DNA of 64,000 nt. It comes from a virus. Where the stretch lies: the IMG/VR virus record IMGVR_UViG_3300034071_001727, positions 1-64,000 of that record; one strand, 5' to 3'. The translations under genes and the position numbers were made by a program. This document shows positions 1-64,000 of this stretch, piece after piece (position 1 is the first letter of the stretch; the number at the start of each line of letters is the position of its first letter). Under the pieces are notes generated by a model that was given only the letters and a program-made list of their open reading frames with translations, was not told where the DNA came from and ran no database searches.

Positions 1-111
1 CAAGCCGGGCATGCGCGTGGCCTACGAAGGCAAGGACGGCCGCGTCGAGGGCACCGTGCAGTCCGTGGACCGCAGCGGCACTGAGGCTGACGTCGATGGT
101 GTGTATGTGCG
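1..111. repeat. 111-bp perfect repeat, left copy
   Basis: Identical base for base to 63724-63834, then diverging at the DNA level while still coding GLKLEPV. Both copies are in the giant-gene frame. Confidence 0.9.
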
Positions 112-3100
112 CGGGCTCAAGCTGGAGCCAGTCACTCAAGCTGCCAGCGCGCAGTTCAAGAACTATGAGAAGTGGATTGCCGACGGCAAGCCCGTTTCAG
201 CAGGCATGCGTGAGCAGATTGCAGCTGATGACCGCCTGCAGGATGGCGAAGCTGACATGCTTCTGAGCCGCATCCCAGCCGAGCGTGTCGAGGCTGCCGC
301 CGCCGAAGCCGCGACCAGCCCGGCCAACGACCTGCCGGCGCCGACCGAGGCGCAGAAGGACGCGGGCAACTACAAGAAGGGCGCGCTGAGCCTGCACGGC
401 CTGCGGATCAGTATCGAGAACCCGGCCGGCACCCGCCGGCGTCCGGAGTGGCCGCCGCTCGCGCACCACTACGGGTACATCCGCGGCACCGAAGGCAAGG
501 ACGGCGATCACGTTGACGTCTTCCTCGGCCCCGACGCCGAGAACGCGGACCTGCCGGTGTTCGTGGTCGACCAGGTGACGCAGGCCGGGCGCTTCGACGA
601 GCACAAGGTCATGATGGGCTTCGCCGACGAGGCGGCTGCGCGCGAGGGCTATCTGGCCAACTACTCGCCGGGCTGGTCTGGCCTGGGCGACATCACGCAG
701 ATGGCGCTGGCGGACTTCAAGGTGTGGGTCATGGATCCAGCGCGGACCACCAAGCGCGCGAGTCAGGCAGATTCTTTCGACGCCCGAGCCGCTTGGGAAG
801 CAACGTCCAAGCCGGATCGCGCGCGAATGATCGACCGCTTTTTCGGTGAAGGACTGACCGATGCAGGCGAACGCTACAGCGGTCGCACCTGGGAGCAGTT
901 CAACGTGGGCGAACAAAGCACGCTTTCAGCTTTGCTGAAGGCTGCAGCCAATGCAGGCCGCAGGGAGCCAGATGGCGCACAGCAAGAAGCTGCACCGGCC
1001 ATCACGCGAGAACAGGAAGCAGCGCTCTACGAGTACCTGCGCGAACAGACCGAAGGCGACGCGCTGCGCTACCAGCTACTCGCCCAGAAGTTCCAGCGCG
1101 TTGCCGATGACCGGGCCAGCGAAGAAGACACACGGATCACCCTAGACTGGCTGCAGTCGATGGCCGAAGACGGCACAGAGAAGCAGCGACTGGCGGCGGA
1201 GGGCAAGGCCAAGGCTCAAGCTGACGCTGCAGAGAGTGAGCGCATTGCCGCGGAGCGAGCGGCGGAGTCGCTGTCAGATCTTCGCGCAGGCAAAGCCGGC
1301 AATGAGCGCTATGCGCTGTTCCTGTCCACGCTGAGCCAGTCCGAGCGCGACGCCATCGAAACGGTGGCCGGGTTCAACACGCGGTACATGGCATTTATCA
1401 GCGCTCGATCGGCTGAGTTCAAAGCGAAGGGACGCAGTGACAGCATCAATGACCAAGATGCGTTCACGGCGCACATTCGAGCTTGGGTCGAGGGTCAGAA
1501 GCCCGCCGAAGTCAGCCCCAAGTCGACCAGCAAGACCCCCACCGTTGACCACCACATTGCCGTGATGGACGCAGTGCGCGACGGGACAGGCGATCTTGAG
1601 GCCTACCGGCAGAGCTTCGCCGCCCTCGCTGATGCACCGGAGGCGGTCAAGGCCGAGCTGGCCACGAAGACGAAGGACGAGCTGTTGAAGGCGGGCGGCC
1701 GGAACTTCTACGCGCGCTACAAGCCCGAAAAGAAAGACACGATCATCGCGGCGTTCTACCGTGATCTTCTGGCCGAGTATGCGCTGGGCAAGTCTTATGG
1801 GCCGACCAGCTACTACATGACGCGCGGCGGCATGGCCGAGCACGAACGACTGAAAGCCGAGGCCCTGCGCGAGCTGGTAGCCGGGCAGACCGCCGAGACG
1901 CTGGCCGAGTACGCCGCAGAAGTGAAGGCCGCGCGCGCCGAATACAGCGAACGGTTGGCGGCGCGAAAGCAGGCGGTCACGGAGCCGAAGTCGCTCGACG
2001 ACTTCCGGCAGGCCTTGAGCTTCCACATGGGGCAGGGCAAGACCCGCGACGAGGCGTTTCGCGAGCTGTCGCCCGAACAGCGCATCCGCTATGACGAGCT
2101 CGAAGCTGAGAGCACCCGCGAAGCGCGGGAAGCCCGCAAGCGTGAGGCGCGCACCAGCGTGCGGGCGGCCGGGCAGTCCACCAGCGGGCAAATCATCGAG
2201 ACGAAGCACACCCGTGAGGGCTACGACCTGTTCGTGGTGCAGCTGTCCGACCGGCTGAGCCGCGAGGACTACCAGACCATGCTGGGGTCGGCCAAGCGCT
2301 TGGGCGGCTGGTACAGCAGCTTCCGCGGGCGCGGCGCCGTCTCCGGCTTTCAGTTCAAGGAGCGAGCCAGCGCCGAGGCCTTCGTGCAGCTGGCCGGCGG
2401 CGACACGCAGGCGGCGCAGGCACAGGCCGATCAGCGGCGTGATTCGTTCCAGGATGACCGCAGCCAGTCCGCCGTCGAGCGCTTGCGCGAAATGGCTGAT
2501 CGCATCGAAGAGCGTGCAGACGATGCGCTGGGCGCCGATCGCAAAGTGAACACCGACCGCCGCGCTCGAATGGCGGCATCGGCAGAGCGGGCGGCGCAAT
2601 CGGAGAAGGCACTGGCGCGCACCATGCGCAACATCGCTACTGCTATCGAAGCCGGCGACGCCAAGTTTCTGGACGCGGTGCGGACGAAGACACAGGTAGA
2701 GCTGCTGGCCACCGAAGTCGGGTCGGCAAAGTACGAAGAGCTGCGCGCGAAGCACCCGACCTACGCTGAGCAGGAGCGCCGCCGCGGTGAGCCGCCGACC
2801 GACGAGACGGCCGACTATGCGAAGTGGCCGACCTTCACCGCGTTCCGGTCGGACCTGGCCACGCTGGGGCGCCAGCTGTCTGACGTCGAAGGCACGAAGA
2901 AGCTGGGGCAGCAGATCCTCAGCGTCGCTGACGACGTGACCGATGCGTTCATCGACTTCGCCAAGGAAAACCCGCTCAACCTGGCCAAGCTGTCCACGAT
3001 CGGCGTAGGCGACAAGGTGGCCGAGTTCGCCAACCGCGAGGCCGCAGAGCGCGCCATCCGTCGCAGCAAGCTGGTCGGAAAGGCCATCGTGCTGCCAATC

Positions 3101-6100
3101 AAGCGCGGCGTGAACCGCGTCATCATGAGCCCGAGCGAGGCCATGGCGCGCGGAGTCTGGCAAGGCGACGGCGACAAGCGCATCACACTGACCGGTGAGT
3201 TCGGCAGCAAGCTGGTCGAGACGATCGGCCGGCGAGCCAACGCGCAGAACCGGCTGTCTGTGCCTTGGCAGTTCGAAAGCGCCTACCAGAAGCGCAAGGC
3301 CCTGGCTCGCCTCGGCATCGAGACGCCCAGCGAGTTCCGCTCAGCGCTGCGTGAGTTCATCCGCCTGCAGGAGCGCGCCACATCCAACCGTGTGCGCGAG
3401 CTTGAGCTGTCGATGGTCGGCCGCAAGAACGACGGGCTCGACTTCTTCCCGACGCCGCAGGGCGTGGCCGACCAGATGGTTGAGGCTGCAGAGATCACCC
3501 CCGACATGGCGGTGCTGGAACCCAGCGCAGGCATGGGGCACCTGGCCGACCGCATTCGCGCTGCTGGTGCTGAGCCGGACGTCATGGAGATCAGCCAAGA
3601 GCGCAGGCAGCTGCTGGAAGAGAAGGGCTATCACCTGGCTGAGGTCAACGACTTCTTGGCGCTGGAGCCGCGGAAGTTCTTCACGTTCGGCGACGTGTTC
3701 CGAGCGCCGGACGGCACTGAGGGCATCATGCGCGGGCAGGGCGGCATGGGTAGCCAGCGCATCCGCCTGGAAGACGAAGAAGGCCGCGGGCTTGGCACAT
3801 TCGATCGCTCAGATCTTGAGGGCGTGCGCCATCGCGGCGTTGCCAGCGGCTACGACCGCATCATCATGAACCCGCCTTTCAGCAAGCGCCGCGATGCGGA
3901 GCATGTGCGGCACGCCTACGAACTGCTGCGGCCGGGCGGCCGTATCGTCGCGATCATGGGCGAAGGCGTGTTCTTCGGCTCAGACGCGAAGGCTCAGGAG
4001 TTCCGCGAGTGGCTGGAGTCGGTCGGCGGCACGAGCGAAAAGCTCGAGGCCGGCAGCTTCATGGACGCATCGCTGCCCGTGAACACCGGCGTCAATGCGC
4101 GGATGGTGGTCATCGACAAGGCCGATCCGAACGCTGCAGCGGCGCCTGACGAGCAGGCAGCAGATCCCGAAGCAGACGGCCCGGCGCTGTTCTCGCTGCC
4201 GGACCCCGAGCCGCAGCCGGTGTTCTACTCGGCCGCTGCGCGCGCGATCGAGGAAGGCAAGGGCGCGCCCAAGAAGGGTGACGCAGCAGCCTGGAAGGGC
4301 TGGCTCGACGGCGCTGTGCGCCGCGGCGACATGAAGCAGAGCGAGCGCGATTGGCTGGACATCGACGGCTGGCTTGATCGCCAGGAATCGAACTGGTCAG
4401 TTGTGGACAGCAGGGGGCGAGAGGTCGCCAGCTCCGATGACCGAGGCCGCGCGCTGGCAAACGCAAAGCGCAGGACGGAGAAAGGCGAGAAGCACGACAT
4501 TCGCCCCATGGCCATCACGCGCGAGGCGCTGGCTGAGTTCGTGCGGGCGAATGAGGTTCGGGTCAGCGAGGTGGTGCTTGGCAACAAGGACAAGGCGGGC
4601 GAGTGGGAGCCGACCAAGGGCGGGTTCCGCCGCAGGATCGGCAACCGCTGGACTCACGTCTGGAATCCCGACAGCAAAGGCAATGTTTATGGTGCTGGAC
4701 CGAGCGGGTTTCAGCGCAGGTTCGAGAGCGTGGACGAAGCCAAAGCGCACTTTGATTCGCTGGACATTGCTTCGTCAACGAAGCCGGTTAAGTTCGCCAA
4801 GCACCGCACCCCCGGCGGAGAGAACTACCGTGAGCTGCTGCTGATGCTTCCGAGCGAGCAGGTTTCGTTCAATCTTCAATGGGAACAGCAGACCGATGAC
4901 ATGCTCACGGCCGATCTCCCAAGCGGCCGTTTGGCGCTGATCGTCTACGACCGCCAAGCGCCCGAGAACGGGGCGACGCTCAATACCACCGACCAAGACG
5001 GCGAGGCCGGAACACCAGAGGTGCAGTATCCAAGCGTCGATGCGGCCAAAGACGCGGCGCGCGCCATGGTTGTATCCCGCAACGAGGATAAGCCTGGATA
5101 CCGGTCAAGCCATTGGGACCAGCCCAACGTGCTCGCCCACATCCGCATGGACGAGCGCACCGATGCCGAAGGCCGCCGCGTGCTGTTCGTGCAGGAGATT
5201 CAGAGCGATTGGCACCAGGCTGGGCGGAAGAAGGGATACAAGTCGCAATCGCTCCCGGCAGAGAACTTCGTCAAGAAGGTGGGCGACGAGTTCTTTGTAT
5301 GGACCCGCGCAGTCGATCAACGGGAATGGACTCAGCCCGGCGCCACTGAGGCAGAGGCTGTAAGCAACTTCCTGTCCGACCAAGCTCGGGACACTCGCGT
5401 CCCAAACGCCCCCCTCAAGTCCACCGACGAATGGGCCATGCTCGCCTTCAAGCGCGCCGCTCGCTGGGCCGTGGACAACGGGTTCGACCGCATCGCCTGG
5501 GCGACCGGCGAGCAGAATGCCGAGCTGTTCGACCTGAGCAAGCGGATCAGTCGAGTCGAGTACACCGGCAACGGCACTCTGTTTGCCGATGACCTTCGTG
5601 GCAATCGCGTAATCAACGAGATTGTCAAAGAGGACAAGTTGCCGGACTACATCGGCAAGGAGGCCGCCGAAAAATTGCTCGCGCAAGAGCCAAAGGAAAC
5701 CAGGAGTCCGACCGGGCTTCCGACGAAGCCTAGCCGGTTTCTTGAAGGCATCGACCTCAAGATCGGCGGCGAAGGTATGCGCGGCTTCTACGACAAGATC
5801 CTGCCGGCGGCCGTAGGCAAGTGGGCCAAGAAGTTCGGCGGCAAGGTCGGCTCTGCGGAGTTCATCGGCATCGAGGGTCCGAACGATGCCACCCGCGTGC
5901 ATGCGATCGACATCACGCCGGCCATGGTCGATGCGATTGCGACAGGTCAGCCGCTGTTTTCGGGAATTCCCGGCCAGCCTGCGCGCGCGCTTGGCGTTGC
6001 GCCATCCCAGCTGCAGGCCGCTATCGCCAACGTCATCCGCGGCTGGAACGCTGACACCGCGCCGCGGGTGCGTGTGCTCGCCGACCCCGAGGGTCTGCCG

Positions 6101-9100
6101 GCGCGGGCGAAGCGTGATCCGCGCTACCGCATGGCGGAGGGCTTCTACGATCAGGGCAACCGCACCGTCTACCTGATCGCGTCCAACCTGCCGACCGAAC
6201 GCCGCGCCCTGCAGGTGCTGGCGCACGAGGCGGTGGGCCACTACGGCATGGAGGCGATCACCGGGCCCGAGCTGTGGGCAGAGCTCGAGTCCGCTGTGGC
6301 GCGACTGGAGACGACCGCCACCGGCAAGGTGGGCGAGGCTTTGGCCAGCGCGCGCCGCCGCTACGCGGGCGCGGATCGAGCCACCTTCACGAAGGAGGCC
6401 ATTGCGGTCCTGGCCGAGCGTGGAGTGCAGAACAGCATCGTCTCGCGTGTCGTGGCTTCGGTGCGCCGCTTCCTGCGCTCGCTGGGCTTCGACCTGCGCC
6501 TGTCGGAGTCGGACATCCTCGCCATGCTCCGCGACAGCGCTCGCTATCTCGAGCGCGGCCGACAGGTCGCGGCCGATCAGCCGGTGACGGGCGCCGCGTT
6601 CGCTCGCCCTGACCTGGACCCGAAGCGCCGCGTTCCCGTGATCGAAGCCAAGGCCAATGCCTACGGCCCGACCGGCGATGCTGAGCAGGTCCGTGCTGCG
6701 CGTGCAGCTGCCCGCGCGGATCTCAACACGCAACGCAAGGCGGGCACGAAATGGACCAACGCCGAGAGCGGCATGCGCTTCCGACTGTCGAGCGACGGCA
6801 TCGGCGAGCTGCTGTCCTGGACGGCTGACCCGTCAAAGCTGGACATGCTGGCCGCCCTGCAGCAGATCACCGAGCAGGGCATCGTCGCGCGCGTGGAATC
6901 AAGCCGAGTGGCGTCGCGTCAGGCTGGGCAGCCAGCGCAGGCGCAGACCTGGGCGACGCTCTATGCGCCGGTGAAGGTAGGGGGGAAGCTCAAGATCGCG
7001 CGCATGGTGGCGAAGGACGCCGGCGGCGGGGCTTTCGTCTACGACCTGCAACACTCGACGGTGTTGGACCCCACGGATGCCGCCAGCGATTTGCCTGCTA
7101 CCGAATCAGGTTCTACCGGCGGCCCCGCAGGGCGAGCGATGACGGTATCCCAGCTGCGCGCCATGGTCAACGCTGACGCGCGCGAGGCTTGGAACTGGTC
7201 GATGCCGGCCGATCAGCTGCCGGGCCTCACGGTGCCTGAGCGCACCACGGCCGCGGGCGTGCTGCGCACGATGGCCGAGCAGGGCGGGCTGTTCCGCTAC
7301 CCGCCCAGCCGCGCGGGCGACCTGGCCACGGTCTTCGAGGAAGTGACCGAGGGCACCGTGTCCGCCACCTACAAGGGCGAGACGCTGGCCAACTTCACCG
7401 AAGACCTGGAGGACATGGCCGAGGTCCAGAAGTGGGAGCTGCGCACGAAGGACGGCCGCCCGATGTTCGTGTACGTCGAGGTCGGCGGCGAGAACCGCAT
7501 GTACGTGGATGCCTCGCCGGGCCGCAGCGGCGCCAGCATGGGCAGCGCGGTCTATGCCGCCCTGTTCCAGTACGCGCTGAATGACGGCAAGGTGCTGATC
7601 GGCGACCCGAACGGACTGAGCCCCGAGGCGCTGCTGCGCCGGACGGAACACATGCTGTCCGCTGCGCTCAAGCACGGCACGACCCGCATGATGGCGCCGC
7701 ACCCGCGACAGGTCGACCCGACGCAAGGCCAGTGGGACAGCGGCCCGCAGGCCTGGGCGCACCCGCTGCGCTGGGAGCCCGGCAACGATGACGCCAACCT
7801 GCGCGCGCTGATCGAGACGACGCACCACAACGCGGCGGCCTTCCTGCGCGGTACTGACGGCGAGGGTGCCGTCTACAGCTTTCCCGCCAAGAAGTTCCTG
7901 ACCCGGGACGGGCGCGAGCTCACGCAGGCGGACATCGCCCGTATCAGCAAGCAGGCCGGCAAGAGCTGGCGCGCGGGCCTGGCGGAACCGCTGGGCAACC
8001 CGAACGTGTCCCTGATCGGCCCCACCACCGTGGCGCGCTCGATCATCGCCGGGACGCTGCTGCGCGCCGAGGACAGTCAGCTCGCAAAGCCGCTGCTGGC
8101 CGACATGAACCGACGCGCGCAGGCGGGCGCCGCTGCGCCTGCCGAAGGCCTGTTCTACAGCCTGCGCGAACCGGAGGCCATGGGCGCGAACGCGGACCCG
8201 CGCGGCTTCCTGGCGCGTCTCGGCGCACTGATGAAGCCGGAGAACCTGACCCTGCGCGAGGCGATCGCCGCAAAGCTGCAGGACGTCACGCCGGCCGCGT
8301 TGGGCGCGCTGACCCTGCGCCACATCGCCGAGCTGGGCAAGAAGTACCTGCCGCAGCTGCCGAGCTACATCGACAACCTGAACCGGATGCAGACCGACCG
8401 GAACATCCTGCAGGAGGAAGGCAACGAGCTGGCCGAGAAGTGGCGCGGCATGCAGGTCAAGGACCGCCAGAGCGCCGAGCAGATGGCCGACCTGATGCAC
8501 GACGCCACCATCGAGGGCGTGGATCCGGCCGAGGAATACCAGCCGCTGACCATGGTGAACCTGAGCCGCGAGACGGTGCCGATCACCGATGCCGCGGTGC
8601 GCGACCACATCAAACGCAAGCGCGCGCAGTTCCGCAGCCGGCCGGGCGACGACAAGCGGGCCGAGTTCGAGGAAATCAAGGTGCTGCGCCAGAAGCTGGC
8701 CGCGGAGAAGCGCCGTCGCCGCACGTACCCGCAGCTGGTGGCCCGCTGGAATCAGCTGCCGGCGGAGTGGAAAGAGCTCTACCGCGAAGCGCGCGACATG
8801 TATTCGAAGCGCTCCGACCAGACGCTTGAGGCGCTGATGGCGCGCATCGGCGACCTGGACATGGAAGACGAGCAGAAGCGGAAGACCGGCGCGCAGATTC
8901 GCCTGATGTTTGAGCAGGCGCGGCTGTCTGGCCCCTACTTCCCGCTGCAGCGCTTCGGCAGCTATTGGGTGGCCGCCAAGAATCCCGACACCGGCAAACG
9001 CGACTTCTTCATGTTCGAGTCGGCGGCGGATCAGCTGGCCGGCCAGCGTGACCTGCAGGTGCAGGGCTACACGGACTTGGCGTCGGGCAAGAAGCTCGAA

Positions 9101-11008
9101 CAGGCGCGCGATGCGTTCGGCGCCGGCGAAGGCTTCATGACGGAAGTTCAGCGCAAGCTGCAAAAGGCGCGCGTGCCGCCAGAACTGCAGGATGAAATCT
9201 GGCAGCTGTACCTGCACACGCTGCCGGACCTGAGCCAGCGAAAGCACATGATCCACCGCAAGAAGGTGGCCGGCTACAACCCGGACGCCCTGCGCGCCTT
9301 CGCGGCCAACGCCAACCACGGCGCCTATCAGGTCGCGCGCCTGCGCTACGGCCACAAAATGCAGCGGCTGGTCATGCAGGCGAAGACCTGGGCGGACTCG
9401 AGCGCGAAGACCGATCAGGGCAACCAAGCGAGCATCTACTACAACGAGCTGGTGAAGCGGCACGATTGGGTCATGAACCCCAGCGACAGCGCGCTGGTGA
9501 ACAAGATCAGCGGGCTGGGCTTTGCGTGGTATCTGGGCGTGACCCCGGGCGCGGCGATGGTGAACCTGACGCAGACCGCCATCGTGGCCGGGCCCGTGCT
9601 CGCCAGCCGCTTCGGTGCGGCGAAGTCGATGAACGCCCTGATGAAGGGCATGCGCGACTCGATCCGCACCGGGGGCAACATCGAGCGCACGCTTCGGGAC
9701 GAAGAGCTGCGGGCCTACCAGGCCATGCGCGCATCGGGCGCGATCGACAAGACGCAGGCGCACAACCTGGCCGGCATCGCCGAAGTCGACAGCGCCCAAT
9801 ACAGCGACAGCTGGCACCGCGTCATGAAGGGGATCAGCTACCTGTTCCACAAAGCCGAAGTCGTGAACCGCGAGGCCACCGGCATGGCCGCGTACCGGCT
9901 GGGCCGAGAGCAGGGCATGAGCTTCGATGCGGCCGTGCAGTACGCTGAGGACATCATCTGGGAGTCGCACTTCGACTACTCGAACGCGAACCGCGCGCGC
10001 TTCATGCAGTCCGGCGCGGCCAAGGTGCTGCTGATGTTCCGGCAGTACAGCCTGAGCATGAGCTACTTCCTGTGGCGCAACTTCTACCAGACCTTCAAGG
10101 GGGAAAGCCCCAAGATCAAGCAGGAGGCGCGGCGCAAGCTGCTGGGCGTTCTGGGCATGACGTCGGTGTTCTCCGGCGCGCTGGGCCTGCCCGCCATGAG
10201 CATGGTGTTCGGCGTCGCCAACGCCCTGGCCGATGCGCTGGGCGATGACGAGGATCCGCCGTTCGATGCCGAGGCCGAATTCCGCAACTTCCTGACCGAC
10301 TTCATGGGCGCCGACGTCGCGCGGCTGATCGCCCGCGGCCCGGTGAACTTCGTCACCGGTGCGGACATCGCCAGCCGCGTCACGCTCGACGGGCTGTGGC
10401 TGCGCGAGCCGGAGCGCGAGCTCGAGGGCAAGGCGCTGGCCAACTACTGGCTGGAGCAGGCTGCGGGCCCGATCGGCGGCATCTTCGTCAACGCGATGCA
10501 GGGGCTCAGCCTGTTCCAGCAGGGCGAGGCTTGGCGCGGCGTGGAAGCGATGACCCCGAAGTTCGTGAAGGACGCGCTGCGCTCAATCCGCTACTCGACC
10601 GAAGGCGTGAACACGCTCCGCGGCGATGCGCTGATCCCCGACCTGTCGCCGGCACAGACCGTGTTGCAGCTGGCTGGCCTGGCGCCGGCGCAGGTCAACG
10701 AGCGCTACGACGCGAACAACGCCATCAAGCGCTACGAGGAATCGATCCTGCGCAGCCGCCAGCGGCTGTTGGACGGCTTCGCCCTGGCTGTGCGGCTGGA
10801 AGACGACCGCATGCGCGACAGCACCCTGCAGCGCATCCGGGCGTTCAACGCGGCCAACCCGGAGATTCCCATCGACGCGAAGACCATCCGCACCAGCCTG
10901 CAGGCGCGCGCGCGCTACACGGAACGCAGCCTGGGCGGCGTCGCGGTCAATTCGAAGATCGAAGCGCGGGCGCGCGAGCAGGGTAGGTTTGCCGAGGATC
11001 AGCCGTGA
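2..11008 (+). CDS. Giant polyvalent (DarB-like) virion protein, C-terminal part, 5' truncated by window edge
   Basis: The frame is open from base 2, so the first ATG at 11 is internal and the real start is probably at 60617 at the other end of the window. About 3,670 residues are visible. Modules counted from the ATG at 11: a polyvalent-protein pyrophosphatase-like domain (HVDVFLGPD, about 167); an N6-adenine-type methyltransferase (FFPTP about 1145, LEPSAGMGHL about 1169, NPPF about 1287); a conserved module with QEIQSDWHQ (about 1728); a degenerate metallopeptidase motif HEAVGH (about 2072, not a true HExxH); then a long alpha-helical C-terminus with a hydrophobic stretch near 3376-3410. 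In relatives such proteins are carried in the virion and ejected with the DNA, and the methyltransferase resembles P1 DarB antirestriction proteins. Protection of incoming DNA is inferred. The stop overlaps the next gene by 4 bases. Confidence 0.9.
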   Translation, partial: KPGMRVAYEGKDGRVEGTVQSVDRSGTEADVDGVYVRGLKLEPVTQAASAQFKNYEKWIADGKPVSAGMREQIAADDRLQDGEADMLLSRIPAERVEAAAAEAATSPANDLPAPTEAQKDAGNYKKGALSLHGLRISIENPAGTRRRPEWPPLAHHYGYIRGTEGKDGDHVDVFLGPDAENADLPVFVVDQVTQAGRFDEHKVMMGFADEAAAREGYLANYSPGWSGLGDITQMALADFKVWVMDPARTTKRASQADSFDARAAWEATSKPDRARMIDRFFGEGLTDAGERYSGRTWEQFNVGEQSTLSALLKAAANAGRREPDGAQQEAAPAITREQEAALYEYLREQTEGDALRYQLLAQKFQRVADDRASEEDTRITLDWLQSMAEDGTEKQRLAAEGKAKAQADAAESERIAAERAAESLSDLRAGKAGNERYALFLSTLSQSERDAIETVAGFNTRYMAFISARSAEFKAKGRSDSINDQDAFTAHIRAWVEGQKPAEVSPKSTSKTPTVDHHIAVMDAVRDGTGDLEAYRQSFAALADAPEAVKAELATKTKDELLKAGGRNFYARYKPEKKDTIIAAFYRDLLAEYALGKSYGPTSYYMTRGGMAEHERLKAEALRELVAGQTAETLAEYAAEVKAARAEYSERLAARKQAVTEPKSLDDFRQALSFHMGQGKTRDEAFRELSPEQRIRYDELEAESTREAREARKREARTSVRAAGQSTSGQIIETKHTREGYDLFVVQLSDRLSREDYQTMLGSAKRLGGWYSSFRGRGAVSGFQFKERASAEAFVQLAGGDTQAAQAQADQRRDSFQDDRSQSAVERLREMADRIEERADDALGADRKVNTDRRARMAASAERAAQSEKALARTMRNIATAIEAGDAKFLDAVRTKTQVELLATEVGSAKYEELRAKHPTYAEQERRRGEPPTDETADYAKWPTFTAFRSDLATLGRQLSDVEGTKKLGQQILSVADDVTDAFIDFAKENPLNLAKLSTIGVGDKVAEFANREAAERAIRRSKLVGKAIVLPIKRGVNRVIMSPSEAMARGVWQGDGDKRITLTGEFGSKLVETIGRRANAQNRLSVPWQFESAYQKRKALARLGIETPSEFRSALREFIRLQERATSNRVRELELSMVGRKNDGLDFFPTPQGVADQMVEAAEITPDMAVLEPSAGMGHLADRIRAAGAEPDVMEISQERRQLLEEKGYHLAEVNDFLALEPRKFFTFGDVFRAPDGTEGIMRGQGGMGSQRIRLEDEEGRGLGTFDRSDLEGVRHRGVASGYDRIIMNPPFSKRRDAEHVRHAYELLRPGGRIVAIMGEGVFFGSDAKAQEFREWLESVGGTSEKLEAGSFMDASLPVNTGVNARMVVIDKADPNAAAAPDEQAADPEADGPALFSLPDPEPQPVFYSAAARAIEEGKGAPKKGDAAAWKGWLDGAVRRGDMKQSERDWLDIDGWLDRQESNWSVVDSRGREVASSDDRGRALANAKRRTEKGEKHDIRPMAITREALAEFVRANEVRVSEVVLGNKDKAGEWEPTKGGFRRRIGNRWTHVWNPDSKGNVYGAGPSGFQRRFESVDEAKAHFDSLDIASSTKPVKFAKHRTPGGENYRELLLMLPSEQVSFNLQWEQQTDDMLTADLPSGRLALIVYDRQAPENGATLNTTDQDGEAGTPEVQYPSVDAAKDAARAMVVSRNEDKPGYRSSHWDQPNVLAHIRMDERTDAEGRRVLFVQEIQSDWHQAGRKKGYKSQSLPAENFVKKVGDEFFVWTRAVDQREWTQPGATEAEAVSNFLSDQARDTRVPNAPLKSTDEWAMLAFKRAARWAVDNGFDRIAWATGEQNAELFDLSKRISRVEYTGNGTLFADDLRGNRVINEIVKEDKLPDYIGKEAAEKLLAQEPKETRSPTGLPTKPSRFLEGIDLKIGGEGMRGFYDKILPAAVGKWAKKFGGKVGSAEFIGIEGPNDATRVHAIDITPAMVDAIATGQPLFSGIPGQPARALGVAPSQLQAAIANVIRGWNADTAPRVRVLADPEGLPARAKRDPRYRMAEGFYDQGNRTVYLIASNLPTERRALQVLAHEAVGHYGMEAITGPELWAELESAVARLETTATGKVGEALASARRRYAGADRATFTKEAIAVLAERGVQNSIVSRVVASVRRFLRSLGFDLRLSESDILAMLRDSARYLERGRQVAADQPVTGAAFARPDLDPKRRVPVIEAKANAYGPTGDAEQVRAARAAARADLNTQRKAGTKWTNAESGMRFRLSSDGIGELLSWTADPSKLDMLAALQQITEQGIVARVESSRVASRQAGQPAQAQTWATLYAPVKVGGKLKIARMVAKDAGGGAFVYDLQHSTVLDPTDAASDLPATESGSTGGPAGRAMTVSQLRAMVNADAREAWNWSMPADQLPGLTVPERTTAAGVLRTMAEQGGLFRYPPSRAGDLATVFEEVTEGTVSATYKGETLANFTEDLEDMAEVQKWELRTKDGRPMFVYVEVGGENRMYVDASPGRSGASMGSAVYAALFQYALNDGKVLIGDPNGLSPEALLRRTEHMLSAALKHGTTRMMAPHPRQVDPTQGQWDSGPQAWAHPLRWEPGNDDANLRALIETTHHNAAAFLRGTDGEGAVYSFPAKKFLTRDGRELTQADIARISKQAGKSWRAGLAEPLGNPNVSLIGPTTVARSIIAGTLLRAEDSQLAKPLLADMNRRAQAGAAAPAEGLFYSLREPEAMGANADPRGFLARLGALMKPENLTLREAIAAKLQDVTPAALGALTLRHIAELGKKYLPQLPSYIDNLNRMQTDRNILQEEGNELAEKWRGMQVKDRQSAEQMADLMHDATIEGVDPAEEYQPLTMVNLSRETVPITDAAVRDHIKRKRAQFRSRPGDDKRAEFEEIKVLRQKLAAEKRRRRTYPQLVARWNQLPAEWKELYREARDMYSKRSDQTLEALMARIGDLDMEDEQKRKTGAQIRLMFEQARLSGPYFPLQRFGSYWVAAKNPDTGKRDFFMFESAADQLAGQRDLQVQGYTDLASGKKLEQARDAFGAGEGFMTEVQRKLQKARVPPELQDEIWQLYLHTLPDLSQRKHMIHRKKVAGYNPDALRAFAANANHGAYQVARLRYGHKMQRLVMQAKTWADSSAKTDQGNQASIYYNELVKRHDWVMNPSDSALVNKISGLGFAWYLGVTPGAAMVNLTQTAIVAGPVLASRFGAAKSMNALMKGMRDSIRTGGNIERTLRDEELRAYQAMRASGAIDKTQAHNLAGIAEVDSAQYSDSWHRVMKGISYLFHKAEVVNREATGMAAYRLGREQGMSFDAAVQYAEDIIWESHFDYSNANRARFMQSGAAKVLLMFRQYSLSMSYFLWRNFYQTFKGESPKIKQEARRKLLGVLGMTSVFSGALGLPAMSMVFGVANALADALGDDEDPPFDAEAEFRNFLTDFMGADVARLIARGPVNFVTGADIASRVTLDGLWLREPERELEGKALANYWLEQAAGPIGGIFVNAMQGLSLFQQGEAWRGVEAMTPKFVKDALRSIRYSTEGVNTLRGDALIPDLSPAQTVLQLAGLAPAQVNERYDANNAIKRYEESILRSRQRLLDGFALAVRLEDDRMRDSTLQRIRAFNAANPEIPIDAKTIRTSLQARARYTERSLGGVAVNSKIEARAREQGRFAEDQP

Positions 11009-11229
11009 GCAGCAACGTGATCGAAGCGTTCCCGGCGCACCCGCGCATGACCATCGAGCAGGCGCTACGAGAAGCCGAATCCGTCCAGCTGGCAGAAGTG
11101 CTGGTGCTTGGCGTAGACCAAGATGGGCAGCTGTTCGTGCGTAGTGGCAGCCATGACGGTGCCGGGATCAGCGATCGCGATGCGGTGTGGATGCTGGAAG
11201 CAGCGAAGCTGTACGCCTTCCGGCGCTGA
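11005..11229 (+). CDS. Small hypothetical protein downstream of the giant gene (74 aa)
   Basis: The GTG start overlaps the giant-gene stop in a GTGA arrangement, which suggests translational coupling. The 74-residue product has no signal peptide or membrane segment. Its centre (VLVLGVDQDGQLFVRSGS) looks like a small beta-meander and is followed by an amphipathic helix. This fold-like pattern (helix, two strands, helix with 'DAVWMLEAAKLYAF') recurs in short phage proteins of unknown role. It is the last gene before the bidirectional terminator, so it closes the late transcript. No function can be assigned. Confidence 0.7.
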   Translation: MSSNVIEAFPAHPRMTIEQALREAESVQLAEVLVLGVDQDGQLFVRSGSHDGAGISDRDAVWMLEAAKLYAFRR

Positions 11230-11258
11230 CCATTTTGCCGACGCCAACAAAATGGTCA
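11227..11258. terminator. Bidirectional hairpin terminator between convergent genes
   Basis: TGACCATTTTG and its exact reverse complement CAAAATGGTCA (11 bp) flank a 10-base loop. The A/T run inside the stem gives a T-rich tail on both strands. It lies between the end of the rightward late genes and the end of the leftward membrane-protein gene, whose TGA stop (11256-11258) lies inside the right arm. Confidence 0.75.
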
Positions 11259-11534
11259 GCCGAGGGTGCCAAGCCCGAACAGGCCGACCACGACCGACGC
11301 CCCAATGAGCCCGGCCCACGGGTTCATGGGGCGCGCGGCTGACTTCGAGTAGATCCAGGCGCAGCCCTGCACGACGGCATAGATGATGCTCAGCATCGTG
11401 ATGACGGTCGGCACAAGGTGGCCGGGCTCCGTGGGGCCTTGGCGCTCGATCAGCAGCCCGAACAGCAGGGCCAGCCCGATGAACCATGCCAGCCCGATCA
11501 GGGCTTTCGGTGTTTCGCTTGTCGTATCAGCCAT
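11256..11534 (-). CDS. Small three-helix membrane protein (92 aa)
   Basis: Chosen start is ATG at 11534 (MADTTSETPK), which has a GGAG sequence about 9 bases upstream. A longer reading to 11609 adds an arginine-rich stretch that looks untranslated. Three hydrophobic segments are visible: LIGLAWFIGLALLFGLL, VPTVITMLSIIYAVVQGCAW and LIGASVVVGLFGLGTLG, so it is probably an inner-membrane protein. It lies just downstream of integrase on the same strand and apart from the lysis cassette, a place where phages often carry lysogeny-expressed genes such as superinfection-exclusion proteins. That role is only a suggestion. A holin is less likely because another candidate exists at 32484. Confidence 0.7.
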   Translation of the reverse strand: MADTTSETPKALIGLAWFIGLALLFGLLIERQGPTEPGHLVPTVITMLSIIYAVVQGCAWIYSKSAARPMNPWAGLIGASVVVGLFGLGTLG

Positions 11535-11613
11535 GTCACGGTTCTCCGGAGTGCGTGGGTCACAGCCCTCCAGAAGCGGGCGACTTCGGCCGCGCGGCGG
11601 GTGGGCCACACGA

Positions 11614-12765
11614 TTATGCCCCCGGCAGGCAGAAGTCCGCCCAGGCCTGCATGAGCACCGCCCGCTTCTCGATCAGCTGGCCGCGGCGGTAGGCCGCTTC
11701 CACCTTGTTGCGGATCGTGTGCGCCAGCGCCATTTCGGCGACCTCATGCGTGGTGTTGGTCTGTTCGGACGTCCAGTCGCGAAACGCTGATCGGAAGCCA
11801 TGCGTGGTGTACGGCAGCCCGAAGCCCTTCGGCGGCGGGCGCTGCAGCAGGTAGAGCATGGCGTTCTCGGAGAGCGCGAAGGGCGGTTTGTCCCGGGGCA
11901 TGGACTCGAGAACGCCCAGCGCCTGGCGCGAGAGCGGCACGACGTGCTCCCTGCCGGCCTTCATGCGCACCGCGGGAATCGTCCAGGTCGCTGCCTTCAG
12001 GTCGAACTCGGGCCAGTCGGCGCCGGTGACCTCGCCGGTGCGTGCGGCGGTCAGCACCGTGAATGCCAGCGCCATGCGGCTCAGGCTGGATCCAGACCGC
12101 AGCGAGGCCATGAAAGCCGGCACGTCCGCGTAGGGCATGGCCGCGTGGTTTTCGACCTTGCGCACCTTCGTGGGCGGCGGCAGCAGGTGTTTCAGGTGCC
12201 CCTTCCAGCGCGCCGGGTTCTCCCCGACGACGGCGCCGCCGGCGCGCTCGGCATCCCAGATGCGCTCAATGCGCGCTCGCAGCCGCGTGGCCGTTTCGGT
12301 CTTCTCAGTCCAGATCGCCCGCAGGCAGCGCAGCACCATGGCTGTGTCGACGGCGCCGACAGGCTTGTCGAAGGCCGGGCCGTAGTCGACCAGGGATTGC
12401 CGCCACTGCGCTTCCTGCGCGTCATTCTTCCAGCCGACGGCCTGCGCGCGCAGAAAGTCCCCGACCGCATCGCCCCATGTGCGTTCAGGCCGGGCCCTGG
12501 CCGCGTCTCGGGCGTCGATCGGGTCGATACCATCGGCGCGCAGCTTCCGTTGCGCTGCGGCGCGCGCGCGGGCCTCGGCAAGGGTAAAGTCCTGCAGGGA
12601 GCCAAGCCCCATGTCTCGAGGCCGGCCGAAGCAGCGGAAGCGGAAGATCCAGCTTCGTGCCCCGGTGGGGCGGACCAGCAGGTACAGACCGCCGCCGTCC
12701 GAGTGCATCCCCGGGCCCAGATTCGCGATGCCCTTGGCGGTGAGTTTGTGGAGCGAGCGTCCCAT
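11614..12765 (-). CDS. int: Tyrosine integrase (P4-type, DUF4102 N-terminus)
   Basis: Site-specific recombinase that would integrate the phage at attB. The N-terminus (KLTAKGIANLGPGMHSDGGG) has the DUF4102-like arm-binding pattern of P4-type integrases, and the middle is a SAM-like core-binding region. The C-terminal catalytic domain shows the expected set: Arg in TAARTGEV, Lys in VRMKAGREH, His-x-x-Arg in THGFRSAFRDW, His in ALAH and the nucleophile Tyr in AAYRRGQLI. The length (383 aa from MGRS at 12765) fits the family. ATGs at 12777 and 12792 are alternative starts, and no strong ribosome-binding site separates them. The candidate attP lies directly upstream. Confidence 0.93.
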   Translation of the reverse strand: MGRSLHKLTAKGIANLGPGMHSDGGGLYLLVRPTGARSWIFRFRCFGRPRDMGLGSLQDFTLAEARARAAAQRKLRADGIDPIDARDAARARPERTWGDAVGDFLRAQAVGWKNDAQEAQWRQSLVDYGPAFDKPVGAVDTAMVLRCLRAIWTEKTETATRLRARIERIWDAERAGGAVVGENPARWKGHLKHLLPPPTKVRKVENHAAMPYADVPAFMASLRSGSSLSRMALAFTVLTAARTGEVTGADWPEFDLKAATWTIPAVRMKAGREHVVPLSRQALGVLESMPRDKPPFALSENAMLYLLQRPPPKGFGLPYTTHGFRSAFRDWTSEQTNTTHEVAEMALAHTIRNKVEAAYRRGQLIEKRAVLMQAWADFCLPGA

Positions 12766-12795
12766 ACTCTGTCCCATACACGCGCGTGGCATATC

Positions 12796-12935
12796 ATGGC
12801 GGTCTATGGCGGTCTATGGCAAGGGAAGCCGCGCGGCGCCTCGCGCTGGTGCGGTACATGGCGGTCCATGGCGGCGATGCGCCGGACTCCTTCTCCGCCA
12901 TACAAACGCCGAAGGCCCTGAGAAATCAGGGCCTT
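12796..12935. other. Candidate attP: integrase arm-type repeats plus tRNA-Ser-like 3' end
   Basis: Directly upstream of integrase lie tandem decamers ATGGCGGTCT (12796-12805 and 12806-12815) and a further copy ATGGCGGTCC at 12858-12867, suitable as integrase arm sites. Downstream, CTCCTTCTCCGCCA followed by a spacer and hairpin looks like the 3' end of a tRNA-Ser (acceptor strand, discriminator G, CCA) with its terminator. P4-type integrases usually use tRNA 3' ends as att cores. The core assignment is inference, because no tRNA body is present, as expected for attP. Confidence 0.5.
12912..12935. terminator. Hairpin terminator at the attP edge
   Basis: Perfect 10-bp stem AAGGCCCTGA / TCAGGGCCTT with a GAAA tetraloop, followed by TTTCGCG. 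It probably came with the tRNA-like att core. On the minus strand it also ends the accessory operon, because the stop of the 12926 gene lies in its stem. Confidence 0.65.
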
Positions 12936-13162
12936 TCGCGTTCTTGGGCCTGACGTCCCACACCCTGTCCCATACTCGGGGCGGCGCTTACGGCAGCATC
13001 CGCAGCCGCCCTGATCTTGTCGCCGACCCTCTCCCAACAGTCTGAGCGCCACCCCGCATAGTGCGGGCCTTCGTCCTGGTATCCGTCGCACGCCTCCAGC
13101 AGCTTTTCAAGCTGCTCGGGCGTCAGGTCGATCGTGATCCGAATCTGCTTGTCCATGTCCAC
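12926..13162 (-). CDS. Hypothetical protein, last gene of leftward accessory operon (78 aa)
   Basis: A strong ribosome-binding site (GGAGGGG, 6 bases before the ATG) supports this start. The N-terminus (RITIDLTPEQLEKLLEAC) is a beta strand then a helix, like many small phage proteins, and a conserved-looking YAGWRSDCWERVGDKI segment follows. The last 15 or so residues run through a copy of the sequence that starts integrase (GTCCCAyAC repeats) and into the attP hairpin, so the C-terminus may have been remodelled by recombination at the attachment site. No function is assigned. Confidence 0.6.
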   Translation of the reverse strand: MDMDKQIRITIDLTPEQLEKLLEACDGYQDEGPHYAGWRSDCWERVGDKIRAAADAAVSAAPSMGQGVGRQAQERERP

Positions 13163-13335
13163 CCCTCCCCGCCCGCGTCGGTTCGGGGCTGTTCGGTGGT
13201 CGGCTCAGACCACTGGATGTCGATCCTCTGGACGACCCACCATCCCGCAACGGCTATCGCGATCACGCCGACTGCTGCGAGCACCAGCAGAACCTTGAAA
13301 CAGCCTTCGAGCCCGTCAAAGTTCGGGACCATCAC
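13123..13335 (-). CDS. Small single-pass membrane protein (70 aa)
   Basis: A 70-residue product with one membrane segment (VLLVLAAVGVIAIAVAGWWV) near the N-terminus and a polar C-terminal tail outside it. It overlaps the next gene by 40 bases, and the overlap contains that gene's ribosome-binding site. It sits in a run of small leftward genes with no lysis or morphogenesis neighbours. The role is unknown. Confidence 0.55.
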   Translation of the reverse strand: MMVPNFDGLEGCFKVLLVLAAVGVIAIAVAGWWVVQRIDIQWSEPTTEQPRTDAGGEGWTWTSRFGSRST

Positions 13336-13632
13336 TTACCCCTCCCTCGCCGCGCGGGCGGCGTCGTCTGCGGGCGGCTCTGGCACCCAATAGACTCGCC
13401 TGCTGCGCCCTGTGTATCCACATTCCGGGCAACCGCCGCCGTAGGATCGGTCCGGGTAGTAGCCCTCGTAGCAGCCGCTGCAAGCCTCCGACCATCGGAT
13501 CAAGACATAGACCAGCGAGCCGGTGAGATTGCACGGCACTCCATCTTCCGGCGTCGCGTAGCGGCGGCGTCTATCGAGTCTGCCGCCGTGAAGCTGCTCG
13601 GCTTCCGCGATTGAAAGGTCACGCATGCTCAT
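13336..13632 (-). CDS. Zinc-ribbon-type small protein (98 aa)
   Basis: The start ATG at 13632 overlaps the stop of the upstream gene (ATGA), showing operon coupling. The centre carries two CxxC pairs (CSGC and CPEC) 15 residues apart, the pattern of a zinc ribbon or DnaJ-like knuckle, with aromatic residues between them (CYEGYYPDRSYGGG). The C-terminus is Ala/Arg rich. Structural zinc binding is likely; nucleic-acid or protein contact cannot be decided. A second ATG at 13626 is possible. Confidence 0.65.
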   Translation of the reverse strand: MSMRDLSIAEAEQLHGGRLDRRRRYATPEDGVPCNLTGSLVYVLIRWSEACSGCYEGYYPDRSYGGGCPECGYTGRSRRVYWVPEPPADDAARAAREG

Positions 13633-14798
13633 GACGGCTCCCTCGCCGCGCGGGCGGCCAGTATTTCGCGCGCCTTGCGCACGGGATCAAGGTCGCGCTC
13701 GACTCGACGCGGCAGGTCGCCGCGAGCTTTGACTTCGGCTTCGAGATCATCGGCACACTCGGCGCGGAGGCGGTGGGCAGCAGAGAGAACAGAGTCCGGG
13801 CAGTTCTTGTCAGCGCCAAGTGCGGAAGCGACAGCATCCCACTGAGCCTTTGCCTCGATCGTCTGTGGGTGCTTCATCCACTCCCGCTCTAACTCTGCGC
13901 GTGCGGCGTCCGACCTGCGCTGTAGCGCGGCCCGAATCTGTTCTGGCGCGTCTCGCTTGAAGTCGATGGATGGATGCGCGGTGTTGTCCTGCATTTCGCC
14001 ATCGTCTCGATAGGCCCGCATTCCAGCGTGCGCACTGCAAAGCAAATCCCGCAGCGACTCGTTCTCGGCGCGGAGGAGGTCGCGGTCGGCCTCGGCTTCG
14101 GCCCGCAGCTCGTGCGCGGTCTTGCCGGCCACCCGCTGGACAGTGACCACAAAAGCTTCACCGGGTGCAGAGTGCTGAGAGGTGAAGCTGAGCTGCAGGT
14201 AATTCACAGCCGCGCTGTCGGCGTATTGCTTCGCCAGAATCTCCGCAAGCAGCTGTGCGCCACCGCCTTCAAGCGATAGAGAAAGCCCTCCGTTTTCGAC
14301 AGCGATGTCGAGGATTCGAGTTCCGCCGGCTACTGCGTCGGCTATTGCGTCGGCAGCAATTTCACGCTGCCGACCGACCTCCCGCTCCAGCTCCGCGACC
14401 CTCTCACGCAGCGAGTCCCTGTCAACGGCGAGAAGCAAATATTCCTCCTGCGCTGCTGCCATTGCCTGACGAAGCTTCTCGCCCTCGCCGCACGCCTCGT
14501 CATAGTCGGCGCGAAGCTGGCGCACTGCATCGACAGCGCGAGGGGCAAGCCGCCAGTTTTCTTTGCCGTCCGGGTCGGACCCGCTCAGGCGGAAGCACTG
14601 GCCGAGCTGGTCCCGCAGCGGCCCCGCCACCTGCTCGTCGCAGGCCGCGAAACACTGAGCGCCGTAGTTCTCGACCTCTGCGCGCAGGCTTTGGTCGACT
14701 TCCTTCGCTTGCCTCCAAGTAAGCCAGCCCGAATCGCGCAGGGTAGTGCGCAGCTCCGGCTCTCCCGGCAACACCGGCCCCGCGTTGGTGTTAGTCAT
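13629..14798 (-). CDS. Coiled-coil phage protein of unknown function (389 aa)
   Basis: The largest product of this part of the leftward operon, with AGGAG just before the ATG at 14798. Residues about 100-150 and 215-250 have heptad-rich coiled coil (RDSLRERVAELEREVGRQ; ELRAEAEADRDLLRAENESL). Between them is a compact beta-rich block (GGLSLSLEGGGAQLLAEIL) that looks like a small folded domain. The C-terminal third is helical and charged. Long coiled-coil proteins of this kind are common in accessory regions of Burkholderia and Xanthomonas phages without a known role. No enzyme motif was seen. Confidence 0.7.
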   Translation of the reverse strand: MTNTNAGPVLPGEPELRTTLRDSGWLTWRQAKEVDQSLRAEVENYGAQCFAACDEQVAGPLRDQLGQCFRLSGSDPDGKENWRLAPRAVDAVRQLRADYDEACGEGEKLRQAMAAAQEEYLLLAVDRDSLRERVAELEREVGRQREIAADAIADAVAGGTRILDIAVENGGLSLSLEGGGAQLLAEILAKQYADSAAVNYLQLSFTSQHSAPGEAFVVTVQRVAGKTAHELRAEAEADRDLLRAENESLRDLLCSAHAGMRAYRDDGEMQDNTAHPSIDFKRDAPEQIRAALQRRSDAARAELEREWMKHPQTIEAKAQWDAVASALGADKNCPDSVLSAAHRLRAECADDLEAEVKARGDLPRRVERDLDPVRKAREILAARAAREPS

Positions 14799-14807
14799 GG
14801 CGTGCTC

Positions 14808-15006
14808 CTATTCTGACTCAAATCGGGTTTCGCAGACATTGCATTCGTACAAATTGGGGGATTTCCTATCGGGCTTGTGGAATACGTTGCATCCGCAATT
14901 GCACCGAAATGGTTTCCCCCCCTACGCGGACTGTGAAGTTTTCAACATCCCCGGAAGTGGTGCGAACTGCGTTTGCGTAACGGTCATGGACAGGCAGACA
15001 ATTCAT
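14808..15006 (-). pseudogene. Zinc-ribbon gene disrupted (or switched) at a G7 homopolymer
   Basis: The ATG at 15006 overlaps the upstream stop (ATGA). As written, the frame gives a 46-residue product ending in IPQAR. If the run of seven G (minus strand; C7 at 14916-14922) were six, the frame would continue as VRVGGKPFRCNCGCNVF and end after CNVCETRFESE, a 65-residue protein with CxC and CxxC pairs typical of small phage zinc ribbons. The stop (14808-14810) abuts the ribosome-binding site of the next gene, as for an intact gene. A sequencing or assembly error, a true mutation and phase variation are all possible. The interval is 199 bases, one more than a multiple of three. Confidence 0.7.
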
Positions 15007-15287
15007 TCTGGCGCGCTCCCGTAGACCTTGGCGATGGCGGTGTCCACTTTGCGCCAGAAAATGTTAGGCCCGCCGTGGGTTTCTTCGTCGATCATTTCCA
15101 ACGCCTCCAAACACTCCAGCGCCCCGCATTCGGTGAGGGCGGCTTGGGCTGCAAGAATCAGATTTTCGCTCTCGTTGGCCCACAGCTCGCTGTCTGACTC
15201 TTCCATCTGCCGTGCGACTGCTCTGCACAGTCCGCGCGCCGCCTTCATCACCATCGGGTGAATGCCGCCGTCGTTTGTCGTGGTCAT
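15003..15287 (-). CDS. Hypothetical protein, copy A of a duplicated pair (94 aa)
   Basis: Begins MTTTNDGG after a strong AGGAGACACGC leader. The first 60 or so residues are nearly identical to the product of 15752-16057 (shared core KAARGLCR, SDSELWANESENLILAA), so the two are recent paralogues, and they diverge at the C-terminus. The protein is soluble, helical and acidic, with no recognised domain. Its stop overlaps the start of the disrupted zinc-ribbon gene. It is probably part of a series of small accessory proteins under one leftward promoter. Confidence 0.7.
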   Translation of the reverse strand: MTTTNDGGIHPMVMKAARGLCRAVARQMEESDSELWANESENLILAAQAALTECGALECLEALEMIDEETHGGPNIFWRKVDTAIAKVYGSAPE

Positions 15288-15320
15288 GCGTGTCTCCTGT
15301 TGATTGGCGAGGGTGGCCGG
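15100..15320. repeat. Direct duplication, copy A (about 220 bp)
   Basis: This segment and 15867-16090 share the gene start, its Shine-Dalgarno region and the upstream leader with only scattered differences and one 3-base length change. The gene bodies beyond it are unrelated, so only a 220-bp module was duplicated. Confidence 0.85.
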
Positions 15321-15389
15321 TGCTGATCTCCGGCTTTGCGGTGTTTATTCAGGTTTCCCGCTCACCTGTTCGCGCATCAGCCTGCGCAT

Positions 15390-15755
15390 TCACCCTCTGG
15401 CCTGAACCCTGTCGCCAAGGCGCAACCTGACAAATCCATCAACCATCTTGTCTTTGATTTCGTTATCACGAACCCACTCCCTGAAAGCCTTGTCTGCATC
15501 TTTCCTGTAATAGTGCTCTTGCATTGGCATTTCTTGCACTACGACGCTATTTCCCTCTGGCAGCCACACGGATGCCTTGCCTCTTAGATAGCCTGGCCTT
15601 TCTGCATAAGATGAAAATCTTCCCCTTGGCGCTGGTGAAAAAGAAGAAGCCAGCAACCCACAGTTATTCCCGGACATGTCTTTCATGAAAAACTCCAGCC
15701 CGCCTCGCTGAGACCCTAGCCCAGTTGATAGCACGAACTTAAATGATTCATTCAT
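15390..15755 (-). CDS. Hypothetical protein (121 aa)
   Basis: Start ATG at 15755 (MNESFKF) overlaps the stop of copy B (ATGA). An upstream in-frame ATG would give 144 residues but would run well into copy B. Basic C-terminus (FREWVRDNEIKDKMVDGFV then RLRLGDRVQARG). The DNA coding RLGDRVQARG recurs in non-coding sequence near 16191-16214, suggesting that a larger ancestral unit was duplicated and decayed. The base composition here (several AT-rich codons) is lower in GC than its neighbours, a sign of separate origin. No function recognised. Confidence 0.6.
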   Translation of the reverse strand: MNESFKFVLSTGLGSQRGGLEFFMKDMSGNNCGLLASSFSPAPRGRFSSYAERPGYLRGKASVWLPEGNSVVVQEMPMQEHYYRKDADKAFREWVRDNEIKDKMVDGFVRLRLGDRVQARG

Positions 15756-16057
15756 ATCTCTATGCCCGCTGAATTGATCGCGTCCTCCACAATTTGGATA
15801 TCGAAGTCTTCCATTACAACCCACTCGTCCGCCCCGCCGCCGCCCAAGTTATCATGGACGTGAATCAACGCCTTCAAACACTCCAGCGCCCCGCATTTGG
15901 TGAGGGCGGCTTGGGCTGCAAGAATCAGATTTTCGCTCTCGTTGGCCCACAGCTCGCTGTCTGACTCTCGCATCTGCCGTGCGACTTCTCTGCACAGTCC
16001 GCGCGCCGCCTTCATCACCATCGGGTGGGCCGGGCCGCGGTCGTTTGTCGTGGTCAT
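15752..16057 (-). CDS. Hypothetical protein, copy B of a duplicated pair (101 aa)
   Basis: Paralogue of the 15003 gene. It starts MTTTNDRGPAHP with the same AGGAGACACGA leader, and the N-terminal two thirds match copy A, while the C-terminus (DEWVVMEDFDIQIVEDAI) is different. An in-frame extension to 16132 (MWGNCLF) lacks a better ribosome-binding site, so the shorter start is preferred. The pair shows that this stretch of the operon evolves by local duplication with tail replacement. Confidence 0.7.
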   Translation of the reverse strand: MTTTNDRGPAHPMVMKAARGLCREVARQMRESDSELWANESENLILAAQAALTKCGALECLKALIHVHDNLGGGGADEWVVMEDFDIQIVEDAINSAGIEI

Positions 16058-16090
16058 TCGTGTCTCCTGTTGATTTGCGAGGGTGGCCGG
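15867..16090. repeat. Direct duplication, copy B (about 220 bp)
   Basis: Partner of 15100-15320 (see there). The spacing between copies is about 770 bp. Upstream, 16058-16346 holds no convincing gene: it contains the duplicated leader, a decayed RLGDRVQARG-coding remnant and one copy of the 28-bp hairpin. Confidence 0.85.
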
Positions 16091-16223
16091 GTGCGAGTCC
16101 GGCATGGCGGTGAACAGGCAGTTGCCCCACATAACGTTGCCGCCGCGTGTCCTCTTAGCGGGTCGCCCCCGCGTGCAACACCCTCGGGCCTGAACCCTGT
16201 CGCCAAGGCGCAGGCCGGAGAGT

Positions 16224-16251
16224 GCCCGCCTTTCACGGCGGCGGGCTGCCG
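16224..16251. repeat. 28-bp hairpin element, copy 1
   Basis: Identical to copies at 16338 and 17284: GCCCGCC and GGCGGGC arms around a loop, then TGCCG. The minus-strand loop carries a TGA that ends frames as ...SPPP. Confidence 0.8.
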
Positions 16252-16337
16252 ATCAGCGCTGCGATGGCACTAGCCGGTCGCATATTCCGCAGCGCTACAT
16301 TCAGTTCCCGGCTTTCGACCCGCCGGGCAGTGGTGGC

Positions 16338-16365
16338 GCCCGCCTTTCACGGCGGCGGGCTGCCG
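16338..16365. repeat. 28-bp hairpin element, copy 2
   Basis: Same element as copy 1. The stop codon of the leftward 16347 gene lies in its loop, so the hairpin forms the very end of that message. Confidence 0.8.
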
Positions 16366-16628
16366 GAGCCAACAGGGGGCCAGCTCCAGCGGGTAGACAT
16401 AGCGGCTTGCTCAGCACGATCGAGCTCGGCAGCGTGTAGATGCTCAGCCCAGCCGTCTGCGCGCCAGACCATCGGGTGCCGCACACCGCGGATGCGGCTG
16501 GGATCGCCCAGGTAGATGAAATCGACGTGCGCCCGAACGTCCGCAGGCACAGCTGCCTTCGCTTCGAAGAAAAGCTGGTGTGTCCTCGCGCGCACGTAGA
16601 CGCGGAACTTCCGATGTTCCTCAGCCAC
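16347..16628 (-). CDS. Hypothetical protein coupled to AlpA-like regulator (93 aa)
   Basis: GTG start at 16628 overlaps the stop of the AlpA-like gene by 8 bases. The product begins VAEEHRKFRVYVRARTHQLF and reads as a compact alpha/beta protein (FFEAKAAVPADVRAHVDFIY, then GDPSRIRGVRHPMVWRADGW). The C-terminus GSGSPPP is coded by the repeated hairpin. An earlier ATG at 16706 would overlap the regulator deeply and is not preferred. The pairing with an AlpA/Xis-like protein suggests a role in lysogeny control or excision, but no family is recognised. Confidence 0.6.
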   Translation of the reverse strand: MAEEHRKFRVYVRARTHQLFFEAKAAVPADVRAHVDFIYLGDPSRIRGVRHPMVWRADGWAEHLHAAELDRAEQAAMSTRWSWPPVGSGSPPP

Positions 16629-16911
16629 GCCGGAGCCCCTTCGCTGATCGCGCCGGCGGCAGGGTGGCAATCTCCCAGCGCACGAAGGCGTCGATGACGC
16701 TGGCATTCCAGACGATCGTAGCGCCGCGGCGCTGCCCTTCCGGCGCGCGGCCTTCCTTGATTGCTCGCCGCCATCCGCTTTCGCTGTAGCGCGTGCGCTC
16801 CAGGACGTCCGGCAGTCGGAGCCAAGCGGGCGCGGCGTGATCCTCGCCCATGTAGGCCGCCCATGGTGGTGGCGGATCGGGCTGCTGGTGCGGGTGCGTG
16901 GCTGTGCTCAT
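16621..16911 (-). CDS. AlpA/excisionase-like helix-turn-helix protein (96 aa)
   Basis: After a proline-rich N-terminus, residues about 30-80 follow the AlpA/MerR-like winged helix pattern: WLRLPDVLERTRYSESGWRR (recognition region), IKEGRAPEGQRRG (turn/wing), then ATIVWNASVIDAFVRWEIA. Such proteins in phages and integrative elements act as transcription activators of integrase or as excisionases (Cox/Xis). With the integrase encoded on the same strand about 4 kb further on, an excision or integrase-control role is plausible. The canonical AlpA wording is 'P.P....G.r.v.W....v..W', and here the glycine/tryptophan positions fit only partly. Confidence 0.7.
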   Translation of the reverse strand: MSTATHPHQQPDPPPPWAAYMGEDHAAPAWLRLPDVLERTRYSESGWRRAIKEGRAPEGQRRGATIVWNASVIDAFVRWEIATLPPARSAKGLRRG

Positions 16912-16919
16912 GGATGCGC

Positions 16920-17261
16920 TCAGTCCGGCTGATTAGCCGAGGGGTTCATGAAAGTCACGGGCGACAGCTCGATACGTGCCCGCTCGTTTGCTTCTACGAG
17001 CTTCACCTTGCTGTTCTCGATGTGCGCCTTGATCACCGATACGGCCAGCACCGGACTTACCTGGAAAAGGCGATGGCCTGCCTCGCCACAGGGGATGCCG
17101 AGCTGAAGGTGCTGCGCCCTTCCAAATGCGTCTTTCAGCGTGGGCGCGTACTTGTCAATTTCCCACTTCATCCGCTCTGCCATGTCGGCAAGCAGCTTTT
17201 CCCCCGCCTCAATCTCGCGATGGGCGGCATAGATCAAGCTGGCTGTTTCTTGAGTGATCAT
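16920..17261 (-). CDS. Hypothetical protein (113 aa)
   Basis: ATG at 17261 has AGGA about 8 bases upstream. It is mainly helical (IYAAHREIEAGEKLLADMAE) with a small beta-rich middle (HLQLGIPCGEAGHRLFQV) and an Asn/Pro tail. It follows a 325-bp region without a clear gene that holds a hairpin, a terminator and a palindrome, so it is probably the first gene of the AlpA-containing transcript. No family recognised. Confidence 0.65.
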   Translation of the reverse strand: MITQETASLIYAAHREIEAGEKLLADMAERMKWEIDKYAPTLKDAFGRAQHLQLGIPCGEAGHRLFQVSPVLAVSVIKAHIENSKVKLVEANERARIELSPVTFMNPSANQPD

Positions 17262-17283
17262 CGTCTTTTCCTGTAGGGGTGGG

Positions 17284-17311
17284 GCCCGCCTTTCACGGCG
17301 GCGGGCTGCCG
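17284..17311. repeat. 28-bp hairpin element, copy 3
   Basis: Third identical copy, 23 bases upstream of the 17261 start, so here it lies in a 5' leader and not at a gene end. On the plus strand copies 2 and 3 would code PAFHGGGLP. Confidence 0.8.
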
Positions 17312-17395
17312 GGCTCGCCCGTATGGCGTCGGGCTTGCAAGCCTGCGCGTCGGCAAACGCGCCGGCCCACTCTCAAAGCTGCCTGCGCATCACTA

Positions 17396-17412
17396 CTCCG
17401 GAAATTCCGGAG
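17396..17412. promoter_or_regulatory. 17-bp perfect palindrome, operator-like
   Basis: CTCCGGAA-A-TTCCGGAG, symmetrical around one base, in the otherwise gene-free 17262-17586 gap and 13 bases from the terminator at 17425. The size and symmetry fit a dimeric regulator site. The AlpA-like or RHH protein are possible ligands, which is inference. Confidence 0.45.
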
Positions 17413-17424
17413 GACTGAATCAAA

Positions 17425-17442
17425 GCCCCGTATCGCCGGGGC
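17425..17442 (-). terminator. Leftward hairpin terminator
   Basis: On the minus strand GCCCCG-GCGATA-CGGGGC is followed by TTTGATTC. It would stop readthrough from the DUF2303 operon before the AlpA transcript. Confidence 0.6.
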
Positions 17443-17586
17443 CACGCGGGGCCGTGTAGCTGGTTCCGGGGGGAGACGCCCCAGCGTTACGACCACTTCC
17501 CGTGCCTGCTTCCCGGTGGGCGGCGGGTTGCCCCTCGGCTACGTCCATGCAGCCGAACCGCGGCAGGCTCGCAGTACGCTCAGAAG

Positions 17587-18075
17587 TTAGATGTGCGTCG
17601 AAAAGTCGGAGTTGGCGCGAAGGTCGCGCAGTCGATGCCTGGCCGTGATCAGCGCGCGGGCTGCGCGCAGGCGCGCGTGCTGCAGCTCGCTCCACAGCTC
17701 GGGGTTGTCAGCAGGCGTGACGGGCTTGTCCTGGTGGATTGCCTGCTGCATGGCGTCATCGATCAGGGTCTGGAACTTCGTGGTGCATCCGACCAGCGCG
17801 CCGAAAGCGTTGACGTACTCTCCTGTCGCCTGTCGCCGGCCTGCGAGCAGCCCCGCGTGATAGGCAGGCATCTGGTTCAGCGGCTGTGCGCCGAAGTAGC
17901 GCACCCACAGCAGGCAGCGGCGCACGCTGGCAGCCACCACGTTGAGCCCGAGGGGCATCACGATCGTGGAGCGCTTGAAAGGCGTCTGCCACGCCACGCC
18001 AAAGCCGCGGGGGATACCCTGGTTCATGTCGAGCTCGCGGACGAACAGGCCGATCAGAGCATTGAGGATCTTCAT
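17587..18075 (-). CDS. Hypothetical phage protein (162 aa)
   Basis: Product starts MKILNALIGLFVREL and is helical with a mild hydrophobic N-terminus, then a globular region with conserved-looking VRRCLLWVRYFGAQPLNQ and AYHAGLLAGRRQ. The C-terminus is rich in Arg/Ala helices. It is the last gene of the DUF2303 transcript and lies 50 bases after it. Genes of this set in other temperate phages sit in early leftward operons of unknown role. No catalytic motif seen. Confidence 0.65.
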   Translation of the reverse strand: MKILNALIGLFVRELDMNQGIPRGFGVAWQTPFKRSTIVMPLGLNVVAASVRRCLLWVRYFGAQPLNQMPAYHAGLLAGRRQATGEYVNAFGALVGCTTKFQTLIDDAMQQAIHQDKPVTPADNPELWSELQHARLRAARALITARHRLRDLRANSDFSTHI

Positions 18076-18125
18076 GGGTGCGCTCCAAGGCTCCGCCGGC
18101 GCGCGGCCGGCGGGCCAGTGCTGGA

Positions 18126-19025
18126 TCAGGGGGTGAAGGTGCCGATGAAGCCGGGCACGTCGAGCTGACCGCGCAGCAGCTCATGGAACTCCACGGCCAT
18201 CTGCTTGTTGAGCTCTTCGAGGCCTACCAGGCGCAGGGCCATGCGGATGCCGGTGCGTTCGTCGGCCGGGTAGGCGGTCAGCACCACGGTGACGGCGCGC
18301 CAGGCCAGATCCTCGTAGGGCTTGAGCTGGAAGATGAAGCCGGTGGGCAGCTCCACGCCGCCGCTGCTCAACTGCACGCTCTCGAAGCTGGACAGCTCGA
18401 CGCCGTGGGAAGCCAGCGCGCTCTGCTGCGCGCGCTTCTCGTCGACCTTGACGTTCAGCAGAGCCTGAATCGCCGCGGACACCTGGACGGGGCGCGCCTC
18501 GGCCTCAGTGATCAGGCCGCCGCCGCCGAAGAGCGGCGTGATGATCGAGCGCCAGTCAGTGAGGAAGTCGGCCATGTCGCGCTGGCTGTGCTTCTGGCCA
18601 GCGAAGGCGAGCAGCGCCATCCACTCGGGCGACTTGACCAGCTTGAGCACGCTGCGATCGTCGCAGTGCCCGGGCTCTTCGATCCCGCCCAGGTTGTGGA
18701 TGGCGGTGGCGTCAAACGCTTCCGGGTCGATGAACAGCACGGTGCTATCGGTGAGCTCGATCGTGAGCGCGGGATTCTGCGCGCCTTTTTCGTTGAGGAT
18801 CGCGATTTCTTCAATACGCGCCTTCACGTAGTGGACGAACGCCTGCAGCGATCGCGTCTTGAAGGTGCCGCGAAAACGATCGCGCTCAGGGCGCAGGTTT
18901 TCGAGGCTGACTACCTTGTCCCCCAACAGCAGCGCGTGCGGCATGTCGGTGCGGTGGTGGAACTTGTTGGCGTCCTGTGAATTGATGGCTAAGGCTTCGA
19001 TGCGTTGAATTGCTGCAGCTTCCAT
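18126..19025 (-). CDS. DUF2303 / YfdQ-family protein (299 aa)
   Basis: Recognised by length and pattern: an N-terminal helix with an HHRTDMPHALLLGDKVVSLE segment, then SLQAFVHYVKARI, LTDSTVLFIDPEAFDATAIH, a central WMALLAFAGQKHSQRDMADF region and the C-terminal GVELPTGFIFQLKPYEDLAW. DUF2303 proteins are common in early regions of temperate phages of Gram-negative bacteria and their biochemical role is unknown. It starts with ATG 19025 after AGGAACACCC. The next gene in the operon (19082) is the usual partner. Confidence 0.8.
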   Translation of the reverse strand: MEAAAIQRIEALAINSQDANKFHHRTDMPHALLLGDKVVSLENLRPERDRFRGTFKTRSLQAFVHYVKARIEEIAILNEKGAQNPALTIELTDSTVLFIDPEAFDATAIHNLGGIEEPGHCDDRSVLKLVKSPEWMALLAFAGQKHSQRDMADFLTDWRSIITPLFGGGGLITEAEARPVQVSAAIQALLNVKVDEKRAQQSALASHGVELSSFESVQLSSGGVELPTGFIFQLKPYEDLAWRAVTVVLTAYPADERTGIRMALRLVGLEELNKQMAVEFHELLRGQLDVPGFIGTFTP

Positions 19026-19081
19026 GGGTGTTCCTCAGTAGTAAAAGGGGAGTCCGGCGGATCCGCCGCCGGCGCGGTGGA

Positions 19082-19489
19082 TCACTTGCGGCGCGGGTTG
19101 GCCGGCAGTTCGAGCTCCAGCTGATCGGGACCATGGAACGGGGTGACGCCGCCGCCCTTCTGGACGAACATCACGGCCTCGCCGCCCGTTTCTTCGGACT
19201 TCTTGCCGCGCGCGGTCGGGCACTTGAAGGCCAGCGTGTGGATCAGCTCGACCTGGCTGGTGCCCTTGATCGGCCGCGTGACCACCTTGAACAGCAGTTC
19301 CCCCTTGCCCTGGTGCAGGGCAGACGACAGGCTGATGTTGTTCAGGGCGACGGAAAGCGCGTCCTTGACGGCGCCGGCCTCCAGTTCGTCCAGCAGCTGC
19401 GGGAACGTGTGCAGCCGCGTGGTAGGGGTCTGCATCGCGGCAATGGGTGAAACACTCGCCGGCGCTGCCGGCTTCTCTTCGGTGCTCAT
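19082..19489 (-). CDS. Hypothetical protein, DUF2303 neighbour (135 aa)
   Basis: Start ATG 19489 (MSTEEKPAAP) has GGAGA 7 bases upstream; a longer frame to 19582 is arginine-rich and unlikely. Residues about 30-80 form a helix-rich block (LLDELEAGAVKDALSVALNN), followed by strands (GELLFKVVTRPIKGTSQVEL) and a short KxxGG loop region (GKKSEETGGEAVMFVQKGGG). The genes on both sides run in the same direction with small gaps. No known family. Confidence 0.65.
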   Translation of the reverse strand: MSTEEKPAAPASVSPIAAMQTPTTRLHTFPQLLDELEAGAVKDALSVALNNISLSSALHQGKGELLFKVVTRPIKGTSQVELIHTLAFKCPTARGKKSEETGGEAVMFVQKGGGVTPFHGPDQLELELPANPRRK

Positions 19490-19520
19490 GGGTGTCTCCG
19501 GGAAATGCCCTTGCGGGCGG

Positions 19521-19826
19521 TCAGTGCGTGCGTGCGCCTTCGGCCGCTGGTTCCGGCGGTGCTTTGTCAGGAAGTGCGTCACAAGAGTCAGCGGCGTGCC
19601 TCAGCAAACTCGAGGCGTATTCAGGGCTGGTCGCCGCAGCAAGCGAACCGACAATGCAGCCCAACAGGCTGGACATAGCGCCTACGCAGGCGTCGATCGG
19701 ATCAGGCCTAGAACCGATGTAGGCCTGTAGCAAAGGGACGAACACCTGCCGGTACAGTTCGTTGGCAAAGGCTTGTGGCTCGGCATCCAGGGACACCGAA
19801 GTCATCTGAACATCGGGCTCGCTCAT
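19521..19826 (-). CDS. Hypothetical protein (101 aa)
   Basis: ATG 19826 (MSEPDVQM) follows CCGGAGAACTGCC. The core is helical (FANELYRQVFVPLLQAYIG; CVGAMSSLLGCIVGSLAAA) with two mildly hydrophobic helices that could be buried rather than membrane-spanning, and a short acidic Pro-rich tail. The frame is open further upstream, but the extra residues are arginine-rich and lack a ribosome-binding site. The 97-base gap to the next gene holds nothing recognisable. Confidence 0.6.
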   Translation of the reverse strand: MSEPDVQMTSVSLDAEPQAFANELYRQVFVPLLQAYIGSRPDPIDACVGAMSSLLGCIVGSLAAATSPEYASSLLRHAADSCDALPDKAPPEPAAEGARTH

Positions 19827-19923
19827 GGCAGTTCTCCGGTCAGACGGCGCAGGAACCGAAGCAGCCGCGCGCGCCAGCGCTGCATGCGGGTGGGCGCGCT
19901 CATTCGCGTGATCGGCGACGGGA

Positions 19924-20220
19924 TCACAGCGCGCTCGGGGGTGCGTCGGACGTCTCATGGCGGGCCACCGCAACATCAGCAGGTGCGTCGATGGTCAGCG
20001 GCTGCTGGGGCGTCTGGTCAGGCGCTTCGGCGGGCACAGCGCGCTCGATCGGAAACCCAGCCTTCACCGCTTCGGCGCCGGCGATGCCGTCGCACAGCTC
20101 GATGCCCAGCAGGTTCTTCGACACGTAGGCGAGCGCCTGGCCGGGAGTGTTCGCGATCACGAAGCGATCGGTGGCGCCCGGGGTGTTGTTGCTGACGCGG
20201 TACAGGTATTCCTTGGCCAT
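19924..20220 (-). CDS. Hypothetical protein (98 aa)
   Basis: Begins MAKEYLYRVSNNTPGATDRF, followed by VIANTPGQALAYVSKNLLGI. This short alpha/beta pattern (strand, loop, strand, helix) is common in small phage proteins adjacent to DUF2303. The C-terminal 30 residues are Pro/Ala rich and probably disordered. It starts 9 bases after the neighbouring gene. No function is assigned. Confidence 0.65.
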   Translation of the reverse strand: MAKEYLYRVSNNTPGATDRFVIANTPGQALAYVSKNLLGIELCDGIAGAEAVKAGFPIERAVPAEAPDQTPQQPLTIDAPADVAVARHETSDAPPSAL

Positions 20221-20229
20221 GGTCTTCTC

Positions 20230-20469
20230 TCAGGGGTTCAGCAGGTAGGAAGGGACTCGCTCGACTTCGAGCTTTGGAGTCTTGGGCGGAAACAGCACTT
20301 CGCTGTCGCGGCCCTCGTCGTCGATGAAGCGATGCCGGATCTCAAGCCTCGGGGTCAGTTCGACCACCGTTGCCCGGTACATGGCGGGCGCGCCATCGAC
20401 AGGCGCATTGCGGATGACGTCACCAGGGCAACAGCGGCCCGAACGCAATTGCAGGTGGACTTTGTGCAC
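20230..20469 (-). CDS. Hypothetical beta-rich protein (79 aa)
   Basis: A compact 79-residue product with predicted strands (HKVHLQLRSG, YRATVVELTPRLEIRHRFID) and a proline-rich end (PPKTPKLEVERVPSYLLNP). One base separates it from the upstream gene's stop, so the two are cotranslated. No domain recognised. Confidence 0.6.
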   Translation of the reverse strand: MHKVHLQLRSGRCCPGDVIRNAPVDGAPAMYRATVVELTPRLEIRHRFIDDEGRDSEVLFPPKTPKLEVERVPSYLLNP

Positions 20470-20470
20470 G

Positions 20471-20725
20471 TCAGCGCCTCCGCTGCTTGCGGGCTGCGCG
20501 CTTGATCGCCCGGACGCCGCTGTGTCTCTGCGATGCGCGGTAGGGCTTGTTCCGACCGGTGGCAGAGCCTGCGCGGTACGGGTTGCGCCAGCCCGAGAAG
20601 CTTCTCGGGTACGCAGATGGCGTGTAGTTCACAAACGCGCCAACGGACCCTGCACTAGAGGCCAAGGCACCGCCCAGCATCCCAAGCGCAGCAGTCATGC
20701 GAATCACAACCGTCGACCCGCGCAT
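20471..20725 (-). CDS. Basic small protein with hydrophobic N-terminus (84 aa)
   Basis: ATG 20725 overlaps the TGA of the upstream gene (TGATG). The N-terminal 30 residues (MTAALGMLGGALASSAGSVG) could be a signal peptide or anchor, and the remainder is strongly basic and ends KRAARKQRRR. A longer frame reading to 20920 is in the wrong phase for the upstream gene and is rejected. Short Arg/Lys-rich phage proteins of this type are sometimes nucleic-acid binding, but nothing specific is recognised. Confidence 0.55.
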   Translation of the reverse strand: MRGSTVVIRMTAALGMLGGALASSAGSVGAFVNYTPSAYPRSFSGWRNPYRAGSATGRNKPYRASQRHSGVRAIKRAARKQRRR

Positions 20726-20985
20726 CACAGCTGCCGCTCGCGCAGCTTCCCCGCTCGCGCCCTGCCGATGCGGATTGCGTGCATGGTGTTGAAGCCGTTC
20801 CGATGCGCCCAGGCCACGGCGGCAGTGGTGTTGCTGTCGTCGCAGCCGATCAGGCCGCAGTGAATGCGCACCTGGCGTTCGACGGCGGCATGGTCGAGCA
20901 CCACCGGCGGCGCGTCGCACACCGGCAGAACGGGGCGGAAGTCAAGCCCGGCAATTGCTGCGGGCATGGCGGTTGTGCAGTGCAT
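20725..20985 (-). CDS. Hypothetical protein, first gene of leftward operon (86 aa)
   Basis: First leftward gene after the repressor terminator and the B operator. The product contains four Cys (CTT, CDAP, CGLIGC) and an alpha/beta pattern with RNGFNTMHAIRIGRARAG. Its start lies about 53 bases downstream of the operator-like site at 21038-21056, so it is probably directly controlled by the phage repressor. Confidence 0.6.
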   Translation of the reverse strand: MHCTTAMPAAIAGLDFRPVLPVCDAPPVVLDHAAVERQVRIHCGLIGCDDSNTTAAVAWAHRNGFNTMHAIRIGRARAGKLRERQL

Positions 20986-21037
20986 AGCGGCTCCGTGCGG
21001 TGGATGACGGATTCAGGTTGCCACCGAAGTTGCCAGC

Positions 21038-21056
21038 CCGCAAGATGGATTGCCAC
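21038..21056 (-). promoter_or_regulatory. Operator-like site B upstream of leftward operon
   Basis: Minus strand reads GTGGCAATCCATCTTGCGG; site A at 21865-21883 reads GTGGCAATATGGATTGCGG. Both have the GCAA-N6-TTGC dyad and the same 14 flanking bases. Two more TTGCCA hexamers lie at 21018 and 21030. Probable repressor or Cro site controlling the leftward promoter. Confidence 0.6.
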
Positions 21057-21065
21057 TTGTGGCGC

Positions 21066-21092
21066 AAAAAAAGGGGCCGCAAAGCAGCCCCT
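21066..21092 (-). terminator. Rho-independent terminator of the repressor gene
   Basis: On the minus strand AGGGGC-tgctttgcg-GCCCCT is followed by a run of T (seven A on the plus strand, 21066-21072). Strong intrinsic terminator directly after the repressor gene, separating it from the leftward operon. Confidence 0.85.
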
Positions 21093-21118
21093 CGGCGTAA
21101 ACAATTGTCACATGCGCG

Positions 21119-21808
21119 TTACCAGCGGCGAACACCCAGGCTTACGACCACCCGCCCCGAGATAGGCATGTGCGGGATGTCTGCCGCCGGGATGATTTCA
21201 GGCGGGTAGGCGGGATTGGTGCAGCCTACGATCAGGTCGCCGCCCACGCGCTGGTGGAGCTGCCGCGGCTGCGGCTGTCCACCGATCACCACCACATAGA
21301 TGCCGGGCCCATCCCACACGGCCCGTTGGGTGTCCACAAACACAAGATCCCCGTCGTCGATCGATCCTCGTAGGGCGTCGCCGCGGTTCGTCATCAAACG
21401 CACTCGATCATATGGGCGGGGCAGGTTCTGCTGCGCCCACCATTCCGCAATGTCCATGCCTTTCACGGCCTCACCCCTGTTTCTATCACCGTCGATCACA
21501 AGCACGGCGATGTGAACGTAGTCACGCTCTGCGCCCGCTGCAATAGGACTGTGCGCACTTGCGGTCGCGCGGGGTGAGACAGTGGGAGAGGCCTCGCCGT
21601 TCCATCCGTTGAGCTGTTCGACGGTCATCCCGAACGCCGCGGCGAGCTCAGCCACCCACGCCACGCGGCGGCCTCGTGTGCGCACCAGGGCGCTGATGTG
21701 CTGATGCTTGATGTTGGGCAGGCCTTGGGCCGCCAAGCGGTCAGCCAGCTGCCGCATGGACCACCGGCGTTCGCGCAACAGGGCTTCGATTTTCTGGCCA
21801 AGATCCAT
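21119..21808 (-). CDS. CI-type repressor with S24-like domain lacking catalytic residues (229 aa)
   Basis: The N-terminus is an XRE helix-turn-helix (residues about 5-65: MRQLADRLAAQG then HQHISALVRTRG). The C-terminal domain follows the LexA/CI S24 fold (YDRVRLMTNRGDALRGSIDD, GDLVFVDTQ, GIYVVVIGG). However, the position of the nucleophile Ser (GxSM in LexA) is GDAL here, and the position of the general-base Lys (VKRL) reads PRQL. By alignment both catalytic residues appear replaced, so RecA-stimulated self-cleavage is not expected. Prophage induction may need an antirepressor. Divergent from the YdaS-like gene at 21918. Confidence 0.85.
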   Translation of the reverse strand: MDLGQKIEALLRERRWSMRQLADRLAAQGLPNIKHQHISALVRTRGRRVAWVAELAAAFGMTVEQLNGWNGEASPTVSPRATASAHSPIAAGAERDYVHIAVLVIDGDRNRGEAVKGMDIAEWWAQQNLPRPYDRVRLMTNRGDALRGSIDDGDLVFVDTQRAVWDGPGIYVVVIGGQPQPRQLHQRVGGDLIVGCTNPAYPPEIIPAADIPHMPISGRVVVSLGVRRW

Positions 21809-21852
21809 GTGTGAAGTATGGCCTCACGGCCGCACGGATCGAGCGTCTGCAC

Positions 21853-21889
21853 GCCACGCTTGACGTGGCAATATGGATTGCGGCAAAGT
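21853..21889. promoter_or_regulatory. Switch promoter/operator region between repressor and Cro-like gene
   Basis: Contains GCCACG-cttga-CGTGGC (21853-21869), a possible rightward -35 TTGACG (21860-21865) with weak -10 CAAAGT about 18 bases on, and the dyad GCAAT-ATGG-ATTGC inside operator-like site A (21865-21883), which sits between the -35 and -10 elements. Binding there would block rightward transcription. Confidence 0.55.
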
Positions 21890-21917
21890 CGGCATCACTG
21901 ATTGCCGGAGCCCGCCC

Positions 21918-22301
21918 ATGGATGACCTTGAACTGAGCTCCCTGATCGTCGGCAGCTTCGGAAAGCTGGCCGCGAGGGTGGGCTGCAGCCGCCAGAACAT
22001 CACGCAGTTTCGGGGCAAGAGCCTGCCTGCCGAACTGGCTGGAAAGATCGAGCTTGCTGTCCGGTCTGCTGTCGAAGAGGACGCGGAAGCCGCTGACCGT
22101 GCCCAGCAGCTGGGCCGGCTGCCGAAGGCCGAGGCCATGGCGCCTGGCCGCGAGTACCTGCGCGACGCTGAGGGCGGTCTGCACCTGACCCTCGGCCGGA
22201 GCTCGCACCCATCGATGCGGCGCCGGAAGCCTGCGCGCGTATCGGCGCGCGTTCTCAAGCATGGCCGCACGTCCTCCCCCCTATCGACCGGCGCGCGCTG
22301 A
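21918..22301 (+). CDS. YdaS/Cro-like helix-turn-helix protein (127 aa)
   Basis: Start ATG 21918 (MDDLELSS) has GGAG 8 bases upstream; an earlier ATG at 21873 overlaps the operator. Residues about 10-50 match the YdaS antitoxin/Cro pattern: VGSFGKLAARVGCSRQNITQ then FRGKSLPAELAGKIELAV. As the first gene right of the switch it probably acts as Cro, opposing the repressor. The last 40 residues (arginine- and serine-rich) look unlike a folded protein and another frame there reads more protein-like, so a frameshift near 22150-22200 is possible. Confidence 0.75.
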   Translation: MDDLELSSLIVGSFGKLAARVGCSRQNITQFRGKSLPAELAGKIELAVRSAVEEDAEAADRAQQLGRLPKAEAMAPGREYLRDAEGGLHLTLGRSSHPSMRRRKPARVSARVLKHGRTSSPLSTGAR

Positions 22302-22347
22302 GCGTGCGCGGCCTGCTGCTACGCGTCCTGGATCAACTGGAGCACGC

Positions 22348-22764
22348 ATGAACGTCGAGCGCGCATGGATTGCCTTACCCAAGCCACCGGAGAGGGTGCG
22401 TGTGTACGCGCGCCGCGTTCGGGACGGGCACTTGGATGTAGCGCTGAAGCTGCGGCCGAAGGGTACTGAGTGGGAATTCGTGGGATGGCTCGCGAACGAC
22501 ATGCTGCTGGCGGATTTCCGGATCGCGTGCAATCACGCACTGACAGATGCGGAGCGCAAGGTCACAGCCGCGCTGAACGAAGGACCTGACACGCCTTTCA
22601 TGCTGAGCGTTTCAACCGGCGCTGGCGGGAGCCGCGTCTACTCCGTGATTCGCTCAATGCTCGCGCGCCGAAAGGTGTCCGAGACCGCCATGTTCGAGGG
22701 CCGCGAGAGCGCGAACCAGCGTGCGAAGCCGCTGCGCGTGCTGATGCTGGCGGAGGCGTCGTGA
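22348..22764 (+). CDS. Hypothetical early protein (138 aa)
   Basis: Start ATG 22348 after CTGGAGCACGC. Reads as an alpha/beta protein: VRVYARRVRDGHLDVALKLR, EWEFVGWLANDMLLADFRIA, then a helical C-terminus. The end overlaps the Ref-like gene by one base (TGATG). The position just downstream of the Cro-like gene suggests immediate-early expression. No family recognised; the 47 bases before it hold no separate gene that could be supported. Confidence 0.65.
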   Translation: MNVERAWIALPKPPERVRVYARRVRDGHLDVALKLRPKGTEWEFVGWLANDMLLADFRIACNHALTDAERKVTAALNEGPDTPFMLSVSTGAGGSRVYSVIRSMLARRKVSETAMFEGRESANQRAKPLRVLMLAEAS

Positions 22765-23120
22765 TGCAGCACTCGACCCCCCAGGCGACCGAGGCACAGA
22801 AGTGGCGTTTCGTGCTGATGAAGGAAATCGGCTGCGTGCCGTGCTGGATGCGCGGACACCAGAACGTAGAGCCGGAGATTCATCACCTGCTGTCCGGCGG
22901 CATCCGCCGCGGCCATGACGAAACCGTCGCGCTGTGCCAGTGGCACCACAAGGCATGGCCGATCGCGAATCGCTCGCACAAGTGGTGCCGCGAGCATCTG
23001 GGCCCAAGCCTGCTGGAGTCGTCTGAGCAATTTCACTTCGAGTTCGGCAGCGACGATGACCTGCTGAGCCTGCAGAACCAGTTCCTGCGCGCCGCAACAG
23101 GAGGCCGATATGCCGCGTAG
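22764..23120 (+). CDS. Ref-like HNH-type nuclease (118 aa)
   Basis: Resembles phage P1 Ref (recombination enhancement function), a RecA-dependent HNH-family nuclease. Visible pattern: CVPCWMRG, then EIHHLLSGGIRRGHDETVAL, CQWHHKAWP with the HNH-type His pair and Cys residues for metal binding, and a C-terminal helix. Length (118 aa) is shorter than P1 Ref, which has an extra N-terminal arm. In relatives such proteins make RecA-dependent breaks and favour phage recombination. GTG 22761 is an alternative start. Confidence 0.8.
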   Translation: MQHSTPQATEAQKWRFVLMKEIGCVPCWMRGHQNVEPEIHHLLSGGIRRGHDETVALCQWHHKAWPIANRSHKWCREHLGPSLLESSEQFHFEFGSDDDLLSLQNQFLRAATGGRYAA

Positions 23121-23388
23121 CTACCCACTGCGCCCGGTCGACCTGCGCGCGCACCTGGACGCCGCAGGTCGCGCCAAGGCGATGGATTGGATGCTCGCTC
23201 GCAAGGCATGGACTGCCGGCGCTTTGTGCCGCTACCTGATCGACGAGGACGCCGTGCAGACGCGCCGTTGCCTGCTGATCGAGGCATTCCGGGCGGTGGA
23301 CGGTCTGCACCGCGAGCTGATCGCTGAGGGGCAGCTGCGCCAGATCCCGACCGAGACCGCGCTGATGTACGGCTGGGCTGACGCATGA
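23110..23388 (+). CDS. Hypothetical early protein (92 aa)
   Basis: Overlaps the Ref-like gene by 11 bases and the next gene by 4. Helical throughout (DLRAHLDAAGRAKAMDWMLA, TRRCLLIEAFRAVDGLHREL), with no membrane segment. The tight overlaps put it in the early operon. No domain recognised. Confidence 0.65.
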   Translation: MPRSYPLRPVDLRAHLDAAGRAKAMDWMLARKAWTAGALCRYLIDEDAVQTRRCLLIEAFRAVDGLHRELIAEGQLRQIPTETALMYGWADA

Positions 23389-23573
23389 ACGCGCTCAAGC
23401 CTCCGCAGTTCACCCCTGAGCAACAACTGCCCCACGCGGTGCGTGCCGCCCTGCGCATCGAGCGAGACAGCGAACGCCTGCTGGTGCTGGTGGGCGTACA
23501 CGCCTGGCTGCAGCGCAGCCCAACCCCCATGCCGCGCATTGCCGCGGCGCTCAACCTGGACACCGCCGAATGA
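23385..23573 (+). CDS. Hypothetical early protein (62 aa)
   Basis: Coupled at both ends by ATGA overlaps. One amphipathic helix (RAALRIERDSERLLVLVGVH) dominates, followed by a short basic segment (MPRIAAALNLDTAE). Possibly a small DNA-binding or partner protein, but no evidence favours either. Confidence 0.6.
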   Translation: MNALKPPQFTPEQQLPHAVRAALRIERDSERLLVLVGVHAWLQRSPTPMPRIAAALNLDTAE

Positions 23574-23914
23574 ACGCGACGCCTGACGATTCACCCTCAC
23601 TGATTCCGGCGCTGCCGGGCTACCGCTCCGTGAGCCCGGAAGAGCTGCAGCTGATCGGCGCGATCAAGGCGCACGAACAGGAAACCCTGCGCTTGCTCCA
23701 CGACGTGCGCGCACACCTGGCGAAGCAGGACGGCGCCGCGCGTCGCTCCGTAGAGCCGGGCATGACCCACGCGGGATTCGCCGAAGCCGAGCGAGAGCTG
23801 GCCCGCCTGATAGACGCCGAGCCCCTGCGCTGGCACTCGATCGCCCGCACGGAGCTGCAGCAGGGATTCATGGCGCTGGTTCGAGCCGTGGCGCAGCCGA
23901 GGACGCAGGCATGA
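23570..23914 (+). CDS. Acb2/Tad1-like hairpin-domain protein, candidate anti-CBASS/Thoeris sponge (114 aa)
   Basis: The N-terminal GYRSVSPEELQLIGAIKAHE and C-terminal RWHSIARTELQQGFMALVRA match the two helices of the Acb2/Tad1 hairpin domain as remembered from phage homologues. These proteins bind cyclic oligonucleotides (CBASS) or gcADPR (Thoeris) and stop immune signalling. Between the helices this protein has an insert of about 35 residues (QDGAARRSVEPGMTHAGF and on), longer than in compact family members. Placement in the first kilobases of the early operon, beside Ref, fits an anti-defence gene. Confidence 0.65.
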   Translation: MNATPDDSPSLIPALPGYRSVSPEELQLIGAIKAHEQETLRLLHDVRAHLAKQDGAARRSVEPGMTHAGFAEAERELARLIDAEPLRWHSIARTELQQGFMALVRAVAQPRTQA

Positions 23915-24168
23915 GCACGCCCAAGCATCGCCTGACGGCCGAGGCCCACGCCCGGCGAATTTACGCCATCGTGCGCCGGTCGGACGGCCGCGTGCTCGAA
24001 ACGTTCTGCACGCGCTCGGGCGCGATCCTGTACCGAGGCGAGCAGGTCAAAGCCGGGCATTGGAAAGCCCGCTCGACACGCATCGTGGCCGGCTGGTTCA
24101 CGCCCGGCGCGGCGCGCCAGGTTGTCCTCGTCCCGCGGCAGGTAGTGGGTGCCCCAAACGATGTCTGA
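23911..24168 (+). CDS. Hypothetical early protein (85 aa)
   Basis: ATGA overlap with the Acb2-like gene. Short basic alpha/beta protein: RIYAIVRRSDGRVLETFCTR, then GEQVKAGHWKARSTRIVAGW. The tail overlaps the next gene by 8 bases. No family recognised. Its place next to an anti-defence candidate makes it a guilt-by-association target. Confidence 0.6.
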   Translation: MSTPKHRLTAEAHARRIYAIVRRSDGRVLETFCTRSGAILYRGEQVKAGHWKARSTRIVAGWFTPGAARQVVLVPRQVVGAPNDV

Positions 24169-24406
24169 GGCCCCGCTGTTCGCGCTGGCCGACCTGACGT
24201 CGGCCGACCTGGTGCTGCTGCGCGGCGCGCTTGACCTTGAGTCGGTAAGGCACGGCGAGACGATGCGGAGCATTCGCTACAACAAGCGCTGCACGACGCA
24301 CGACGCGATCAACCGCTATCCCACGTTCCGCGCCGCGCTCGCGAACCAGAAGCGCTGCGCCGAACTGCAGAGCCAGATCTTGCGCTTGCTGGAGCCGCCT
24401 GGATGA
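24161..24406 (+). CDS. Hypothetical early protein (81 aa)
   Basis: Start ATG 24161 (MSEAPLFALADLTSADLVLL) is preferred over 24149, which has no ribosome-binding site. The N-terminal block resembles small HTH-like or dimerisation motifs, and the C-terminus (NRYPTFRAALANQKRCAELQ) is helical. Coupled to the next gene by ATGA. Confidence 0.6.
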   Translation: MSEAPLFALADLTSADLVLLRGALDLESVRHGETMRSIRYNKRCTTHDAINRYPTFRAALANQKRCAELQSQILRLLEPPG

Positions 24407-24573
24407 AGCGCCCGACGGCCCGTGACCTGATACGGCTGGCGCGCATGCGGCAGTGCCAGCAGGAGGCGGACGTCGAGCACACGGACGAGCAGGTCCGCGC
24501 CGCTGCGCGCGCGCTTGGCCGAGAGAGTCACCTACCGGACCCCGAGCAGCTGGAACTGATGACGGACGAGTAG
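24403..24573 (+). CDS. Short helical protein (56 aa)
   Basis: Starts in ATGA overlap with the previous stop. Helical, charged: RLARMRQCQQEADVEHTDEQ then VRAAARALGRES and an acidic tail LELMTDE. The GC-rich third positions are typical of real genes here. Last gene before the structured intergenic region. Function unknown. Confidence 0.6.
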   Translation: MKRPTARDLIRLARMRQCQQEADVEHTDEQVRAAARALGRESHLPDPEQLELMTDE

Positions 24574-24582
24574 GCACCGAAC

Positions 24583-24647
24583 ACCCCCGCCCGGCCTGCG
24601 GCTTGATCCCCGCAGGTATGCCAACCCTCCAGCAGTCGGGCGGGGGT
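24583..24647 (+). promoter_or_regulatory. Nested-hairpin intergenic RNA element
   Basis: ACCCCCGCCCG (24583-24593) pairs perfectly with CGGGCGGGGGT (24637-24647). Inside, CCTGCGG (24595-24601) pairs with CCGCAGG (24610-24616). It is the largest gap in an otherwise overlapping operon, 24 bases before the next start, so it may be an attenuator or processing site. No U-tract follows, so it is not a classical terminator. Confidence 0.5.
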
Positions 24648-24670
24648 ACTTGGAGGGGGAGGACGTGACG

Positions 24671-25327
24671 ATGACTCGACAGAAAGCGGAAACAGCGTTC
24701 GGCGCTCCGAGAGAGCGCCCGATTCTCTTCAGCGCGCCGATGGTGCGCGCGATTCTCGACGGCCGGAAGACGCAGACGCGGCGGGTGCTTAAGTTCCCGC
24801 GCTTCATCGTCAACGCGCTCGACCAGGAAGAACTGGTTGAAGCACTCAACAAGGCCAAAACCAAGGCGGTTGTCGAGCGCGGGCCTTGCGATGGCGTGAA
24901 GAATCGATATTCCTGCCCCTACGGCCAGCCCGGCGACCGGCTGTGGGTGCGGGAGGCTTGGTCGACGCACGCAATCTTCGATCCCTTGCCCCCACGCGAC
25001 ATCACCGCGCGGTCGGTCCACTACTGGGCGGACGGCGATGCTCAGACCGGCAAGCGGCGCCCCGGAATGTTCTTGCCCCGCTGGGCCAGCCGCATCACGC
25101 TCGAAGTCACAGGCGTGCGCGTGGAGAGGCTGCGGGACATAAGTGAGAAAGACGCTGAGGCCGAGGGCTGTCCGCTGGATCGCCTGCTAGCGCGCGACTG
25201 GTACAGCCAGCTCTGGGAATCCATCAACGGCCCCGGCAGCTGGGACGCCAACCCGTGGGTGTGGGTGGTCGCGTTCAAGCGCATCGAAGCCCCGCAAGGA
25301 ATTCCAGGAGCTCCCCATGGCGGGTGA
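24671..25327 (+). CDS. ASCH-like phage protein (218 aa)
   Basis: The opening RPILFSAPMVRAILDGRKTQ then TRRVLK is the typical start of phage proteins with an ASCH/PUA-like fold, which are predicted to bind RNA. A hydrophobic middle (GDRLWVREAW) and a C-terminal WVWVVAFKRI complete the beta-barrel pattern. ATG 24671 lies 9 bases after AGGGGGAGG; a GTG at 24665 is an alternative. In other phages such genes sit among replication and modification genes, as here. The substrate RNA is unknown. Confidence 0.7.
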   Translation: MTRQKAETAFGAPRERPILFSAPMVRAILDGRKTQTRRVLKFPRFIVNALDQEELVEALNKAKTKAVVERGPCDGVKNRYSCPYGQPGDRLWVREAWSTHAIFDPLPPRDITARSVHYWADGDAQTGKRRPGMFLPRWASRITLEVTGVRVERLRDISEKDAEAEGCPLDRLLARDWYSQLWESINGPGSWDANPWVWVVAFKRIEAPQGIPGAPHGG

Positions 25328-26204
25328 CTGGATCAAGATGCGCTCCAACCTGTGGGACGACCCACGCGTGGCCGCGGTGTGCGATGCCTGCGGCTGTGGC
25401 GAGGCCCAGGCGGTGGGGGCGATGTACTGGCTGTGGGCGACTGCAGACCAGCACAGCGAGGACGGGCTGCTGCCTGGCATGACGGCGCGCCAGATCAACC
25501 GCAAGACGGGCGTACAGGGCTTCGCAGAGGCTCTGCAGGCGGCTGGCTGGCTGATTCTGTCCGAAGAAGGGGCGCAGATTGTCCGCTTCGACGAGCACAA
25601 CGGGACGAGCGCAAAGCGCAGGGCGTCCGAATCGCGCCGCAAAATGTCCGCACGCGATGCGGACAAGCAGCGGACGGAAAGCGGATGCGGCGCGGAAGGC
25701 GAGCGGACTGATCCCGGACAGCCTGCGCACCTAGAGGAAGAGAGAGAGAAGAGAGAAGAGCAAGAGCCATCCTCGCTTCGCTCGGATTCGTCATCGGCTG
25801 GCGCCGAAGACGCGAAGCGAGCGAAGCAGGAGGCGAAAAAGCAGCGGCTCAAGCAGGTGACCCAGGAGGCGATCGACGCCTACAACGCCCGCATGGCGAA
25901 GCCCCGCGGCCTGTTGCCGGGGGTCCGGCTGCTGACCGACGAGCGCATGCGGCAGGTCAAGCGCTGCCTGCCCACCGCGGTCCAGATCGCGCAGAGCACC
26001 ACCGGCGCGACTGTCATCACGCCCGAGTTCTGGGCGGACTACTTCGAGGCGGTCAGCGCTGATCCGTTCTGGAGCGGGCAAACGCCACCAGGCCGCGGGC
26101 ACGAGAGCTGGACGCCGAACTTCGACAGCCTCACGCAGCCGGACGTCATGGCGAAGATCTACGAGCGCACCGAGCAGGATGCGCCGCTGGAAGGTGCCGC
26201 ATGA
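25317..26204 (+). CDS. Replication initiation / helicase-loader-like protein (295 aa)
   Basis: The N-terminus (MAGDWIKMRSNLWDDPRVAA and a winged-helix segment QINRKTGVQGFAEALQAA) matches the opening of phage replisome organiser proteins. A disordered charged linker (EEEREKREEQEPSS region, about residues 100-170) leads to a C-terminal block (FWADYFEAVSADPFWSG) typical of the helicase-loading end. Together with the DnaB-type helicase at 28834 it probably opens phage replication. The origin is not visible, but iterons may lie in this gene, as in lambda O. Confidence 0.75.
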   Translation: MAGDWIKMRSNLWDDPRVAAVCDACGCGEAQAVGAMYWLWATADQHSEDGLLPGMTARQINRKTGVQGFAEALQAAGWLILSEEGAQIVRFDEHNGTSAKRRASESRRKMSARDADKQRTESGCGAEGERTDPGQPAHLEEEREKREEQEPSSLRSDSSSAGAEDAKRAKQEAKKQRLKQVTQEAIDAYNARMAKPRGLLPGVRLLTDERMRQVKRCLPTAVQIAQSTTGATVITPEFWADYFEAVSADPFWSGQTPPGRGHESWTPNFDSLTQPDVMAKIYERTEQDAPLEGAA

Positions 26205-27286
26205 CCGTCCAGATCATCAACGGCGACTGCATCGAGTCGATGCGCGGCATGGCGGACCAGTCCGCGCACTGCTGCATCACGAGCCCGCCGTACTTCGGCC
26301 TGCGCGACTACGGCGTCGATGGTCAGATCGGGCTGGAGCAGAGCCCGGCCGAGTTCGTCGCCAAGCTGGTCGAAGTGTTCCGCGAAGTGCGCCGCGTGCT
26401 GCGCGATGACGGAACGCTGTGGCTGAACCTGGGCGACAGCTACGCCAATGACGGCAAATGGGGCGGCAGCAGCGGCGGCAAGCATGCAAGCCCGCTGCAC
26501 GGAAACACCAGCATCGGGCGCACAAAGGTGCAGACCGGCCTCAAGCCGAAAGACCTGATCGGCATCCCCTGGCGCGTAGCCTTCGCGCTGCAGGCCGACG
26601 GCTGGTATCTGCGGCAGGACATCATCTGGGCCAAGCCCAACCCCATGCCCGAGAGCGTGCGCGACCGCTGCACGAAGGCGCACGAGTACCTGTTCCTGCT
26701 GTCGAAGTCAGAGCGGTACTACTTCGACGGCGAGGCGATCAAGGAGCCGGCCATCTACGGCGGCCCGAACAACGGGGTCGGATTCGGCCACGGTACCGAC
26801 CGCGACGCGCGCGGTCGCGGGCGGATCTACCAGCCCCCGCAGGGCGGGCCGGTACCGGGTTCGCCGCCGCAGTCGAGAACCCGCCACAAAGGCAACCGCA
26901 AGACTTTTCGAGGGGGCGGGGTCTACACCAATGGTCAGGCGTTCAACAACTCAGAGCCTGCCCCTGCGGATTCGATCGGCAACGCACCGAGCGAGACGGG
27001 CACACGAAACCGCCGCAGCGTCTGGACCGTCGCCACACGCCCGTTCAAGGGCGCGCACTTCGCCACCTTCCCGCCTGCGCTGATCGAGCCGTGCGTGCTG
27101 GCTGGCTGTCCTGTCGGCGGCGCGGTGCTCGATCCGTTCGGCGGTGCTGGCACGACCGGTGTGGTGGCGCAGCGCCACGGACGAAACGCGGTGCTGTGCG
27201 AGCTGAACCCGGAGTACGCCGCCATGGCCGAAGCGCGGATTCGCGCTGATCGGCCGCAGCCTGACCTGTTTGGAAGTGCCGCATGA
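26201..27286 (+). CDS. DNA methyltransferase, beta-type (361 aa)
   Basis: S-adenosylmethionine-dependent DNA methylase. The catalytic motif TSPPYFGLRDYG is near residue 29 and the AdoMet-binding motif DPFGGAGTTG near residue 311, the order of beta-class N4-cytosine/N6-adenine enzymes (PF01555). A variable central region (about 150-270) is probably the target-recognition domain. No restriction gene is next to it, so it is an orphan that could protect phage DNA. ATGA overlaps join it to both neighbours. Confidence 0.88.
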   Translation: MTVQIINGDCIESMRGMADQSAHCCITSPPYFGLRDYGVDGQIGLEQSPAEFVAKLVEVFREVRRVLRDDGTLWLNLGDSYANDGKWGGSSGGKHASPLHGNTSIGRTKVQTGLKPKDLIGIPWRVAFALQADGWYLRQDIIWAKPNPMPESVRDRCTKAHEYLFLLSKSERYYFDGEAIKEPAIYGGPNNGVGFGHGTDRDARGRGRIYQPPQGGPVPGSPPQSRTRHKGNRKTFRGGGVYTNGQAFNNSEPAPADSIGNAPSETGTRNRRSVWTVATRPFKGAHFATFPPALIEPCVLAGCPVGGAVLDPFGGAGTTGVVAQRHGRNAVLCELNPEYAAMAEARIRADRPQPDLFGSAA

Positions 27287-27966
27287 AGATCAAACCCGAA
27301 GTCATCGAACGCGCCTATGAGGAGCTGTCCGGCCGCAAGCTGTGGCGCAGGCCGCTGGCGGTGTATCTCACAAGGTCGGGCCGGATCATCGTCGGCACGG
27401 GTGGAGCGCCGATACCTGCATCGGCCTCGCTGGTGTGCAACTACCGTCCGCCGCTGGTCAGCCTGGCCGAGTTCACGGGCGACATCGAGCACGAGGCGCA
27501 GCTGATGCAGGCGGTTGAGGTAGCGCTGCCTGAGCGAATCCTTGCAGTTCTGTCGAGGGCCCGAAAGGGCTGGCTGACGACCAACCTTGCCCGCGAGGTA
27601 GGCGCCCGCACGCCCGAGACAGGCGACGCCTGCGAAGCGCTGTGGCGCGAAGGGAAGATCGGCCGCAAGCGCGAAAAGCCCATCCGCGGCCCGTGGCGCG
27701 AACTGTGGGTGAAGCAGACCGACAAGCCAACCCTGCGCCCGGTGCACCTACCCACGGGCCCTGACGCTCCAGCGCGGTGCGCAGGCCGCTACACCACGCC
27801 TGGCGCGAAGGTCTGCCAGCGCCGCGAGGACTGCGCCCGCTACCGCGCGCTGATCGACACCTGGAACCAACTGCCCGACGCCGAACGCATGGCCACGCCG
27901 GTGCACTCGCAAATGTGCACGGGCAGCGGCACCCCCCACTTCATGGAGATTCGCGATGAAGAGTGA
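27283..27966 (+). CDS. Hypothetical early protein with C-terminal Cys cluster (227 aa)
   Basis: ATGA overlap with the methylase. Residues about 60-130 include a winged-helix-like run (VALPERILAVLSRARKGWLT, REVGARTPETGDACEALWRE). The C-terminus carries Cys at CAG, CQRREDCARY and MCTGSG with aromatic spacing, suggesting zinc binding. A small DNA-binding role is likely but unproven. No family recognised. Confidence 0.65.
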   Translation: MKIKPEVIERAYEELSGRKLWRRPLAVYLTRSGRIIVGTGGAPIPASASLVCNYRPPLVSLAEFTGDIEHEAQLMQAVEVALPERILAVLSRARKGWLTTNLAREVGARTPETGDACEALWREGKIGRKREKPIRGPWRELWVKQTDKPTLRPVHLPTGPDAPARCAGRYTTPGAKVCQRREDCARYRALIDTWNQLPDAERMATPVHSQMCTGSGTPHFMEIRDEE

Positions 27967-28837
27967 AACCCCGCAGCCCGCAAACATCGGCGACGTGCAC
28001 AGCAACGAGCCCGGCAGCGGCGCGCGCTACAACGCCGGCAAACCGGCCTTCGAGCTGGTGCCCCTGGTCGCGCTGGAAGATTGCGCGAAGGTGTTCGACT
28101 ACGGGCGCCAGAGGTACGCGCCGTGGGATTGGGCCAAGGGCATGCCGTGGAGCGCCCCGCTTGGCTGCCTGCTACGCCACCTGAGCGCGTGGCAGCGCGG
28201 CGAGGACAACGACCCGGAGAGCGGCCTTCCGCATCTGGGCCACGTCATGGCCAACCTGGTCATGCTCACGACCTACGCGCGGACCTACCCGCAGGGGGAT
28301 GACCGGACGGAGTGGCTGAAGGAAGCCGCGGCGCAGAAGGAGCCGCCGGATCGAATTAGACCCGAGTGCGGCACCGGCTACCTCGCCCGCTGGGCCAATG
28401 CGCCAGAGTGGGCGCAGTGGCTATCTCAAGACGCCGATGGCGCATGCGCATTTAGGGCCGACAAGCCTTTTCTTCACAGAGACTTTTTCCGTCCTGAAAG
28501 CTCGTGTTGGAGAGGCGGGCACATGTACCAGTTTACCCGCAGCAACCTCCTCGGCCGCGTCGCCTGCGAGCCGCGGCCGGAGAATGTGATCGACCCTAAG
28601 CGAGAGGCGTACCTGAAGCGCTGGAATCAAATCCCACAGTGGGCGAATTACCTAACTCAAGACGTGAACGGAGCCAATACCATCTGGGCACATCGGCCGG
28701 AGAAGTCGCCACTCGGGGATACATGGGTTGTTTCAAGCAACGAGCCGAATAGCAGATTCTCCCATTTCTTCGACGACGGCCACGCGCTTGGTCTGGGCTA
28801 TTTCGGCTGCGAAGTGCGCCCGGGGCTCACGCCGTGA
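27956..28837 (+). CDS. dATP/dGTP diphosphohydrolase-like (DUF5664) protein with tandem C-terminal repeats (293 aa)
   Basis: Residues about 23-125 carry the dATP/dGTP diphosphohydrolase N-terminal pattern (RYNAGKPAFELVPLVALEDC, FDYGRQRYAPWDW, LGHVMANLVMLTTYA), a MazG/MazZ-like all-helical fold that hydrolyses dNTPs. The C-terminus is two diverged repeats (about 140-215 and 217-290) of YLxRWxxxPxWAxxLxQDxx plus GA. Phages use such enzymes to adjust nucleotide pools or, with PurZ, for 2-aminoadenine DNA. No PurZ is visible here. The repeats, with conserved Trp, are unusual for the family and may be a partner or ligand module. Confidence 0.75.
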   Translation: MKSETPQPANIGDVHSNEPGSGARYNAGKPAFELVPLVALEDCAKVFDYGRQRYAPWDWAKGMPWSAPLGCLLRHLSAWQRGEDNDPESGLPHLGHVMANLVMLTTYARTYPQGDDRTEWLKEAAAQKEPPDRIRPECGTGYLARWANAPEWAQWLSQDADGACAFRADKPFLHRDFFRPESSCWRGGHMYQFTRSNLLGRVACEPRPENVIDPKREAYLKRWNQIPQWANYLTQDVNGANTIWAHRPEKSPLGDTWVVSSNEPNSRFSHFFDDGHALGLGYFGCEVRPGLTP

Positions 28838-30312
28838 GCGCTGAGCTTCAACTGCGCCCTATCCCATCCAGCCGCGAAGCCGAAGAGGCCTTGCTTGGCG
28901 GCCTTCTGCTGTCGCCGAAGGCGCTGGCGAGGATCGCCGACATCGTGCAGCCGGATGATTTCTTCTACGGCGGCAATGGCGCCCTGTATGCCGAGCTGCG
29001 CCGCGCCATCGCCGAGCTGCCGGCCGACGACTCGACCACGATCGACGCCCTGACGATTGCAGAGCGCATCGAGGGTACGAAGCTGCACAAGGATTGGGGC
29101 TGGGGCGTCGGTGAGCTGCTGGAGCTGTCAAGCCACACCCCTGGCGCGGCCAACATCCGGGCCTACGCTGAAATCGTCCGGGAGCACAGCGCGAAGCGGC
29201 AGCTGCTGGACGTCTACATGCGGGCCGTCAACGCGCTCTACGACGACCGCACTCGCGGGGCGGCCGAGATTGCAGCCGAGATCCAGCGCGCGACGCTGCA
29301 CATCACCGCGCGCGCGGATCGAGGGACAGGGCTTCGCCCACTGCGCGACTTCCTGCGCGAGTGGTTCGCTCTCCTGCAGCAGCGCTACCACGCCGGCATC
29401 ACCATGACCGGCCTGCCGAGCCCTTGGCCGAGCATCGATGCGCTGACGTTCGGCTGGCAGCAGGAACACCTGATCACGGTAGGCGCTAGGCCGGGCATGG
29501 GCAAAACCATATTCGGCTGGGAACAGGCCGTGCACAGCGGCATGTTGGGCATGCGCACCGCAATCTTCTCGCTGGAAATGGGCGGCACTGAGCTTGCGCA
29601 GCGCGCTGTGTCGTCGCGCGGGCGAGTGCCTTGGGACTTCCTGCGCAGCCCGCGTGCCTGGACGCGCGGTGACGACGACGAGTTTTGGTCGCGTACCGCT
29701 GCTGTGGTTTCCCAGCTCGCCGACGGCAAGATTTTGATTGACGAGACGCCAAGCCTCGCCATCGGGCAGATCGAGGCCCGCTCCGAGCGGGCTCACATGG
29801 ACGAGCCACTTTCCTGCGTCGTGATCGACCACATCCACCTGATGGACGCGGAGCAGAAGAGCAACCAGAACCAGGCCGATGCGCTCGCGAAGATCAGCGG
29901 AGGCCTCAAGCGGCTGGCCAAGCGCCTGCACATCCCCGTGATCGCGCTCGCGCAGCTGAACCGACAGAACACCCAGCGCACCGACAAGCGCCCGACCATG
30001 GCCGACCTGCGCAACTCCGGCGCGATCGAGCAGGACAGCGACATCGTGCTGCTGCTGCATCGAGAGGACTACTACCAGCCGCCTGGCGCCGCTAGGACGC
30101 ACCGCACGGACGTCATCATCGGCAAGGGCCGCAGCCTGCCTGCCGGCGAGGCGATCACGCTCAAGGACCGGTACGACGAAATGCGGCTGGAAGAGTGGGG
30201 CGAGGGCGGGCCGCCTGCGATCGAGGAAGAGCGCTCGGGGCCGCTGGCGCGCACCGGCACACGGTGGGGGCAGCGCGGATCGAAGGCGCGCGACAGGGGA
30301 GACTCAGAATGA
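28834..30312 (+). CDS. Replicative DNA helicase, DnaB-type (492 aa)
   Basis: Ring helicase for phage DNA replication. N-terminal DnaB domain (EAEEALLGGLLLSPKALARI) at about 10-100; RecA-like core with Walker A GARPGMGKTIF (about 217-227), Walker B VVIDHIHLMD (about 329-338), the RDP-equivalent DLRNSGAIEQDSDIVLLLHR and a C-terminal QKG-type tail. Length fits the family. GTG start overlaps the preceding stop (GTGA). Likely loaded by the product of 25317. Confidence 0.95.
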   Translation: MSAELQLRPIPSSREAEEALLGGLLLSPKALARIADIVQPDDFFYGGNGALYAELRRAIAELPADDSTTIDALTIAERIEGTKLHKDWGWGVGELLELSSHTPGAANIRAYAEIVREHSAKRQLLDVYMRAVNALYDDRTRGAAEIAAEIQRATLHITARADRGTGLRPLRDFLREWFALLQQRYHAGITMTGLPSPWPSIDALTFGWQQEHLITVGARPGMGKTIFGWEQAVHSGMLGMRTAIFSLEMGGTELAQRAVSSRGRVPWDFLRSPRAWTRGDDDEFWSRTAAVVSQLADGKILIDETPSLAIGQIEARSERAHMDEPLSCVVIDHIHLMDAEQKSNQNQADALAKISGGLKRLAKRLHIPVIALAQLNRQNTQRTDKRPTMADLRNSGAIEQDSDIVLLLHREDYYQPPGAARTHRTDVIIGKGRSLPAGEAITLKDRYDEMRLEEWGEGGPPAIEEERSGPLARTGTRWGQRGSKARDRGDSE

Positions 30313-30704
30313 AGGCCGTCATCGTCAACAGGGACATGGAGCCGATCACGAGCGTCGATTTAACGCCCGGAATGGTCAGGATTCTGCAGGATCATCGCGG
30401 CCAGCTGGTGCTGTCCTGCATGGACAGGCCAAAGCCCGACTACGATCCGATCGCGATGCCGTTGCGATTGAGCATGCGCACCGTTCACCTGCGCGCACTG
30501 GTGCCGCAGCTGACCATCCTGCAGACCGACGATGAAGTGGATGCGCTCACCCTGGACGCCGTATTCCTGGCTGGCCAGCAGTCCGCAGTCAACGCGGTAC
30601 ACGAGCGCGGGCGCGTGCAAGGCTTTGGACAAGGGCTCAGGGCCATGGGGACGATTGCCAGTCAGCTGCGCCGCGGTCTGCAACAGAAGGGCGAGGACGA
30701 CTGA
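30309..30704 (+). CDS. Hypothetical early protein (131 aa)
   Basis: ATGA overlap with the helicase. Starts MKAVIVNRDMEPITSVDLTP and has a beta-rich core (RILQDHRGQLVLSCM, MRTVHLRALVPQLTILQ) followed by helices. A longer upstream frame inside the helicase is rejected. No known family. Its place between helicase and RusA-like gene suggests a replication or recombination accessory. Confidence 0.65.
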   Translation: MKAVIVNRDMEPITSVDLTPGMVRILQDHRGQLVLSCMDRPKPDYDPIAMPLRLSMRTVHLRALVPQLTILQTDDEVDALTLDAVFLAGQQSAVNAVHERGRVQGFGQGLRAMGTIASQLRRGLQQKGEDD

Positions 30705-31060
30705 TGGCGATCGCCGAGTATCTGATCCCCTGCAAAACGCCCAACCCGACGCGGGGTTCGCAAGGCAGCTGGCGGGCAGCGGCAGCTCGGCGCAAGCGCC
30801 AGCGCCGCGACGCGGCCTACCTGACGCCACGGCGCCTGCGCGCCCCGTGCGTCGTTCAGATGACGCGCTTGAGCCCCGGCGAACTCGACGACGACAACCT
30901 GCGGCCGGCTCTCAAGAGCATCCGCGACGGCATCGCTGACGCGCTTGGCATCGATGACCGCGACCCGGCAGTGCGCTGGGAGTACGCCCAGGCTCGATGC
31001 AAGCGCGGGGACGAGGGTGTGCGGGTGCGGATCACCAACGGCAAGGACTTGAGCCCATGA
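30704..31060 (+). CDS. rusA: RusA-like Holliday-junction resolvase (118 aa)
   Basis: The LDDDNLRPALKSIRDGIADA then LGIDDRDPAVRWEY pattern is that of RusA-fold phage nucleases, in which acidic residues (DDDN, DD) hold the metal. The length fits RusA (about 120 aa). It would cut Holliday junctions during phage recombination and pair functionally with Ref. TGATG coupling to the previous gene, ATGA to the next. Confidence 0.7.
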   Translation: MAIAEYLIPCKTPNPTRGSQGSWRAAAARRKRQRRDAAYLTPRRLRAPCVVQMTRLSPGELDDDNLRPALKSIRDGIADALGIDDRDPAVRWEYAQARCKRGDEGVRVRITNGKDLSP

Positions 31061-31656
31061 GCGCCGCGGAACGCCTGCTGTGCATGCTCAACCCCGGCGC
31101 GATGAACCCGCTGCGCTTGCAGGAGGGCAGCAGCAGCACCAGCCCCATGCGGACAGATGCGATGCAGGTTCGCGCGGCCCTGGAGGCCATGCGCCCGCGC
31201 GTGCTGTGCACGGCCCTGCTGCTGCGACACATCCCCGAAATGATCCACACCGAAGAGCTCCGCGTGTACCAGCTGCATCTGCTGTCGGAGCTCCAGGAGC
31301 GCCAGCGCAAGGAGCGCCATTGGACGCGGCGGCTGCTGCAGCAGGCCGCGATCGTGCGCGCGGCAGTCGCCGAGACAGTGAGCCCTGAGCGCGTGTGCAG
31401 GGCATGCGCAGGCGAGGGCACCGTGCCGGTACGTGTGCGCGGCCTGATCGTGCGCACCGAGCCGTGCCAAGCCTGCGACGGGACCGGCCTGCGCCGCTGG
31501 CGGCCATCCAAGCGCCGGCGCGCTGCAGGGATCAAGAGTGAGAGCACCTGGCTTCGCAGCTGCGCCGACCCGCACGACTGGCTGGTGCGCTACATCGAGC
31601 AGCACCAGCGCGAGGGCGAGCGCGTGCTGATTCGGACGCTAGGGCGTGAACAATAG
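31057..31656 (+). CDS. Zinc-knuckle protein in the position of a Q-type antiterminator (199 aa)
   Basis: Helical N-terminus (RAALEAMRPRVLCTALLLRH; LHLLSELQERQRKERHWTRR) followed by two CxxC pairs about 27 residues apart (CRACAGEG and CQACDGTG) and a basic tail (RRWRPSKRRRAAG). Phage Q/82-type antiterminators have a Zn-finger and sit at the early/late boundary, which is where this last early gene lies. The assignment is by position and domain plan only, and a DnaJ-like zinc protein cannot be excluded. Confidence 0.55.
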   Translation: MSAAERLLCMLNPGAMNPLRLQEGSSSTSPMRTDAMQVRAALEAMRPRVLCTALLLRHIPEMIHTEELRVYQLHLLSELQERQRKERHWTRRLLQQAAIVRAAVAETVSPERVCRACAGEGTVPVRVRGLIVRTEPCQACDGTGLRRWRPSKRRRAAGIKSESTWLRSCADPHDWLVRYIEQHQREGERVLIRTLGREQ

Positions 31657-31666
31657 TCACAGATCG

Positions 31667-31738
31667 CTAAACCGGTTGACTAAACCGGTATAAGTGCGCA
31701 ATATGCTCCCACGCCAGCAAAAGCTGGACTCACGGGAG
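31667..31738 (+). promoter_or_regulatory. Promoter with tandem operator and RBS-sequestering leader hairpin
   Basis: TTGACT (31676-31681), 17-base spacer, CAATAT (31699-31704) form a good sigma70-type promoter. CTAAACCGGT occurs twice (31667-31676 and 31680-31689), 13 bases apart, overlapping the -35. In the leader, CTCCC (31706-31710) can pair with GGGAG (31734-31738), which is the Shine-Dalgarno of the next gene, with an inner CCAGC-aaaa-GCTGG stem. This suggests both transcriptional and translational control. Confidence 0.65.
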
Positions 31739-31744
31739 ACGGAC

Positions 31745-31981
31745 ATGAGCGCATGCGACCACGTTTTCACAGCTACCTTCGCCCATGGCGGGAGCGATTC
31801 GCCGGGACGAATCACGCTGGATGCAGCAACCGAATCTGAGGCTATCGCTGAGGCAAACGCTTTCGTCGTTGCCGGGATGCGCAATGGCACATGGATCAAC
31901 GTGACGCTTCCCGACGGCGCTTACGCCGCAAGGAACGTTCACGGAAAAGCGGTCGGAGCAACGACAAGGCACTCAGCATGA
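31745..31981 (+). CDS. Hypothetical protein of the RHH operon (78 aa)
   Basis: First gene after the operator-bearing promoter. Starts MSACDHVFTATFAHGGSDSP; reads as a small beta-rich protein (GRITLDAATESEAIAEANAF, TWINVTLPDGAYAARNVHG). ATGA overlap with the next gene. No family recognised. Confidence 0.65.
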   Translation: MSACDHVFTATFAHGGSDSPGRITLDAATESEAIAEANAFVVAGMRNGTWINVTLPDGAYAARNVHGKAVGATTRHSA

Positions 31982-32196
31982 GCGCCTTCGACAAAGCACT
32001 GGCCGACTTCATCGCGGTCGCGCGCGCCGAGCTGGAGCTGAAAACCAGCGCGAAGAGCATCGCGTACACGTTCGCAGACGGTGTGCGCCTGCTTTCACCT
32101 GACGACGAAGACGACGCGGACGACACGGATGCGCTTGGGCATGCCCTTGAAGCCGCTGCCTACAAGATGACTGACACCGAACATGCCGAAGCGTAA
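31978..32196 (+). CDS. Acidic hypothetical protein of the RHH operon (72 aa)
   Basis: Begins MSAFDKALADFIAVARAEL and contains an acidic run (DDEDDADDTDA) before a C-terminal helix. Overlaps the RHH gene by 14 bases, with translation in another frame. A strongly acidic partner beside a DNA-binding RHH protein suggests a protein-protein role (for example DNA mimicry), but this is speculative. Confidence 0.6.
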   Translation: MSAFDKALADFIAVARAELELKTSAKSIAYTFADGVRLLSPDDEDDADDTDALGHALEAAAYKMTDTEHAEA

Positions 32197-32392
32197 GCCC
32201 AAGCAGCAATCGGCATACAGCATGGCAACGCGCTCACGCGCGATCCAGGGTGGCGCCCAGCGGATCGAGGTCATGTTTCCGCCAGACGACATGCAGCGGC
32301 TTGAAGCGCTCAAGGCCGCAGGCTTCGCAGACAGCTCAGCCGAGTGCATTCGGCGCGCAGTGCGCGAGGCAGCAACCGGTGTTGACAAGTGA
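32183..32392 (+). CDS. Ribbon-helix-helix (CopG/Arc-like) regulator (69 aa)
   Basis: After a basic N-terminus (MPKRKPKQQSAYSMATRSRA) come a strand AQRIEVMFPPDD and two helices (MQRLEALKAAGFADSSAECI then RRAVREAA), the RHH pattern of small transcription repressors. It is the last gene of a three-gene operon whose promoter bears two CTAAACCGGT repeats of a spacing suitable for RHH dimers, so autoregulation is likely. Followed by a strong terminator. Confidence 0.7.
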   Translation: MPKRKPKQQSAYSMATRSRAIQGGAQRIEVMFPPDDMQRLEALKAAGFADSSAECIRRAVREAATGVDK

Positions 32393-32437
32393 CGGTTTTT
32401 GCCCCCTAATTTGCCCATCCTGACCGTTCTCTGCCTG

Positions 32438-32472
32438 ACGCCCCGCCCTAAACCGGCGGGGCGTTTGCTTTT
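32438..32472 (+). terminator. Rho-independent terminator
   Basis: ACGCCCCGCC-ctaaacc-GGCGGGGCGT (10-bp perfect stem) followed by TTGCTTTT. Ends the RHH operon. The loop with the stem reads CTAAACCGG, a partial copy of the upstream operator, perhaps by chance. Confidence 0.9.
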
Positions 32473-32483
32473 GGGGGTGCCAA

Positions 32484-32765
32484 ATGTTTGAGCTGAAAGG
32501 GAAAACCCGTTGGGCCATTGTTCTGGGCCTGTGCTTTCTCGCCGGATGCGCAGCGTGGCTGCTGATGGACTGGTCCGGCTACGTCCAAGGCTGGATCGGC
32601 TCGACCTTCCGCGCTGCCTCAGGCGGCGTGATCGGGTGGGCGGTCAGCCGATACGTGGTGCGGCTGGACCTGTCCTCACTGCCATCGGAGCAGCGACCGC
32701 TTGCCGGTCTGTCGCAAGCGCTGTTGATTGCCGGCTTCGCTGTTGCGGTCGCTGTCGGGGTCTGA
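32484..32765 (+). CDS. Holin-like small membrane protein (93 aa)
   Basis: Three hydrophobic segments are visible: WAIVLGLCFLAGCAAWLLM, AASGGVIGWAVSRYVV and LLIAGFAVAVAVGV. A three-helix protein of this size just before a lytic transglycosylase is the usual plan of a class I holin. It would permeabilise the inner membrane at a set time. The assignment rests on topology and position; a conserved 'GSTFRA' type segment was not matched to any known holin family. Preceded by a terminator, so a late transcript reading through an antitermination site is expected. Confidence 0.65.
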   Translation: MFELKGKTRWAIVLGLCFLAGCAAWLLMDWSGYVQGWIGSTFRAASGGVIGWAVSRYVVRLDLSSLPSEQRPLAGLSQALLIAGFAVAVAVGV

Positions 32766-32768
32766 GTC

Positions 32769-33443
32769 GTGCAGCCTGGACGTCACGACAGCCGCGTAGC
32801 GTGGCTGGTGGTCCTGCTATGCGGCGCGCTGATCGCCATCGCCTGGTCGACGGCGCCCAAGGCCGCTCCGCGTGTGTCAACCCACGTTAATCAGTCCCCG
32901 CCAGCCGCGGCCGAGCAGTATCGAGCCGCGATGACGCGGAGCGCATACCGCATCCATGGGCCGTCAGCGCCTGTCGCAATGCTCGCCGGGCAGATCCACC
33001 AGGAAAGCGCGTGGCAGCCGCAGGCGCGCTCCCGGGTGGGTGCCGAGGGCCTGGCGCAGTTCATGCCCGGCACAGCCGCAGACATGGCCGCACGCTTCCC
33101 CGCGGACTGCGCACCCGCCAACCCGTTCAGCCCAGCATGGGCCTTCGTGTGCCGCGATCGATACATGGCAGGCCTGCGCAGGCAGCTGCAGAGCCAAGGC
33201 AGCGGGCTAGGCGAGTGCGCACGGTGGGTGTTCGCCCTGCGGGCCTACAACGGCGGCATGGGGTGGGTCATCCGCGACAGGCGCAAGGCCAGCGCAGCCG
33301 GAGCGGATGCCGACGACTGGATCATCGTGCAGGGCTTCAACGCCGGCCGATCAGCCGCGAACTTCCGCGAGAACACAGAGTACGCGCCGCGCATCCTGCG
33401 CTTGCAGGAGCGGTATCGCGGATGGGGCGCCGAGGCCTGCTGA
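32769..33443 (+). CDS. Lytic transglycosylase with N-terminal anchor, endolysin candidate (224 aa)
   Basis: GTG start. N-terminal hydrophobic segment (WLVVLLCGALIAIAWSTAP) may be a signal anchor (SAR) or signal peptide. The SLT domain has GQIHQESAWQPQARSRVGAE (catalytic Glu in HQES), GLAQFMPGT and the C-terminal AYNGGMGW, as in soluble-lytic-transglycosylase folds. It would cut the glycan strands and is the only muralytic candidate in the cassette, hence probably the endolysin. Coupled by TGATG to the next gene. Confidence 0.8.
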   Translation: MQPGRHDSRVAWLVVLLCGALIAIAWSTAPKAAPRVSTHVNQSPPAAAEQYRAAMTRSAYRIHGPSAPVAMLAGQIHQESAWQPQARSRVGAEGLAQFMPGTAADMAARFPADCAPANPFSPAWAFVCRDRYMAGLRRQLQSQGSGLGECARWVFALRAYNGGMGWVIRDRRKASAAGADADDWIIVQGFNAGRSAANFRENTEYAPRILRLQERYRGWGAEAC

Positions 33444-34003
33444 TGGACGCCGCGCTGATCTTCGATTGGGCCAAGGCCATCGCCGCCGTGGCCGCTGCTG
33501 TCGCCGCCCTCGTGGCGCTTGGGAGGTGGGTGCGTGGCAGGGCGCAGAAGCTGATGGGGCCAGTCAAAGAAGCGCTCGCCGCGCTCAAGCTGATCCCAAA
33601 GCTGGTTTCGAAGATGGACGAAATCAGCCACAAACTCATGCTGGCCGAGGCGGAGAATCGCGCCCTGGCAGACAGTGACCCGCACATCGCCCGTTTCACA
33701 TGCGGCGAAGGCGGATCGAACGAATACGTCAACGCCACATACGCGCGATGGCTCGAAGTCTCCCGTTCGGACCTGATGGGCTGGCGCTGGCTGTCGTATG
33801 TGCCCGAAGCCGACCGCGATCGGCTGCGCGAAGAGTGGGAAACCGCACGCGTCGAGCGGCGCGTGTATCGCGTCAGGCACGCAATGCAGACCGCCTACGG
33901 TCGACTGATCTACGTAGACACCACAGTCACCCCCGTCCCCGAGGACGGTCCCGTGCATCGCTGGATCGGCGTCATGCGCCGAGTCGAGCACTCAGCAGAG
34001 TAG
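33443..34003 (+). CDS. Membrane-anchored PAS-domain protein in the lysis cassette (186 aa)
   Basis: N-terminal membrane segment (AIAAVAAAVAALVALGRWV, about 12-30) then a coiled coil and a PAS domain (about 75-180: EYVNATYARWLEVSRSDLMG, YRVRHAMQTAYGRLIYVDTT, GVMRRVEHS). PAS domains sense small ligands, redox or light. There is no kinase or cyclase output, so it would act by protein contact. Its place between endolysin and spanin genes suggests that it senses a cell state to time lysis, which is inference. Confidence 0.7.
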   Translation: MDAALIFDWAKAIAAVAAAVAALVALGRWVRGRAQKLMGPVKEALAALKLIPKLVSKMDEISHKLMLAEAENRALADSDPHIARFTCGEGGSNEYVNATYARWLEVSRSDLMGWRWLSYVPEADRDRLREEWETARVERRVYRVRHAMQTAYGRLIYVDTTVTPVPEDGPVHRWIGVMRRVEHSAE

Positions 34004-34012
34004 GAGCAACCC

Positions 34013-34768
34013 ATGATCCGCATCATCATCGCGCTGGCCACCGTGCTGGCGCTGTCGGCGTGCGCGTCGACAAAGCTCAACCAGAACCACAAGGCAAGCA
34101 CTGACGCGTACACGGCAGGACAGACTCAGCTGTCTGTCGCGATCCAGACGATCGCGGACTCCAGCGCGTGCGGGGAAGACGGCCGTTGCGTCGAGAACGC
34201 AAAAGCGTTTGCCGCGCTTGCGCTGGCTGCCGCAGGCGCAGGCGGCGCGGCGGCACAGGTGCCCGTGTACGTGGAGCAGCACCACCCAGCGTGGGGCGTG
34301 CTCGGGAGTGTGCTCGGCGTTGGTCTACGCGAAACCGGCGCGACGATTCGATCCGAGCACGCGCGCGACCAGTTCCTGGGGCAGGTCGAAGGACAGACGC
34401 GCATGTCCGAAGCCGCGTTCGGTCTGGGCGCTGCGGCCGTGGCAGGCGCAAGCCGAACTGCCGAGGCCTACGCAGGCGCGCTGCCTGGACTCGCGCCGTC
34501 CATCGTGGTTGGCGGGAACTACGGCGACACCGCCACCGCAGGCCGCGACATGTGGGGCAACGACAACCGCGTGGGCGATGACACGCGCATCCGAACTGGC
34601 GCAATCAACACCGGCACACAGAACCGAGGCGGCGTGATCGGCAGCGGTCAGGTCGGCAACGGCCGTCAGGGCTCGCCGGGTCCGTTCCGCGACATTGGCC
34701 CGCAGTGTCAGGGTGAGCAGTGCCAGCAGGTGACGCCACCGCCGCCGCCGGTTGATCCGGAGGGCTGA
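34013..34768 (+). CDS. Lipoprotein of the lysis cassette (251 aa)
   Basis: Signal peptide with lipobox LSAC (MIRIIIALATVLALSACAST), so the mature Cys is near residue 17. The rest is Gly/Ala rich (AALALAAAGAGGAAAQVPVY) and ends with NxG-rich repeats and a proline-rich tail. Located between the PAS protein and the spanins, it may act in the envelope. Not a typical spanin, being too long. Function unknown. Confidence 0.7.
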   Translation: MIRIIIALATVLALSACASTKLNQNHKASTDAYTAGQTQLSVAIQTIADSSACGEDGRCVENAKAFAALALAAAGAGGAAAQVPVYVEQHHPAWGVLGSVLGVGLRETGATIRSEHARDQFLGQVEGQTRMSEAAFGLGAAAVAGASRTAEAYAGALPGLAPSIVVGGNYGDTATAGRDMWGNDNRVGDDTRIRTGAINTGTQNRGGVIGSGQVGNGRQGSPGPFRDIGPQCQGEQCQQVTPPPPPVDPEG

Positions 34769-34770
34769 CC

Positions 34771-35121
34771 ATGCTGGTGCGAGCAATCATCACGTACATC
34801 GCCCTCGCGCTCTCGCTGCTGGCCAATGCCTGGCTGGTGGCCGGTCGCATGGGCGAGGACAAGCGCACTACGCAGACCTGCAACCTGCGCGCGGCCGAGG
34901 CAAGCGTGGAAGTGCTGAAAAACCGCGTGGGCGTGCTCGACTGGCTGCTGGTGCAGACGGCAGCGGATCAGGCAGCAACGCTGGCAAGGCTTGATGCAGT
35001 CGCAGAGCGTGCGCGAGAGCGTGACGTGCGTTGGCTGCAGGCAGACGTGCCGACGCCAGCGTGCGGGCCTGGACAGGCCTTCATCGACGCGACGAATGCG
35101 ACGCTGGGGCACGGGCAGTGA
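34771..35121 (+). CDS. Rz-like inner-membrane spanin (116 aa)
   Basis: One N-terminal membrane segment (IITYIALALSLLANAWLVAG) with few residues before it, then a coiled coil (RAAEASVEVLKNRVGVLDWL; AATLARLDAVAERARERDVR). This is the plan of i-spanins, which link inner and outer membrane. It is directly followed by a small lipoprotein gene, as for Rz/Rz1 pairs in separate reading frames. Confidence 0.75.
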   Translation: MLVRAIITYIALALSLLANAWLVAGRMGEDKRTTQTCNLRAAEASVEVLKNRVGVLDWLLVQTAADQAATLARLDAVAERARERDVRWLQADVPTPACGPGQAFIDATNATLGHGQ

Positions 35122-35453
35122 TGCGCATAGCGCTGCTGCTGATCGCTCTGGCGCTGGCCGGGTGCGATCGGAACAACGTGCGCCCGCAGATCGAGCCGCC
35201 GCAGCCGCTGGCGAACGTCTGCGATGCGGCGTGCATGACTCCATGCGACGACGCCAAGGCCGTGGCTCTGTGGCAATGCCCAGATCCGGACGCCGGTGAG
35301 TGCTGGAAGCTCCAGAACAGTCAAGTGATCAACCCGCTGGTCACGCTCGCAGAGCGCTGCGAGGTCAAGCGCGCGGCATGCGCGGCCTGCATCGAGCGCA
35401 GCGAGAACGCCAACGCTACATGCGGGACCGTGAAGCCGTGTGGCAAGGAGTGA
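35121..35453 (+). CDS. Rz1-like outer-membrane spanin (110 aa), Cys-rich
   Basis: Lipobox LAGC (MRIALLLIALALAGCDRNNV) and position right after the i-spanin (TGATG coupling) mark it as o-spanin. It is longer than usual and not Pro-rich beyond EPPQPLANV, and instead has about a dozen Cys (CDAACMTPCDDAK; ACAACIERSENANATCGTV), so disulphide-linked periplasmic folding is probable. Confidence 0.65.
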   Translation: MRIALLLIALALAGCDRNNVRPQIEPPQPLANVCDAACMTPCDDAKAVALWQCPDPDAGECWKLQNSQVINPLVTLAERCEVKRAACAACIERSENANATCGTVKPCGKE

Positions 35454-35457
35454 CACC

Positions 35458-36069
35458 GTGTCGACGCGAAAGAAGCCGCCCGCCAAGGGACGCAAAGCGC
35501 AGTCCGTCCGCAACGGGCTGAATCTCAAGCAAGCCGCGTTCGTTGCTGCCTACACGACCAACGGCGGGGACGGGAAGAGGGCAGCGCTCGCAGCCGGGTA
35601 CGGTGAGAAGGGCGCAGAACAACAGGCTTCCAGGCTACTGACCATGCCGCGCGTGCGCGCCGAGGTGCAGCGCATCGCCGCAGCAGGCGCTGAGCGCGCT
35701 GAAATCACGGTCGAGCGGATCATGGACGAGCTCGCCCTGGGCGGGTTCGCGGACATCACCGACTTTGTGGAGTGGGATGCACGCGGCGTGCGGCTCAAGC
35801 CGTCAAGGAAGCTCGATGCAGCCAAGCGACGCGCCATCGTCGAGGTCGCCGAGACGATGAACGGCGTCAAGATCAAGCTGATGAACAAGCTCGGGGCGCT
35901 GGAGCGCATGGGCCAGCAGATCGGCATGTTCAAGCACCAGGTCGAGCTGCCGAGCGATCCAGCGACAGGCCAGCCGCTGGGACTGATCCTCGTGCCGTAC
36001 AAGGCCCCGGCCCCGACAGCACCACCGCCTGCGCCGCCTGAGCCCGCCGGCGGCGACGATGGGGATTGA
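35458..36069 (+). CDS. terS: Terminase small subunit (203 aa)
   Basis: GTG 35458 follows AAGGAG at the proper distance. N-terminal helix-turn-helix (LNLKQAAFVAAYTTNGGDGK; AALAAGYGEKGAEQQASRLL) of the Terminase_2 (PF03592) type, then a helical oligomerisation region and a proline-rich tail. It recognises the pac site and directs the large subunit. The gene overlaps terL by 11 bases. Confidence 0.85.
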   Translation: MSTRKKPPAKGRKAQSVRNGLNLKQAAFVAAYTTNGGDGKRAALAAGYGEKGAEQQASRLLTMPRVRAEVQRIAAAGAERAEITVERIMDELALGGFADITDFVEWDARGVRLKPSRKLDAAKRRAIVEVAETMNGVKIKLMNKLGALERMGQQIGMFKHQVELPSDPATGQPLGLILVPYKAPAPTAPPPAPPEPAGGDDGD

Positions 36070-37507
36070 GGGAGCAGCACGGCCCCCGATCATCTGGGAG
36101 CCCAACCCGAAGCAGCTCGACTTTCTGGCGAGCGACGACTTTGAAGTGCTGTTCGGTGGGGCCGCAGGCGGCGGCAAAAGCGACGCCCTGCTGGTCGACG
36201 CGATGGGCGGGCACTGCGGCGGCGTCCAGAACAAGGCATGGCGCGCCATCATCTTCCGGCGCACGTTCCCCGAGCTCCAAGACCTGATCGACCGCAGCCA
36301 AGAGCTGTACCCGCTCGCGGTTCCAGGCGCGAAATACAACAAGGTCGAGCACGTTTGGGTGTTCCCCAGCGGCGCGAAGATCTACCTCGGCCACCTGCAG
36401 CACGACGCCGACCGGTTCAAGTACCGCGGGCGCAACTTCAACTACATCGCGTTCGACGAGCTCACGCTCTGGGCAACGTCGAAATGCTGGGAATACCTGC
36501 GCTCACGCAACCGAACGCAGGACCGATCGCTGCCGTGCTACATGAGGGCAACGACCAACCCGGACGGACCCGGGCAGAAGTGGGTCATGGACTGGTGGGG
36601 GATCAGCGAGGACGGCAAGGGCACCCGCCTGACCCGCCTGATCCTGACCGAGGAGTTCGACGAAGAGAAACAGGACTGGATCGAGGTCGAGCGCGAGCGC
36701 GCGCGCACCTTCATCCCCGCCAAGCTGGCCGACAACAAACACCTTCGCGGCACCGGCTACCGCGAAACCCTCATGGACATGCCGCCCGAGCAGCGAGACG
36801 CGCTGCTGTACGGGCTGTGGCGTGGCAACGCGGTCGAGGGCGCGTACTACCAAGCGCAAATGAGCAAGGTGCGCGCCGAGAACCGCATCACGCGCGTGCC
36901 CTGGCTGGTCGACGTGCCCGTCAACACGTTCTGGGATCTTGGCTTCAACGACACCACCGCAATCTGGTTCCACCAGTTCGCGGCCATGGCGCATCGGTTC
37001 CCGCTCGCCTACGAAAACAGCGGCGAGACGCTGGCGCACTTCGCGAACTACCTGCAGCAGGTCGGCAAGGACAACGGCATCGTCTACGGCACGCACTACC
37101 TGCCGCACGACGCGGACAACCACAGCCTGCAGACCGGCAAGACCGCCAAGCAGATCCTGCAGGAGCTGTTGCCCGGGCATAGGTTCGAGGTTCTTCCACG
37201 CACGCCCAACGTGGTGCTGGGCATCCAGCAGACGCGCGCCGCGTTCCCCCACGTGTGGCTCGATCGAGAGGGCTGCAGCGACGGCATCGCCGCGCTGGAC
37301 GCCTACCGCAAGAGATGGAACCGCCGCGTCGAGGCTTGGATGGACGAGCCCGAGCATGACCGGTTCAGCAACTACGCCGACGGGTTCCGCCAGTTCGGTG
37401 AGGGCTACTTCCCTCGCCACCGGCACCGCACGACCGTCACCGACGAAGCCAAAGAAGGCCGCCCGCGCCGCAAGCGCAGTGGCAAGGGCAATTGGAGAGC
37501 CGCGTGA
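36059..37507 (+). CDS. terL: Terminase large subunit (482 aa)
   Basis: Packaging ATPase/nuclease. Walker A GGAAGGGKSD (about 33-42), Walker B NYIAFDEL (about 127-134), coupling motif in the RATTNPDGPG segment, and a nuclease domain starting NTFWDLGFND (first acidic residues, about 290-300). The length is typical of headful (P22-like, DUF-type) terminases. The following gene overlaps by GTGA. Confidence 0.93.
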   Translation: MGIEGAARPPIIWEPNPKQLDFLASDDFEVLFGGAAGGGKSDALLVDAMGGHCGGVQNKAWRAIIFRRTFPELQDLIDRSQELYPLAVPGAKYNKVEHVWVFPSGAKIYLGHLQHDADRFKYRGRNFNYIAFDELTLWATSKCWEYLRSRNRTQDRSLPCYMRATTNPDGPGQKWVMDWWGISEDGKGTRLTRLILTEEFDEEKQDWIEVERERARTFIPAKLADNKHLRGTGYRETLMDMPPEQRDALLYGLWRGNAVEGAYYQAQMSKVRAENRITRVPWLVDVPVNTFWDLGFNDTTAIWFHQFAAMAHRFPLAYENSGETLAHFANYLQQVGKDNGIVYGTHYLPHDADNHSLQTGKTAKQILQELLPGHRFEVLPRTPNVVLGIQQTRAAFPHVWLDREGCSDGIAALDAYRKRWNRRVEAWMDEPEHDRFSNYADGFRQFGEGYFPRHRHRTTVTDEAKEGRPRRKRSGKGNWRAA

Positions 37508-38016
37508 GTCAGATCATCATTCCAGGCAACACGCTACGCGCTGCGGCGATCGCCAACGCTGCGCCCGGCCAGCAGGCTAAGGCTGCGCTGGACGCCGAAA
37601 TCATGCCAACCCTGGCCGCGCTGAGGCTGGACATGGCGCAGGTGCGGGCAATCGGCAGCAAGGGCGACCTGCTGCTGTTCCGCGGCTACCGAGACCTGTT
37701 CGGCTTCGGCGCGCGCCCGGCAATGCTGCTGGCGCGCAAGCGCGAGCCCGCGACCAACCATGTGTGGTTCCCGCTTGAAAACCTGTATGTAATCGTCAGC
37801 GGCGACGCCGTGCCGCACGCCATTCGGATCGCGGAGCAGCTCTACACATTCGCCACGAAGCAGGACGCGCACAGGGTGCTGGATTGCCTGTTCGAGTTCG
37901 CGGAGGACTTGCTTCGCACACCGCCGCAGAAGCGCCTGAGCGCGCGGCAGTGGCTGGACGCGTGCGCCGAGGACGGGATGAAGGTCTTCCACCAGGGTGC
38001 CGCGGTCAATGGATGA
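37504..38016 (+). CDS. Hypothetical protein between terminase and portal (170 aa)
   Basis: GTG 37504 overlaps the terL stop and has GGAGA upstream. Reads as alpha/beta with helices RLDMAQVRAIGSKGDLLLFR and LDCLFEFAEDLLRTPPQKRL; VYV-type strands between (PLENLYVIVSGDAVPHAIRI). Genes at this position in related phages are conserved but without an assigned role. It may be a small head or packaging accessory. Confidence 0.6.
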   Translation: MSQIIIPGNTLRAAAIANAAPGQQAKAALDAEIMPTLAALRLDMAQVRAIGSKGDLLLFRGYRDLFGFGARPAMLLARKREPATNHVWFPLENLYVIVSGDAVPHAIRIAEQLYTFATKQDAHRVLDCLFEFAEDLLRTPPQKRLSARQWLDACAEDGMKVFHQGAAVNG

Positions 38017-40186
38017 GATTCGCACCGAGCCCGCGTTCGACCCGGACAGCCGGTACACCGGCCCGGGTGGCGTGTTTCTGCAGGGGCTGCCGCCTGCGAA
38101 GCCCAACGCCAAGGCCAACGCGGAGGAAACCCGCCGCGTCCTGAGCCAGCTTGAGGACTGGTTTCAGGAAGGCCGCGACATGCACGCGGACAACAGGCGC
38201 GAACAGTTCATCGACTCGGATTTCTACGACGGCGATCAGATCGACCCCGAGACGCGTGCGGAGCTCGAAGACCGCAACCAGGCGCCGCTGGTCTACAACA
38301 TCATCCACCCGACCATTCAGTGGGTAGTCGGCACGGAGCGCCGAACGCGGATCGACTGGAAGGTGCTGCCGCGCGGGAGCGAGGACGTAGGCCCAGCCAG
38401 CGCGAAGACCAGCCTTCTGAAGTTCACGAGCGATGCCAACAACGCCGGCTGGGAGCGCAGCGCCGCGTTCAAGGACGCAGTGCGTGTGGGCGTTGGCTGG
38501 ACTGAGGAATTCCTGCGCACCGACGCGCTGGAGGAAGAGGTCGGCATCCGGCACCAGCGCTGGCAGGAAATGTGGTGGGATCCATTCTCCCGCGCAGCCA
38601 ACGCGCAGGACTGCCGGTGGATGGACCGCTCGAAGTACACCGACCTAGACTATGCGATCGCCATGTGGCCGGACCACGCACCTGCGCTGCGCGCAGCTGC
38701 GGTGCAGTTCGCCGAGGCAGAAGAGGATCAGGTCGACGAGTGGGACTTGCCCAGCATCTTCATGCAGGCGCACCGCCGCGACGACCCGCGCAAGCGGTTC
38801 CTGGGCGTCACCGGAGGCACCAACCGCTGGCGCACGCGAGTGCGCATTCACGAGACGTGGTTCAAGCGACCGAAGGTGCAGCGCCGCGTGCGCGCGCTGG
38901 TGGACAGCTACAGCGACCTGAATGGGTCGGTCTTCGACCCGAGTGAAGAGCTGCCCGAGAACGTGGCGCGCGCGCAGCAGCGCGGCGTGATCAGCCTCGT
39001 CGACTCGCTCACCGACACCATGTGGCAGGCGTTCTGGCTGCCCGGGACCATGCTGCAGCTGCGGCCAAGCCCGTACAGGCACAACCGGTTCCCGTTCACG
39101 CCTATCTGGTGCTACCGGCGCGAGCGCGACGGCATGCCGTACGGCCTGATTCGCATGGTCCGCGACCCGCAGGAGGACTACAACAAGCGCCGCGGCAAAG
39201 CCCTGTTCGCCATGTCGACGCATAGGGTGCTGTACGAGGACGACGCGTTCCACGAGGACGATGAAGAGGAAGGCCTTGAGCAGGCCACCATGCCCAATGG
39301 GCAGGTCAGGCTGCGGCCGGGTGGCTTGGCCAAGATCAAAGTCGAGACGATGGCCGACGTGGCGAAAGGGCATCTGGAGCTTGCCGAGCAGAGCAAGACG
39401 CAGATCCTGGAGACGTCGGGCGTCACGCGGGACAACCTGGGGCAGGAGAGCAGCGCAGCCAGCGGTCGCGCGATCCTCGCGAAGCAACAGCAGGGCGCCG
39501 TGGTCACCGCCGAGGTCTTCGACAACTACCGGCTCGCGATCCAGCTCAGCGGCCAGAAGATGCTGAGCATCATCGAGCAATACGTGACGATGCCGAAGCA
39601 GATCCGCATTCTCGGGCCCACCGGTGGCGCGGAGTTTCTGACCATCAACGAGCCGCACTTCGACCCGATGACGGGCGAGGTCTGGTTCGACAACGACGTC
39701 ACCAAGGGCCTGGCGGACTTCGTGGTCGATCAGCAGGACTACCGCGAAACGCAGCGCATGGCCATGGCCGAGCAGCTGTTCGAAATGATCGGCCGCCTGC
39801 CGCCTGAAATGGCGATCATGCTGATGGACCTGCCCATCGAGCTGTCGGACCTGCCGAACAAGGACGAGTTCATCCGCCGCATTCGCGCGATGAACGGCAC
39901 AGACCCGCAGCCCGAAGACCCCAACGCGGCAGCCGAGCAGGCCGCACAGCAGCAGGCACAGCAGCGTCAGCAGCAGCTGCAGGAAGAAATCGCCGCGGCC
40001 AAGGCCGACCGCGAGCGTGCAGCGGCCGAAAACCTGCGCGCGCAGGCCAAGGCCAAGAGCATGGAAGGCCGAGCCAAGTCCCTGGACGTCGCCGCACTGG
40101 CGGCGGCCTCAATACCGCTGGTGCCCGCAGCTGATCGGCTCTATGAGCCGCCCAAGCCGCAGCAGCAGCCCATCCCCCCACAGTGA
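38009..40186 (+). CDS. P22-like portal protein (725 aa)
   Basis: Dodecameric head-tail portal of the P22 type: length about 725, opening stretch LEDWFQEGRDMHADNRREQF, central RTRIDWKVLPRGSEDVGP and HRHNRF-like region, and a coiled-coil/Gln-rich C-terminal barrel (AEQAAQQQAQQRQQQLQEEI). Start ATG 38009 overlaps the previous gene by 8 bases; 37997 is a less likely start. The C-terminus is unusually Gln-rich. Expected function: DNA passage channel and scaffold for the tail. Confidence 0.88.
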   Translation: MDEIRTEPAFDPDSRYTGPGGVFLQGLPPAKPNAKANAEETRRVLSQLEDWFQEGRDMHADNRREQFIDSDFYDGDQIDPETRAELEDRNQAPLVYNIIHPTIQWVVGTERRTRIDWKVLPRGSEDVGPASAKTSLLKFTSDANNAGWERSAAFKDAVRVGVGWTEEFLRTDALEEEVGIRHQRWQEMWWDPFSRAANAQDCRWMDRSKYTDLDYAIAMWPDHAPALRAAAVQFAEAEEDQVDEWDLPSIFMQAHRRDDPRKRFLGVTGGTNRWRTRVRIHETWFKRPKVQRRVRALVDSYSDLNGSVFDPSEELPENVARAQQRGVISLVDSLTDTMWQAFWLPGTMLQLRPSPYRHNRFPFTPIWCYRRERDGMPYGLIRMVRDPQEDYNKRRGKALFAMSTHRVLYEDDAFHEDDEEEGLEQATMPNGQVRLRPGGLAKIKVETMADVAKGHLELAEQSKTQILETSGVTRDNLGQESSAASGRAILAKQQQGAVVTAEVFDNYRLAIQLSGQKMLSIIEQYVTMPKQIRILGPTGGAEFLTINEPHFDPMTGEVWFDNDVTKGLADFVVDQQDYRETQRMAMAEQLFEMIGRLPPEMAIMLMDLPIELSDLPNKDEFIRRIRAMNGTDPQPEDPNAAAEQAAQQQAQQRQQQLQEEIAAAKADRERAAAENLRAQAKAKSMEGRAKSLDVAALAAASIPLVPAADRLYEPPKPQQQPIPPQ

Positions 40187-41082
40187 GCGAGACACCTATG
40201 AACGATCCCCGCGACGAACGGCTGGACTACGACGACCTGAGCGACGCCGAGCGCGCCGCGATCGAGGGCGATACCGACACGGGCAGCGCGCCGGCGCCAG
40301 CGCCTGCGCCGACACCGGAGCCGACGCCGACCCAGACCCCCGCAGATGACAGCGCAACGCATGAGCTGCGCGAAGCAGCCAGCGCGCTGACCGCGGCGGC
40401 GCAGGCGCTGCAGCAGAGTCAGGCACAAGCCGCAGCGCAACAGCAGCCGGCAGCCCAAGAAACAGCCGCCGCGCCGCGCGACTTCAATGCGGAGCTGGTC
40501 GCGCTGGAAACCCGGTACGACGATGGCGAGCTGGACATGAAGGAGTTCCTGCGCGCTCGCGATGAAGTCAACCGCGCGCAGGTGGCTGCTGAAATGGCGC
40601 AGCAGCTTTCAGCCCAGCAGCAGCAGCAGGCCCACCAGGATTGGGCCAGCGCATACGTCGGATTCTTCAGCGGCGCGGAAGCCGAAGCGAACGCGCGTCT
40701 TGCAACCGATGCCCTGAAACCCGGGTTCGATGCGCTGGCTGTGCGGCTGGTCGCCGAAGGCAAGGGCTACCAGGAAGCACTCACGGAAGCTCGCCGGGTG
40801 GTGTTCGAGCAGGTAGGCATTCCGCTGCCTGGGGCTGTCTCACGCGACGACGCTGTAGCCAAGGCGCTGAAGGATCGCCAGCCCGGCACGCGGCCCGGCC
40901 CCTCGCTGGGCGACCTGCCCACCGCAGCAGGCATGGCAACGGGCGCGGCCGAACAGATCGACAGCCTGCCGATCGAGGAAATGGAAGCCCGCATCGCGCG
41001 CATGAACCCGACAGAGCTCGAAGAGTTCTTGGCCAGCGCGGAAGGCGGGTTGCGTGACTATCCCCGCGCTGGCCGCGACTGA
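40183..41082 (+). CDS. Scaffolding protein (299 aa)
   Basis: GTG start in GTGA overlap with the portal. Acidic, Pro/Ala/Gln-rich N-terminus (disordered), helical centre (AALTAAAQALQQSQAQAAAQ; AEMAQQLSAQQQQQAHQDWA) and a basic, coat-binding type C-terminus around EEMEARIARMNPTELEEFLA. Position between portal and coat is that of scaffolds. Assignment by composition and position. Confidence 0.75.
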   Translation: MSETPMNDPRDERLDYDDLSDAERAAIEGDTDTGSAPAPAPAPTPEPTPTQTPADDSATHELREAASALTAAAQALQQSQAQAAAQQQPAAQETAAAPRDFNAELVALETRYDDGELDMKEFLRARDEVNRAQVAAEMAQQLSAQQQQQAHQDWASAYVGFFSGAEAEANARLATDALKPGFDALAVRLVAEGKGYQEALTEARRVVFEQVGIPLPGAVSRDDAVAKALKDRQPGTRPGPSLGDLPTAAGMATGAAEQIDSLPIEEMEARIARMNPTELEEFLASAEGGLRDYPRAGRD

Positions 41083-41092
41083 GTAGCCACGC

Positions 41093-41341
41093 ATGGCGAT
41101 GTTCCAAGACCTGCGGCCGGGCGACTCCATCCGCGTCGGCACCACCACAATCACCGTCCAGGCAAAGACCGGAGCCCGCGCACGGCTCCGGATCGACAGC
41201 CCCGAGGACGTCCAAGTGGTGCGCGCGGAGGACGCCAGCAGCGACGTCGCCGACACCACGCCGCGCGCTCCGGGCATGACCCCAAGCGCGCCGGCAGCAA
41301 AACCCACATCGCTGGCTGTTCCCGCGCTCAAGTTCGGGTAA
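41093..41341 (+). CDS. CsrA/RsmA-like RNA-binding protein (82 aa)
   Basis: Residues about 3-47 (MFQDLRPGDSIRVGTTTITV, then QAKTGARARLRIDSPEDVQV) follow the CsrA strand order (GETLMIG, VTVTVLGVKG, VRIGVNAPKEVAVHRE), with the conserved Arg of the RNA-binding site in VQVVRAED. CsrA dimers bind GGA loops and repress or stabilise mRNAs. The C-terminal 35 residues are a disordered extension. A phage CsrA homologue beside the major capsid gene could tune host carbon/virulence control or phage late translation. ATG 41099 (MFQDL) may be the true start. Confidence 0.62.
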   Translation: MAMFQDLRPGDSIRVGTTTITVQAKTGARARLRIDSPEDVQVVRAEDASSDVADTTPRAPGMTPSAPAAKPTSLAVPALKFG

Positions 41342-41353
41342 GCTGGCGCCACT

Positions 41354-41373
41354 CCGCGCGCATGAGCGCGCGG
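41354..41373 (+). promoter_or_regulatory. GC hairpin upstream of the capsid gene
   Basis: CCGCGCGC-atga-GCGCGCGG, 8-bp perfect stem, with no U-tract. Lies in the 85-base gap before the coat gene, probably an mRNA stabiliser or processing site. Similar hairpins follow at 42545 and 43089. Confidence 0.55.
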
Positions 41374-41426
41374 CCCAATCCGTAGGCGCATGAGTGCCGA
41401 CCCCTGTTTCCTCAAGGAGTCCACTC

Positions 41427-42539
41427 ATGTCTCAGACTGTTCATGGCGTCAACAGCCCGCAGGCTGTCAAGCGCTGGGCCGCTACCCTCTACGTCGATCA
41501 GGTCCGCGAGAGCTATTGGGGCTCGCGCTTCGAAGGCGCCGGCCAGACCCCCAACACGCCCATTCAGGTGCTGACCGACCTGCAGAGCGAAGCGGGCGAC
41601 ACGATCAAGTTCGACCTGGCCAAGCAGCTGCGCGGCCGTGCCACGTTCGGCGATGACCGTCTCGCCGGCAAGCTCGAAGCGCTGCGCTTCGCACAGGACG
41701 AAATCAAGATCAACCAGGTCCGCTGCGGCGTCTCGGCCGGTGGCCGCATGACCCGTAAGCGCGTGCTGCACGACCTGCGCTCTGTCGCCCGCGCGCGTCA
41801 GTCCGAATGGTGGGCGCGTTGGAACGACGAATTCCACGCGATGACCGCCGCCGGTGCCCGTGGCATCAACGACGACTTCATCGAAGGTCTGGACTTCAAC
41901 GGCATCCCGGACACGCAGGTGTTCCAGGCGCCGGACGCAGGCCATACGCTGTTTGGCGGCGCGGCCACCAGTAAGGGCTCGCTGACCGTCAACGACAAGT
42001 GTTCGCTGTCGCTGATCGAAAAGCTGGTGACCAAGGCCAAGACCTACGGCGGCGGAAGCAAGGACGAGTCGCGTATCAAGCCGATCCGCATCGACGGCGG
42101 CGAGCACTTCGTCTACCTGATCCACCCGTTCCAGGAATACGACCTGCGCGTCAACACCAGCGTCGGCCAGTGGCTCGACATCCAGAAGGCTGCGGCGGGT
42201 GCTGAGGGTCGCAAGGGCCCGATCTTCCGCGGCGGCGTCGGCATGTACAACAACGTCGTGATTCACACCCACGAAACCGTTGTTCGCTTCGGTGACTACG
42301 GCGTGGGCAACAACGTTGCGGCTGCCCGCGGCATCTTCATGGGCAAGCAGGCGATGACCAAGGCCTACGGCAGCCCGGGTAACGACATGCGCATGAAGTG
42401 GTTCGAGGAGCTGGAAGACCACGACAACGAAATCGTCATGTCGTCGAGCTGCATCAAGGGCCTCAAGGCCACGCAGTTCGATGGCAAGCGCTTCGGCATG
42501 CTGGTCACCGACACCGCCGCCGCGGATCCCAACGTCTGA
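41427..42539 (+). CDS. Major capsid protein, N4 gp56-like (370 aa)
   Basis: Start ATG 41427 (MSQTVHGVNS) after AAGGAG. Pattern of the N4 gp56 family coat: QTPIQVLTDL-type N-arm (TPNTPIQVLTDLQSEAGDTI), VRCGVSAGGRMTRKRVLHDL, HFVYLIHPFQEYDLRVNT and GRNK/GVGNN-type loops, with HK97-like fold expected. Length fits. The most highly expressed late protein, consistent with hairpins on both sides. Confidence 0.88.
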   Translation: MSQTVHGVNSPQAVKRWAATLYVDQVRESYWGSRFEGAGQTPNTPIQVLTDLQSEAGDTIKFDLAKQLRGRATFGDDRLAGKLEALRFAQDEIKINQVRCGVSAGGRMTRKRVLHDLRSVARARQSEWWARWNDEFHAMTAAGARGINDDFIEGLDFNGIPDTQVFQAPDAGHTLFGGAATSKGSLTVNDKCSLSLIEKLVTKAKTYGGGSKDESRIKPIRIDGGEHFVYLIHPFQEYDLRVNTSVGQWLDIQKAAAGAEGRKGPIFRGGVGMYNNVVIHTHETVVRFGDYGVGNNVAAARGIFMGKQAMTKAYGSPGNDMRMKWFEELEDHDNEIVMSSSCIKGLKATQFDGKRFGMLVTDTAAADPNV

Positions 42540-42544
42540 CCGCC

Positions 42545-42575
42545 TGACGCGCCGGGTTCACCGCCCGGCGCGTCA
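42545..42575 (+). promoter_or_regulatory. 12-bp GC hairpin after the capsid gene
   Basis: TGACGCGCCGGG-ttcaccg-CCCGGCGCGTCA, perfect stem, no T-run. Lies between capsid and the next structural gene. It may protect the capsid message from 3' exonucleases. Confidence 0.6.
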
Positions 42576-42601
42576 CCGCTCACCCTTCAAGGAGCACTCC
42601 A

Positions 42602-43060
42602 ATGCCCGATTTCAACAACCCCGCCACTGTCCAGGGCCCGCAGCCGACGCCCTACAACAATGGCCAACCGTGCGTCATTTCCTCGCGCTTCGACTTCGCG
42701 AACGCGGCGTATCGCCCTGCCGCTCTGGCGGCCAACGACCGCATCTTGATCGGCATCGTGCCTGCCGGCTGCAAGCTGGTGCCCCACCTGAGCCGGATTG
42801 CCCTGCCTGCGCTGTCCACCGGCACCGGCAACTACTCCGTTGGCATCACGGGCTCTGCCGCCAACCTGGCTGCAGCTGCGGTTTCGAACACCGCTCGCGT
42901 GCTGTCGGGGGAAACGATTCTGCAAGGGTCGGTCGGTAGCCGCGAGGTCGATACGCCGATCTATGCAGTGATCACCGTCGCTTCGCAGGCGGTCCCCGTG
43001 ACCGGCGCGATCGTCGCGGATCTCGTCGTGCGCCCCTACGACACCACCATCGACGGCTGA
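42602..43060 (+). CDS. Probable head decoration / minor head protein (152 aa)
   Basis: ATG 42602 after AAGGAG. Beta-rich sequence (AAYRPAALAANDRILIGIVP; TGTGNYSVGITGSAANLAAA; ADLVVRPYDTTIDG) without helices, as in head-decoration and capsid-stabilising proteins that follow gp56-like coats. Assignment by position and predicted fold. Confidence 0.65.
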   Translation: MPDFNNPATVQGPQPTPYNNGQPCVISSRFDFANAAYRPAALAANDRILIGIVPAGCKLVPHLSRIALPALSTGTGNYSVGITGSAANLAAAAVSNTARVLSGETILQGSVGSREVDTPIYAVITVASQAVPVTGAIVADLVVRPYDTTIDG

Positions 43061-43088
43061 TCGCCGATCGAGCAACCACTGTGAACAC

Positions 43089-43113
43089 GACGCCCGGCCT
43101 CGCGCCGGGCGTC
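43089..43113 (+). promoter_or_regulatory. 10-bp GC hairpin after the decoration gene
   Basis: GACGCCCGGC-ctcgc-GCCGGGCGTC, perfect stem, no T-run. Third of a series flanking the capsid genes. Confidence 0.6.
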
Positions 43114-43142
43114 GCACATAGCGACCACGGAGACGTCAACCC

Positions 43143-43682
43143 ATGAGCACATTCAAGCCCCATATCGTCGAGTGCATCCTTCGCCGCGAAGGCGGCACGC
43201 ACGTTGCGTTCGACGACTGCGCCCGCTGGCCTGCCGGCGCCTATCACTTCCGGCCGGGCCTGCTGCAGGACGCCCGCCACGCCTGCGTGATCCCCGTGCG
43301 GGAGCACTTCGAGCGCCTGATCAGCCTGCCGGAGGCCTATCGTGTGCCTCACGCGGATGACCTGATCACGGCACCGCCCGCGCCTGCTGCGCCGAAAGCG
43401 GCTGCAGCGGCCAGCGCGCCCGCCGCGGCTCAGGAAGGCGAGCAGTCGCCCGACGGCCAGAAGGACGGCGATGATGACGATGACGATGACGACACCACTG
43501 CCGACGCCTGGGACGCCACCAAGGTGCTTGCGCTAGGGGTCAACAAGATCACCCCGCTGGCCAAGAACTACACGGACGAGCAGCTGCGCGAGCTGATCGA
43601 CAAGGAAGGCCAGCGCCCTGACCCGCGCGAAAGCCTCGTGCGACTGCTGACCGCCACCCTGCGCGGCCGAGCTGCAGGCTGA
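43143..43682 (+). CDS. Structural protein with Asp-rich segment (179 aa)
   Basis: Begins MSTFKPHIVECILRREGGTH. The N-terminal part is alpha/beta (DDCARWPAGAYHFRPGLLQD; CVIPVREHFERLISL). The middle is Ala/Pro-rich with an eight-Asp run (DGDDDDDDDDTTADAW), then a helical C-terminus with ITPLAKNYTDEQLRELIDKE. Position suggests a head-tail or head-stabilising protein. No family recognised. Confidence 0.6.
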   Translation: MSTFKPHIVECILRREGGTHVAFDDCARWPAGAYHFRPGLLQDARHACVIPVREHFERLISLPEAYRVPHADDLITAPPAPAAPKAAAAASAPAAAQEGEQSPDGQKDGDDDDDDDDTTADAWDATKVLALGVNKITPLAKNYTDEQLRELIDKEGQRPDPRESLVRLLTATLRGRAAG

Positions 43683-43685
43683 TCC

Positions 43686-44384
43686 ATGGAGCGCCGGGAA
43701 CTGCGCCAGCTGCTGCGGGACGTGCTGGATGACAACAACGTCCCGCCGCTGTGGTCAGACAGCGCGTTAAACGAGTACCTGTCCGACGCTGTGCAGCAGG
43801 CATGCGTGCGCGCGCGCCTGCTGCAGGAGTCCGTGGACCCTGCGCTGACGCGTATCGAGCTGATCGAAGGCCAGTCGCTCTACACCCTGCACCCGCAGGT
43901 GCTGGCTATCCGCTCCGCCGCGCTGGTAGTGCGGAAACACCCCTGCGAGCTGACCACGGTGCGCCAGATGGATCGGGACTATCCCGGCTACCAGGTGCGC
44001 GAGACCAACGGCGGCAACCGCGAAACGTTCCTCGTGCTCGACGAGCAGAAAGGCCACATTCGCGTGTGGCCTACGCCCAGCGCGCCGGATGACCCGCTGG
44101 TGCCCGAAGCGCTGGCGCTGACTGTGTGGCGGCTGCCCACCGAAATGGAAGCGATGGACAGCGACTCGGACGAGCCCGCTGTGCCCGTGCACATGCACCG
44201 CGACCTGATCGATTGGGCCGAGCATCTGGCCTATCTCAGGACGGACGCCGAGACGCGTGACGTGGGGCGATCGAACGAGGCTGCCGGTCGCTTTGCGGCG
44301 AAGTTCGGCATCAACCCGACTTGGCGGCAGATCCAGCTTTGGGGGCACTCGCCCCGCCGCGGCTCGCGCGCGAGGTTCACCTGA
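43686..44384 (+). CDS. Head-tail connector / tail accessory (P22 gp4-like position) (232 aa)
   Basis: Helical N-terminus (MERRELRQLLRDVLDDNNVP; ALNEYLSDAVQQACVRARLL), then a beta-domain (LYTLHPQVLAIRSAALVVRK; GHIRVWPTPSAPDDP) and a C-terminal helix (LIDWAEHLAYLRTDAETRDV). This matches the plan of adaptor proteins that attach below the portal. It is the first of the tail genes and is coupled by TGATG to the next. Confident for a connector class, not for the exact family. Confidence 0.65.
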   Translation: MERRELRQLLRDVLDDNNVPPLWSDSALNEYLSDAVQQACVRARLLQESVDPALTRIELIEGQSLYTLHPQVLAIRSAALVVRKHPCELTTVRQMDRDYPGYQVRETNGGNRETFLVLDEQKGHIRVWPTPSAPDDPLVPEALALTVWRLPTEMEAMDSDSDEPAVPVHMHRDLIDWAEHLAYLRTDAETRDVGRSNEAAGRFAAKFGINPTWRQIQLWGHSPRRGSRARFT

Positions 44385-44794
44385 TGGCACGGACCTTCGG
44401 CGAATACAGCCCGGACGTGCCGCTCAACACGACGTGGGAGGAAGAGCTGGTACTGGCCGACGAGGACGGCGTGCCGCTCGACCTGACTGGCTACGAGGCG
44501 CGCGCCCAGCTGCGCACGAGCAAGGATGCGCCCGGGCCCCCGGTGTTCGCGCTCTCAAGCGTTGGCGCCGGCGCCACGCTGACCGTGCAGCCTGGCGGAG
44601 AGATTGGGCTGCTGGCCTTGGCGGTGCCGCGCACGCAGGTCATGGCGCTCTCCCCCAACAACGCCAAACGCAAGCTGGTGTGGGACATCGAGCTCTACAT
44701 CCCCGGCACCGGCGGCGCTGACGACTATGTGATTCCCGCGGTGCAGGGCAAGGTCAATCTACTGCCGCGCGCAACCAGGGCCGACTTGGCATGA
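44384..44794 (+). CDS. Beta-rich tail protein (136 aa)
   Basis: ATG 44384 (MARTFGEYSPDVPLNTTWEE). Strand-rich (ELVLADEDGVPLDLTGYEAR; ATLTVQPGGEIGLLALAVPR; NAKRKLVWDIELYIPG), suggesting an Ig-like or BppU-like tail attachment domain. It sits before two fibre-like proteins, so a fibre anchor is likely. No family recognised. Confidence 0.6.
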   Translation: MARTFGEYSPDVPLNTTWEEELVLADEDGVPLDLTGYEARAQLRTSKDAPGPPVFALSSVGAGATLTVQPGGEIGLLALAVPRTQVMALSPNNAKRKLVWDIELYIPGTGGADDYVIPAVQGKVNLLPRATRADLA

Positions 44795-45123
44795 GCATCA
44801 CCGTCCGACCCACTGTCGTCACTGTCCGCGGCGGCCGTCAGAACGTCGTCCGCGTCGACCGCACCACTGCCGTGCGCATCGCGGCCGGCGTCGGCCCACG
44901 CGGGCCCGCAGGCCCCTCTGGCGCGGCGCAAGACAGTTTCGACTTCACGCAGGCATCGCCTGCACTGCAGTGGTCAATCAGCCACAACCTGGGGCGGCGG
45001 CCGATCGTTGAGCTGTTCAGCGTAGGCGGCGCCGAAATCGAGGCCGACGTGATCCACCTGAGCAACGATCAAGTGATCGTCAACTTCGTGATTCCCACTG
45101 CGGGCTCCGCTCGCCTGATCTAA
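44791..45123 (+). CDS. Collagen-like short fibre protein (110 aa)
   Basis: N-terminal beta strands (SITVRPTVVTVRGGRQNVVR) lead to a short collagen-type motif GPRGPAGPSG, then a beta-rich C-terminus (ALQWSISHNLGRRPIVELFS, QVIVNFVIPTAGSARLI). Collagen-like repeats make trimeric stalks in phage fibres. ATGA overlap with the previous gene. Confidence 0.7.
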   Translation: MSITVRPTVVTVRGGRQNVVRVDRTTAVRIAAGVGPRGPAGPSGAAQDSFDFTQASPALQWSISHNLGRRPIVELFSVGGAEIEADVIHLSNDQVIVNFVIPTAGSARLI

Positions 45124-45132
45124 GGACACCCC

Positions 45133-45930
45133 ATGGCACGGCAGGTACTCACTGACCTTGATTTCAACAGCGTCGCGCGGATCAACAACCTGCCGGATGC
45201 TGTCAGTGCACAGCAGCCGGTCACGCTCGCCCAGCTCAACGCGGTCAACGAGGGGCTGAGCTGGAAAGACTCGGTTCGCGTTTCGACTGCCAGCAACATC
45301 AACTTGGCATCGCCCGGTGCGTCGCTTGACGGCATCACCATGGCGACGAACGACCGCGTGCTGGTGCGCGGACAGACGCTGCAGCCCGCGAACGGCGTCT
45401 ACATCTGGAACGGCGCGGCTACCCCGATGACGCGCTCGCCAGACGCGAACACAGCGAACGAGCTGGAGTCCGCGGTAGTCGTGGTCGAAGAGGGCACCAG
45501 CGGCGGCTCGACGTTCCGCCAGCAGACGGTGAACTTCGTGCTCGACACGGGGAACGTGGTGTGGGTCGCGTTCGGTACGGCCACGCCGCCCGCCACGGAA
45601 GCGACTGCAGGTATCGCAGAGATTGCCACGCAGGCCGAAACGGACACCGGCACCGACGACACGCGCATCGTCACCCCGCTCAAGCTGACAAATTGGGCAG
45701 GGCGCGCGCGGAAACACACGGTCGACATCGGCGACGGTTCAAACACGAGCTACACGGTCACGCACAACTTCAACACCCGCGACGTCGACGTGGCCGTCCG
45801 CCGAAACAGCGGCGCCTTTGACTTCGTGATCGTCGACACAGAGGCCACCACGCTCAACACGGTGACGGTGCGCTTTGCCTCAGGTTTGGCGCCAGCTTCG
45901 AACGCCTTCCGCGTCTTCGTCCAGGGGTAA
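45133..45930 (+). CDS. Tail fibre protein (265 aa)
   Basis: Contains the fibre-repeat signature TEATAGIAEIATQAETDTGT followed by DDTRIVTPLKL, as in Phage_fiber_2 repeats of tail fibres, plus an N-terminal helical region (LNAVNEGLSWKDSVRVS) and a C-terminal beta-domain (HTVDIGDGSNTSYTVTHNFN). It is shorter than classical fibres and probably a connector or adhesin stalk next to the 704-residue receptor-binding candidate. Confidence 0.75.
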   Translation: MARQVLTDLDFNSVARINNLPDAVSAQQPVTLAQLNAVNEGLSWKDSVRVSTASNINLASPGASLDGITMATNDRVLVRGQTLQPANGVYIWNGAATPMTRSPDANTANELESAVVVVEEGTSGGSTFRQQTVNFVLDTGNVVWVAFGTATPPATEATAGIAEIATQAETDTGTDDTRIVTPLKLTNWAGRARKHTVDIGDGSNTSYTVTHNFNTRDVDVAVRRNSGAFDFVIVDTEATTLNTVTVRFASGLAPASNAFRVFVQG

Positions 45931-45939
45931 CGCGACTCC

Positions 45940-48054
45940 GTGGCTATCACCGTAGTCCAGACGTCAGCGCTGACCCGGACGAGCTTCGGGAGCGGCAACC
46001 CGACGGTTTCGTTTTCGACGGCGCCCGGCGTGGGGTCGACGATCCTGATCGTCGTGGTGAACTATCACGCGCTGAGCCCCGTGCTGAACAGCGTAACGGT
46101 TAACGCCGAGGAAGCGCTGAACGACGCGACACACACGTCGGGCACGTCACAAGTCAGCATCTGGCGGGTCAGCGAATATCCCGGCGGCACAGCCACCATC
46201 ACAGTCAACCCGTTCGAGACGTCCGGGCACTTCATCACAGCGTGCGCAATCGAGGTCACAGGGCTCGATCCCACCGAGCCATTGGGACAGACAGCGAACC
46301 AGACCAGCACAGGCAGCCCTCAAGTTGTGCCGTCAGGCGGCATGCTGTCGGTGCCGCAGTTTGTGCTCGGCGCGTTCGGGATCACTACAGGCATCACGAA
46401 CAACGGCGTGGTCGCCACTGCCGGCACTCCGCTCTACACGGAGAGCAACAGCAACAGCTTTGCAGCCGGCGGGGCGTCCTACATTCAAGCGGTCAATACG
46501 CTTGGGGCCAGTGTCAGCTGGACCACGACGTCGAGCCCCCCGTGGTTCAGTGTCGTCGCGGCGTACAAGCCGCCGCCGCAAGCTGGCGCGTCGTTCGTGC
46601 CCGGGATCACGCTCGCCAATGAGACCGTGTTCGTCCCTGTCGTCGAAGAGAGCATCGGAGCGTTCAACGCAGGATCGATCCCGCGTCTGGGGCCGACGGG
46701 CAAGCTCGATCCCAGCATGGTCGACATCACCGCAGCGGGTACGACAGATGCGGTGCAGCTGAGGGGCGTGACTGGTCAGCTCTCGTCAGACGAGTTCCTG
46801 TTCTGGGACAACTTCAACAACATCCTCAACTCGGGCGGCGGCTTCGGGTGGATCAACGCAGGTGTGGGACCGACTCGGCTGGTGCCTATCGCCGCGGGTG
46901 GGCGCAATGGCGCACAGCTGACCACGCAGTACAGCGCCAACAACGCGTTCGCCGGGCTCCGCATGTACGCGCGCGATACGTCGCTGGGCGAGCAGTGCGA
47001 GTCGTGGCTGATCTCGTCGGGCGACCTTGGCGGCGTGGAGGCAAGCGTTCGCGTCCTGAGTGGGGCGTTCGAGCCGGTGTTCTACAGTAGCTTGCTCAGC
47101 GTCGACCCGTTTCCAGTGCTGCATACAGGGAACACGCGCACGATCAACGACATCGGTCTCTGGGGCACCGGCAACATCAGCATCGGCGCGTCAGTAGTCG
47201 TAGATCCGCTGACTCTCTCAAACTCGACTCCGGCTGCACCGGCCGCCAACAACGTGCGTGTGTTCGGCCGGAAGCTCGCGGAACGCATGCACCCGGCGTT
47301 CATTGGGCCAAGCGGGCTGGCGCAAGGCATGCAGCGGACGCTGGCAGGCGCCAATGTCGGGTATTGGGCACCGCCGGGTAATGCAACAACCGTCCCCGCT
47401 GTTCTTGGCTTCACTGCGGTTACTGTCACGGGCTTCACCGCGACAGCGCGCAACATCGCCACGACTAACCGCTTCACGCGCATGCGTAGGCTCGGCTATG
47501 TGACCGCAGCGACCGCCGGCACGGTAGGACATTGGCGCGTAGGCGTATACCAGTACACGGTCGGCGGAGCGTCTGGGAGCGGCGGGTTCTTCTACGTCAA
47601 GCGGTTCGGAATCTCAGACCCAGCCGCTGTCGCGGGTGCTCGCATGTTCATTGGCATGCGGTTCAGCTCGACGCCTGCCAACGCGGAGCCGTCCACGCTG
47701 ACCAACTGCGTAGGCGTCGGCCACAACGCGGCGCATACGAACCTGCACATTTTCTACGGCGGCAGCGCGGCCCAGACGCCTATCAATCTGGGCGCGAACT
47801 TCCCAATCACCCATGGGTCGGTGGAGGCGTACGAGCTGGCGCTGTTCAGTGCGTCCAACAGCGGCGATGTGCACTGGCAGGTGACTCGGCTGTCGAACGG
47901 CAACACGGCCTCCGGGACCATCGTCAACAGCGGGGCCACCGTGCTCCCGACTGAAACCACGCTGTTGGCCCCGTGGGGCTACCGAACCAACAACGCCACG
48001 GCCCTGGCGGTCGGCTTGGACGTCATGTCCGCCTACATCGAGACGGACTTCTGA
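45940..48054 (+). CDS. Receptor-binding tail fibre/spike candidate (704 aa)
   Basis: GTG start. N-terminal about 200 residues form repeated beta-sandwich units (TILIVVVNYHALSPVLNSVT; GGTATITVNPFETSGHFITA). A linker at about 370-400 (LHTGNTRTINDIGLWGTGNI) is typical of fibre-to-tip junctions. The C-terminal third has a Gly-rich tip pattern (AGARMFIGMRFSSTPANAEP; LTNCVGVGHNAAHTNLHIFY) seen in receptor-binding domains. The host range of the phage is probably decided here. Confidence 0.72.
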   Translation: MAITVVQTSALTRTSFGSGNPTVSFSTAPGVGSTILIVVVNYHALSPVLNSVTVNAEEALNDATHTSGTSQVSIWRVSEYPGGTATITVNPFETSGHFITACAIEVTGLDPTEPLGQTANQTSTGSPQVVPSGGMLSVPQFVLGAFGITTGITNNGVVATAGTPLYTESNSNSFAAGGASYIQAVNTLGASVSWTTTSSPPWFSVVAAYKPPPQAGASFVPGITLANETVFVPVVEESIGAFNAGSIPRLGPTGKLDPSMVDITAAGTTDAVQLRGVTGQLSSDEFLFWDNFNNILNSGGGFGWINAGVGPTRLVPIAAGGRNGAQLTTQYSANNAFAGLRMYARDTSLGEQCESWLISSGDLGGVEASVRVLSGAFEPVFYSSLLSVDPFPVLHTGNTRTINDIGLWGTGNISIGASVVVDPLTLSNSTPAAPAANNVRVFGRKLAERMHPAFIGPSGLAQGMQRTLAGANVGYWAPPGNATTVPAVLGFTAVTVTGFTATARNIATTNRFTRMRRLGYVTAATAGTVGHWRVGVYQYTVGGASGSGGFFYVKRFGISDPAAVAGARMFIGMRFSSTPANAEPSTLTNCVGVGHNAAHTNLHIFYGGSAAQTPINLGANFPITHGSVEAYELALFSASNSGDVHWQVTRLSNGNTASGTIVNSGATVLPTETTLLAPWGYRTNNATALAVGLDVMSAYIETDF

Positions 48055-48056
48055 TC

Positions 48057-49385
48057 GTGCCCAAGGTCAACGACAACGAGCTGATTCAGATCGCGGGCTT
48101 TTCCGGCCTGAACAACGTCGACCGCGAGTTCGCTTCGGTGTTGGGCGGCGAGCCTGGCGGCGCGCGCGTGGCGCCGCTACGCGCGGCTGAGAACGTCGAC
48201 ATCGACAACGCCCTCAAGATGCGCACGCGCCGCGGCTGGGCGCGGCTTCTGGCGGCTGACAACGCGCGCGGGCTCTGGTCGGTCGAGGGCCTGGGCTGGG
48301 GGTTGGTCGCGTTCGGCGAAGAGCTGCACCAGGTGCAAGCAGACGGCACGACCGCAGTGGTGGCAACCGGGCTCGACCCCAACGCCACGCCCTGCTATGC
48401 CGAAATCAACGGGGTCGCATACTGGTCAGACGGCCGCACCATCGGGCGCGTGTTCGCTGACGGCAGCACAGCGCGCGTGGGGTGCGAGCAGCCTGCAGGG
48501 CAGCCGCTGGTCAGCCCTGCAAGCGCTGGCGGTCTCGCCGCCGGGATCTACCAGATCGCGATCACCTACCAGGACTCTACCGGCCAAGAGTCCGGCGCAG
48601 GCCTGGCCGTCGAGCTCAGCGTGCAGGCCGGGCAGGGCATCGAGCTACAGGCCATCCCGCAGCCGGCAGACCCGACCACGCGCGTCAACGTGTACGCGAC
48701 GTCCGCCAACGGTTCGGAGTTCCACCTGCGCGCCCAGCTGCCCGCAGGCGCGACGGTCTTCGTGCTCGGGCACGGGCCCGAAGGCCGAAAGCTGGAAACG
48801 CAGTTCCTGGCGCCAATGCCCGCCGGGCAGATGATGGCCGCAGCGAATGGGCGCCTCTTCGTCATGCGCGGGAACGTGCTCTGGCACTCGGAGCCGCTGC
48901 GCTACGGGCTCACGCGGCCGGCGGCCAATTGGGTCACCTACGCCGGCGCGCCCTCGCTGCTGCTGGCTGTCGGCGCTGCAGATGCCGGCAGCGGCCTGTT
49001 CGTCGCCGCGGGCTCGCGCACCTACTGGCAGTCCGGCGCCGATCCGCGCAACTGGCAGCGCGTCATCGCCTACCCGCATGGCGCCATCGCCGGCACCGGC
49101 ATGGTCGCGCCTGGGAGCTACTTCGGGCTGGAGACGACTCAGCCGGTGGCGTACTGGCTGGCCAGCAATGGCGTGTTCTGCATCGGCTCGCCGGGCGGCA
49201 ACGTGTCGCCGTTCTCCGAACGTACCTTCGTGGCCGACCCCGCCGACCAGGGCGCCAGCCTGCTGCGCGAGGTCGACGGCATCCGGCAGGCAATCACGGT
49301 GACGCGCGGCGGGCGCCGGAGCGGGTTCGCTCTGCGCGACTCGGCCAGCGCCGAAGTCGTGCGCAACGGAATCAGGGAGCCCTGA
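48057..49385 (+). CDS. Beta-propeller-like tail protein (442 aa)
   Basis: GTG 48057 three bases after the fibre stop. The pattern of repeated strands with W/Y and DGRT loops (ARGLWSVEGLGWGLVAFGEE; CYAEINGVAYWSDGRTIGRV; FVAAGSRTYWQSGADPRNWQ) and a fibronectin-like insert (GIYQIAITYQDSTGQESGAG) suggests a six- or seven-bladed propeller, as in P22 gp10-like tail plugs. Position after the receptor-binding fibre supports a tail structural role. Confidence 0.65.
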   Translation: MPKVNDNELIQIAGFSGLNNVDREFASVLGGEPGGARVAPLRAAENVDIDNALKMRTRRGWARLLAADNARGLWSVEGLGWGLVAFGEELHQVQADGTTAVVATGLDPNATPCYAEINGVAYWSDGRTIGRVFADGSTARVGCEQPAGQPLVSPASAGGLAAGIYQIAITYQDSTGQESGAGLAVELSVQAGQGIELQAIPQPADPTTRVNVYATSANGSEFHLRAQLPAGATVFVLGHGPEGRKLETQFLAPMPAGQMMAAANGRLFVMRGNVLWHSEPLRYGLTRPAANWVTYAGAPSLLLAVGAADAGSGLFVAAGSRTYWQSGADPRNWQRVIAYPHGAIAGTGMVAPGSYFGLETTQPVAYWLASNGVFCIGSPGGNVSPFSERTFVADPADQGASLLREVDGIRQAITVTRGGRRSGFALRDSASAEVVRNGIREP

Positions 49386-49567
49386 TGCTCGACCATCTTC
49401 GACGCGCGCCCGATCAGCAGATCGCAGAGCGCCGCGCCCTCTGCAACAGCTGCGAGCACCGCGTCCCTGCAGCTGGGATCAGACCCGCGACATGTGGAAA
49501 GTGCGGCTGTGTGCTGGCCGTGAAAACCGCCTTCAAAACCCAATCCTGCCCACTCAAGAAATGGTGA
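49385..49567 (+). CDS. Zinc-ribbon small protein (60 aa), DUF6171-like
   Basis: ATG overlaps the previous stop (TGATG). Pattern CNSCEH...CGKCGCVLAVKTAF and a final SCPLKKW: two CxxC pairs plus a distal Cys, as in the small zinc-ribbon proteins found among tail genes of several phages. Likely structural zinc; role in tail unknown. Confidence 0.7.
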   Translation: MLDHLRRAPDQQIAERRALCNSCEHRVPAAGIRPATCGKCGCVLAVKTAFKTQSCPLKKW

Positions 49568-49572
49568 CCCGC

Positions 49573-50160
49573 ATGAGTCTTCTCGCCCGCCTGGAAAAGG
49601 ACCGCTCCGCGCTGGGGCGGATGATCCGTAACCACCACTACGAGCGCGCCTCCGATGGCGTGCGCATGCGCAATGGCCTGTTCATCGGCGGCCATGCCGA
49701 GGTCGCCGTCAACGGCGGGCCTTGGGAAGTGGCCCCGAATCTGGTGACCAACCAGGGTATCGACTACCTGCTGTCGGCTGCGCTGAACGGCGGAACGCCT
49801 GACTCCGGATGGCATCTGGCCCCCTACTTCGGCACCGCCAGCCCCGTGGCTACCGTGACGGCAGCCACCTTCAACGCGACCATGCAGGAGTTCCAGAACT
49901 ACGCCGAGACCCCACGCCCCGCATGGACGGTCACCGCCGGCGCGCAGTCGCTCAGCAATGCCACCGCGGCTGCGCTGATCACCATCAATCAGGCGAACCA
50001 GACCGTTCGCGGCATCGGTGTCATGAGCGTCGGCACCAAGCTGGCTGGCAGTGGCTTCCTTCTGGCCATCGCGCCGTTCGCGTCCGCCAAGACCGCCCTG
50101 GGCGTGGACGACACGCTCAGCCTGATCTACACCCTGACCGGGGCCGACGGCGGGCCGTAA
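49573..50160 (+). CDS. Tail/virion protein (195 aa)
   Basis: Start uncertain: ATG 49561, GTG 49564 or ATG 49573 (MSLLARLEKDRSALG); the last is chosen. N-terminal helix, then GGHAEVAVNGGPWEVAPNLV and a beta-rich body (TNQGIDYLLSAALNG; GWHLAPYFGTASPVATVTAA; TALGVDDTLSLIYTLTG). This plan is common in small phage tail proteins placed before large tail-tip proteins. No enzyme motif seen. The next gene starts directly at its stop (TAA then ATG). Confidence 0.65.
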   Translation: MSLLARLEKDRSALGRMIRNHHYERASDGVRMRNGLFIGGHAEVAVNGGPWEVAPNLVTNQGIDYLLSAALNGGTPDSGWHLAPYFGTASPVATVTAATFNATMQEFQNYAETPRPAWTVTAGAQSLSNATAAALITINQANQTVRGIGVMSVGTKLAGSGFLLAIAPFASAKTALGVDDTLSLIYTLTGADGGP

Positions 50161-53100
50161 ATGCGCTTCACCGGCGAAGTCACATGGAAGACGGTAGGCG
50201 ACGCCCAGCAGGCCGCCGCCTACCGTCCGACTGCCCGCCTTCTGGTCGGGCAGACCCTGACGACGCTCGGGCCTGGGGTCGACACCTACACGCGCAGGGT
50301 GCGGCTGAACGACGGAACGTTGATCACCGTGCAGCTGCTGCCGCAACAGCAGCCGATTGTCACCATCGACGTGGCGACCGGGCGGCCCGCACAGCGACGG
50401 CAGGTGCTGGAGGCGTCCATCTGGATCCCGCGCGGGTTCGTGGTGCTGCCGATCAACTCGGCCAACCGCGCAGGCTGGGGGCTGCCGATCGTGCAGGAGT
50501 TCGACCCCGCGTTCTCGGAGGACTTGCAGACCTTCGCGCCGGGGAATCTGGCGCCCGGGCTGGACGTGGCGCGCTGGACGCCTGGCGGGCCGCTGGCGCA
50601 GGTGCTGATCACCCGCGATCGAGACGGCGGGTATCCGGTAGAGCCCAACACGCGCAGCCGCACCTATGTGGACGTCTCGCCCAACTATCACCCGCGGTTC
50701 GGACCCTTCCCCGCAGTGCTGGACGTGCCGACAGGCCCATGGGGTGCCTACCGGCTGGAGTTCAACGACTTCGAGCTGCAGTCGCTCCGCACCGACGTGG
50801 ACCCGCAGACCGTCAAGGACTCGAAGCGGGAAATGTTCAACCTGCTGAACGGGCACCGCGCTTCGGTGGGCCGCCCGCCGCTGAATCCGCCGCTCCGCGG
50901 CAGCTTCGACTCAGCGCAGGTCGCGTGTGAGGCCAGCTGGGAGACGCGCCTGTACGGGCACATGGTCGGGGGCTTCCCGAGCACGTACAAGACCTACAAC
51001 GCGCGCAGCGCCAAGAACGGTTGGCTGTGCGAAGAGGACGGCGGCACCAGCGAGTTCAGCATGGTCGAGCGCGTGGCCATGTACGGATCGGAAATCCTCG
51101 TCGGCTTCGCGGACGAGTACGAATCCCTCGGGCTCGACCTGAACGGCTGGCCGGTGCTGCGGCTGGTTGGCACTCGCTACCAGATCACCCCCACGTTCGC
51201 ACTCGCTGGCTGGCTCAGCTCCACGCGACATCGCGCCGTCATCGAGTCGCCCATCTACGACGACAAGCCCGCGCAGGCAACGACCACGCACCTGGGCTTT
51301 CGTCCTGGCACCGTCGCCGCCGTGTTCGAGCGCAACCAGCAGTGGATCCAGTGCGGGAACCGGTATTGGCTGTCCCAGCACCCGGAAGTGCCGCCGCTGT
51401 CGTGGAAGAGCTTCGACACGCTCAATCTGCTGTGGGAGACGATGCCGGTCGCACTGCAGGCGGGCTTGCCCGTCTCTGGCGGCGGGCTGCGCGCTGCGTT
51501 CACGTTCTACTTCAACGAGCCGCAGGACTGGCTGGACGAAACCACGATCGGGACCGATCCACCGGGCGAGGAAGTGCCGTTCACCTTCAATCGCGATGCG
51601 CAGGTGCTGCGGCAGCTGGCAGGCGGACAAATCAACTACCGCACGCCCCTGGGCGGCGAGCTCTACATGCGCGGGCGCTGCATCGCCATCGCCCCCGACA
51701 GCGGTTTCGTGCTCGGCGCCGGCGTGGCGCGGCTCAACTTCGACAACCGCACCGTGTGGCGCCTGATCGTGATCGCCCACCATCGCGAGGACCAGCCGGC
51801 AGAGACGCTGCCGGAAGTCTTCACGCTTTCCACGCCGGTTCCGGAGTTCACCGCGCGCTGCCGGCTCTGGTGGACCGACTTCGAGAATGACCCGGCTGTC
51901 GCCCCGGACGAGCAGGGCTCGCGCGTGATCCTGCCCTGCCACCCGCGTACCGTCGTGCGCAAGGTGTTCGGCCGCGAGGAAGGCAGCGACGGCCCGCATC
52001 CGTCCATCGAGTTCGGCCCGGAAAGCACATGGCGCGGCGGCGAGCTGCTGGACGTGAGCCGCACCGGCCTGGCCTACCTTCTCAAGTACGACTGCCTGTG
52101 GACGTTCGACCCGCCCGGGCTGCAGGCGGCGTGCATCCGCAGCGGCTTCTACGCCAGCGAGTTCGACACCTGGAGCTTCAGTACCGATCCGCTCAACCAG
52201 CAATCTACGTGGGTGCGCACCGCGGAGCCTAGCCTGCTGTCGCCTATCTGGGAGGAAGGTGCGGGCTCGATCAGCATCACCAACAAGCGCTTCAACTTCA
52301 TCCCCGGCGGCGATCCGATCTACTGCCGACTGCAGCTGACGCACCAGCAGAACAGCGTGTCGGCCTCGCTGACCTTCGAGCACTTTGCCGGCGAGCTCAA
52401 CGCGGCGGAGCCAGCCGAGGACTACGTATTCAGCGCCAACCCGCCGCGGCTTCACCAGCAGTGGGCCGCCGACAACTACGCCGGCTGCGCGCCGCGCGTG
52501 CTTCGTCCTGTTGCCGTCTACTGGCGGGGGTCCGCCCTACGCGCGCTCTACGATGTTTCCATCATCGAGCCCACGACCCGCATGAATACGATCGACCGCG
52601 GTCCGCCTGTTGTCACCACGCTCGCGTTCCCGGATCTTGACCTTGCCTGCGTCGGCCGTGGTCTGGTTCGGGGGCCGGCAATGCTCGACGCGGAAACTGC
52701 CCGCGGCCTCGTCTATGACGCGGAGCTCTACAGCTCCGACATCGCCCAGCACGACGTGGACATCGCTGCACTGTGGGCGTCGGTCTATCACGTCTCGGAT
52801 GACCACTTGGCCTATGCCGTAGTCGGTGCGCGCACGCCGTTCTACTTCGACGAATCGCCCACCTTCGGCGCGTCCTGGTGCGGCGGGCGGGACCTGCTGG
52901 TGAGGCGCTTTCCGGGCTACGACGCGCCTGATCCGGAGGACACGCGTTACGAGGACACCTACTTCGAAGACTTCTGCGATTGGGCGCCGACCACGCGCGA
53001 GACGATCGCGGTTCGAGTCGTGCACAACGGCATCGCAGTGGTGGACACCAACCTACCGAATCCGGGCGGGCACTACACATTCCCGCGCGGGCTCTGGGCC

Positions 53101-53445
53101 ACGGCCTCTACGATCTTCGGCGGCCTATGCCCTCGCAACGCGAGCCCCTATTCGAGCGGAAACCTGTGCGTGGACCGCGCCGGAAACTGGCTGCTTGCCG
53201 TGACGTTCGGGGCACAGCCCGGCGGCTTTCCGAAGCGCATGACGACTCCCGCTGCATCCGCCGGCCCGTTCAGCTGTTCCACCGGCGGCACCTTGGTGGT
53301 GCCCATCATCGGGCTGGGCGCGCGCTTCTCCCAGAACGGCGAGCCCTGCAACGTGGCTGGCCACTGGTCCAGCAGCTTCGCCGACCTGGGCGAGCTGACC
53401 GAAACACCGGGCGAGTCCTGGTCTGTCTACGTGAGGCTGGTATGA
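50161..53445 (+). CDS. Large tail protein with CAP (SCP/PR-1) domain (1,094 aa)
   Basis: N-terminal beta region, then a CAP-like domain (about 215-375: KREMFNLLNGHRASVGRPPL, VACEASWETRLYGHMVG, LSSTRHRAVIES), the pattern of secreted CAP proteins with the His/Glu cleft. The remaining 700 residues are beta-sandwich and Cys-bearing repeats. CAP domains are found in eukaryotic secretory and some bacterial proteins, and in phage tails they may aid host-surface contact. Placed between the tail propeller and a group of small Cys-rich tail proteins. Confidence 0.7.
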   Translation: MRFTGEVTWKTVGDAQQAAAYRPTARLLVGQTLTTLGPGVDTYTRRVRLNDGTLITVQLLPQQQPIVTIDVATGRPAQRRQVLEASIWIPRGFVVLPINSANRAGWGLPIVQEFDPAFSEDLQTFAPGNLAPGLDVARWTPGGPLAQVLITRDRDGGYPVEPNTRSRTYVDVSPNYHPRFGPFPAVLDVPTGPWGAYRLEFNDFELQSLRTDVDPQTVKDSKREMFNLLNGHRASVGRPPLNPPLRGSFDSAQVACEASWETRLYGHMVGGFPSTYKTYNARSAKNGWLCEEDGGTSEFSMVERVAMYGSEILVGFADEYESLGLDLNGWPVLRLVGTRYQITPTFALAGWLSSTRHRAVIESPIYDDKPAQATTTHLGFRPGTVAAVFERNQQWIQCGNRYWLSQHPEVPPLSWKSFDTLNLLWETMPVALQAGLPVSGGGLRAAFTFYFNEPQDWLDETTIGTDPPGEEVPFTFNRDAQVLRQLAGGQINYRTPLGGELYMRGRCIAIAPDSGFVLGAGVARLNFDNRTVWRLIVIAHHREDQPAETLPEVFTLSTPVPEFTARCRLWWTDFENDPAVAPDEQGSRVILPCHPRTVVRKVFGREEGSDGPHPSIEFGPESTWRGGELLDVSRTGLAYLLKYDCLWTFDPPGLQAACIRSGFYASEFDTWSFSTDPLNQQSTWVRTAEPSLLSPIWEEGAGSISITNKRFNFIPGGDPIYCRLQLTHQQNSVSASLTFEHFAGELNAAEPAEDYVFSANPPRLHQQWAADNYAGCAPRVLRPVAVYWRGSALRALYDVSIIEPTTRMNTIDRGPPVVTTLAFPDLDLACVGRGLVRGPAMLDAETARGLVYDAELYSSDIAQHDVDIAALWASVYHVSDDHLAYAVVGARTPFYFDESPTFGASWCGGRDLLVRRFPGYDAPDPEDTRYEDTYFEDFCDWAPTTRETIAVRVVHNGIAVVDTNLPNPGGHYTFPRGLWATASTIFGGLCPRNASPYSSGNLCVDRAGNWLLAVTFGAQPGGFPKRMTTPAASAGPFSCSTGGTLVVPIIGLGARFSQNGEPCNVAGHWSSSFADLGELTETPGESWSVYVRLV

Positions 53446-53915
53446 GCGGATGCTTCTGGACCGGGTACATCAACTGTGCGGAACCCTCCTGCGGAGGCGA
53501 CACCCCGGTGACTCCAACGGGCGTGCAGCACATCGCCATCTACACCGGAAATCCGCCCGCGTTTTTGGGCACGATCAGCGCGCTCGACTATTTCGACGGC
53601 TACGAATTCGAATGGCCGGGCTTGGGCGTTGCCTTTGACTGCGCCAACGAGCGTTCCCCGTTCGACGGACCCGAAGAACCGACCAGCATGTTCGGCCTTG
53701 GCTACGACGAAGTGCAGGTAGGCGGCATCTGGTACTCCACCACTGACTTCATCCCGCCGCCCGGAAGCTTTGAAGAGCAGAGCCCCTGCGTCGACACGCC
53801 GCCTGGCGATGAATTTCTCTACCAGCTGCTGGGGCCTTTCACCGTGCGCTTCCGCGGCGGTGCGCTTCCCGAGGTCGAGCTGCCGGCCTACATCGTTTCC
53901 AACACGGGAAGCTGA
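53442..53915 (+). CDS. Small Cys-containing tail protein (157 aa)
   Basis: ATGA overlap. Starts MSGCFWTGYINCAEPSCGGD with three early Cys, then beta-rich (GVQHIAIYTGNPPAFLGTIS; GIWYSTTDFIPPPGS; YQLLGPFTVRFRGGALPEVE). Part of a run of five small virion-type genes. No family recognised. Confidence 0.6.
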   Translation: MSGCFWTGYINCAEPSCGGDTPVTPTGVQHIAIYTGNPPAFLGTISALDYFDGYEFEWPGLGVAFDCANERSPFDGPEEPTSMFGLGYDEVQVGGIWYSTTDFIPPPGSFEEQSPCVDTPPGDEFLYQLLGPFTVRFRGGALPEVELPAYIVSNTGS

Positions 53916-53916
53916 C

Positions 53917-54396
53917 ATGACCCTTCAAGTCTCCAACGGCTTCAAAGCGCTGATCCTGGGGCCGCGGTCCTTCGAGAGCATCTTCGCGGGCGGCGCCATC
54001 GCGGTCTACTCGGGCGACCGACCGGACACGGCCGATGATCAGATCCCGGTAGGCGCCGTGCTTCTCGGGCACATCACGACCAACGGCCTGCCCTGGTCGG
54101 CGCTCAGTCAAGCCAACGGGCTGACCTATGCGCGCCAAGGCCCGTTCGTCACCAAGCCCATCGGCGTGCCTTGGGCGATCACGCCCACAGGCTCAGGGCT
54201 GGCGACCTGGTTCCGCGTGCTCAGCAACACGCCCGACAACGGATCGCTGAGCTTCGACCTTGCGCGCATCGACGGCGACATTTCACCCAGCAACCCAGAC
54301 GCAGAAATGCGCCTTCTCAACCCCGTGCTGCAGGTCGGCGTCGTCAAGACGCTCGACCACTTCCTCTACACCATCCCCCCCGTCGTAGGACTCTGA
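53917..54396 (+). CDS. Small tail protein (159 aa)
   Basis: ATG 53917 directly after the previous stop. Jelly-roll-like strands (ALILGPRSFESIFAGGAIAV; LATWFRVLSNTPDNGSLSFD; QVGVVKTLDHFLYTIPPV). Resembles the next product in layout (helix, strands, Gly/Asn turn), so the two may be distant duplicates. No enzyme motif. Confidence 0.6.
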   Translation: MTLQVSNGFKALILGPRSFESIFAGGAIAVYSGDRPDTADDQIPVGAVLLGHITTNGLPWSALSQANGLTYARQGPFVTKPIGVPWAITPTGSGLATWFRVLSNTPDNGSLSFDLARIDGDISPSNPDAEMRLLNPVLQVGVVKTLDHFLYTIPPVVGL

Positions 54397-54399
54397 GCC

Positions 54400-54921
54400 A
54401 TGGCCATCCAGTATTCCGTTGCGCTGAAAAACGCACTGCTTGCCTCCAACAGCCTCAAGGAAGCGTTGGAGTCGGCAAACGCCGCACCGGTCGGCATGTA
54501 CCTGTTCCTGTTCGCTGGCCCGGTGCCAGCGACGCCCGATGCCGCCCTGAACATGGCCGCCGACCATACGCAGGTGGTCAAGGTCGCGGCCGATGCCACG
54601 GCCATCGCCAATGGCATCGTGCCGCTGCAGCTCGCCGCGACCGCCACCGCTGGCTACATCACGAAGGCCACGGCACAGACGTGGAAGGGCTTGATCGACT
54701 TCGACGGCGTGAGTTCGGCTGCGCCCAGCCTGGCGCCGACGTTCTTCCGGCTCTGCGCCGGCGGTGACAACGGCCGCGGCGCGGGCGGCGCTTCGAGCTT
54801 CCGCGTGCAGGGCACCTGCGGCGTCGTCGGCGCTGACCTGCTGCTACCGAATGCCACGCTCGAAGACAACGGCACCAACGAGTTCGGCTTGGGCGCAGCG
54901 CAGTTCGGGTTCCCGGCCTGA
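54400..54921 (+). CDS. Small tail protein (173 aa)
   Basis: ATG 54400. N-terminal helix (YSVALKNALLASNSLKEALE), then a beta-rich part (MYLFLFAGPVPATPDAALNM; TWKGLIDFDGVSSAA; FRLCAGGDNGRGAGGASSFR). It shares overall layout with the preceding protein. Possible short fibre or baseplate subunit. No family recognised. Confidence 0.6.
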   Translation: MAIQYSVALKNALLASNSLKEALESANAAPVGMYLFLFAGPVPATPDAALNMAADHTQVVKVAADATAIANGIVPLQLAATATAGYITKATAQTWKGLIDFDGVSSAAPSLAPTFFRLCAGGDNGRGAGGASSFRVQGTCGVVGADLLLPNATLEDNGTNEFGLGAAQFGFPA

Positions 54922-54923
54922 TC

Positions 54924-55190
54924 ATGCTTCGCAAGGTCGGGCCACTGACGGTGCTGGTGCCTGGGGTTGTCGGCAGCGCGGCACAGCCTGCGCGCAGCTG
55001 GTGCGTGCCGTCTGCCGCAAACCCGGGCAACGGCACGCCCAATCCTCAGCCACCGCCCAACGGCGGCAGCAACTCGGGCGGCGGCTGCGGTGAGGGCGGG
55101 TTCCTGATCTTCCTGCCTCCGTGCAGACCGAATCCCCTTCAACCGGGGCAGCTGCTGTGCACGCCCTACATCGCGCCGTGCCCGCCATGA
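54924..55190 (+). CDS. Gly/Pro/Cys-rich small protein (88 aa)
   Basis: Starts MLRKVGPLTVLVPGVVGSAA, continues RSWCVPSAANPGNGTPNPQP and a Gly-rich Cys segment (GGCGEGGFLIFLPPCRPNPL) ending CTPYIAPCPP. It is low complexity and unlikely to be an enzyme, and looks like a flexible, disulphide-rich virion surface protein. The last four bases overlap the next start (ATGA). Confidence 0.55.
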   Translation: MLRKVGPLTVLVPGVVGSAAQPARSWCVPSAANPGNGTPNPQPPPNGGSNSGGGCGEGGFLIFLPPCRPNPLQPGQLLCTPYIAPCPP

Positions 55191-55666
55191 CCCAGCCTTG
55201 CAACCGCGTCAGCACCGTACCGCTGTGCTACTTCTGCCCAGCGGTCCCCGCGCAGGCAACCATCCCGCCCGTGATCGGGGAAGGCCTCAACCTGGGCTGG
55301 AACGCCAGCGCTTTCAGCATCACCCGCCTGTCCGGCGACTGCTACACCGCCTTCAATATCAGCCTCGGCGCCGGCATCGCCATTGGGCTCTCGAACCAGC
55401 GCACAGCGACCGACCCGAGCACGCTGGAGCACGGCCTGCTGTTCCAGAACATCAACGGCTTCCAGCTGCTGCAGGTCATCGAGCGGGGCGTGCCGATCGG
55501 GCTTCCGCAGCCGGCAGACCCAGCCGCGCGCTACCGCATCGAGCGTGATCGGGCCCGGGTTCGGTTCTTCATGGGCAGCGAGCTGATCGCCGATCGGCTG
55601 GCGGTGACCGCCGCATCGCTGGTGGTGGTGGCCTGCCTGTACGCCGTTGGCGACGAGGTTCAATGA
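55187..55666 (+). CDS. Small Cys-containing tail protein (159 aa)
   Basis: ATGA start. MTQPCNRVSTVPLCYFCPAV has three Cys in 17 residues, then beta-rich jelly-roll-like strands (NLGWNASAFSITRLSGDCYT; GLSNQRTATDPSTLEHGLLF; YRIERDRARVRFFMGSELIA). Fits the small tail proteins before it. Coupled to the next gene by ATGA. Confidence 0.6.
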   Translation: MTQPCNRVSTVPLCYFCPAVPAQATIPPVIGEGLNLGWNASAFSITRLSGDCYTAFNISLGAGIAIGLSNQRTATDPSTLEHGLLFQNINGFQLLQVIERGVPIGLPQPADPAARYRIERDRARVRFFMGSELIADRLAVTAASLVVVACLYAVGDEVQ

Positions 55667-57255
55667 TGGATGACATCGAGTTCGAACCGCTTGCCAGCGC
55701 AATCGACTATGCGCAGCTCCTGGCCGAGCTGCCCTTGCCGGACGGCCTGCTGATCGAACAGGAGCTGTCGGAAACTGGCGTGCTGCGCGTGCCCTTCGGG
55801 CTGTCGGTCGAGCTGCAAGCGTTCTCGACGCAGTTCGGCACGCTCAACGCCACGCTGAGGCCTGTCGGCGTGCTGTCTGCTGTCAATGGGGCGCTTCTGC
55901 TGGCCGAGCTGCCCGCGCCGGCGTTCGGTGCAGCCTCCGGGCTGCCGACACCGAGCGTCAGCCTGTTGCTGGCGGCACTGCCGGTGCCCGCGCTGCAGGC
56001 CAGCACGTACACGGTGACCTTCGGCGAAATCGATGCGGCCATGGACCCGCCTTCGGGGATCCTGATCGGGCCCGAAGGCGGCGCCCTGCTGGCCGAGCTG
56101 CCCGCGCCTGCATTCGGTGCCAGCAGCGGCCCGCCCGGCGCGATCAATGACTATGCGCTGATCAGCCAGTCCCCGGGCTTCATCTGGGCCTACGGCGCCT
56201 GGGAATACGAGCTTCTGTCCGACGCTCTGCGGTTCAGCGGGACGGCAGCCGATCGCCTTGGCGTGATCCTCGCCGACCAGCTGCTGCTGGGGCAGTCGCT
56301 GGCCGTGCAGGGTACGTACACCGGGCGCAGCGCCGACCGCCTGCAGCTGGCCGCGCAGATCAGCGCCGGCTTCCGGATGCTGCTGGGCGACGCGCTGTCC
56401 TTCACGGACTCGGCGAGCATCACCGGGCAGGCCTTGGCGGAGGTCATCGACTTCCTGTTGCTGTCCGAAACCGTGCACGCGCGGCGCGACGCCATCGCCA
56501 TCGTGGTGTCGGGCCTGGCGCTCGCTGACCTGTCGGCCGCGGCCGATGCCGTGCTGCTGGATGATGCGCTCGAGTTTTCCGAGGCCTTGGACGTCCGCCT
56601 ACAGGCGGCCGTGGTGCTGGTGGATTCGCTGCTGCTGGACGACGGCGCGCAGGGCACGGGCGGATTCTCCGCGATCGTGGCCGACAGCCTGGACCTTGGG
56701 GACTCGATCGCTGTCGCCGCAGCCCTGATCGCCATCGTGCAGGACGGGTTCCGCATCGTCGGCCGGCTGCGGCTGGGCGAGGAAGAATTCATCGGCTACG
56801 TGTGCAACGCGGCCAATCGCGCGTTCACCACGTACACGGGCTTCAATTTCAACTCGATGGCCGGCATCGGTGGCCGCTACTTCGCCGCGGGCGACGACGG
56901 CCTGTATCTGCTGGACGGCGACGATGACGACGGCGAGCCGATCCGCGCTCGCGCCCGCATGGCCCTGACCAACCTGGGCACCGGGAAGCAGAAGCGCATG
57001 CCTTCGGCCTACATCGGGTACAGCGGCGGGCGGCTGATCCTGAAAACCATCACGACGAGCGCCGAAGGCCTCAAGCAGGAGCATTGGTATCGCGTCGAGG
57101 CGCGGCCAGCAGAGGCAACCCGCGAAAGTCGAATCCCGATCGGCCGCGGCCTGAAGTCTGTGTATTGGGCCTTCGAGCTGGTCAACGATGGCGGCGACGC
57201 TTTCGAGCTCGACACGCTGCAGCTCTTCCCCATGATCTTGGAGCGCCGTCTATGA
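55663..57255 (+). CDS. Repeat-rich tail protein (530 aa)
   Basis: N-terminal repeated motif LLAELPxPxxxA (several copies: LLAELPLPDG, LLAELPAPAFGA, LLAALPVPAL, ALLAELPAPAFG) with hydrophobic spacing, then a second repeat family (LLLDD-type: ADAVLLDDALEFSEALDV, VDSLLLDDGAQGTG, VADSLDLGDSIAVAAAL) that should form a long beta-solenoid. A C-terminal globular end contains YIGYSGGRLILKTITTSAEG. Probable elongated tail-needle or spike component. ATGA overlaps on both sides. Confidence 0.65.
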   Translation: MMDDIEFEPLASAIDYAQLLAELPLPDGLLIEQELSETGVLRVPFGLSVELQAFSTQFGTLNATLRPVGVLSAVNGALLLAELPAPAFGAASGLPTPSVSLLLAALPVPALQASTYTVTFGEIDAAMDPPSGILIGPEGGALLAELPAPAFGASSGPPGAINDYALISQSPGFIWAYGAWEYELLSDALRFSGTAADRLGVILADQLLLGQSLAVQGTYTGRSADRLQLAAQISAGFRMLLGDALSFTDSASITGQALAEVIDFLLLSETVHARRDAIAIVVSGLALADLSAAADAVLLDDALEFSEALDVRLQAAVVLVDSLLLDDGAQGTGGFSAIVADSLDLGDSIAVAAALIAIVQDGFRIVGRLRLGEEEFIGYVCNAANRAFTTYTGFNFNSMAGIGGRYFAAGDDGLYLLDGDDDDGEPIRARARMALTNLGTGKQKRMPSAYIGYSGGRLILKTITTSAEGLKQEHWYRVEARPAEATRESRIPIGRGLKSVYWAFELVNDGGDAFELDTLQLFPMILERRL

Positions 57256-59117
57256 GCGATTCCCCCGTGACGACGTTCGACCTGGTGTCCGGCAATTTCG
57301 ACCAGTTCCGGAACTACGCCAACGAGAGCATGGCCAACGCGCAGAACGCTCTGGTAGCGCTGGGCGGCATCGCGCTGGGCAACGTGCAGGCCTCCGCCAA
57401 CTTCGGCAATCCGAACATTGGGATTGCCCAGCTCCCAGACCTGACCGCGGGCGGCCCGGCGCAGTCGAGCGATACGCTTGTCGTACCCGATCCGCAGACG
57501 GAGATTCCCGTCGCGCCGGAGTTCGACGCGCCATCGCTGCAGATCCCGAACGCTCCGCAGCTGGCCGCCAATGTGCGCCCGCCCACCATCACTTTGGGCA
57601 ACGAGCCCGGCCCGTTCAACGAGGCGCGCCCCGGCCCGCGGCCTGCGCTGATCCCGATCGCGCTCCCTGACGAGCCCACCCTGCGCGACATCGCGATCCC
57701 GACGCTGATCGAGCTCGACGTGCCCGAGTTCGTGCCCGTCGTCATGCCGGTGTTCCAGGGCGTGCGCCCGGTGCGGGACTTCATCGCGCCCGACAACACA
57801 TTCAGCTTCGTGCCGACGCAGTTCAGTGATGCGCTGCTGGACTCGACCCGGCAACGGCTTCAGGCCATGCAGCAGGGCGGAACCGGCCTGCCGGCGGCGA
57901 TCGAGCAGGCGCTGTTTGCGCGCGCGCGTGACCGTGAGGAAGCCGAAACACAGCGCGCCGTGCAGGAGGTCTGGGCCGATTCCGCGAACCGCGGATTCGA
58001 CGCGCCCACCGGCGCCACGCTCGCGCGCGTGGCCGAAGTGCGGCAGCAGTCCGCGAACCGCCGCGCCGACCTGAACCGGGACATCCTGATTCAGGTTCAC
58101 ACCGTCGAGATTGAAAACCTGCGCTTCTCAGTGACGCAGGGCGTGGCGCTGGTGCAGGTGCTGACCGGCCTGCACATCCAGTACCAGGAGCTGCTGCTGC
58201 GCGCCGAGCAGGCCGCGATCCAAGCCGCCATCGACGTGCTGAACGCGAACATCGCGATCTTCAACGCCGAGCAGCAGGCCTACAGCGTGGACGCTCAGGT
58301 GTTCCGCGACCGCGTGTCTGCCGCGCGCGATCAGGTGGACATGTACCGGACGCGCGTCGAAGCGGAAATCGCCAAGAACCAGATCAACCGGGACACGGTG
58401 CAGCTCTATGCCGAGAGCATTCGCGCCGAAAACCTGCTGGTGGAGCGCTACCGCGCCTTCGTCGACGCCCGCCGCGTGCAGTCCGAAATCAACGAGCAGT
58501 CGCTGCGCGCCTATACGGCTGAGGTCGGCGCCTTCGCGGAGCTCGCGCGCGTGCATGGCATCGAGTGGGAGGCCTACGCCGCGCGCATCCGCGGGCAGGA
58601 GTCGAAGGTGAACCTGTTCGACTCGCAGGTGCGCGCCTACGCCACCAACGTGGGCGCCTGGGCGCAGGTGGCCCAGACCCGCATCGCCGAGACGGAGCAG
58701 CGCACGCGCATTGAAGAGGCACGGGTGCGCGCGTTCGAGGCCAGCGTCAACGGTGCCCGCGCCGTGCTCGACAAGGACCGCGCCGTCATCGATGCGCGGC
58801 TGGGCGTGTATCAGGCCACGTCGCAGCGGCTGGAGGCACGTAGCCGGATCCTGCAGGGCGAAGAGGCGACGCGCACTGCACGCCTTGGGCTACAGCTGCA
58901 GGAAGAAACGACGAAGGCCCAGCTCACGCTGGAGCAGGCGCGCGTCAACATCAGCCAGATGCAGGAGTCTGCCCGCATCGCCATTGCGCAGTTCGGTGAC
59001 ATCGCGAGAACCCAAGCCCAGCTCACCGCGGCGTCGCTGTCTGCAATCAGCGTCAGCGCCAGTGTCGGCGCCAGCAGCAGCCTGGGCGTGTCCTTCAACT
59101 ACTCCGGAGACGTCTGA
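57252..59117 (+). CDS. Coiled-coil virion protein, probably ejected (621 aa)
   Basis: ATGA start. N-terminal third is Pro/Ile rich (LIPIALPDEPTLRDIAIPTL), then a long coiled coil (EQAAIQAAIDVLNANIAIFN; DKDRAVIDARLGVYQATSQR; EEAVRI-type runs). Ends Ala/Ser rich with a short hydrophobic tail (SASVGASSSLGVSFNYSG). Such proteins in this position are internal virion or ejection proteins. No enzyme motif visible. Confidence 0.65.
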   Translation: MSDSPVTTFDLVSGNFDQFRNYANESMANAQNALVALGGIALGNVQASANFGNPNIGIAQLPDLTAGGPAQSSDTLVVPDPQTEIPVAPEFDAPSLQIPNAPQLAANVRPPTITLGNEPGPFNEARPGPRPALIPIALPDEPTLRDIAIPTLIELDVPEFVPVVMPVFQGVRPVRDFIAPDNTFSFVPTQFSDALLDSTRQRLQAMQQGGTGLPAAIEQALFARARDREEAETQRAVQEVWADSANRGFDAPTGATLARVAEVRQQSANRRADLNRDILIQVHTVEIENLRFSVTQGVALVQVLTGLHIQYQELLLRAEQAAIQAAIDVLNANIAIFNAEQQAYSVDAQVFRDRVSAARDQVDMYRTRVEAEIAKNQINRDTVQLYAESIRAENLLVERYRAFVDARRVQSEINEQSLRAYTAEVGAFAELARVHGIEWEAYAARIRGQESKVNLFDSQVRAYATNVGAWAQVAQTRIAETEQRTRIEEARVRAFEASVNGARAVLDKDRAVIDARLGVYQATSQRLEARSRILQGEEATRTARLGLQLQEETTKAQLTLEQARVNISQMQESARIAIAQFGDIARTQAQLTAASLSAISVSASVGASSSLGVSFNYSGDV

Positions 59118-59119
59118 CC

Positions 59120-60607
59120 ATGGCCATCGGTCCCAGCGACGAGAACATGCGCGGCAACCCGCAGCGCCGCCCTGGCTTGCCCGCGACCTTCGAGACGAAT
59201 CCGGTGCGCAGCGGCCCGCCGGGGCAGGGCCCGGCTGCACCGATCACTGGCAGCGCGCCGGCGGCAGGTGGTCAGGGGCGAAGCGGCCCCGGGCCGGCAG
59301 CACGCAACACGCCCGCCCCTCCGGGCCTGTCGCTGGGCCAGACCGCTGGCGCTGCTGTCAGGCTCGCGCAGGGGCTTGGCCGCCCTGAAACATTGCCCAG
59401 CGTGGCGGCGCAGCCTGTTGAGCCCAGCCCGTTCCAGAAAGGCGGCTCGATGGGGCTGGTGGCGCCGGGCTTGAGCGCGCGCGAGCGCGGGCAGGAGTTC
59501 ACCGCCGGCGTGAAGGGTATCGCCAGCGACATCGGCAGCCAGCTGAAAGGCGCCTACATGTCCGCCGCCGCGGCGTCCGATGCCGTGATCAGCCCGATCA
59601 AGGAATTCGGGCAAGGTGCCTTGGGCATCGAGCCGCAGAAGCCGGGCCTTCGTGATGCCCTCATGTCCGCGCAGGCGGATCGCGTGGCTGCAGGCCGACC
59701 GACTCAGCAGGTGGGCATGGTGCCCGCTCCGACACCGGCGATCGTCGATCCGGCCCCGAAGTCGCTTCCTCCGGCGGCTCCCGCTGCCGCAGCCGCGCCG
59801 GCAGCAGCACCGGACCCGCGCCTGCAGGCTGCGCCACCGAACACCATCATCGGCGCAGACGGCCAACCGCGCGCGGCTGTGATCGCCCCTGGCTTGCAAG
59901 GCGCGCCAGCCCCGAGCATGGCGACTGCTGGCGTGGCGCAGGCGCCTGCACTGCCGCAGATGGTCATGGCCCCGAGCAGTGTCGGCCCGGTCGATCCGGG
60001 GCGTCGGCGCGAGGGCGACCAGGCCGTACGCAACGCGTCGAGCCAGCTGGAAAGCCTGCTGTTCCGCACGCAGCTCGCCGCCGGCCGCGGCTCGCGCTCC
60101 GGTCGCGCGCTGCAGGGGCAGCTGGCGGGGCAGCTCGCAGGGCTGGCCCCGACTCTCGGCGCCTCGGCCGATGCAGCGGACGCCCGCAACGTGCAGGCGC
60201 GTACCACGCTCGCGCAGACGCAGGCCCAGCAGCAGGCCGCGCAGCTGCAGGCGCAGACCGCCACCGGCGTCAACGAGCGCCGCGCGCAGGCGGCGGAGCT
60301 GGTAGCCCAGATCGGCGCCGGCGCTCGACCGCCGACGCTGCTGACCGGCGAGCAGGGCGCGTTCTCGATCGGACCCAACGGCCAAGCCGTGCCAGTGCTG
60401 GCGCCGGATGGCTCGCAAGTCAGGCCGGCTGGCGGCGGGGGGCAGGGTGTTCGGCCCGATACGCTCTTCAAGGAGTTCAACGGACGCATCGCGGCCATTC
60501 AGGGCGATCAGACCTTGAGCCCCGAAGTCAAGAAGCAGCAGATCCAGCAGCTCTACGCCGATCCGCTGTTTCAAGGCCTCGCGCAGTACCTGCAGCCCAG
60601 CCAGTAA
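59120..60607 (+). CDS. Low-complexity virion/ejection protein (495 aa)
   Basis: Ala/Pro/Gln-rich throughout (GQGPAAPITGSAPAAGGQGR; PKSLPPAAPAAAAAPAAAPD; AQTQAQQQAAQLQAQTATGV) with helical stretches (SQLESLLFRTQLAAGRGSRS). Probably disordered or partly coiled and co-ejected with the DNA, as usual for genes immediately before the giant polyvalent gene. No catalytic motif. Followed by GGAAGCCCG and the giant gene ATG. Confidence 0.65.
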   Translation: MAIGPSDENMRGNPQRRPGLPATFETNPVRSGPPGQGPAAPITGSAPAAGGQGRSGPGPAARNTPAPPGLSLGQTAGAAVRLAQGLGRPETLPSVAAQPVEPSPFQKGGSMGLVAPGLSARERGQEFTAGVKGIASDIGSQLKGAYMSAAAASDAVISPIKEFGQGALGIEPQKPGLRDALMSAQADRVAAGRPTQQVGMVPAPTPAIVDPAPKSLPPAAPAAAAAPAAAPDPRLQAAPPNTIIGADGQPRAAVIAPGLQGAPAPSMATAGVAQAPALPQMVMAPSSVGPVDPGRRREGDQAVRNASSQLESLLFRTQLAAGRGSRSGRALQGQLAGQLAGLAPTLGASADAADARNVQARTTLAQTQAQQQAAQLQAQTATGVNERRAQAAELVAQIGAGARPPTLLTGEQGAFSIGPNGQAVPVLAPDGSQVRPAGGGGQGVRPDTLFKEFNGRIAAIQGDQTLSPEVKKQQIQQLYADPLFQGLAQYLQPSQ

Positions 60608-60616
60608 GGAAGCCCG

Positions 60617-63600
60617 ATGGCGATCGATCCGAACACGCAGCGGCCGAAGCCGCGCACGCTCTCCGACTTCGCCCCGCCTGCGCTGCAAGGACCGCTCGCG
60701 CCCCAAGCACCGAAGAAGCGCACCGGCGGCGAGATCCTGGCCGACAGCGCGCGTGGTGTCGCACAAGGCGCGCAGTCGCTGTCGACAGGGCTCGCGCAGG
60801 TGCCCAACCTGCTGACCGGCGGGGCGCTCGATCAGTACGTCGTCCGGCCCGCTCAGCGGACGCTGGACAAGGCGCTTGGCGGGCCGGGGCAGGACTACGG
60901 CATCGCAGGCGCCAGCGGTCGCATGAGCGAAGGCCTGTCGTCAGGGCTGAGCCCCGTGCTCAAGGCCGAACAGCAGAAGCTGCAGGACGCCGATGGCTGG
61001 CTGGCCAAGGCGGGCACCGTGGCGACCAACCCGACCTTGCTGGGGCAGTTCGCCGCCGAGCAGGTGCCGATGCTGGCCACGCTGGGCACAGGCGCTGCGG
61101 GCACGGCCTCGGCGAAGGGTGCGCAGGCAATCGCGCAGGGCGCCACGCCGGCAGTCGCGCAGCAGGTCGGCAAGAAGGCGGCAGAGCGCGCGCTGATCGG
61201 TGCCAACACCGCCATGGGCGCGGGCTTCGCAGGCACTGGCGCGCAGCAGGACGCCATGAGCCAGCCGCAAGAGGTCTGGGACGCAAACCCCGAGTATCAG
61301 GCGCTGGTGCGGGCGGGCACGGCCCCCGACCAGGCAAAGCAGCAGCTCGCGTTGCGCGCCGGTCAGATCGCCGGCGCCATCGCCGCGCCGATCAGTGGCG
61401 CCGCCGGCGCGATCACCGCACCGCTGGAAGCATCGATCTTCACCCGCACGCTGGGCGCCGGCGTGCCGGCCCTGCTGTCGAAGCAAGGCGCGGGCATCGT
61501 TGCCCGAGGCATCGGCAAAGAGGCAGCGGAAGAGGCGATTCAGGAAGGCGGCGAGCAGTTCGGGCAGAACGTCGGCATCCAGCAGGCGGTGGACCCCACG
61601 CGCGCGCTGTCGCAGGACGTGGCCGACAATGCCGCGATCGGTGGCGTGCTGGGCGGCGTGCTGGGCGGCGGCCTGACCGCTGGCGGTCTGGCGCTCTCGC
61701 GCGATCCGCTGCGCGATGTTCCGCCCCTGCCCGGGGCACAGCCGGGACCGCAGCAAGGCCAGCCCCCGCGGCCTGCCGCGCCGCGCCCGCCGTCGCCCGC
61801 CGAGCAGGAGCAGCAGCTGCGCACCGCCGTGGCCATGGCGCAGACGCCCGAGCAGGCTGCAGCCGCAGGGCAGGCCCTGGCCGGCTTCCTGGAGCAGCAG
61901 GGCCGTCTGCTGGAGCCGCCGCAGACCATCGTGGGCGACTCGCAGGGCAATCTGCAGCCCAACGCACCGACACCGCCGCAGCTGTTCGATGCGCCGCGCA
62001 TCCGCCTGGGCAGCGTGCCCGGTGGCGTGGGCTCTGTGCAGCAGGCGCCCCGAGGCGTGCCGGCGCAGCCGCGCGTGCCGTTTCCCGATGCCGCGCCGGG
62101 CACCCTGCAGGATGCGGTCAACGCGATCACCGAGGCGCAGCCGGAAGCCGCGGCACCTGCTGCCGTTGAGCCGCCCCAACTGCGCCCTGGCGAAACCATG
62201 GACCCCGAGACGGGCGAGGTCAAACCGCGCGAAGTGTCGGCCGCGCAACAGCAGCAGATGGACCTACAGGCCGCGCTGGCGGCCAGCCCGACCCCTGACC
62301 TACTGACCCCGGCCGGCAAGCGCGGGAAGGAGCGACGCCGTGACAAGAAAGACCCCAAAGCCGCGGGGATGGCTGGCCCGCGAACATTGGAACAACCTGT
62401 CGTTGCGGCGGAAGGTGCAGCAGAAATCGGGCGGACTCCCGCCAATCCGATGGGTGAAGCCGACGCCGGAACTGTTGAGCTCGCTGAAAGGGATTCGGTA
62501 CGTCGAGCTGCCGATTCTGCTGGTGCAGACCCCGATCAAACCGCGTCGTTCGGCGACGCCTCCGATCCCATTCGATCCCGAAGCACTGGCGACGCAACTC
62601 GCGTGTCCGGACCTTCTGTCGCCGGAGTTTCTGGTTTTGGCGCGACGCCCGCGACGCCCGACGAGGCAGCTGATCCCGGTCGATCCGGACTCCCCGATGC
62701 TCGAAGTGGTGCCGTCGATGGCGAGCGTTCCGATCGAGCTACAGGGACGCAAGACGCTGGTAGTGGTTTCGACACCCAAGTAGCCCAGCAAACCCCCGAC
62801 CCCGCCACGCAGGAGGGCCAGACCGATGGACGAGGAAGAGCTGCAGAGCCGCTGGCACAAGGCGGAGCGGATGGCTTGGAACCTGTCGGGGCAAGTGGCC
62901 AAGGAGCGACTGCTGCGCGTGATGGTGACGGTGAACCTGCAGTCGAAGCGCCCGCTGGCGCCGCTGCCGCCACCGCTGCAGCGCCTGGAGCCCCCGAAGT
63001 AGATGCCGCCGCGGCCGGCTTCGCCGCGAACACGACCGAAGGAGACACCGATGTACGGACGAATCCCGAACAAGGGCGCAGCACCGGGCAAGGCACCGCC
63101 GAAGCCGTCGAAAGCACCGCCCAAGGGCAAGAAGTCGAAGGCGAGCAAGCACAGCAGCAGCTGACAGGCGAAGCGCTCACTGCAGAGCGCAAGCGCATTG
63201 GCCTTCCGCGAGTGATCCGGAAGGCCGATGCCGTCGCGGCCCTGCGCCGTGCCGGGATGAAGAAGGCAGAGGCAGAAACCGCGTTCCTCAAGCTGAATCA
63301 GAAGGGGCTCAGGGACGGCACCCGCATGGGTGACGACGTGGCCGCGCTGATTGCAGCGCGCACGCAGCCGGCGGCGTCGGCGCCGGCACCAGGGGAGGTG
63401 GTCGAAAGTGGTCCCGCATCCGGGCGAGCGCCTGTAGATCCGCCCGCCGCGGCCACCGATGCAGCGGCGGGCGCACAGTCGCCCGCGAAGGACAAGGCCC
63501 TGCGCCGGATCGAGCGCGGCACCGCGTTCTTCGCGACACGCGATCGCGCCGACGAGTTCATCGCCGCCGGCGGCATCGGCGACACGCACGAAGCTGTGCA

Positions 63601-64000
63601 GGCCAAGCCCGGCCGCTTCGACGTGCGAGCGAAGCAGGCCAGCGCTGAGCCCGCAGCAGCCGCGCCGGAGCCGCTGCCGAAGCGCGGCGAGGAAGACCGC
63701 AAGGCCATGGCCGAGCGCGGCATCAAGCCGGGCATGCGCGTGGCCTACGAAGGCAAGGACGGCCGCGTCGAGGGCACCGTGCAGTCCGTGGACCGCAGCG
63801 GCACTGAGGCTGACGTCGATGGTGTGTATGTGCGTGGGCTGAAACTCGAGCCCGTGGCTGAGCAGGCAAGCCCCAACCGGCCTGAACAGATTGATGCCGG
63901 GTTTCAGGCCAATCGCGAAGCGATCGAGCGCGAGCGCTTCAAGAAAGGCGACCCGGTGGAGTTCACCGCCGCTGGGCCGTTCACCAACGCTGACGGCAGC
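60617..64000 (+). CDS. Giant polyvalent virion protein, N-terminal part, 3' truncated by window edge
   Basis: ATG 60617 (MAIDPNTQRPKPRTLSDFAP) begins a frame open to the last base (1,128 residues). The frame is the one that continues at the window start, so the two pieces are almost certainly one gene of at least about 4,800 codons. Residues about 40-390 are Gly/Ala-rich with hydrophobic helices (GVLGGVLGGGLTAGGLALSR) and the EEAIQEGGEQFGQ pattern seen near N-termini of ejected phage proteins. About 390-850 is a low-complexity linker; its DNA at 62340-63164 also carries three nested ORFs. From about 1040 the frame codes a small module (KPGMRVAYEGKDGRVEGTVQ) identical to the one at the window start. 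Confidence 0.88.
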   Translation, partial: MAIDPNTQRPKPRTLSDFAPPALQGPLAPQAPKKRTGGEILADSARGVAQGAQSLSTGLAQVPNLLTGGALDQYVVRPAQRTLDKALGGPGQDYGIAGASGRMSEGLSSGLSPVLKAEQQKLQDADGWLAKAGTVATNPTLLGQFAAEQVPMLATLGTGAAGTASAKGAQAIAQGATPAVAQQVGKKAAERALIGANTAMGAGFAGTGAQQDAMSQPQEVWDANPEYQALVRAGTAPDQAKQQLALRAGQIAGAIAAPISGAAGAITAPLEASIFTRTLGAGVPALLSKQGAGIVARGIGKEAAEEAIQEGGEQFGQNVGIQQAVDPTRALSQDVADNAAIGGVLGGVLGGGLTAGGLALSRDPLRDVPPLPGAQPGPQQGQPPRPAAPRPPSPAEQEQQLRTAVAMAQTPEQAAAAGQALAGFLEQQGRLLEPPQTIVGDSQGNLQPNAPTPPQLFDAPRIRLGSVPGGVGSVQQAPRGVPAQPRVPFPDAAPGTLQDAVNAITEAQPEAAAPAAVEPPQLRPGETMDPETGEVKPREVSAAQQQQMDLQAALAASPTPDLLTPAGKRGKERRRDKKDPKAAGMAGPRTLEQPVVAAEGAAEIGRTPANPMGEADAGTVELAERDSVRRAADSAGADPDQTASFGDASDPIRSRSTGDATRVSGPSVAGVSGFGATPATPDEAADPGRSGLPDARSGAVDGERSDRATGTQDAGSGFDTQVAQQTPDPATQEGQTDGRGRAAEPLAQGGADGLEPVGASGQGATAARDGDGEPAVEAPAGAAAATAAAPGAPEVDAAAAGFAANTTEGDTDVRTNPEQGRSTGQGTAEAVESTAQGQEVEGEQAQQQLTGEALTAERKRIGLPRVIRKADAVAALRRAGMKKAEAETAFLKLNQKGLRDGTRMGDDVAALIAARTQPAASAPAPGEVVESGPASGRAPVDPPAAATDAAAGAQSPAKDKALRRIERGTAFFATRDRADEFIAAGGIGDTHEAVQAKPGRFDVRAKQASAEPAAAAPEPLPKRGEEDRKAMAERGIKPGMRVAYEGKDGRVEGTVQSVDRSGTEADVDGVYVRGLKLEPVAEQASPNRPEQIDAGFQANREAIERERFKKGDPVEFTAAGPFTNADGS
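62340..62783 (+). CDS. Nested gene 1 inside giant gene linker (147 aa)
   Basis: GTG 62340 lies 7 bases after AAGGAG (62327-62332). The ORF is in the frame +1 from the giant gene (frame 3 vs frame 2). Hand count: 110 of 147 third bases are G/C (75 percent) here versus 73 of 147 (50 percent) in the giant frame over the same span, so codon bias favours this frame. The product is basic and Pro-rich (MTRKTPKPRGWLAREHWNNL; PPIRWVKPTPELLSSLKGIR), with no membrane segment and no family recognised. Followed by two more nested ORFs in the same frame. Confidence 0.68.
   Translation: MTRKTPKPRGWLAREHWNNLSLRRKVQQKSGGLPPIRWVKPTPELLSSLKGIRYVELPILLVQTPIKPRRSATPPIPFDPEALATQLACPDLLSPEFLVLARRPRRPTRQLIPVDPDSPMLEVVPSMASVPIELQGRKTLVVVSTPK
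62826..63002 (+). CDS. Nested gene 2 inside giant gene linker (58 aa)
   Basis: ATG 62826 lies 8 bases after AGGAGGG (62811-62817), a near-perfect Shine-Dalgarno. Hand count gives G/C at 53 of 58 third positions (91 percent) versus 24 of 58 (41 percent) in the giant frame. Product MDEEELQSRWHKAERMAWNL then SGQVAKERLLRVMVTVNLQS and a Pro-rich end: an amphipathic helix followed by a strand. It ends at TAG 63000. Too short for most gene finders. Function unknown. Confidence 0.7.
   Translation: MDEEELQSRWHKAERMAWNLSGQVAKERLLRVMVTVNLQSKRPLAPLPPPLQRLEPPK
63051..63164 (+). CDS. Nested gene 3 inside giant gene linker (37 aa)
   Basis: ATG 63051 follows AAGGAG (63039-63044) by 6 bases. Product is 37 residues, Lys/Pro/Ala/Ser-rich (MYGRIPNKGAAPGKAPPKPS, then KAPPKGKKSKASKHSSS), highly basic. 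Third-base G/C is 30 of 37. It ends at TGA 63162-63164, where the codon bias returns to the giant frame. A DNA- or RNA-binding peptide is possible. Weakest of the three because of length. Confidence 0.55.
   Translation: MYGRIPNKGAAPGKAPPKPSKAPPKGKKSKASKHSSS
63724..63834. repeat. 111-bp perfect repeat, right copy
   Basis: Partner of 1-111. The two copies are followed by different protein sequence (VTQAASAQFKNYEK versus VAEQASPNRPEQID), so they are two domains, not a simple terminal redundancy. Confidence 0.9.

Follow-up and report, generated by a model that had tools for sequence, protein, structure and literature searches.

DarB of phage P1 and the DarB-like polyvalent proteins were surveyed by Iyer et al. 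in 2017 (PMC5512222), and a phage JC1 relative of the DarB-like protein has been detected in virions (PMC9144972). A search of the 2017 survey's main text by term found nothing about genes that overlap, or use an alternative frame, inside polyvalent genes. Embedding of the spanin gene Rz1 in Rz has been exemplified in Lessievirus (PMC9144972), and TnpV has been described as an ordinary gene for which a role in excision has been postulated from its similarity to Xis (PMC3158075). Here, we describe three small genes, n1 to n3, nested in another reading frame of a giant DarB-like gene. They are very probably real, representing one case of a general architecture in which modular cargo genes occupy the linkers of DarB-like giant genes. 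From a comparison covering about 120 related loci, hidden, un-annotated nested genes are in all likelihood widespread and conserved in phage giant genes of the DarB-like class. Both conclusions are made without expression data. An earlier note on this DNA had remarked that no such cassette was known in giant ejected proteins, and we found no description of nested genes in polyvalent genes in the literature searched; most subscription papers lay outside that search, and priority remains uncertain.

The window, meaning the whole stretch of DNA analyzed, comprises 64,000 of the 64,459 bases of virus record IMGVR_UViG_3300034071_001727. Its longest gene occupies positions 60617 to 64000 on the plus strand as an open frame that runs past the window end. 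The ends of the record overlap with 97% identity over 306 and 129 bases, indicating that the record is probably circular or permuted and that the giant gene continues through the record end. Provided that the record is circular, positions 2 to 11008 likely encode the rest of the protein. Window positions 1 to 592 and record positions 63724 to 64459 hold a single portion of the giant gene in two diverged copies, 97% identical and unequal in length, which could reflect population variation.

The part encoded by positions 2 to 11008 matches phrog_10089 (DarB-like), phrog_15406, PF18853, PF18858, PF18798, and PF18823, with the inorganic pyrophosphatase domain InPase (PF18823), LPD37, LPD39, LPD3, and DNA methyltransferases among the families matched. 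The giant gene thereby qualifies for the DarB-like polyvalent class with methylase and LPD domains. By analogy with P1 DarB and the JC1 relative, for which this is known, its product may be of a kind carried in the virion and ejected with the DNA. The N-terminal 574 residues have relatives in viral and prophage loci (L003 to L025), while a search of genome contigs with the N-terminal part gave no match. We also observed that the N-terminal part (60617 to 62338) matches the N4-type virion RNA polymerase family PHROG 2206 (E = 8.8e-24, residues 129 to 359), a region common to the prophage giant genes L006 to L023. These loci are related through the N-terminal part only, and we found no clear nested genes with start signals in them.

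The giant frame is open over all of 62340 to 63164, where three open reading frames (ORFs) of 147, 58, and 37 amino acids lie in the +1 frame relative to it on the same plus strand. The first, n1 (62340 to 62783), starts with GTG 7 nt after the Shine-Dalgarno sequence AAGGAG (62327 to 62332). The second, n2 (62826 to 63002), starts with ATG 8 nt after AGGAGGG (62811 to 62817). The third, the Lys/Pro-rich n3 (63051 to 63164), starts with ATG 63051, 6 nt after AAGGAG (63039 to 63044). An alternative start for n3, the in-frame ATG 63003 directly after the n2 stop (TAGATG), would give 53 amino acids and is kept in the relative L003. The giant frame spanning the nested genes (62339 to 63163) reads as a stop-free linker rich in Ala, Gly, Asp, and Pro with 10.6% hydrophobic residues. 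Right after n3, at 63167 to 63370, the giant frame encodes a small conserved domain (LTAERKRIGLPRVIRKADAVAALRRAG...), which occupies the same place after n3 in L003.

Third-position GC is higher in the nested frame than in the giant frame for n1 (74.8% versus 49.7%), n2 (91.4% versus 41.4%), and n3 (81.1% versus 64.9%). Using a codon log-likelihood model trained on 19 other genes of the window, we obtained scores of +0.073 nested versus -0.214 giant nats per codon for n1 (total difference, +42) and +0.356 versus -0.252 for n2 (+35). For n3, the scores of +0.106 and +0.052 differ by only +2 in total, a weak signal that leaves n3 ambiguous by codon bias alone. The bias flips nowhere else in the giant frame (0 of 409 windows of 147 codons and 0 of 435 windows of 58 codons), a scan of the window's giant gene for biased nested ORFs returned only n1 and n2, and beyond about 63165 the bias is back in the giant frame (+0.242 versus -0.316). 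These results uphold the claims of the earlier note that codon bias moves to frame 3 over an open giant frame and returns at 63165, weakly so for n3, and that each ORF has a strong Shine-Dalgarno sequence at 6 to 8 bases. Its third-position GC values of 75, 91, and 81% for the nested frame also held; of its giant-frame values of 50, 41, and 62%, the last was recomputed as 64.9%.

The only close relative found in IMG/VR, L003, is an independent assembly whose giant N-terminal part is 77% identical and whose giant frame is likewise open across the nested cluster. Its +1 frame contains homologs of all three nested genes plus three more, namely, a 68-amino-acid gene between the n1 and n2 homologs and two others. 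The n1 homolog (L003 positions 9469 to 9906; 145 amino acids) shares the start VTRKT after the same AAGGAG element, the n2 homolog (10138 to 10314) is 66% identical over 58 of 58 residues, and the n3 homolog (10360 to 10461) is identical at 24 of 31 residues. For n2 and n3, whose alignments are ungapped, we counted identical residues in each frame and compared the counts with those obtained when the same substitutions are placed at random. Identity in the nested frame exceeds this expectation (P = 0.0013 for n2 and P = 0.0003 for n3), while the giant-frame protein over the two genes matches it (P = 0.65 and P = 0.45, respectively). Since n1 was aligned through its own protein, its P value is not independent, and the conservation evidence for all three genes rests on this one relative. 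Two observations that the earlier note had named as refutations, a lack of frame-3 conservation in relatives and a frameshift error separating the giant gene, were thus not made. No domain match to n1, n2, or n3 was found in Pfam or PHROGs, and none of them matched the TnpV profile; tblastn of n1 against phages gave no match, and searches of viral contigs with n1, n2, and the n3 start pattern returned L003 only or nothing.

Other nested proteins of this group are much more widely distributed. We defined family F from a 104-amino-acid nested protein of L003 and family G from a 134-amino-acid nested protein of the distant relative L025. Searches by tblastn with these proteins located matches within annotated giant genes of the DarB-like class in named phages, and the matching frame is +1 in 10 of the 11 records with a usable giant annotation. 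Family F lies in +1 in Pavtok, SopranoGao, PEp14, POI1126, Atu_ph08, and VvAW1, and family G does so in 45A6, Parlo, Skulduggery, and Vibrio 1.232.O. None of the phage records examined annotates the nested genes. Itty13 carries F in +1 of a giant ORF that is un-annotated over that stretch, Microcystis phage Mwe-JY07 also carries F, and an F-like nested gene was recognized by eye in Pseudomonas phage USP_25. The hosts of phages with nested families span Erwinia, Klebsiella, Pseudomonas, Agrobacterium, Vibrio, Ruegeria, Serratia, and Microcystis. Scans of IMG/VR and GTDB genomes yielded 66, 27, and 38 loci, which together with the named phages gave 120 distinct F or G genes.

Additional nested families recur in these genes. 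Family H is found about 2.4 to 2.5 kb into the giant ORFs of Pavtok, PEp14, and Parlo, a position comparable to that of n1 to n3 (1.7 to 2.5 kb). A 50-amino-acid family occupies differing positions in 45A6, PBC5, Atu_ph08, and others; a 66-amino-acid family recurs; and the stop codon of a basic 51-amino-acid family abuts the G start in locus L121. Nested genes were not detectable in some giant genes, including those of douglas 12A4 and Y11, and family F had no match in plasmids. Profile comparison found F unrelated to G, n1, and n2 (hhalign probability of 4% for F versus n1). The structure model of F is a confident helical protein over residues 1 to 70 (pLDDT of about 92), that of G is also helical (pLDDT of 78), and neither matched a fold in the PDB. 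Family F is remotely similar to TnpV (PF14198): 52 of 82 members match at E < 0.05, the best at 2.9e-7, and three tabulated members fall below the curated threshold of 27 bits.

Several of these records hold further observations. Most of the Itty13 giant ORF (L028, NC_070969; at least 4112 amino acids) is un-annotated, and hypothetical proteins on the opposite strand are annotated instead. USP_25 (L175) encodes a very basic 36-amino-acid nested ORF with a Shine-Dalgarno sequence at 3310 to 3420, about 2 kb into the giant gene, in the zone of the basic n3. In PBC5 (L034, NC_003324), an indel at about 7955 has probably split a single giant gene into gp22 and gp21. In F116 (L171, NC_006552), the end of p59 at 12818 to 13120 overlaps methylase sequence (NPPFSKG) in +1, and p60 starts just after. 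We rejected this short +1-biased ORF as a nested gene, as it is methylase sequence in the wrong frame; a sequencing frameshift likely splits the F116 giant gene. In Pseudidiomarina (L141, 5974 to 6762), F is a stand-alone gene fused to a C-terminal part resembling membrane helices.

We evaluated the open giant frame against an expectation in which each small protein was recoded synonymously with the codon usage of its locus. The giant frame is stop-free over 111 of 120 distinct F or G genes, versus approximately 5 expected. Loci that lie within an ORF of 1000 amino acids or more are open by definition, so 111 of 120 is the fair figure. All 17 nested loci with a GC content below 55%, including phages of 38 to 50% GC, are open versus 0.02 expected, and in one locus of 38% GC (L127), 11 stops are expected and none is present. 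Where F lies outside long giant frames, stops are often present (L136, L139, L141, L144, L151, L161, and L162). Approximately 91% of nested F and G starts have a Shine-Dalgarno sequence, versus 9% of the 7951 remaining +1 ATGs of those giant genes. As the loci are related, formal P values overstate their independence.

The ratio pN/pS for F and G is mostly 0.06 to 0.5 in the nested frame versus mostly 1 to 4 in the giant frame. The latter is inflated by the nested-frame figure in the overlap and is therefore evidence only that, apart from staying open, the giant frame is itself under little constraint. Across 156 giant ORFs, a scan identified 122 biased nested ORFs, all 122 in +1 and none in +2. 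Across F and G, the giant frame is stop-free and encodes Gly, Ala, Arg, Asp, Glu, Ser, and Pro, with hydrophobic residues at 10%, while the other frame would contain 840 stops and encode 29% Arg along with Cys and Trp; +1 is therefore the arrangement in which reading across yields an inert linker. The features of same-strand nested genes that can be read from sequence are satisfied: a small ORF wholly inside another open frame, constraint on the nested frame, and maintenance of both frames; that both proteins are made is inferred.

The nested genes are also fixed in position relative to the domains that follow them. The methylase-SNF2 module opens with the motif xITxxxxLGxGGxKTK, and F lies at most 125 nt upstream of it in 43 of 62 motif-bearing loci (in one, the motif precedes the F stop by 7 nt) and about 515 to 600 nt upstream in the other 19. 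The pattern was not found downstream of F in 32 further loci, including Pavtok and PEp14, in whose downstream part methylase and SNF2 domains are present by Pfam or similarity. Family G is directly upstream of a different module, an SF2 helicase (LPLLLPEQxxDV...TNGTGTGKT). The same giant-frame sequence precedes F in Pavtok (QFDSEV) and G in Parlo (QFDNEV), indicating that unrelated small genes can fill one slot.

In Verrucomicrobiota, the gene that houses F encodes a 1720-amino-acid methylase-SNF2 protein, and F lies within its N-terminal linker. Near the N terminus of these proteins (L152, L157, and L164) is the motif QLDLF, which we take to resemble a beta-clamp binding motif. In one Anaerolineales genome (Chloroflexi; L156), F is followed about 20 nt after its stop by a separate 970-amino-acid helicase ORF in another frame. 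An old pair of a small gene and a helicase gene could later have been fused by an upstream frame extending across the small gene. Six loci (L136, L139, L141, L144, L151, and L162) carry F without a detectable helicase nearby; a role purely as partner of the helicase is therefore not required.

Among the alternative explanations, de novo overprinting, in which the linker is older and the nested genes are younger, survives best but is unlikely. In its favor, n1 to n3 have no relatives beyond the window phage and one other, as expected of young genes. However, F is conserved across phyla, resembles TnpV, and occurs un-nested in some genomes, while the giant frame over it is unconserved; the nested frame is constrained for n2 and n3 too, though this does not date them. 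The earlier note had left two origins open, readthrough of inserted genes or an overprinted linker. The evidence from family F favors readthrough: conservation lies in the small gene, which also occurs un-nested in some genomes, and the giant frame that crosses it is free of stops although not conserved.

Programmed frameshifting that yields a truncated giant-plus-small fusion, or bypass or splicing out of the giant mRNA, is considerably less plausible. Its support is that, in the PBC5 record, the upstream half of the giant gene and F share one frame. However, five relatives lack the PBC5 frame switch, which lies at about 7955 (46 nt upstream of F) and is a single-record indel. The nested genes also start at a conserved ATG with a Shine-Dalgarno sequence (91%) and fail as frameshift products. 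Under bypass or splicing, nothing would preserve a giant frame without stops, and the observed open frame led us to reject intron, intein, and translational bypass.

Spurious ORFs, open in +1 by chance in a GC-rich genome with nothing translated, are all but excluded. Long open frames are indeed common in all six frames here, but the codon bias and third-position GC flip only at the nested genes, and n2 and n3 are conserved beyond chance in L003. F and G are conserved across phyla and also in phages of 38 to 50% GC, with Shine-Dalgarno enrichment, and for these two families the explanation is refuted. Assembly or sequencing error, by which the giant gene would really be two genes with the nested genes between them, can be practically ruled out: the record is metagenomic with ends differing by 3%, and single-base errors that split giant genes do occur (PBC5 and probably F116), but the giant frame is open in the window and L003 assemblies and across F or G in isolate genomes from many laboratories.

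We thus return to nested cargo genes as the preferred reading. Coding bias, a conserved frame, start signals, recurrence in many phages, and a position fixed to downstream domains are shown from sequence. We infer, with no transcript, ribosome, or protein evidence, that n1 to n3 are translated independently from the giant-gene mRNA through their own internal Shine-Dalgarno and start signals. The giant frame over the small genes would be kept merely stop-free and yield a hydrophilic, probably disordered linker; the small gene would be the constrained frame and, for F, older than the linker frame. The nested proteins may serve the adjacent domain of the giant protein as accessory partners, acting as a chaperone, cofactor, or temporary inhibitor, and would be made in cis late in infection. 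This is the most economical guess because the nested genes are tied to the next domain, but it is only inferred, and we rate it as less likely than not. A bolder reading, which we also rate as more apt to be wrong than right, is that giant-gene linkers are a standard dual-coding housing. Each nested family would be tied to one downstream domain and move with it as a two-frame module (F with methylase-SNF2 and G with the SF2 helicase), and the small protein made in cis would bind that domain before packaging as a chaperone or temporary inhibitor.

The largest gene of many phages and prophages thus appears to hold at least one conserved small gene missed by annotation. The direction of overprinting, which can seldom be read, is visible at these loci, where a conserved small gene lies under an unconserved linker frame at GC contents of 38 to 70%. 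The loci suggest a route by which giant ejected proteins gain new domains, namely, fusion through a neighboring gene instead of its replacement, and, in phages that can be propagated on laboratory hosts, they provide candidates for partners of the DarB-type methylase-helicase.

The likeness to TnpV of clostridial mobilisable elements (PF14198) consists of the remote profile match of family F; the difference is that most loci have F nested inside a helicase or giant gene. In relation to P1 DarB and the DarB-like polyvalent proteins, the gene that houses the nested ORFs is of the same class, with its methylase, InPase, LPD37, LPD39, and LPD3 domains and DarB-like PHROG. The arrangement resembles Rz1 within Rz of the phage spanins in that a small gene with its own start lies wholly inside another in a different frame. 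Unlike that single pair of lysis genes, however, several unrelated small genes here occupy the linkers of a gene of 3000 to 5000 amino acids and are tied to particular domains.
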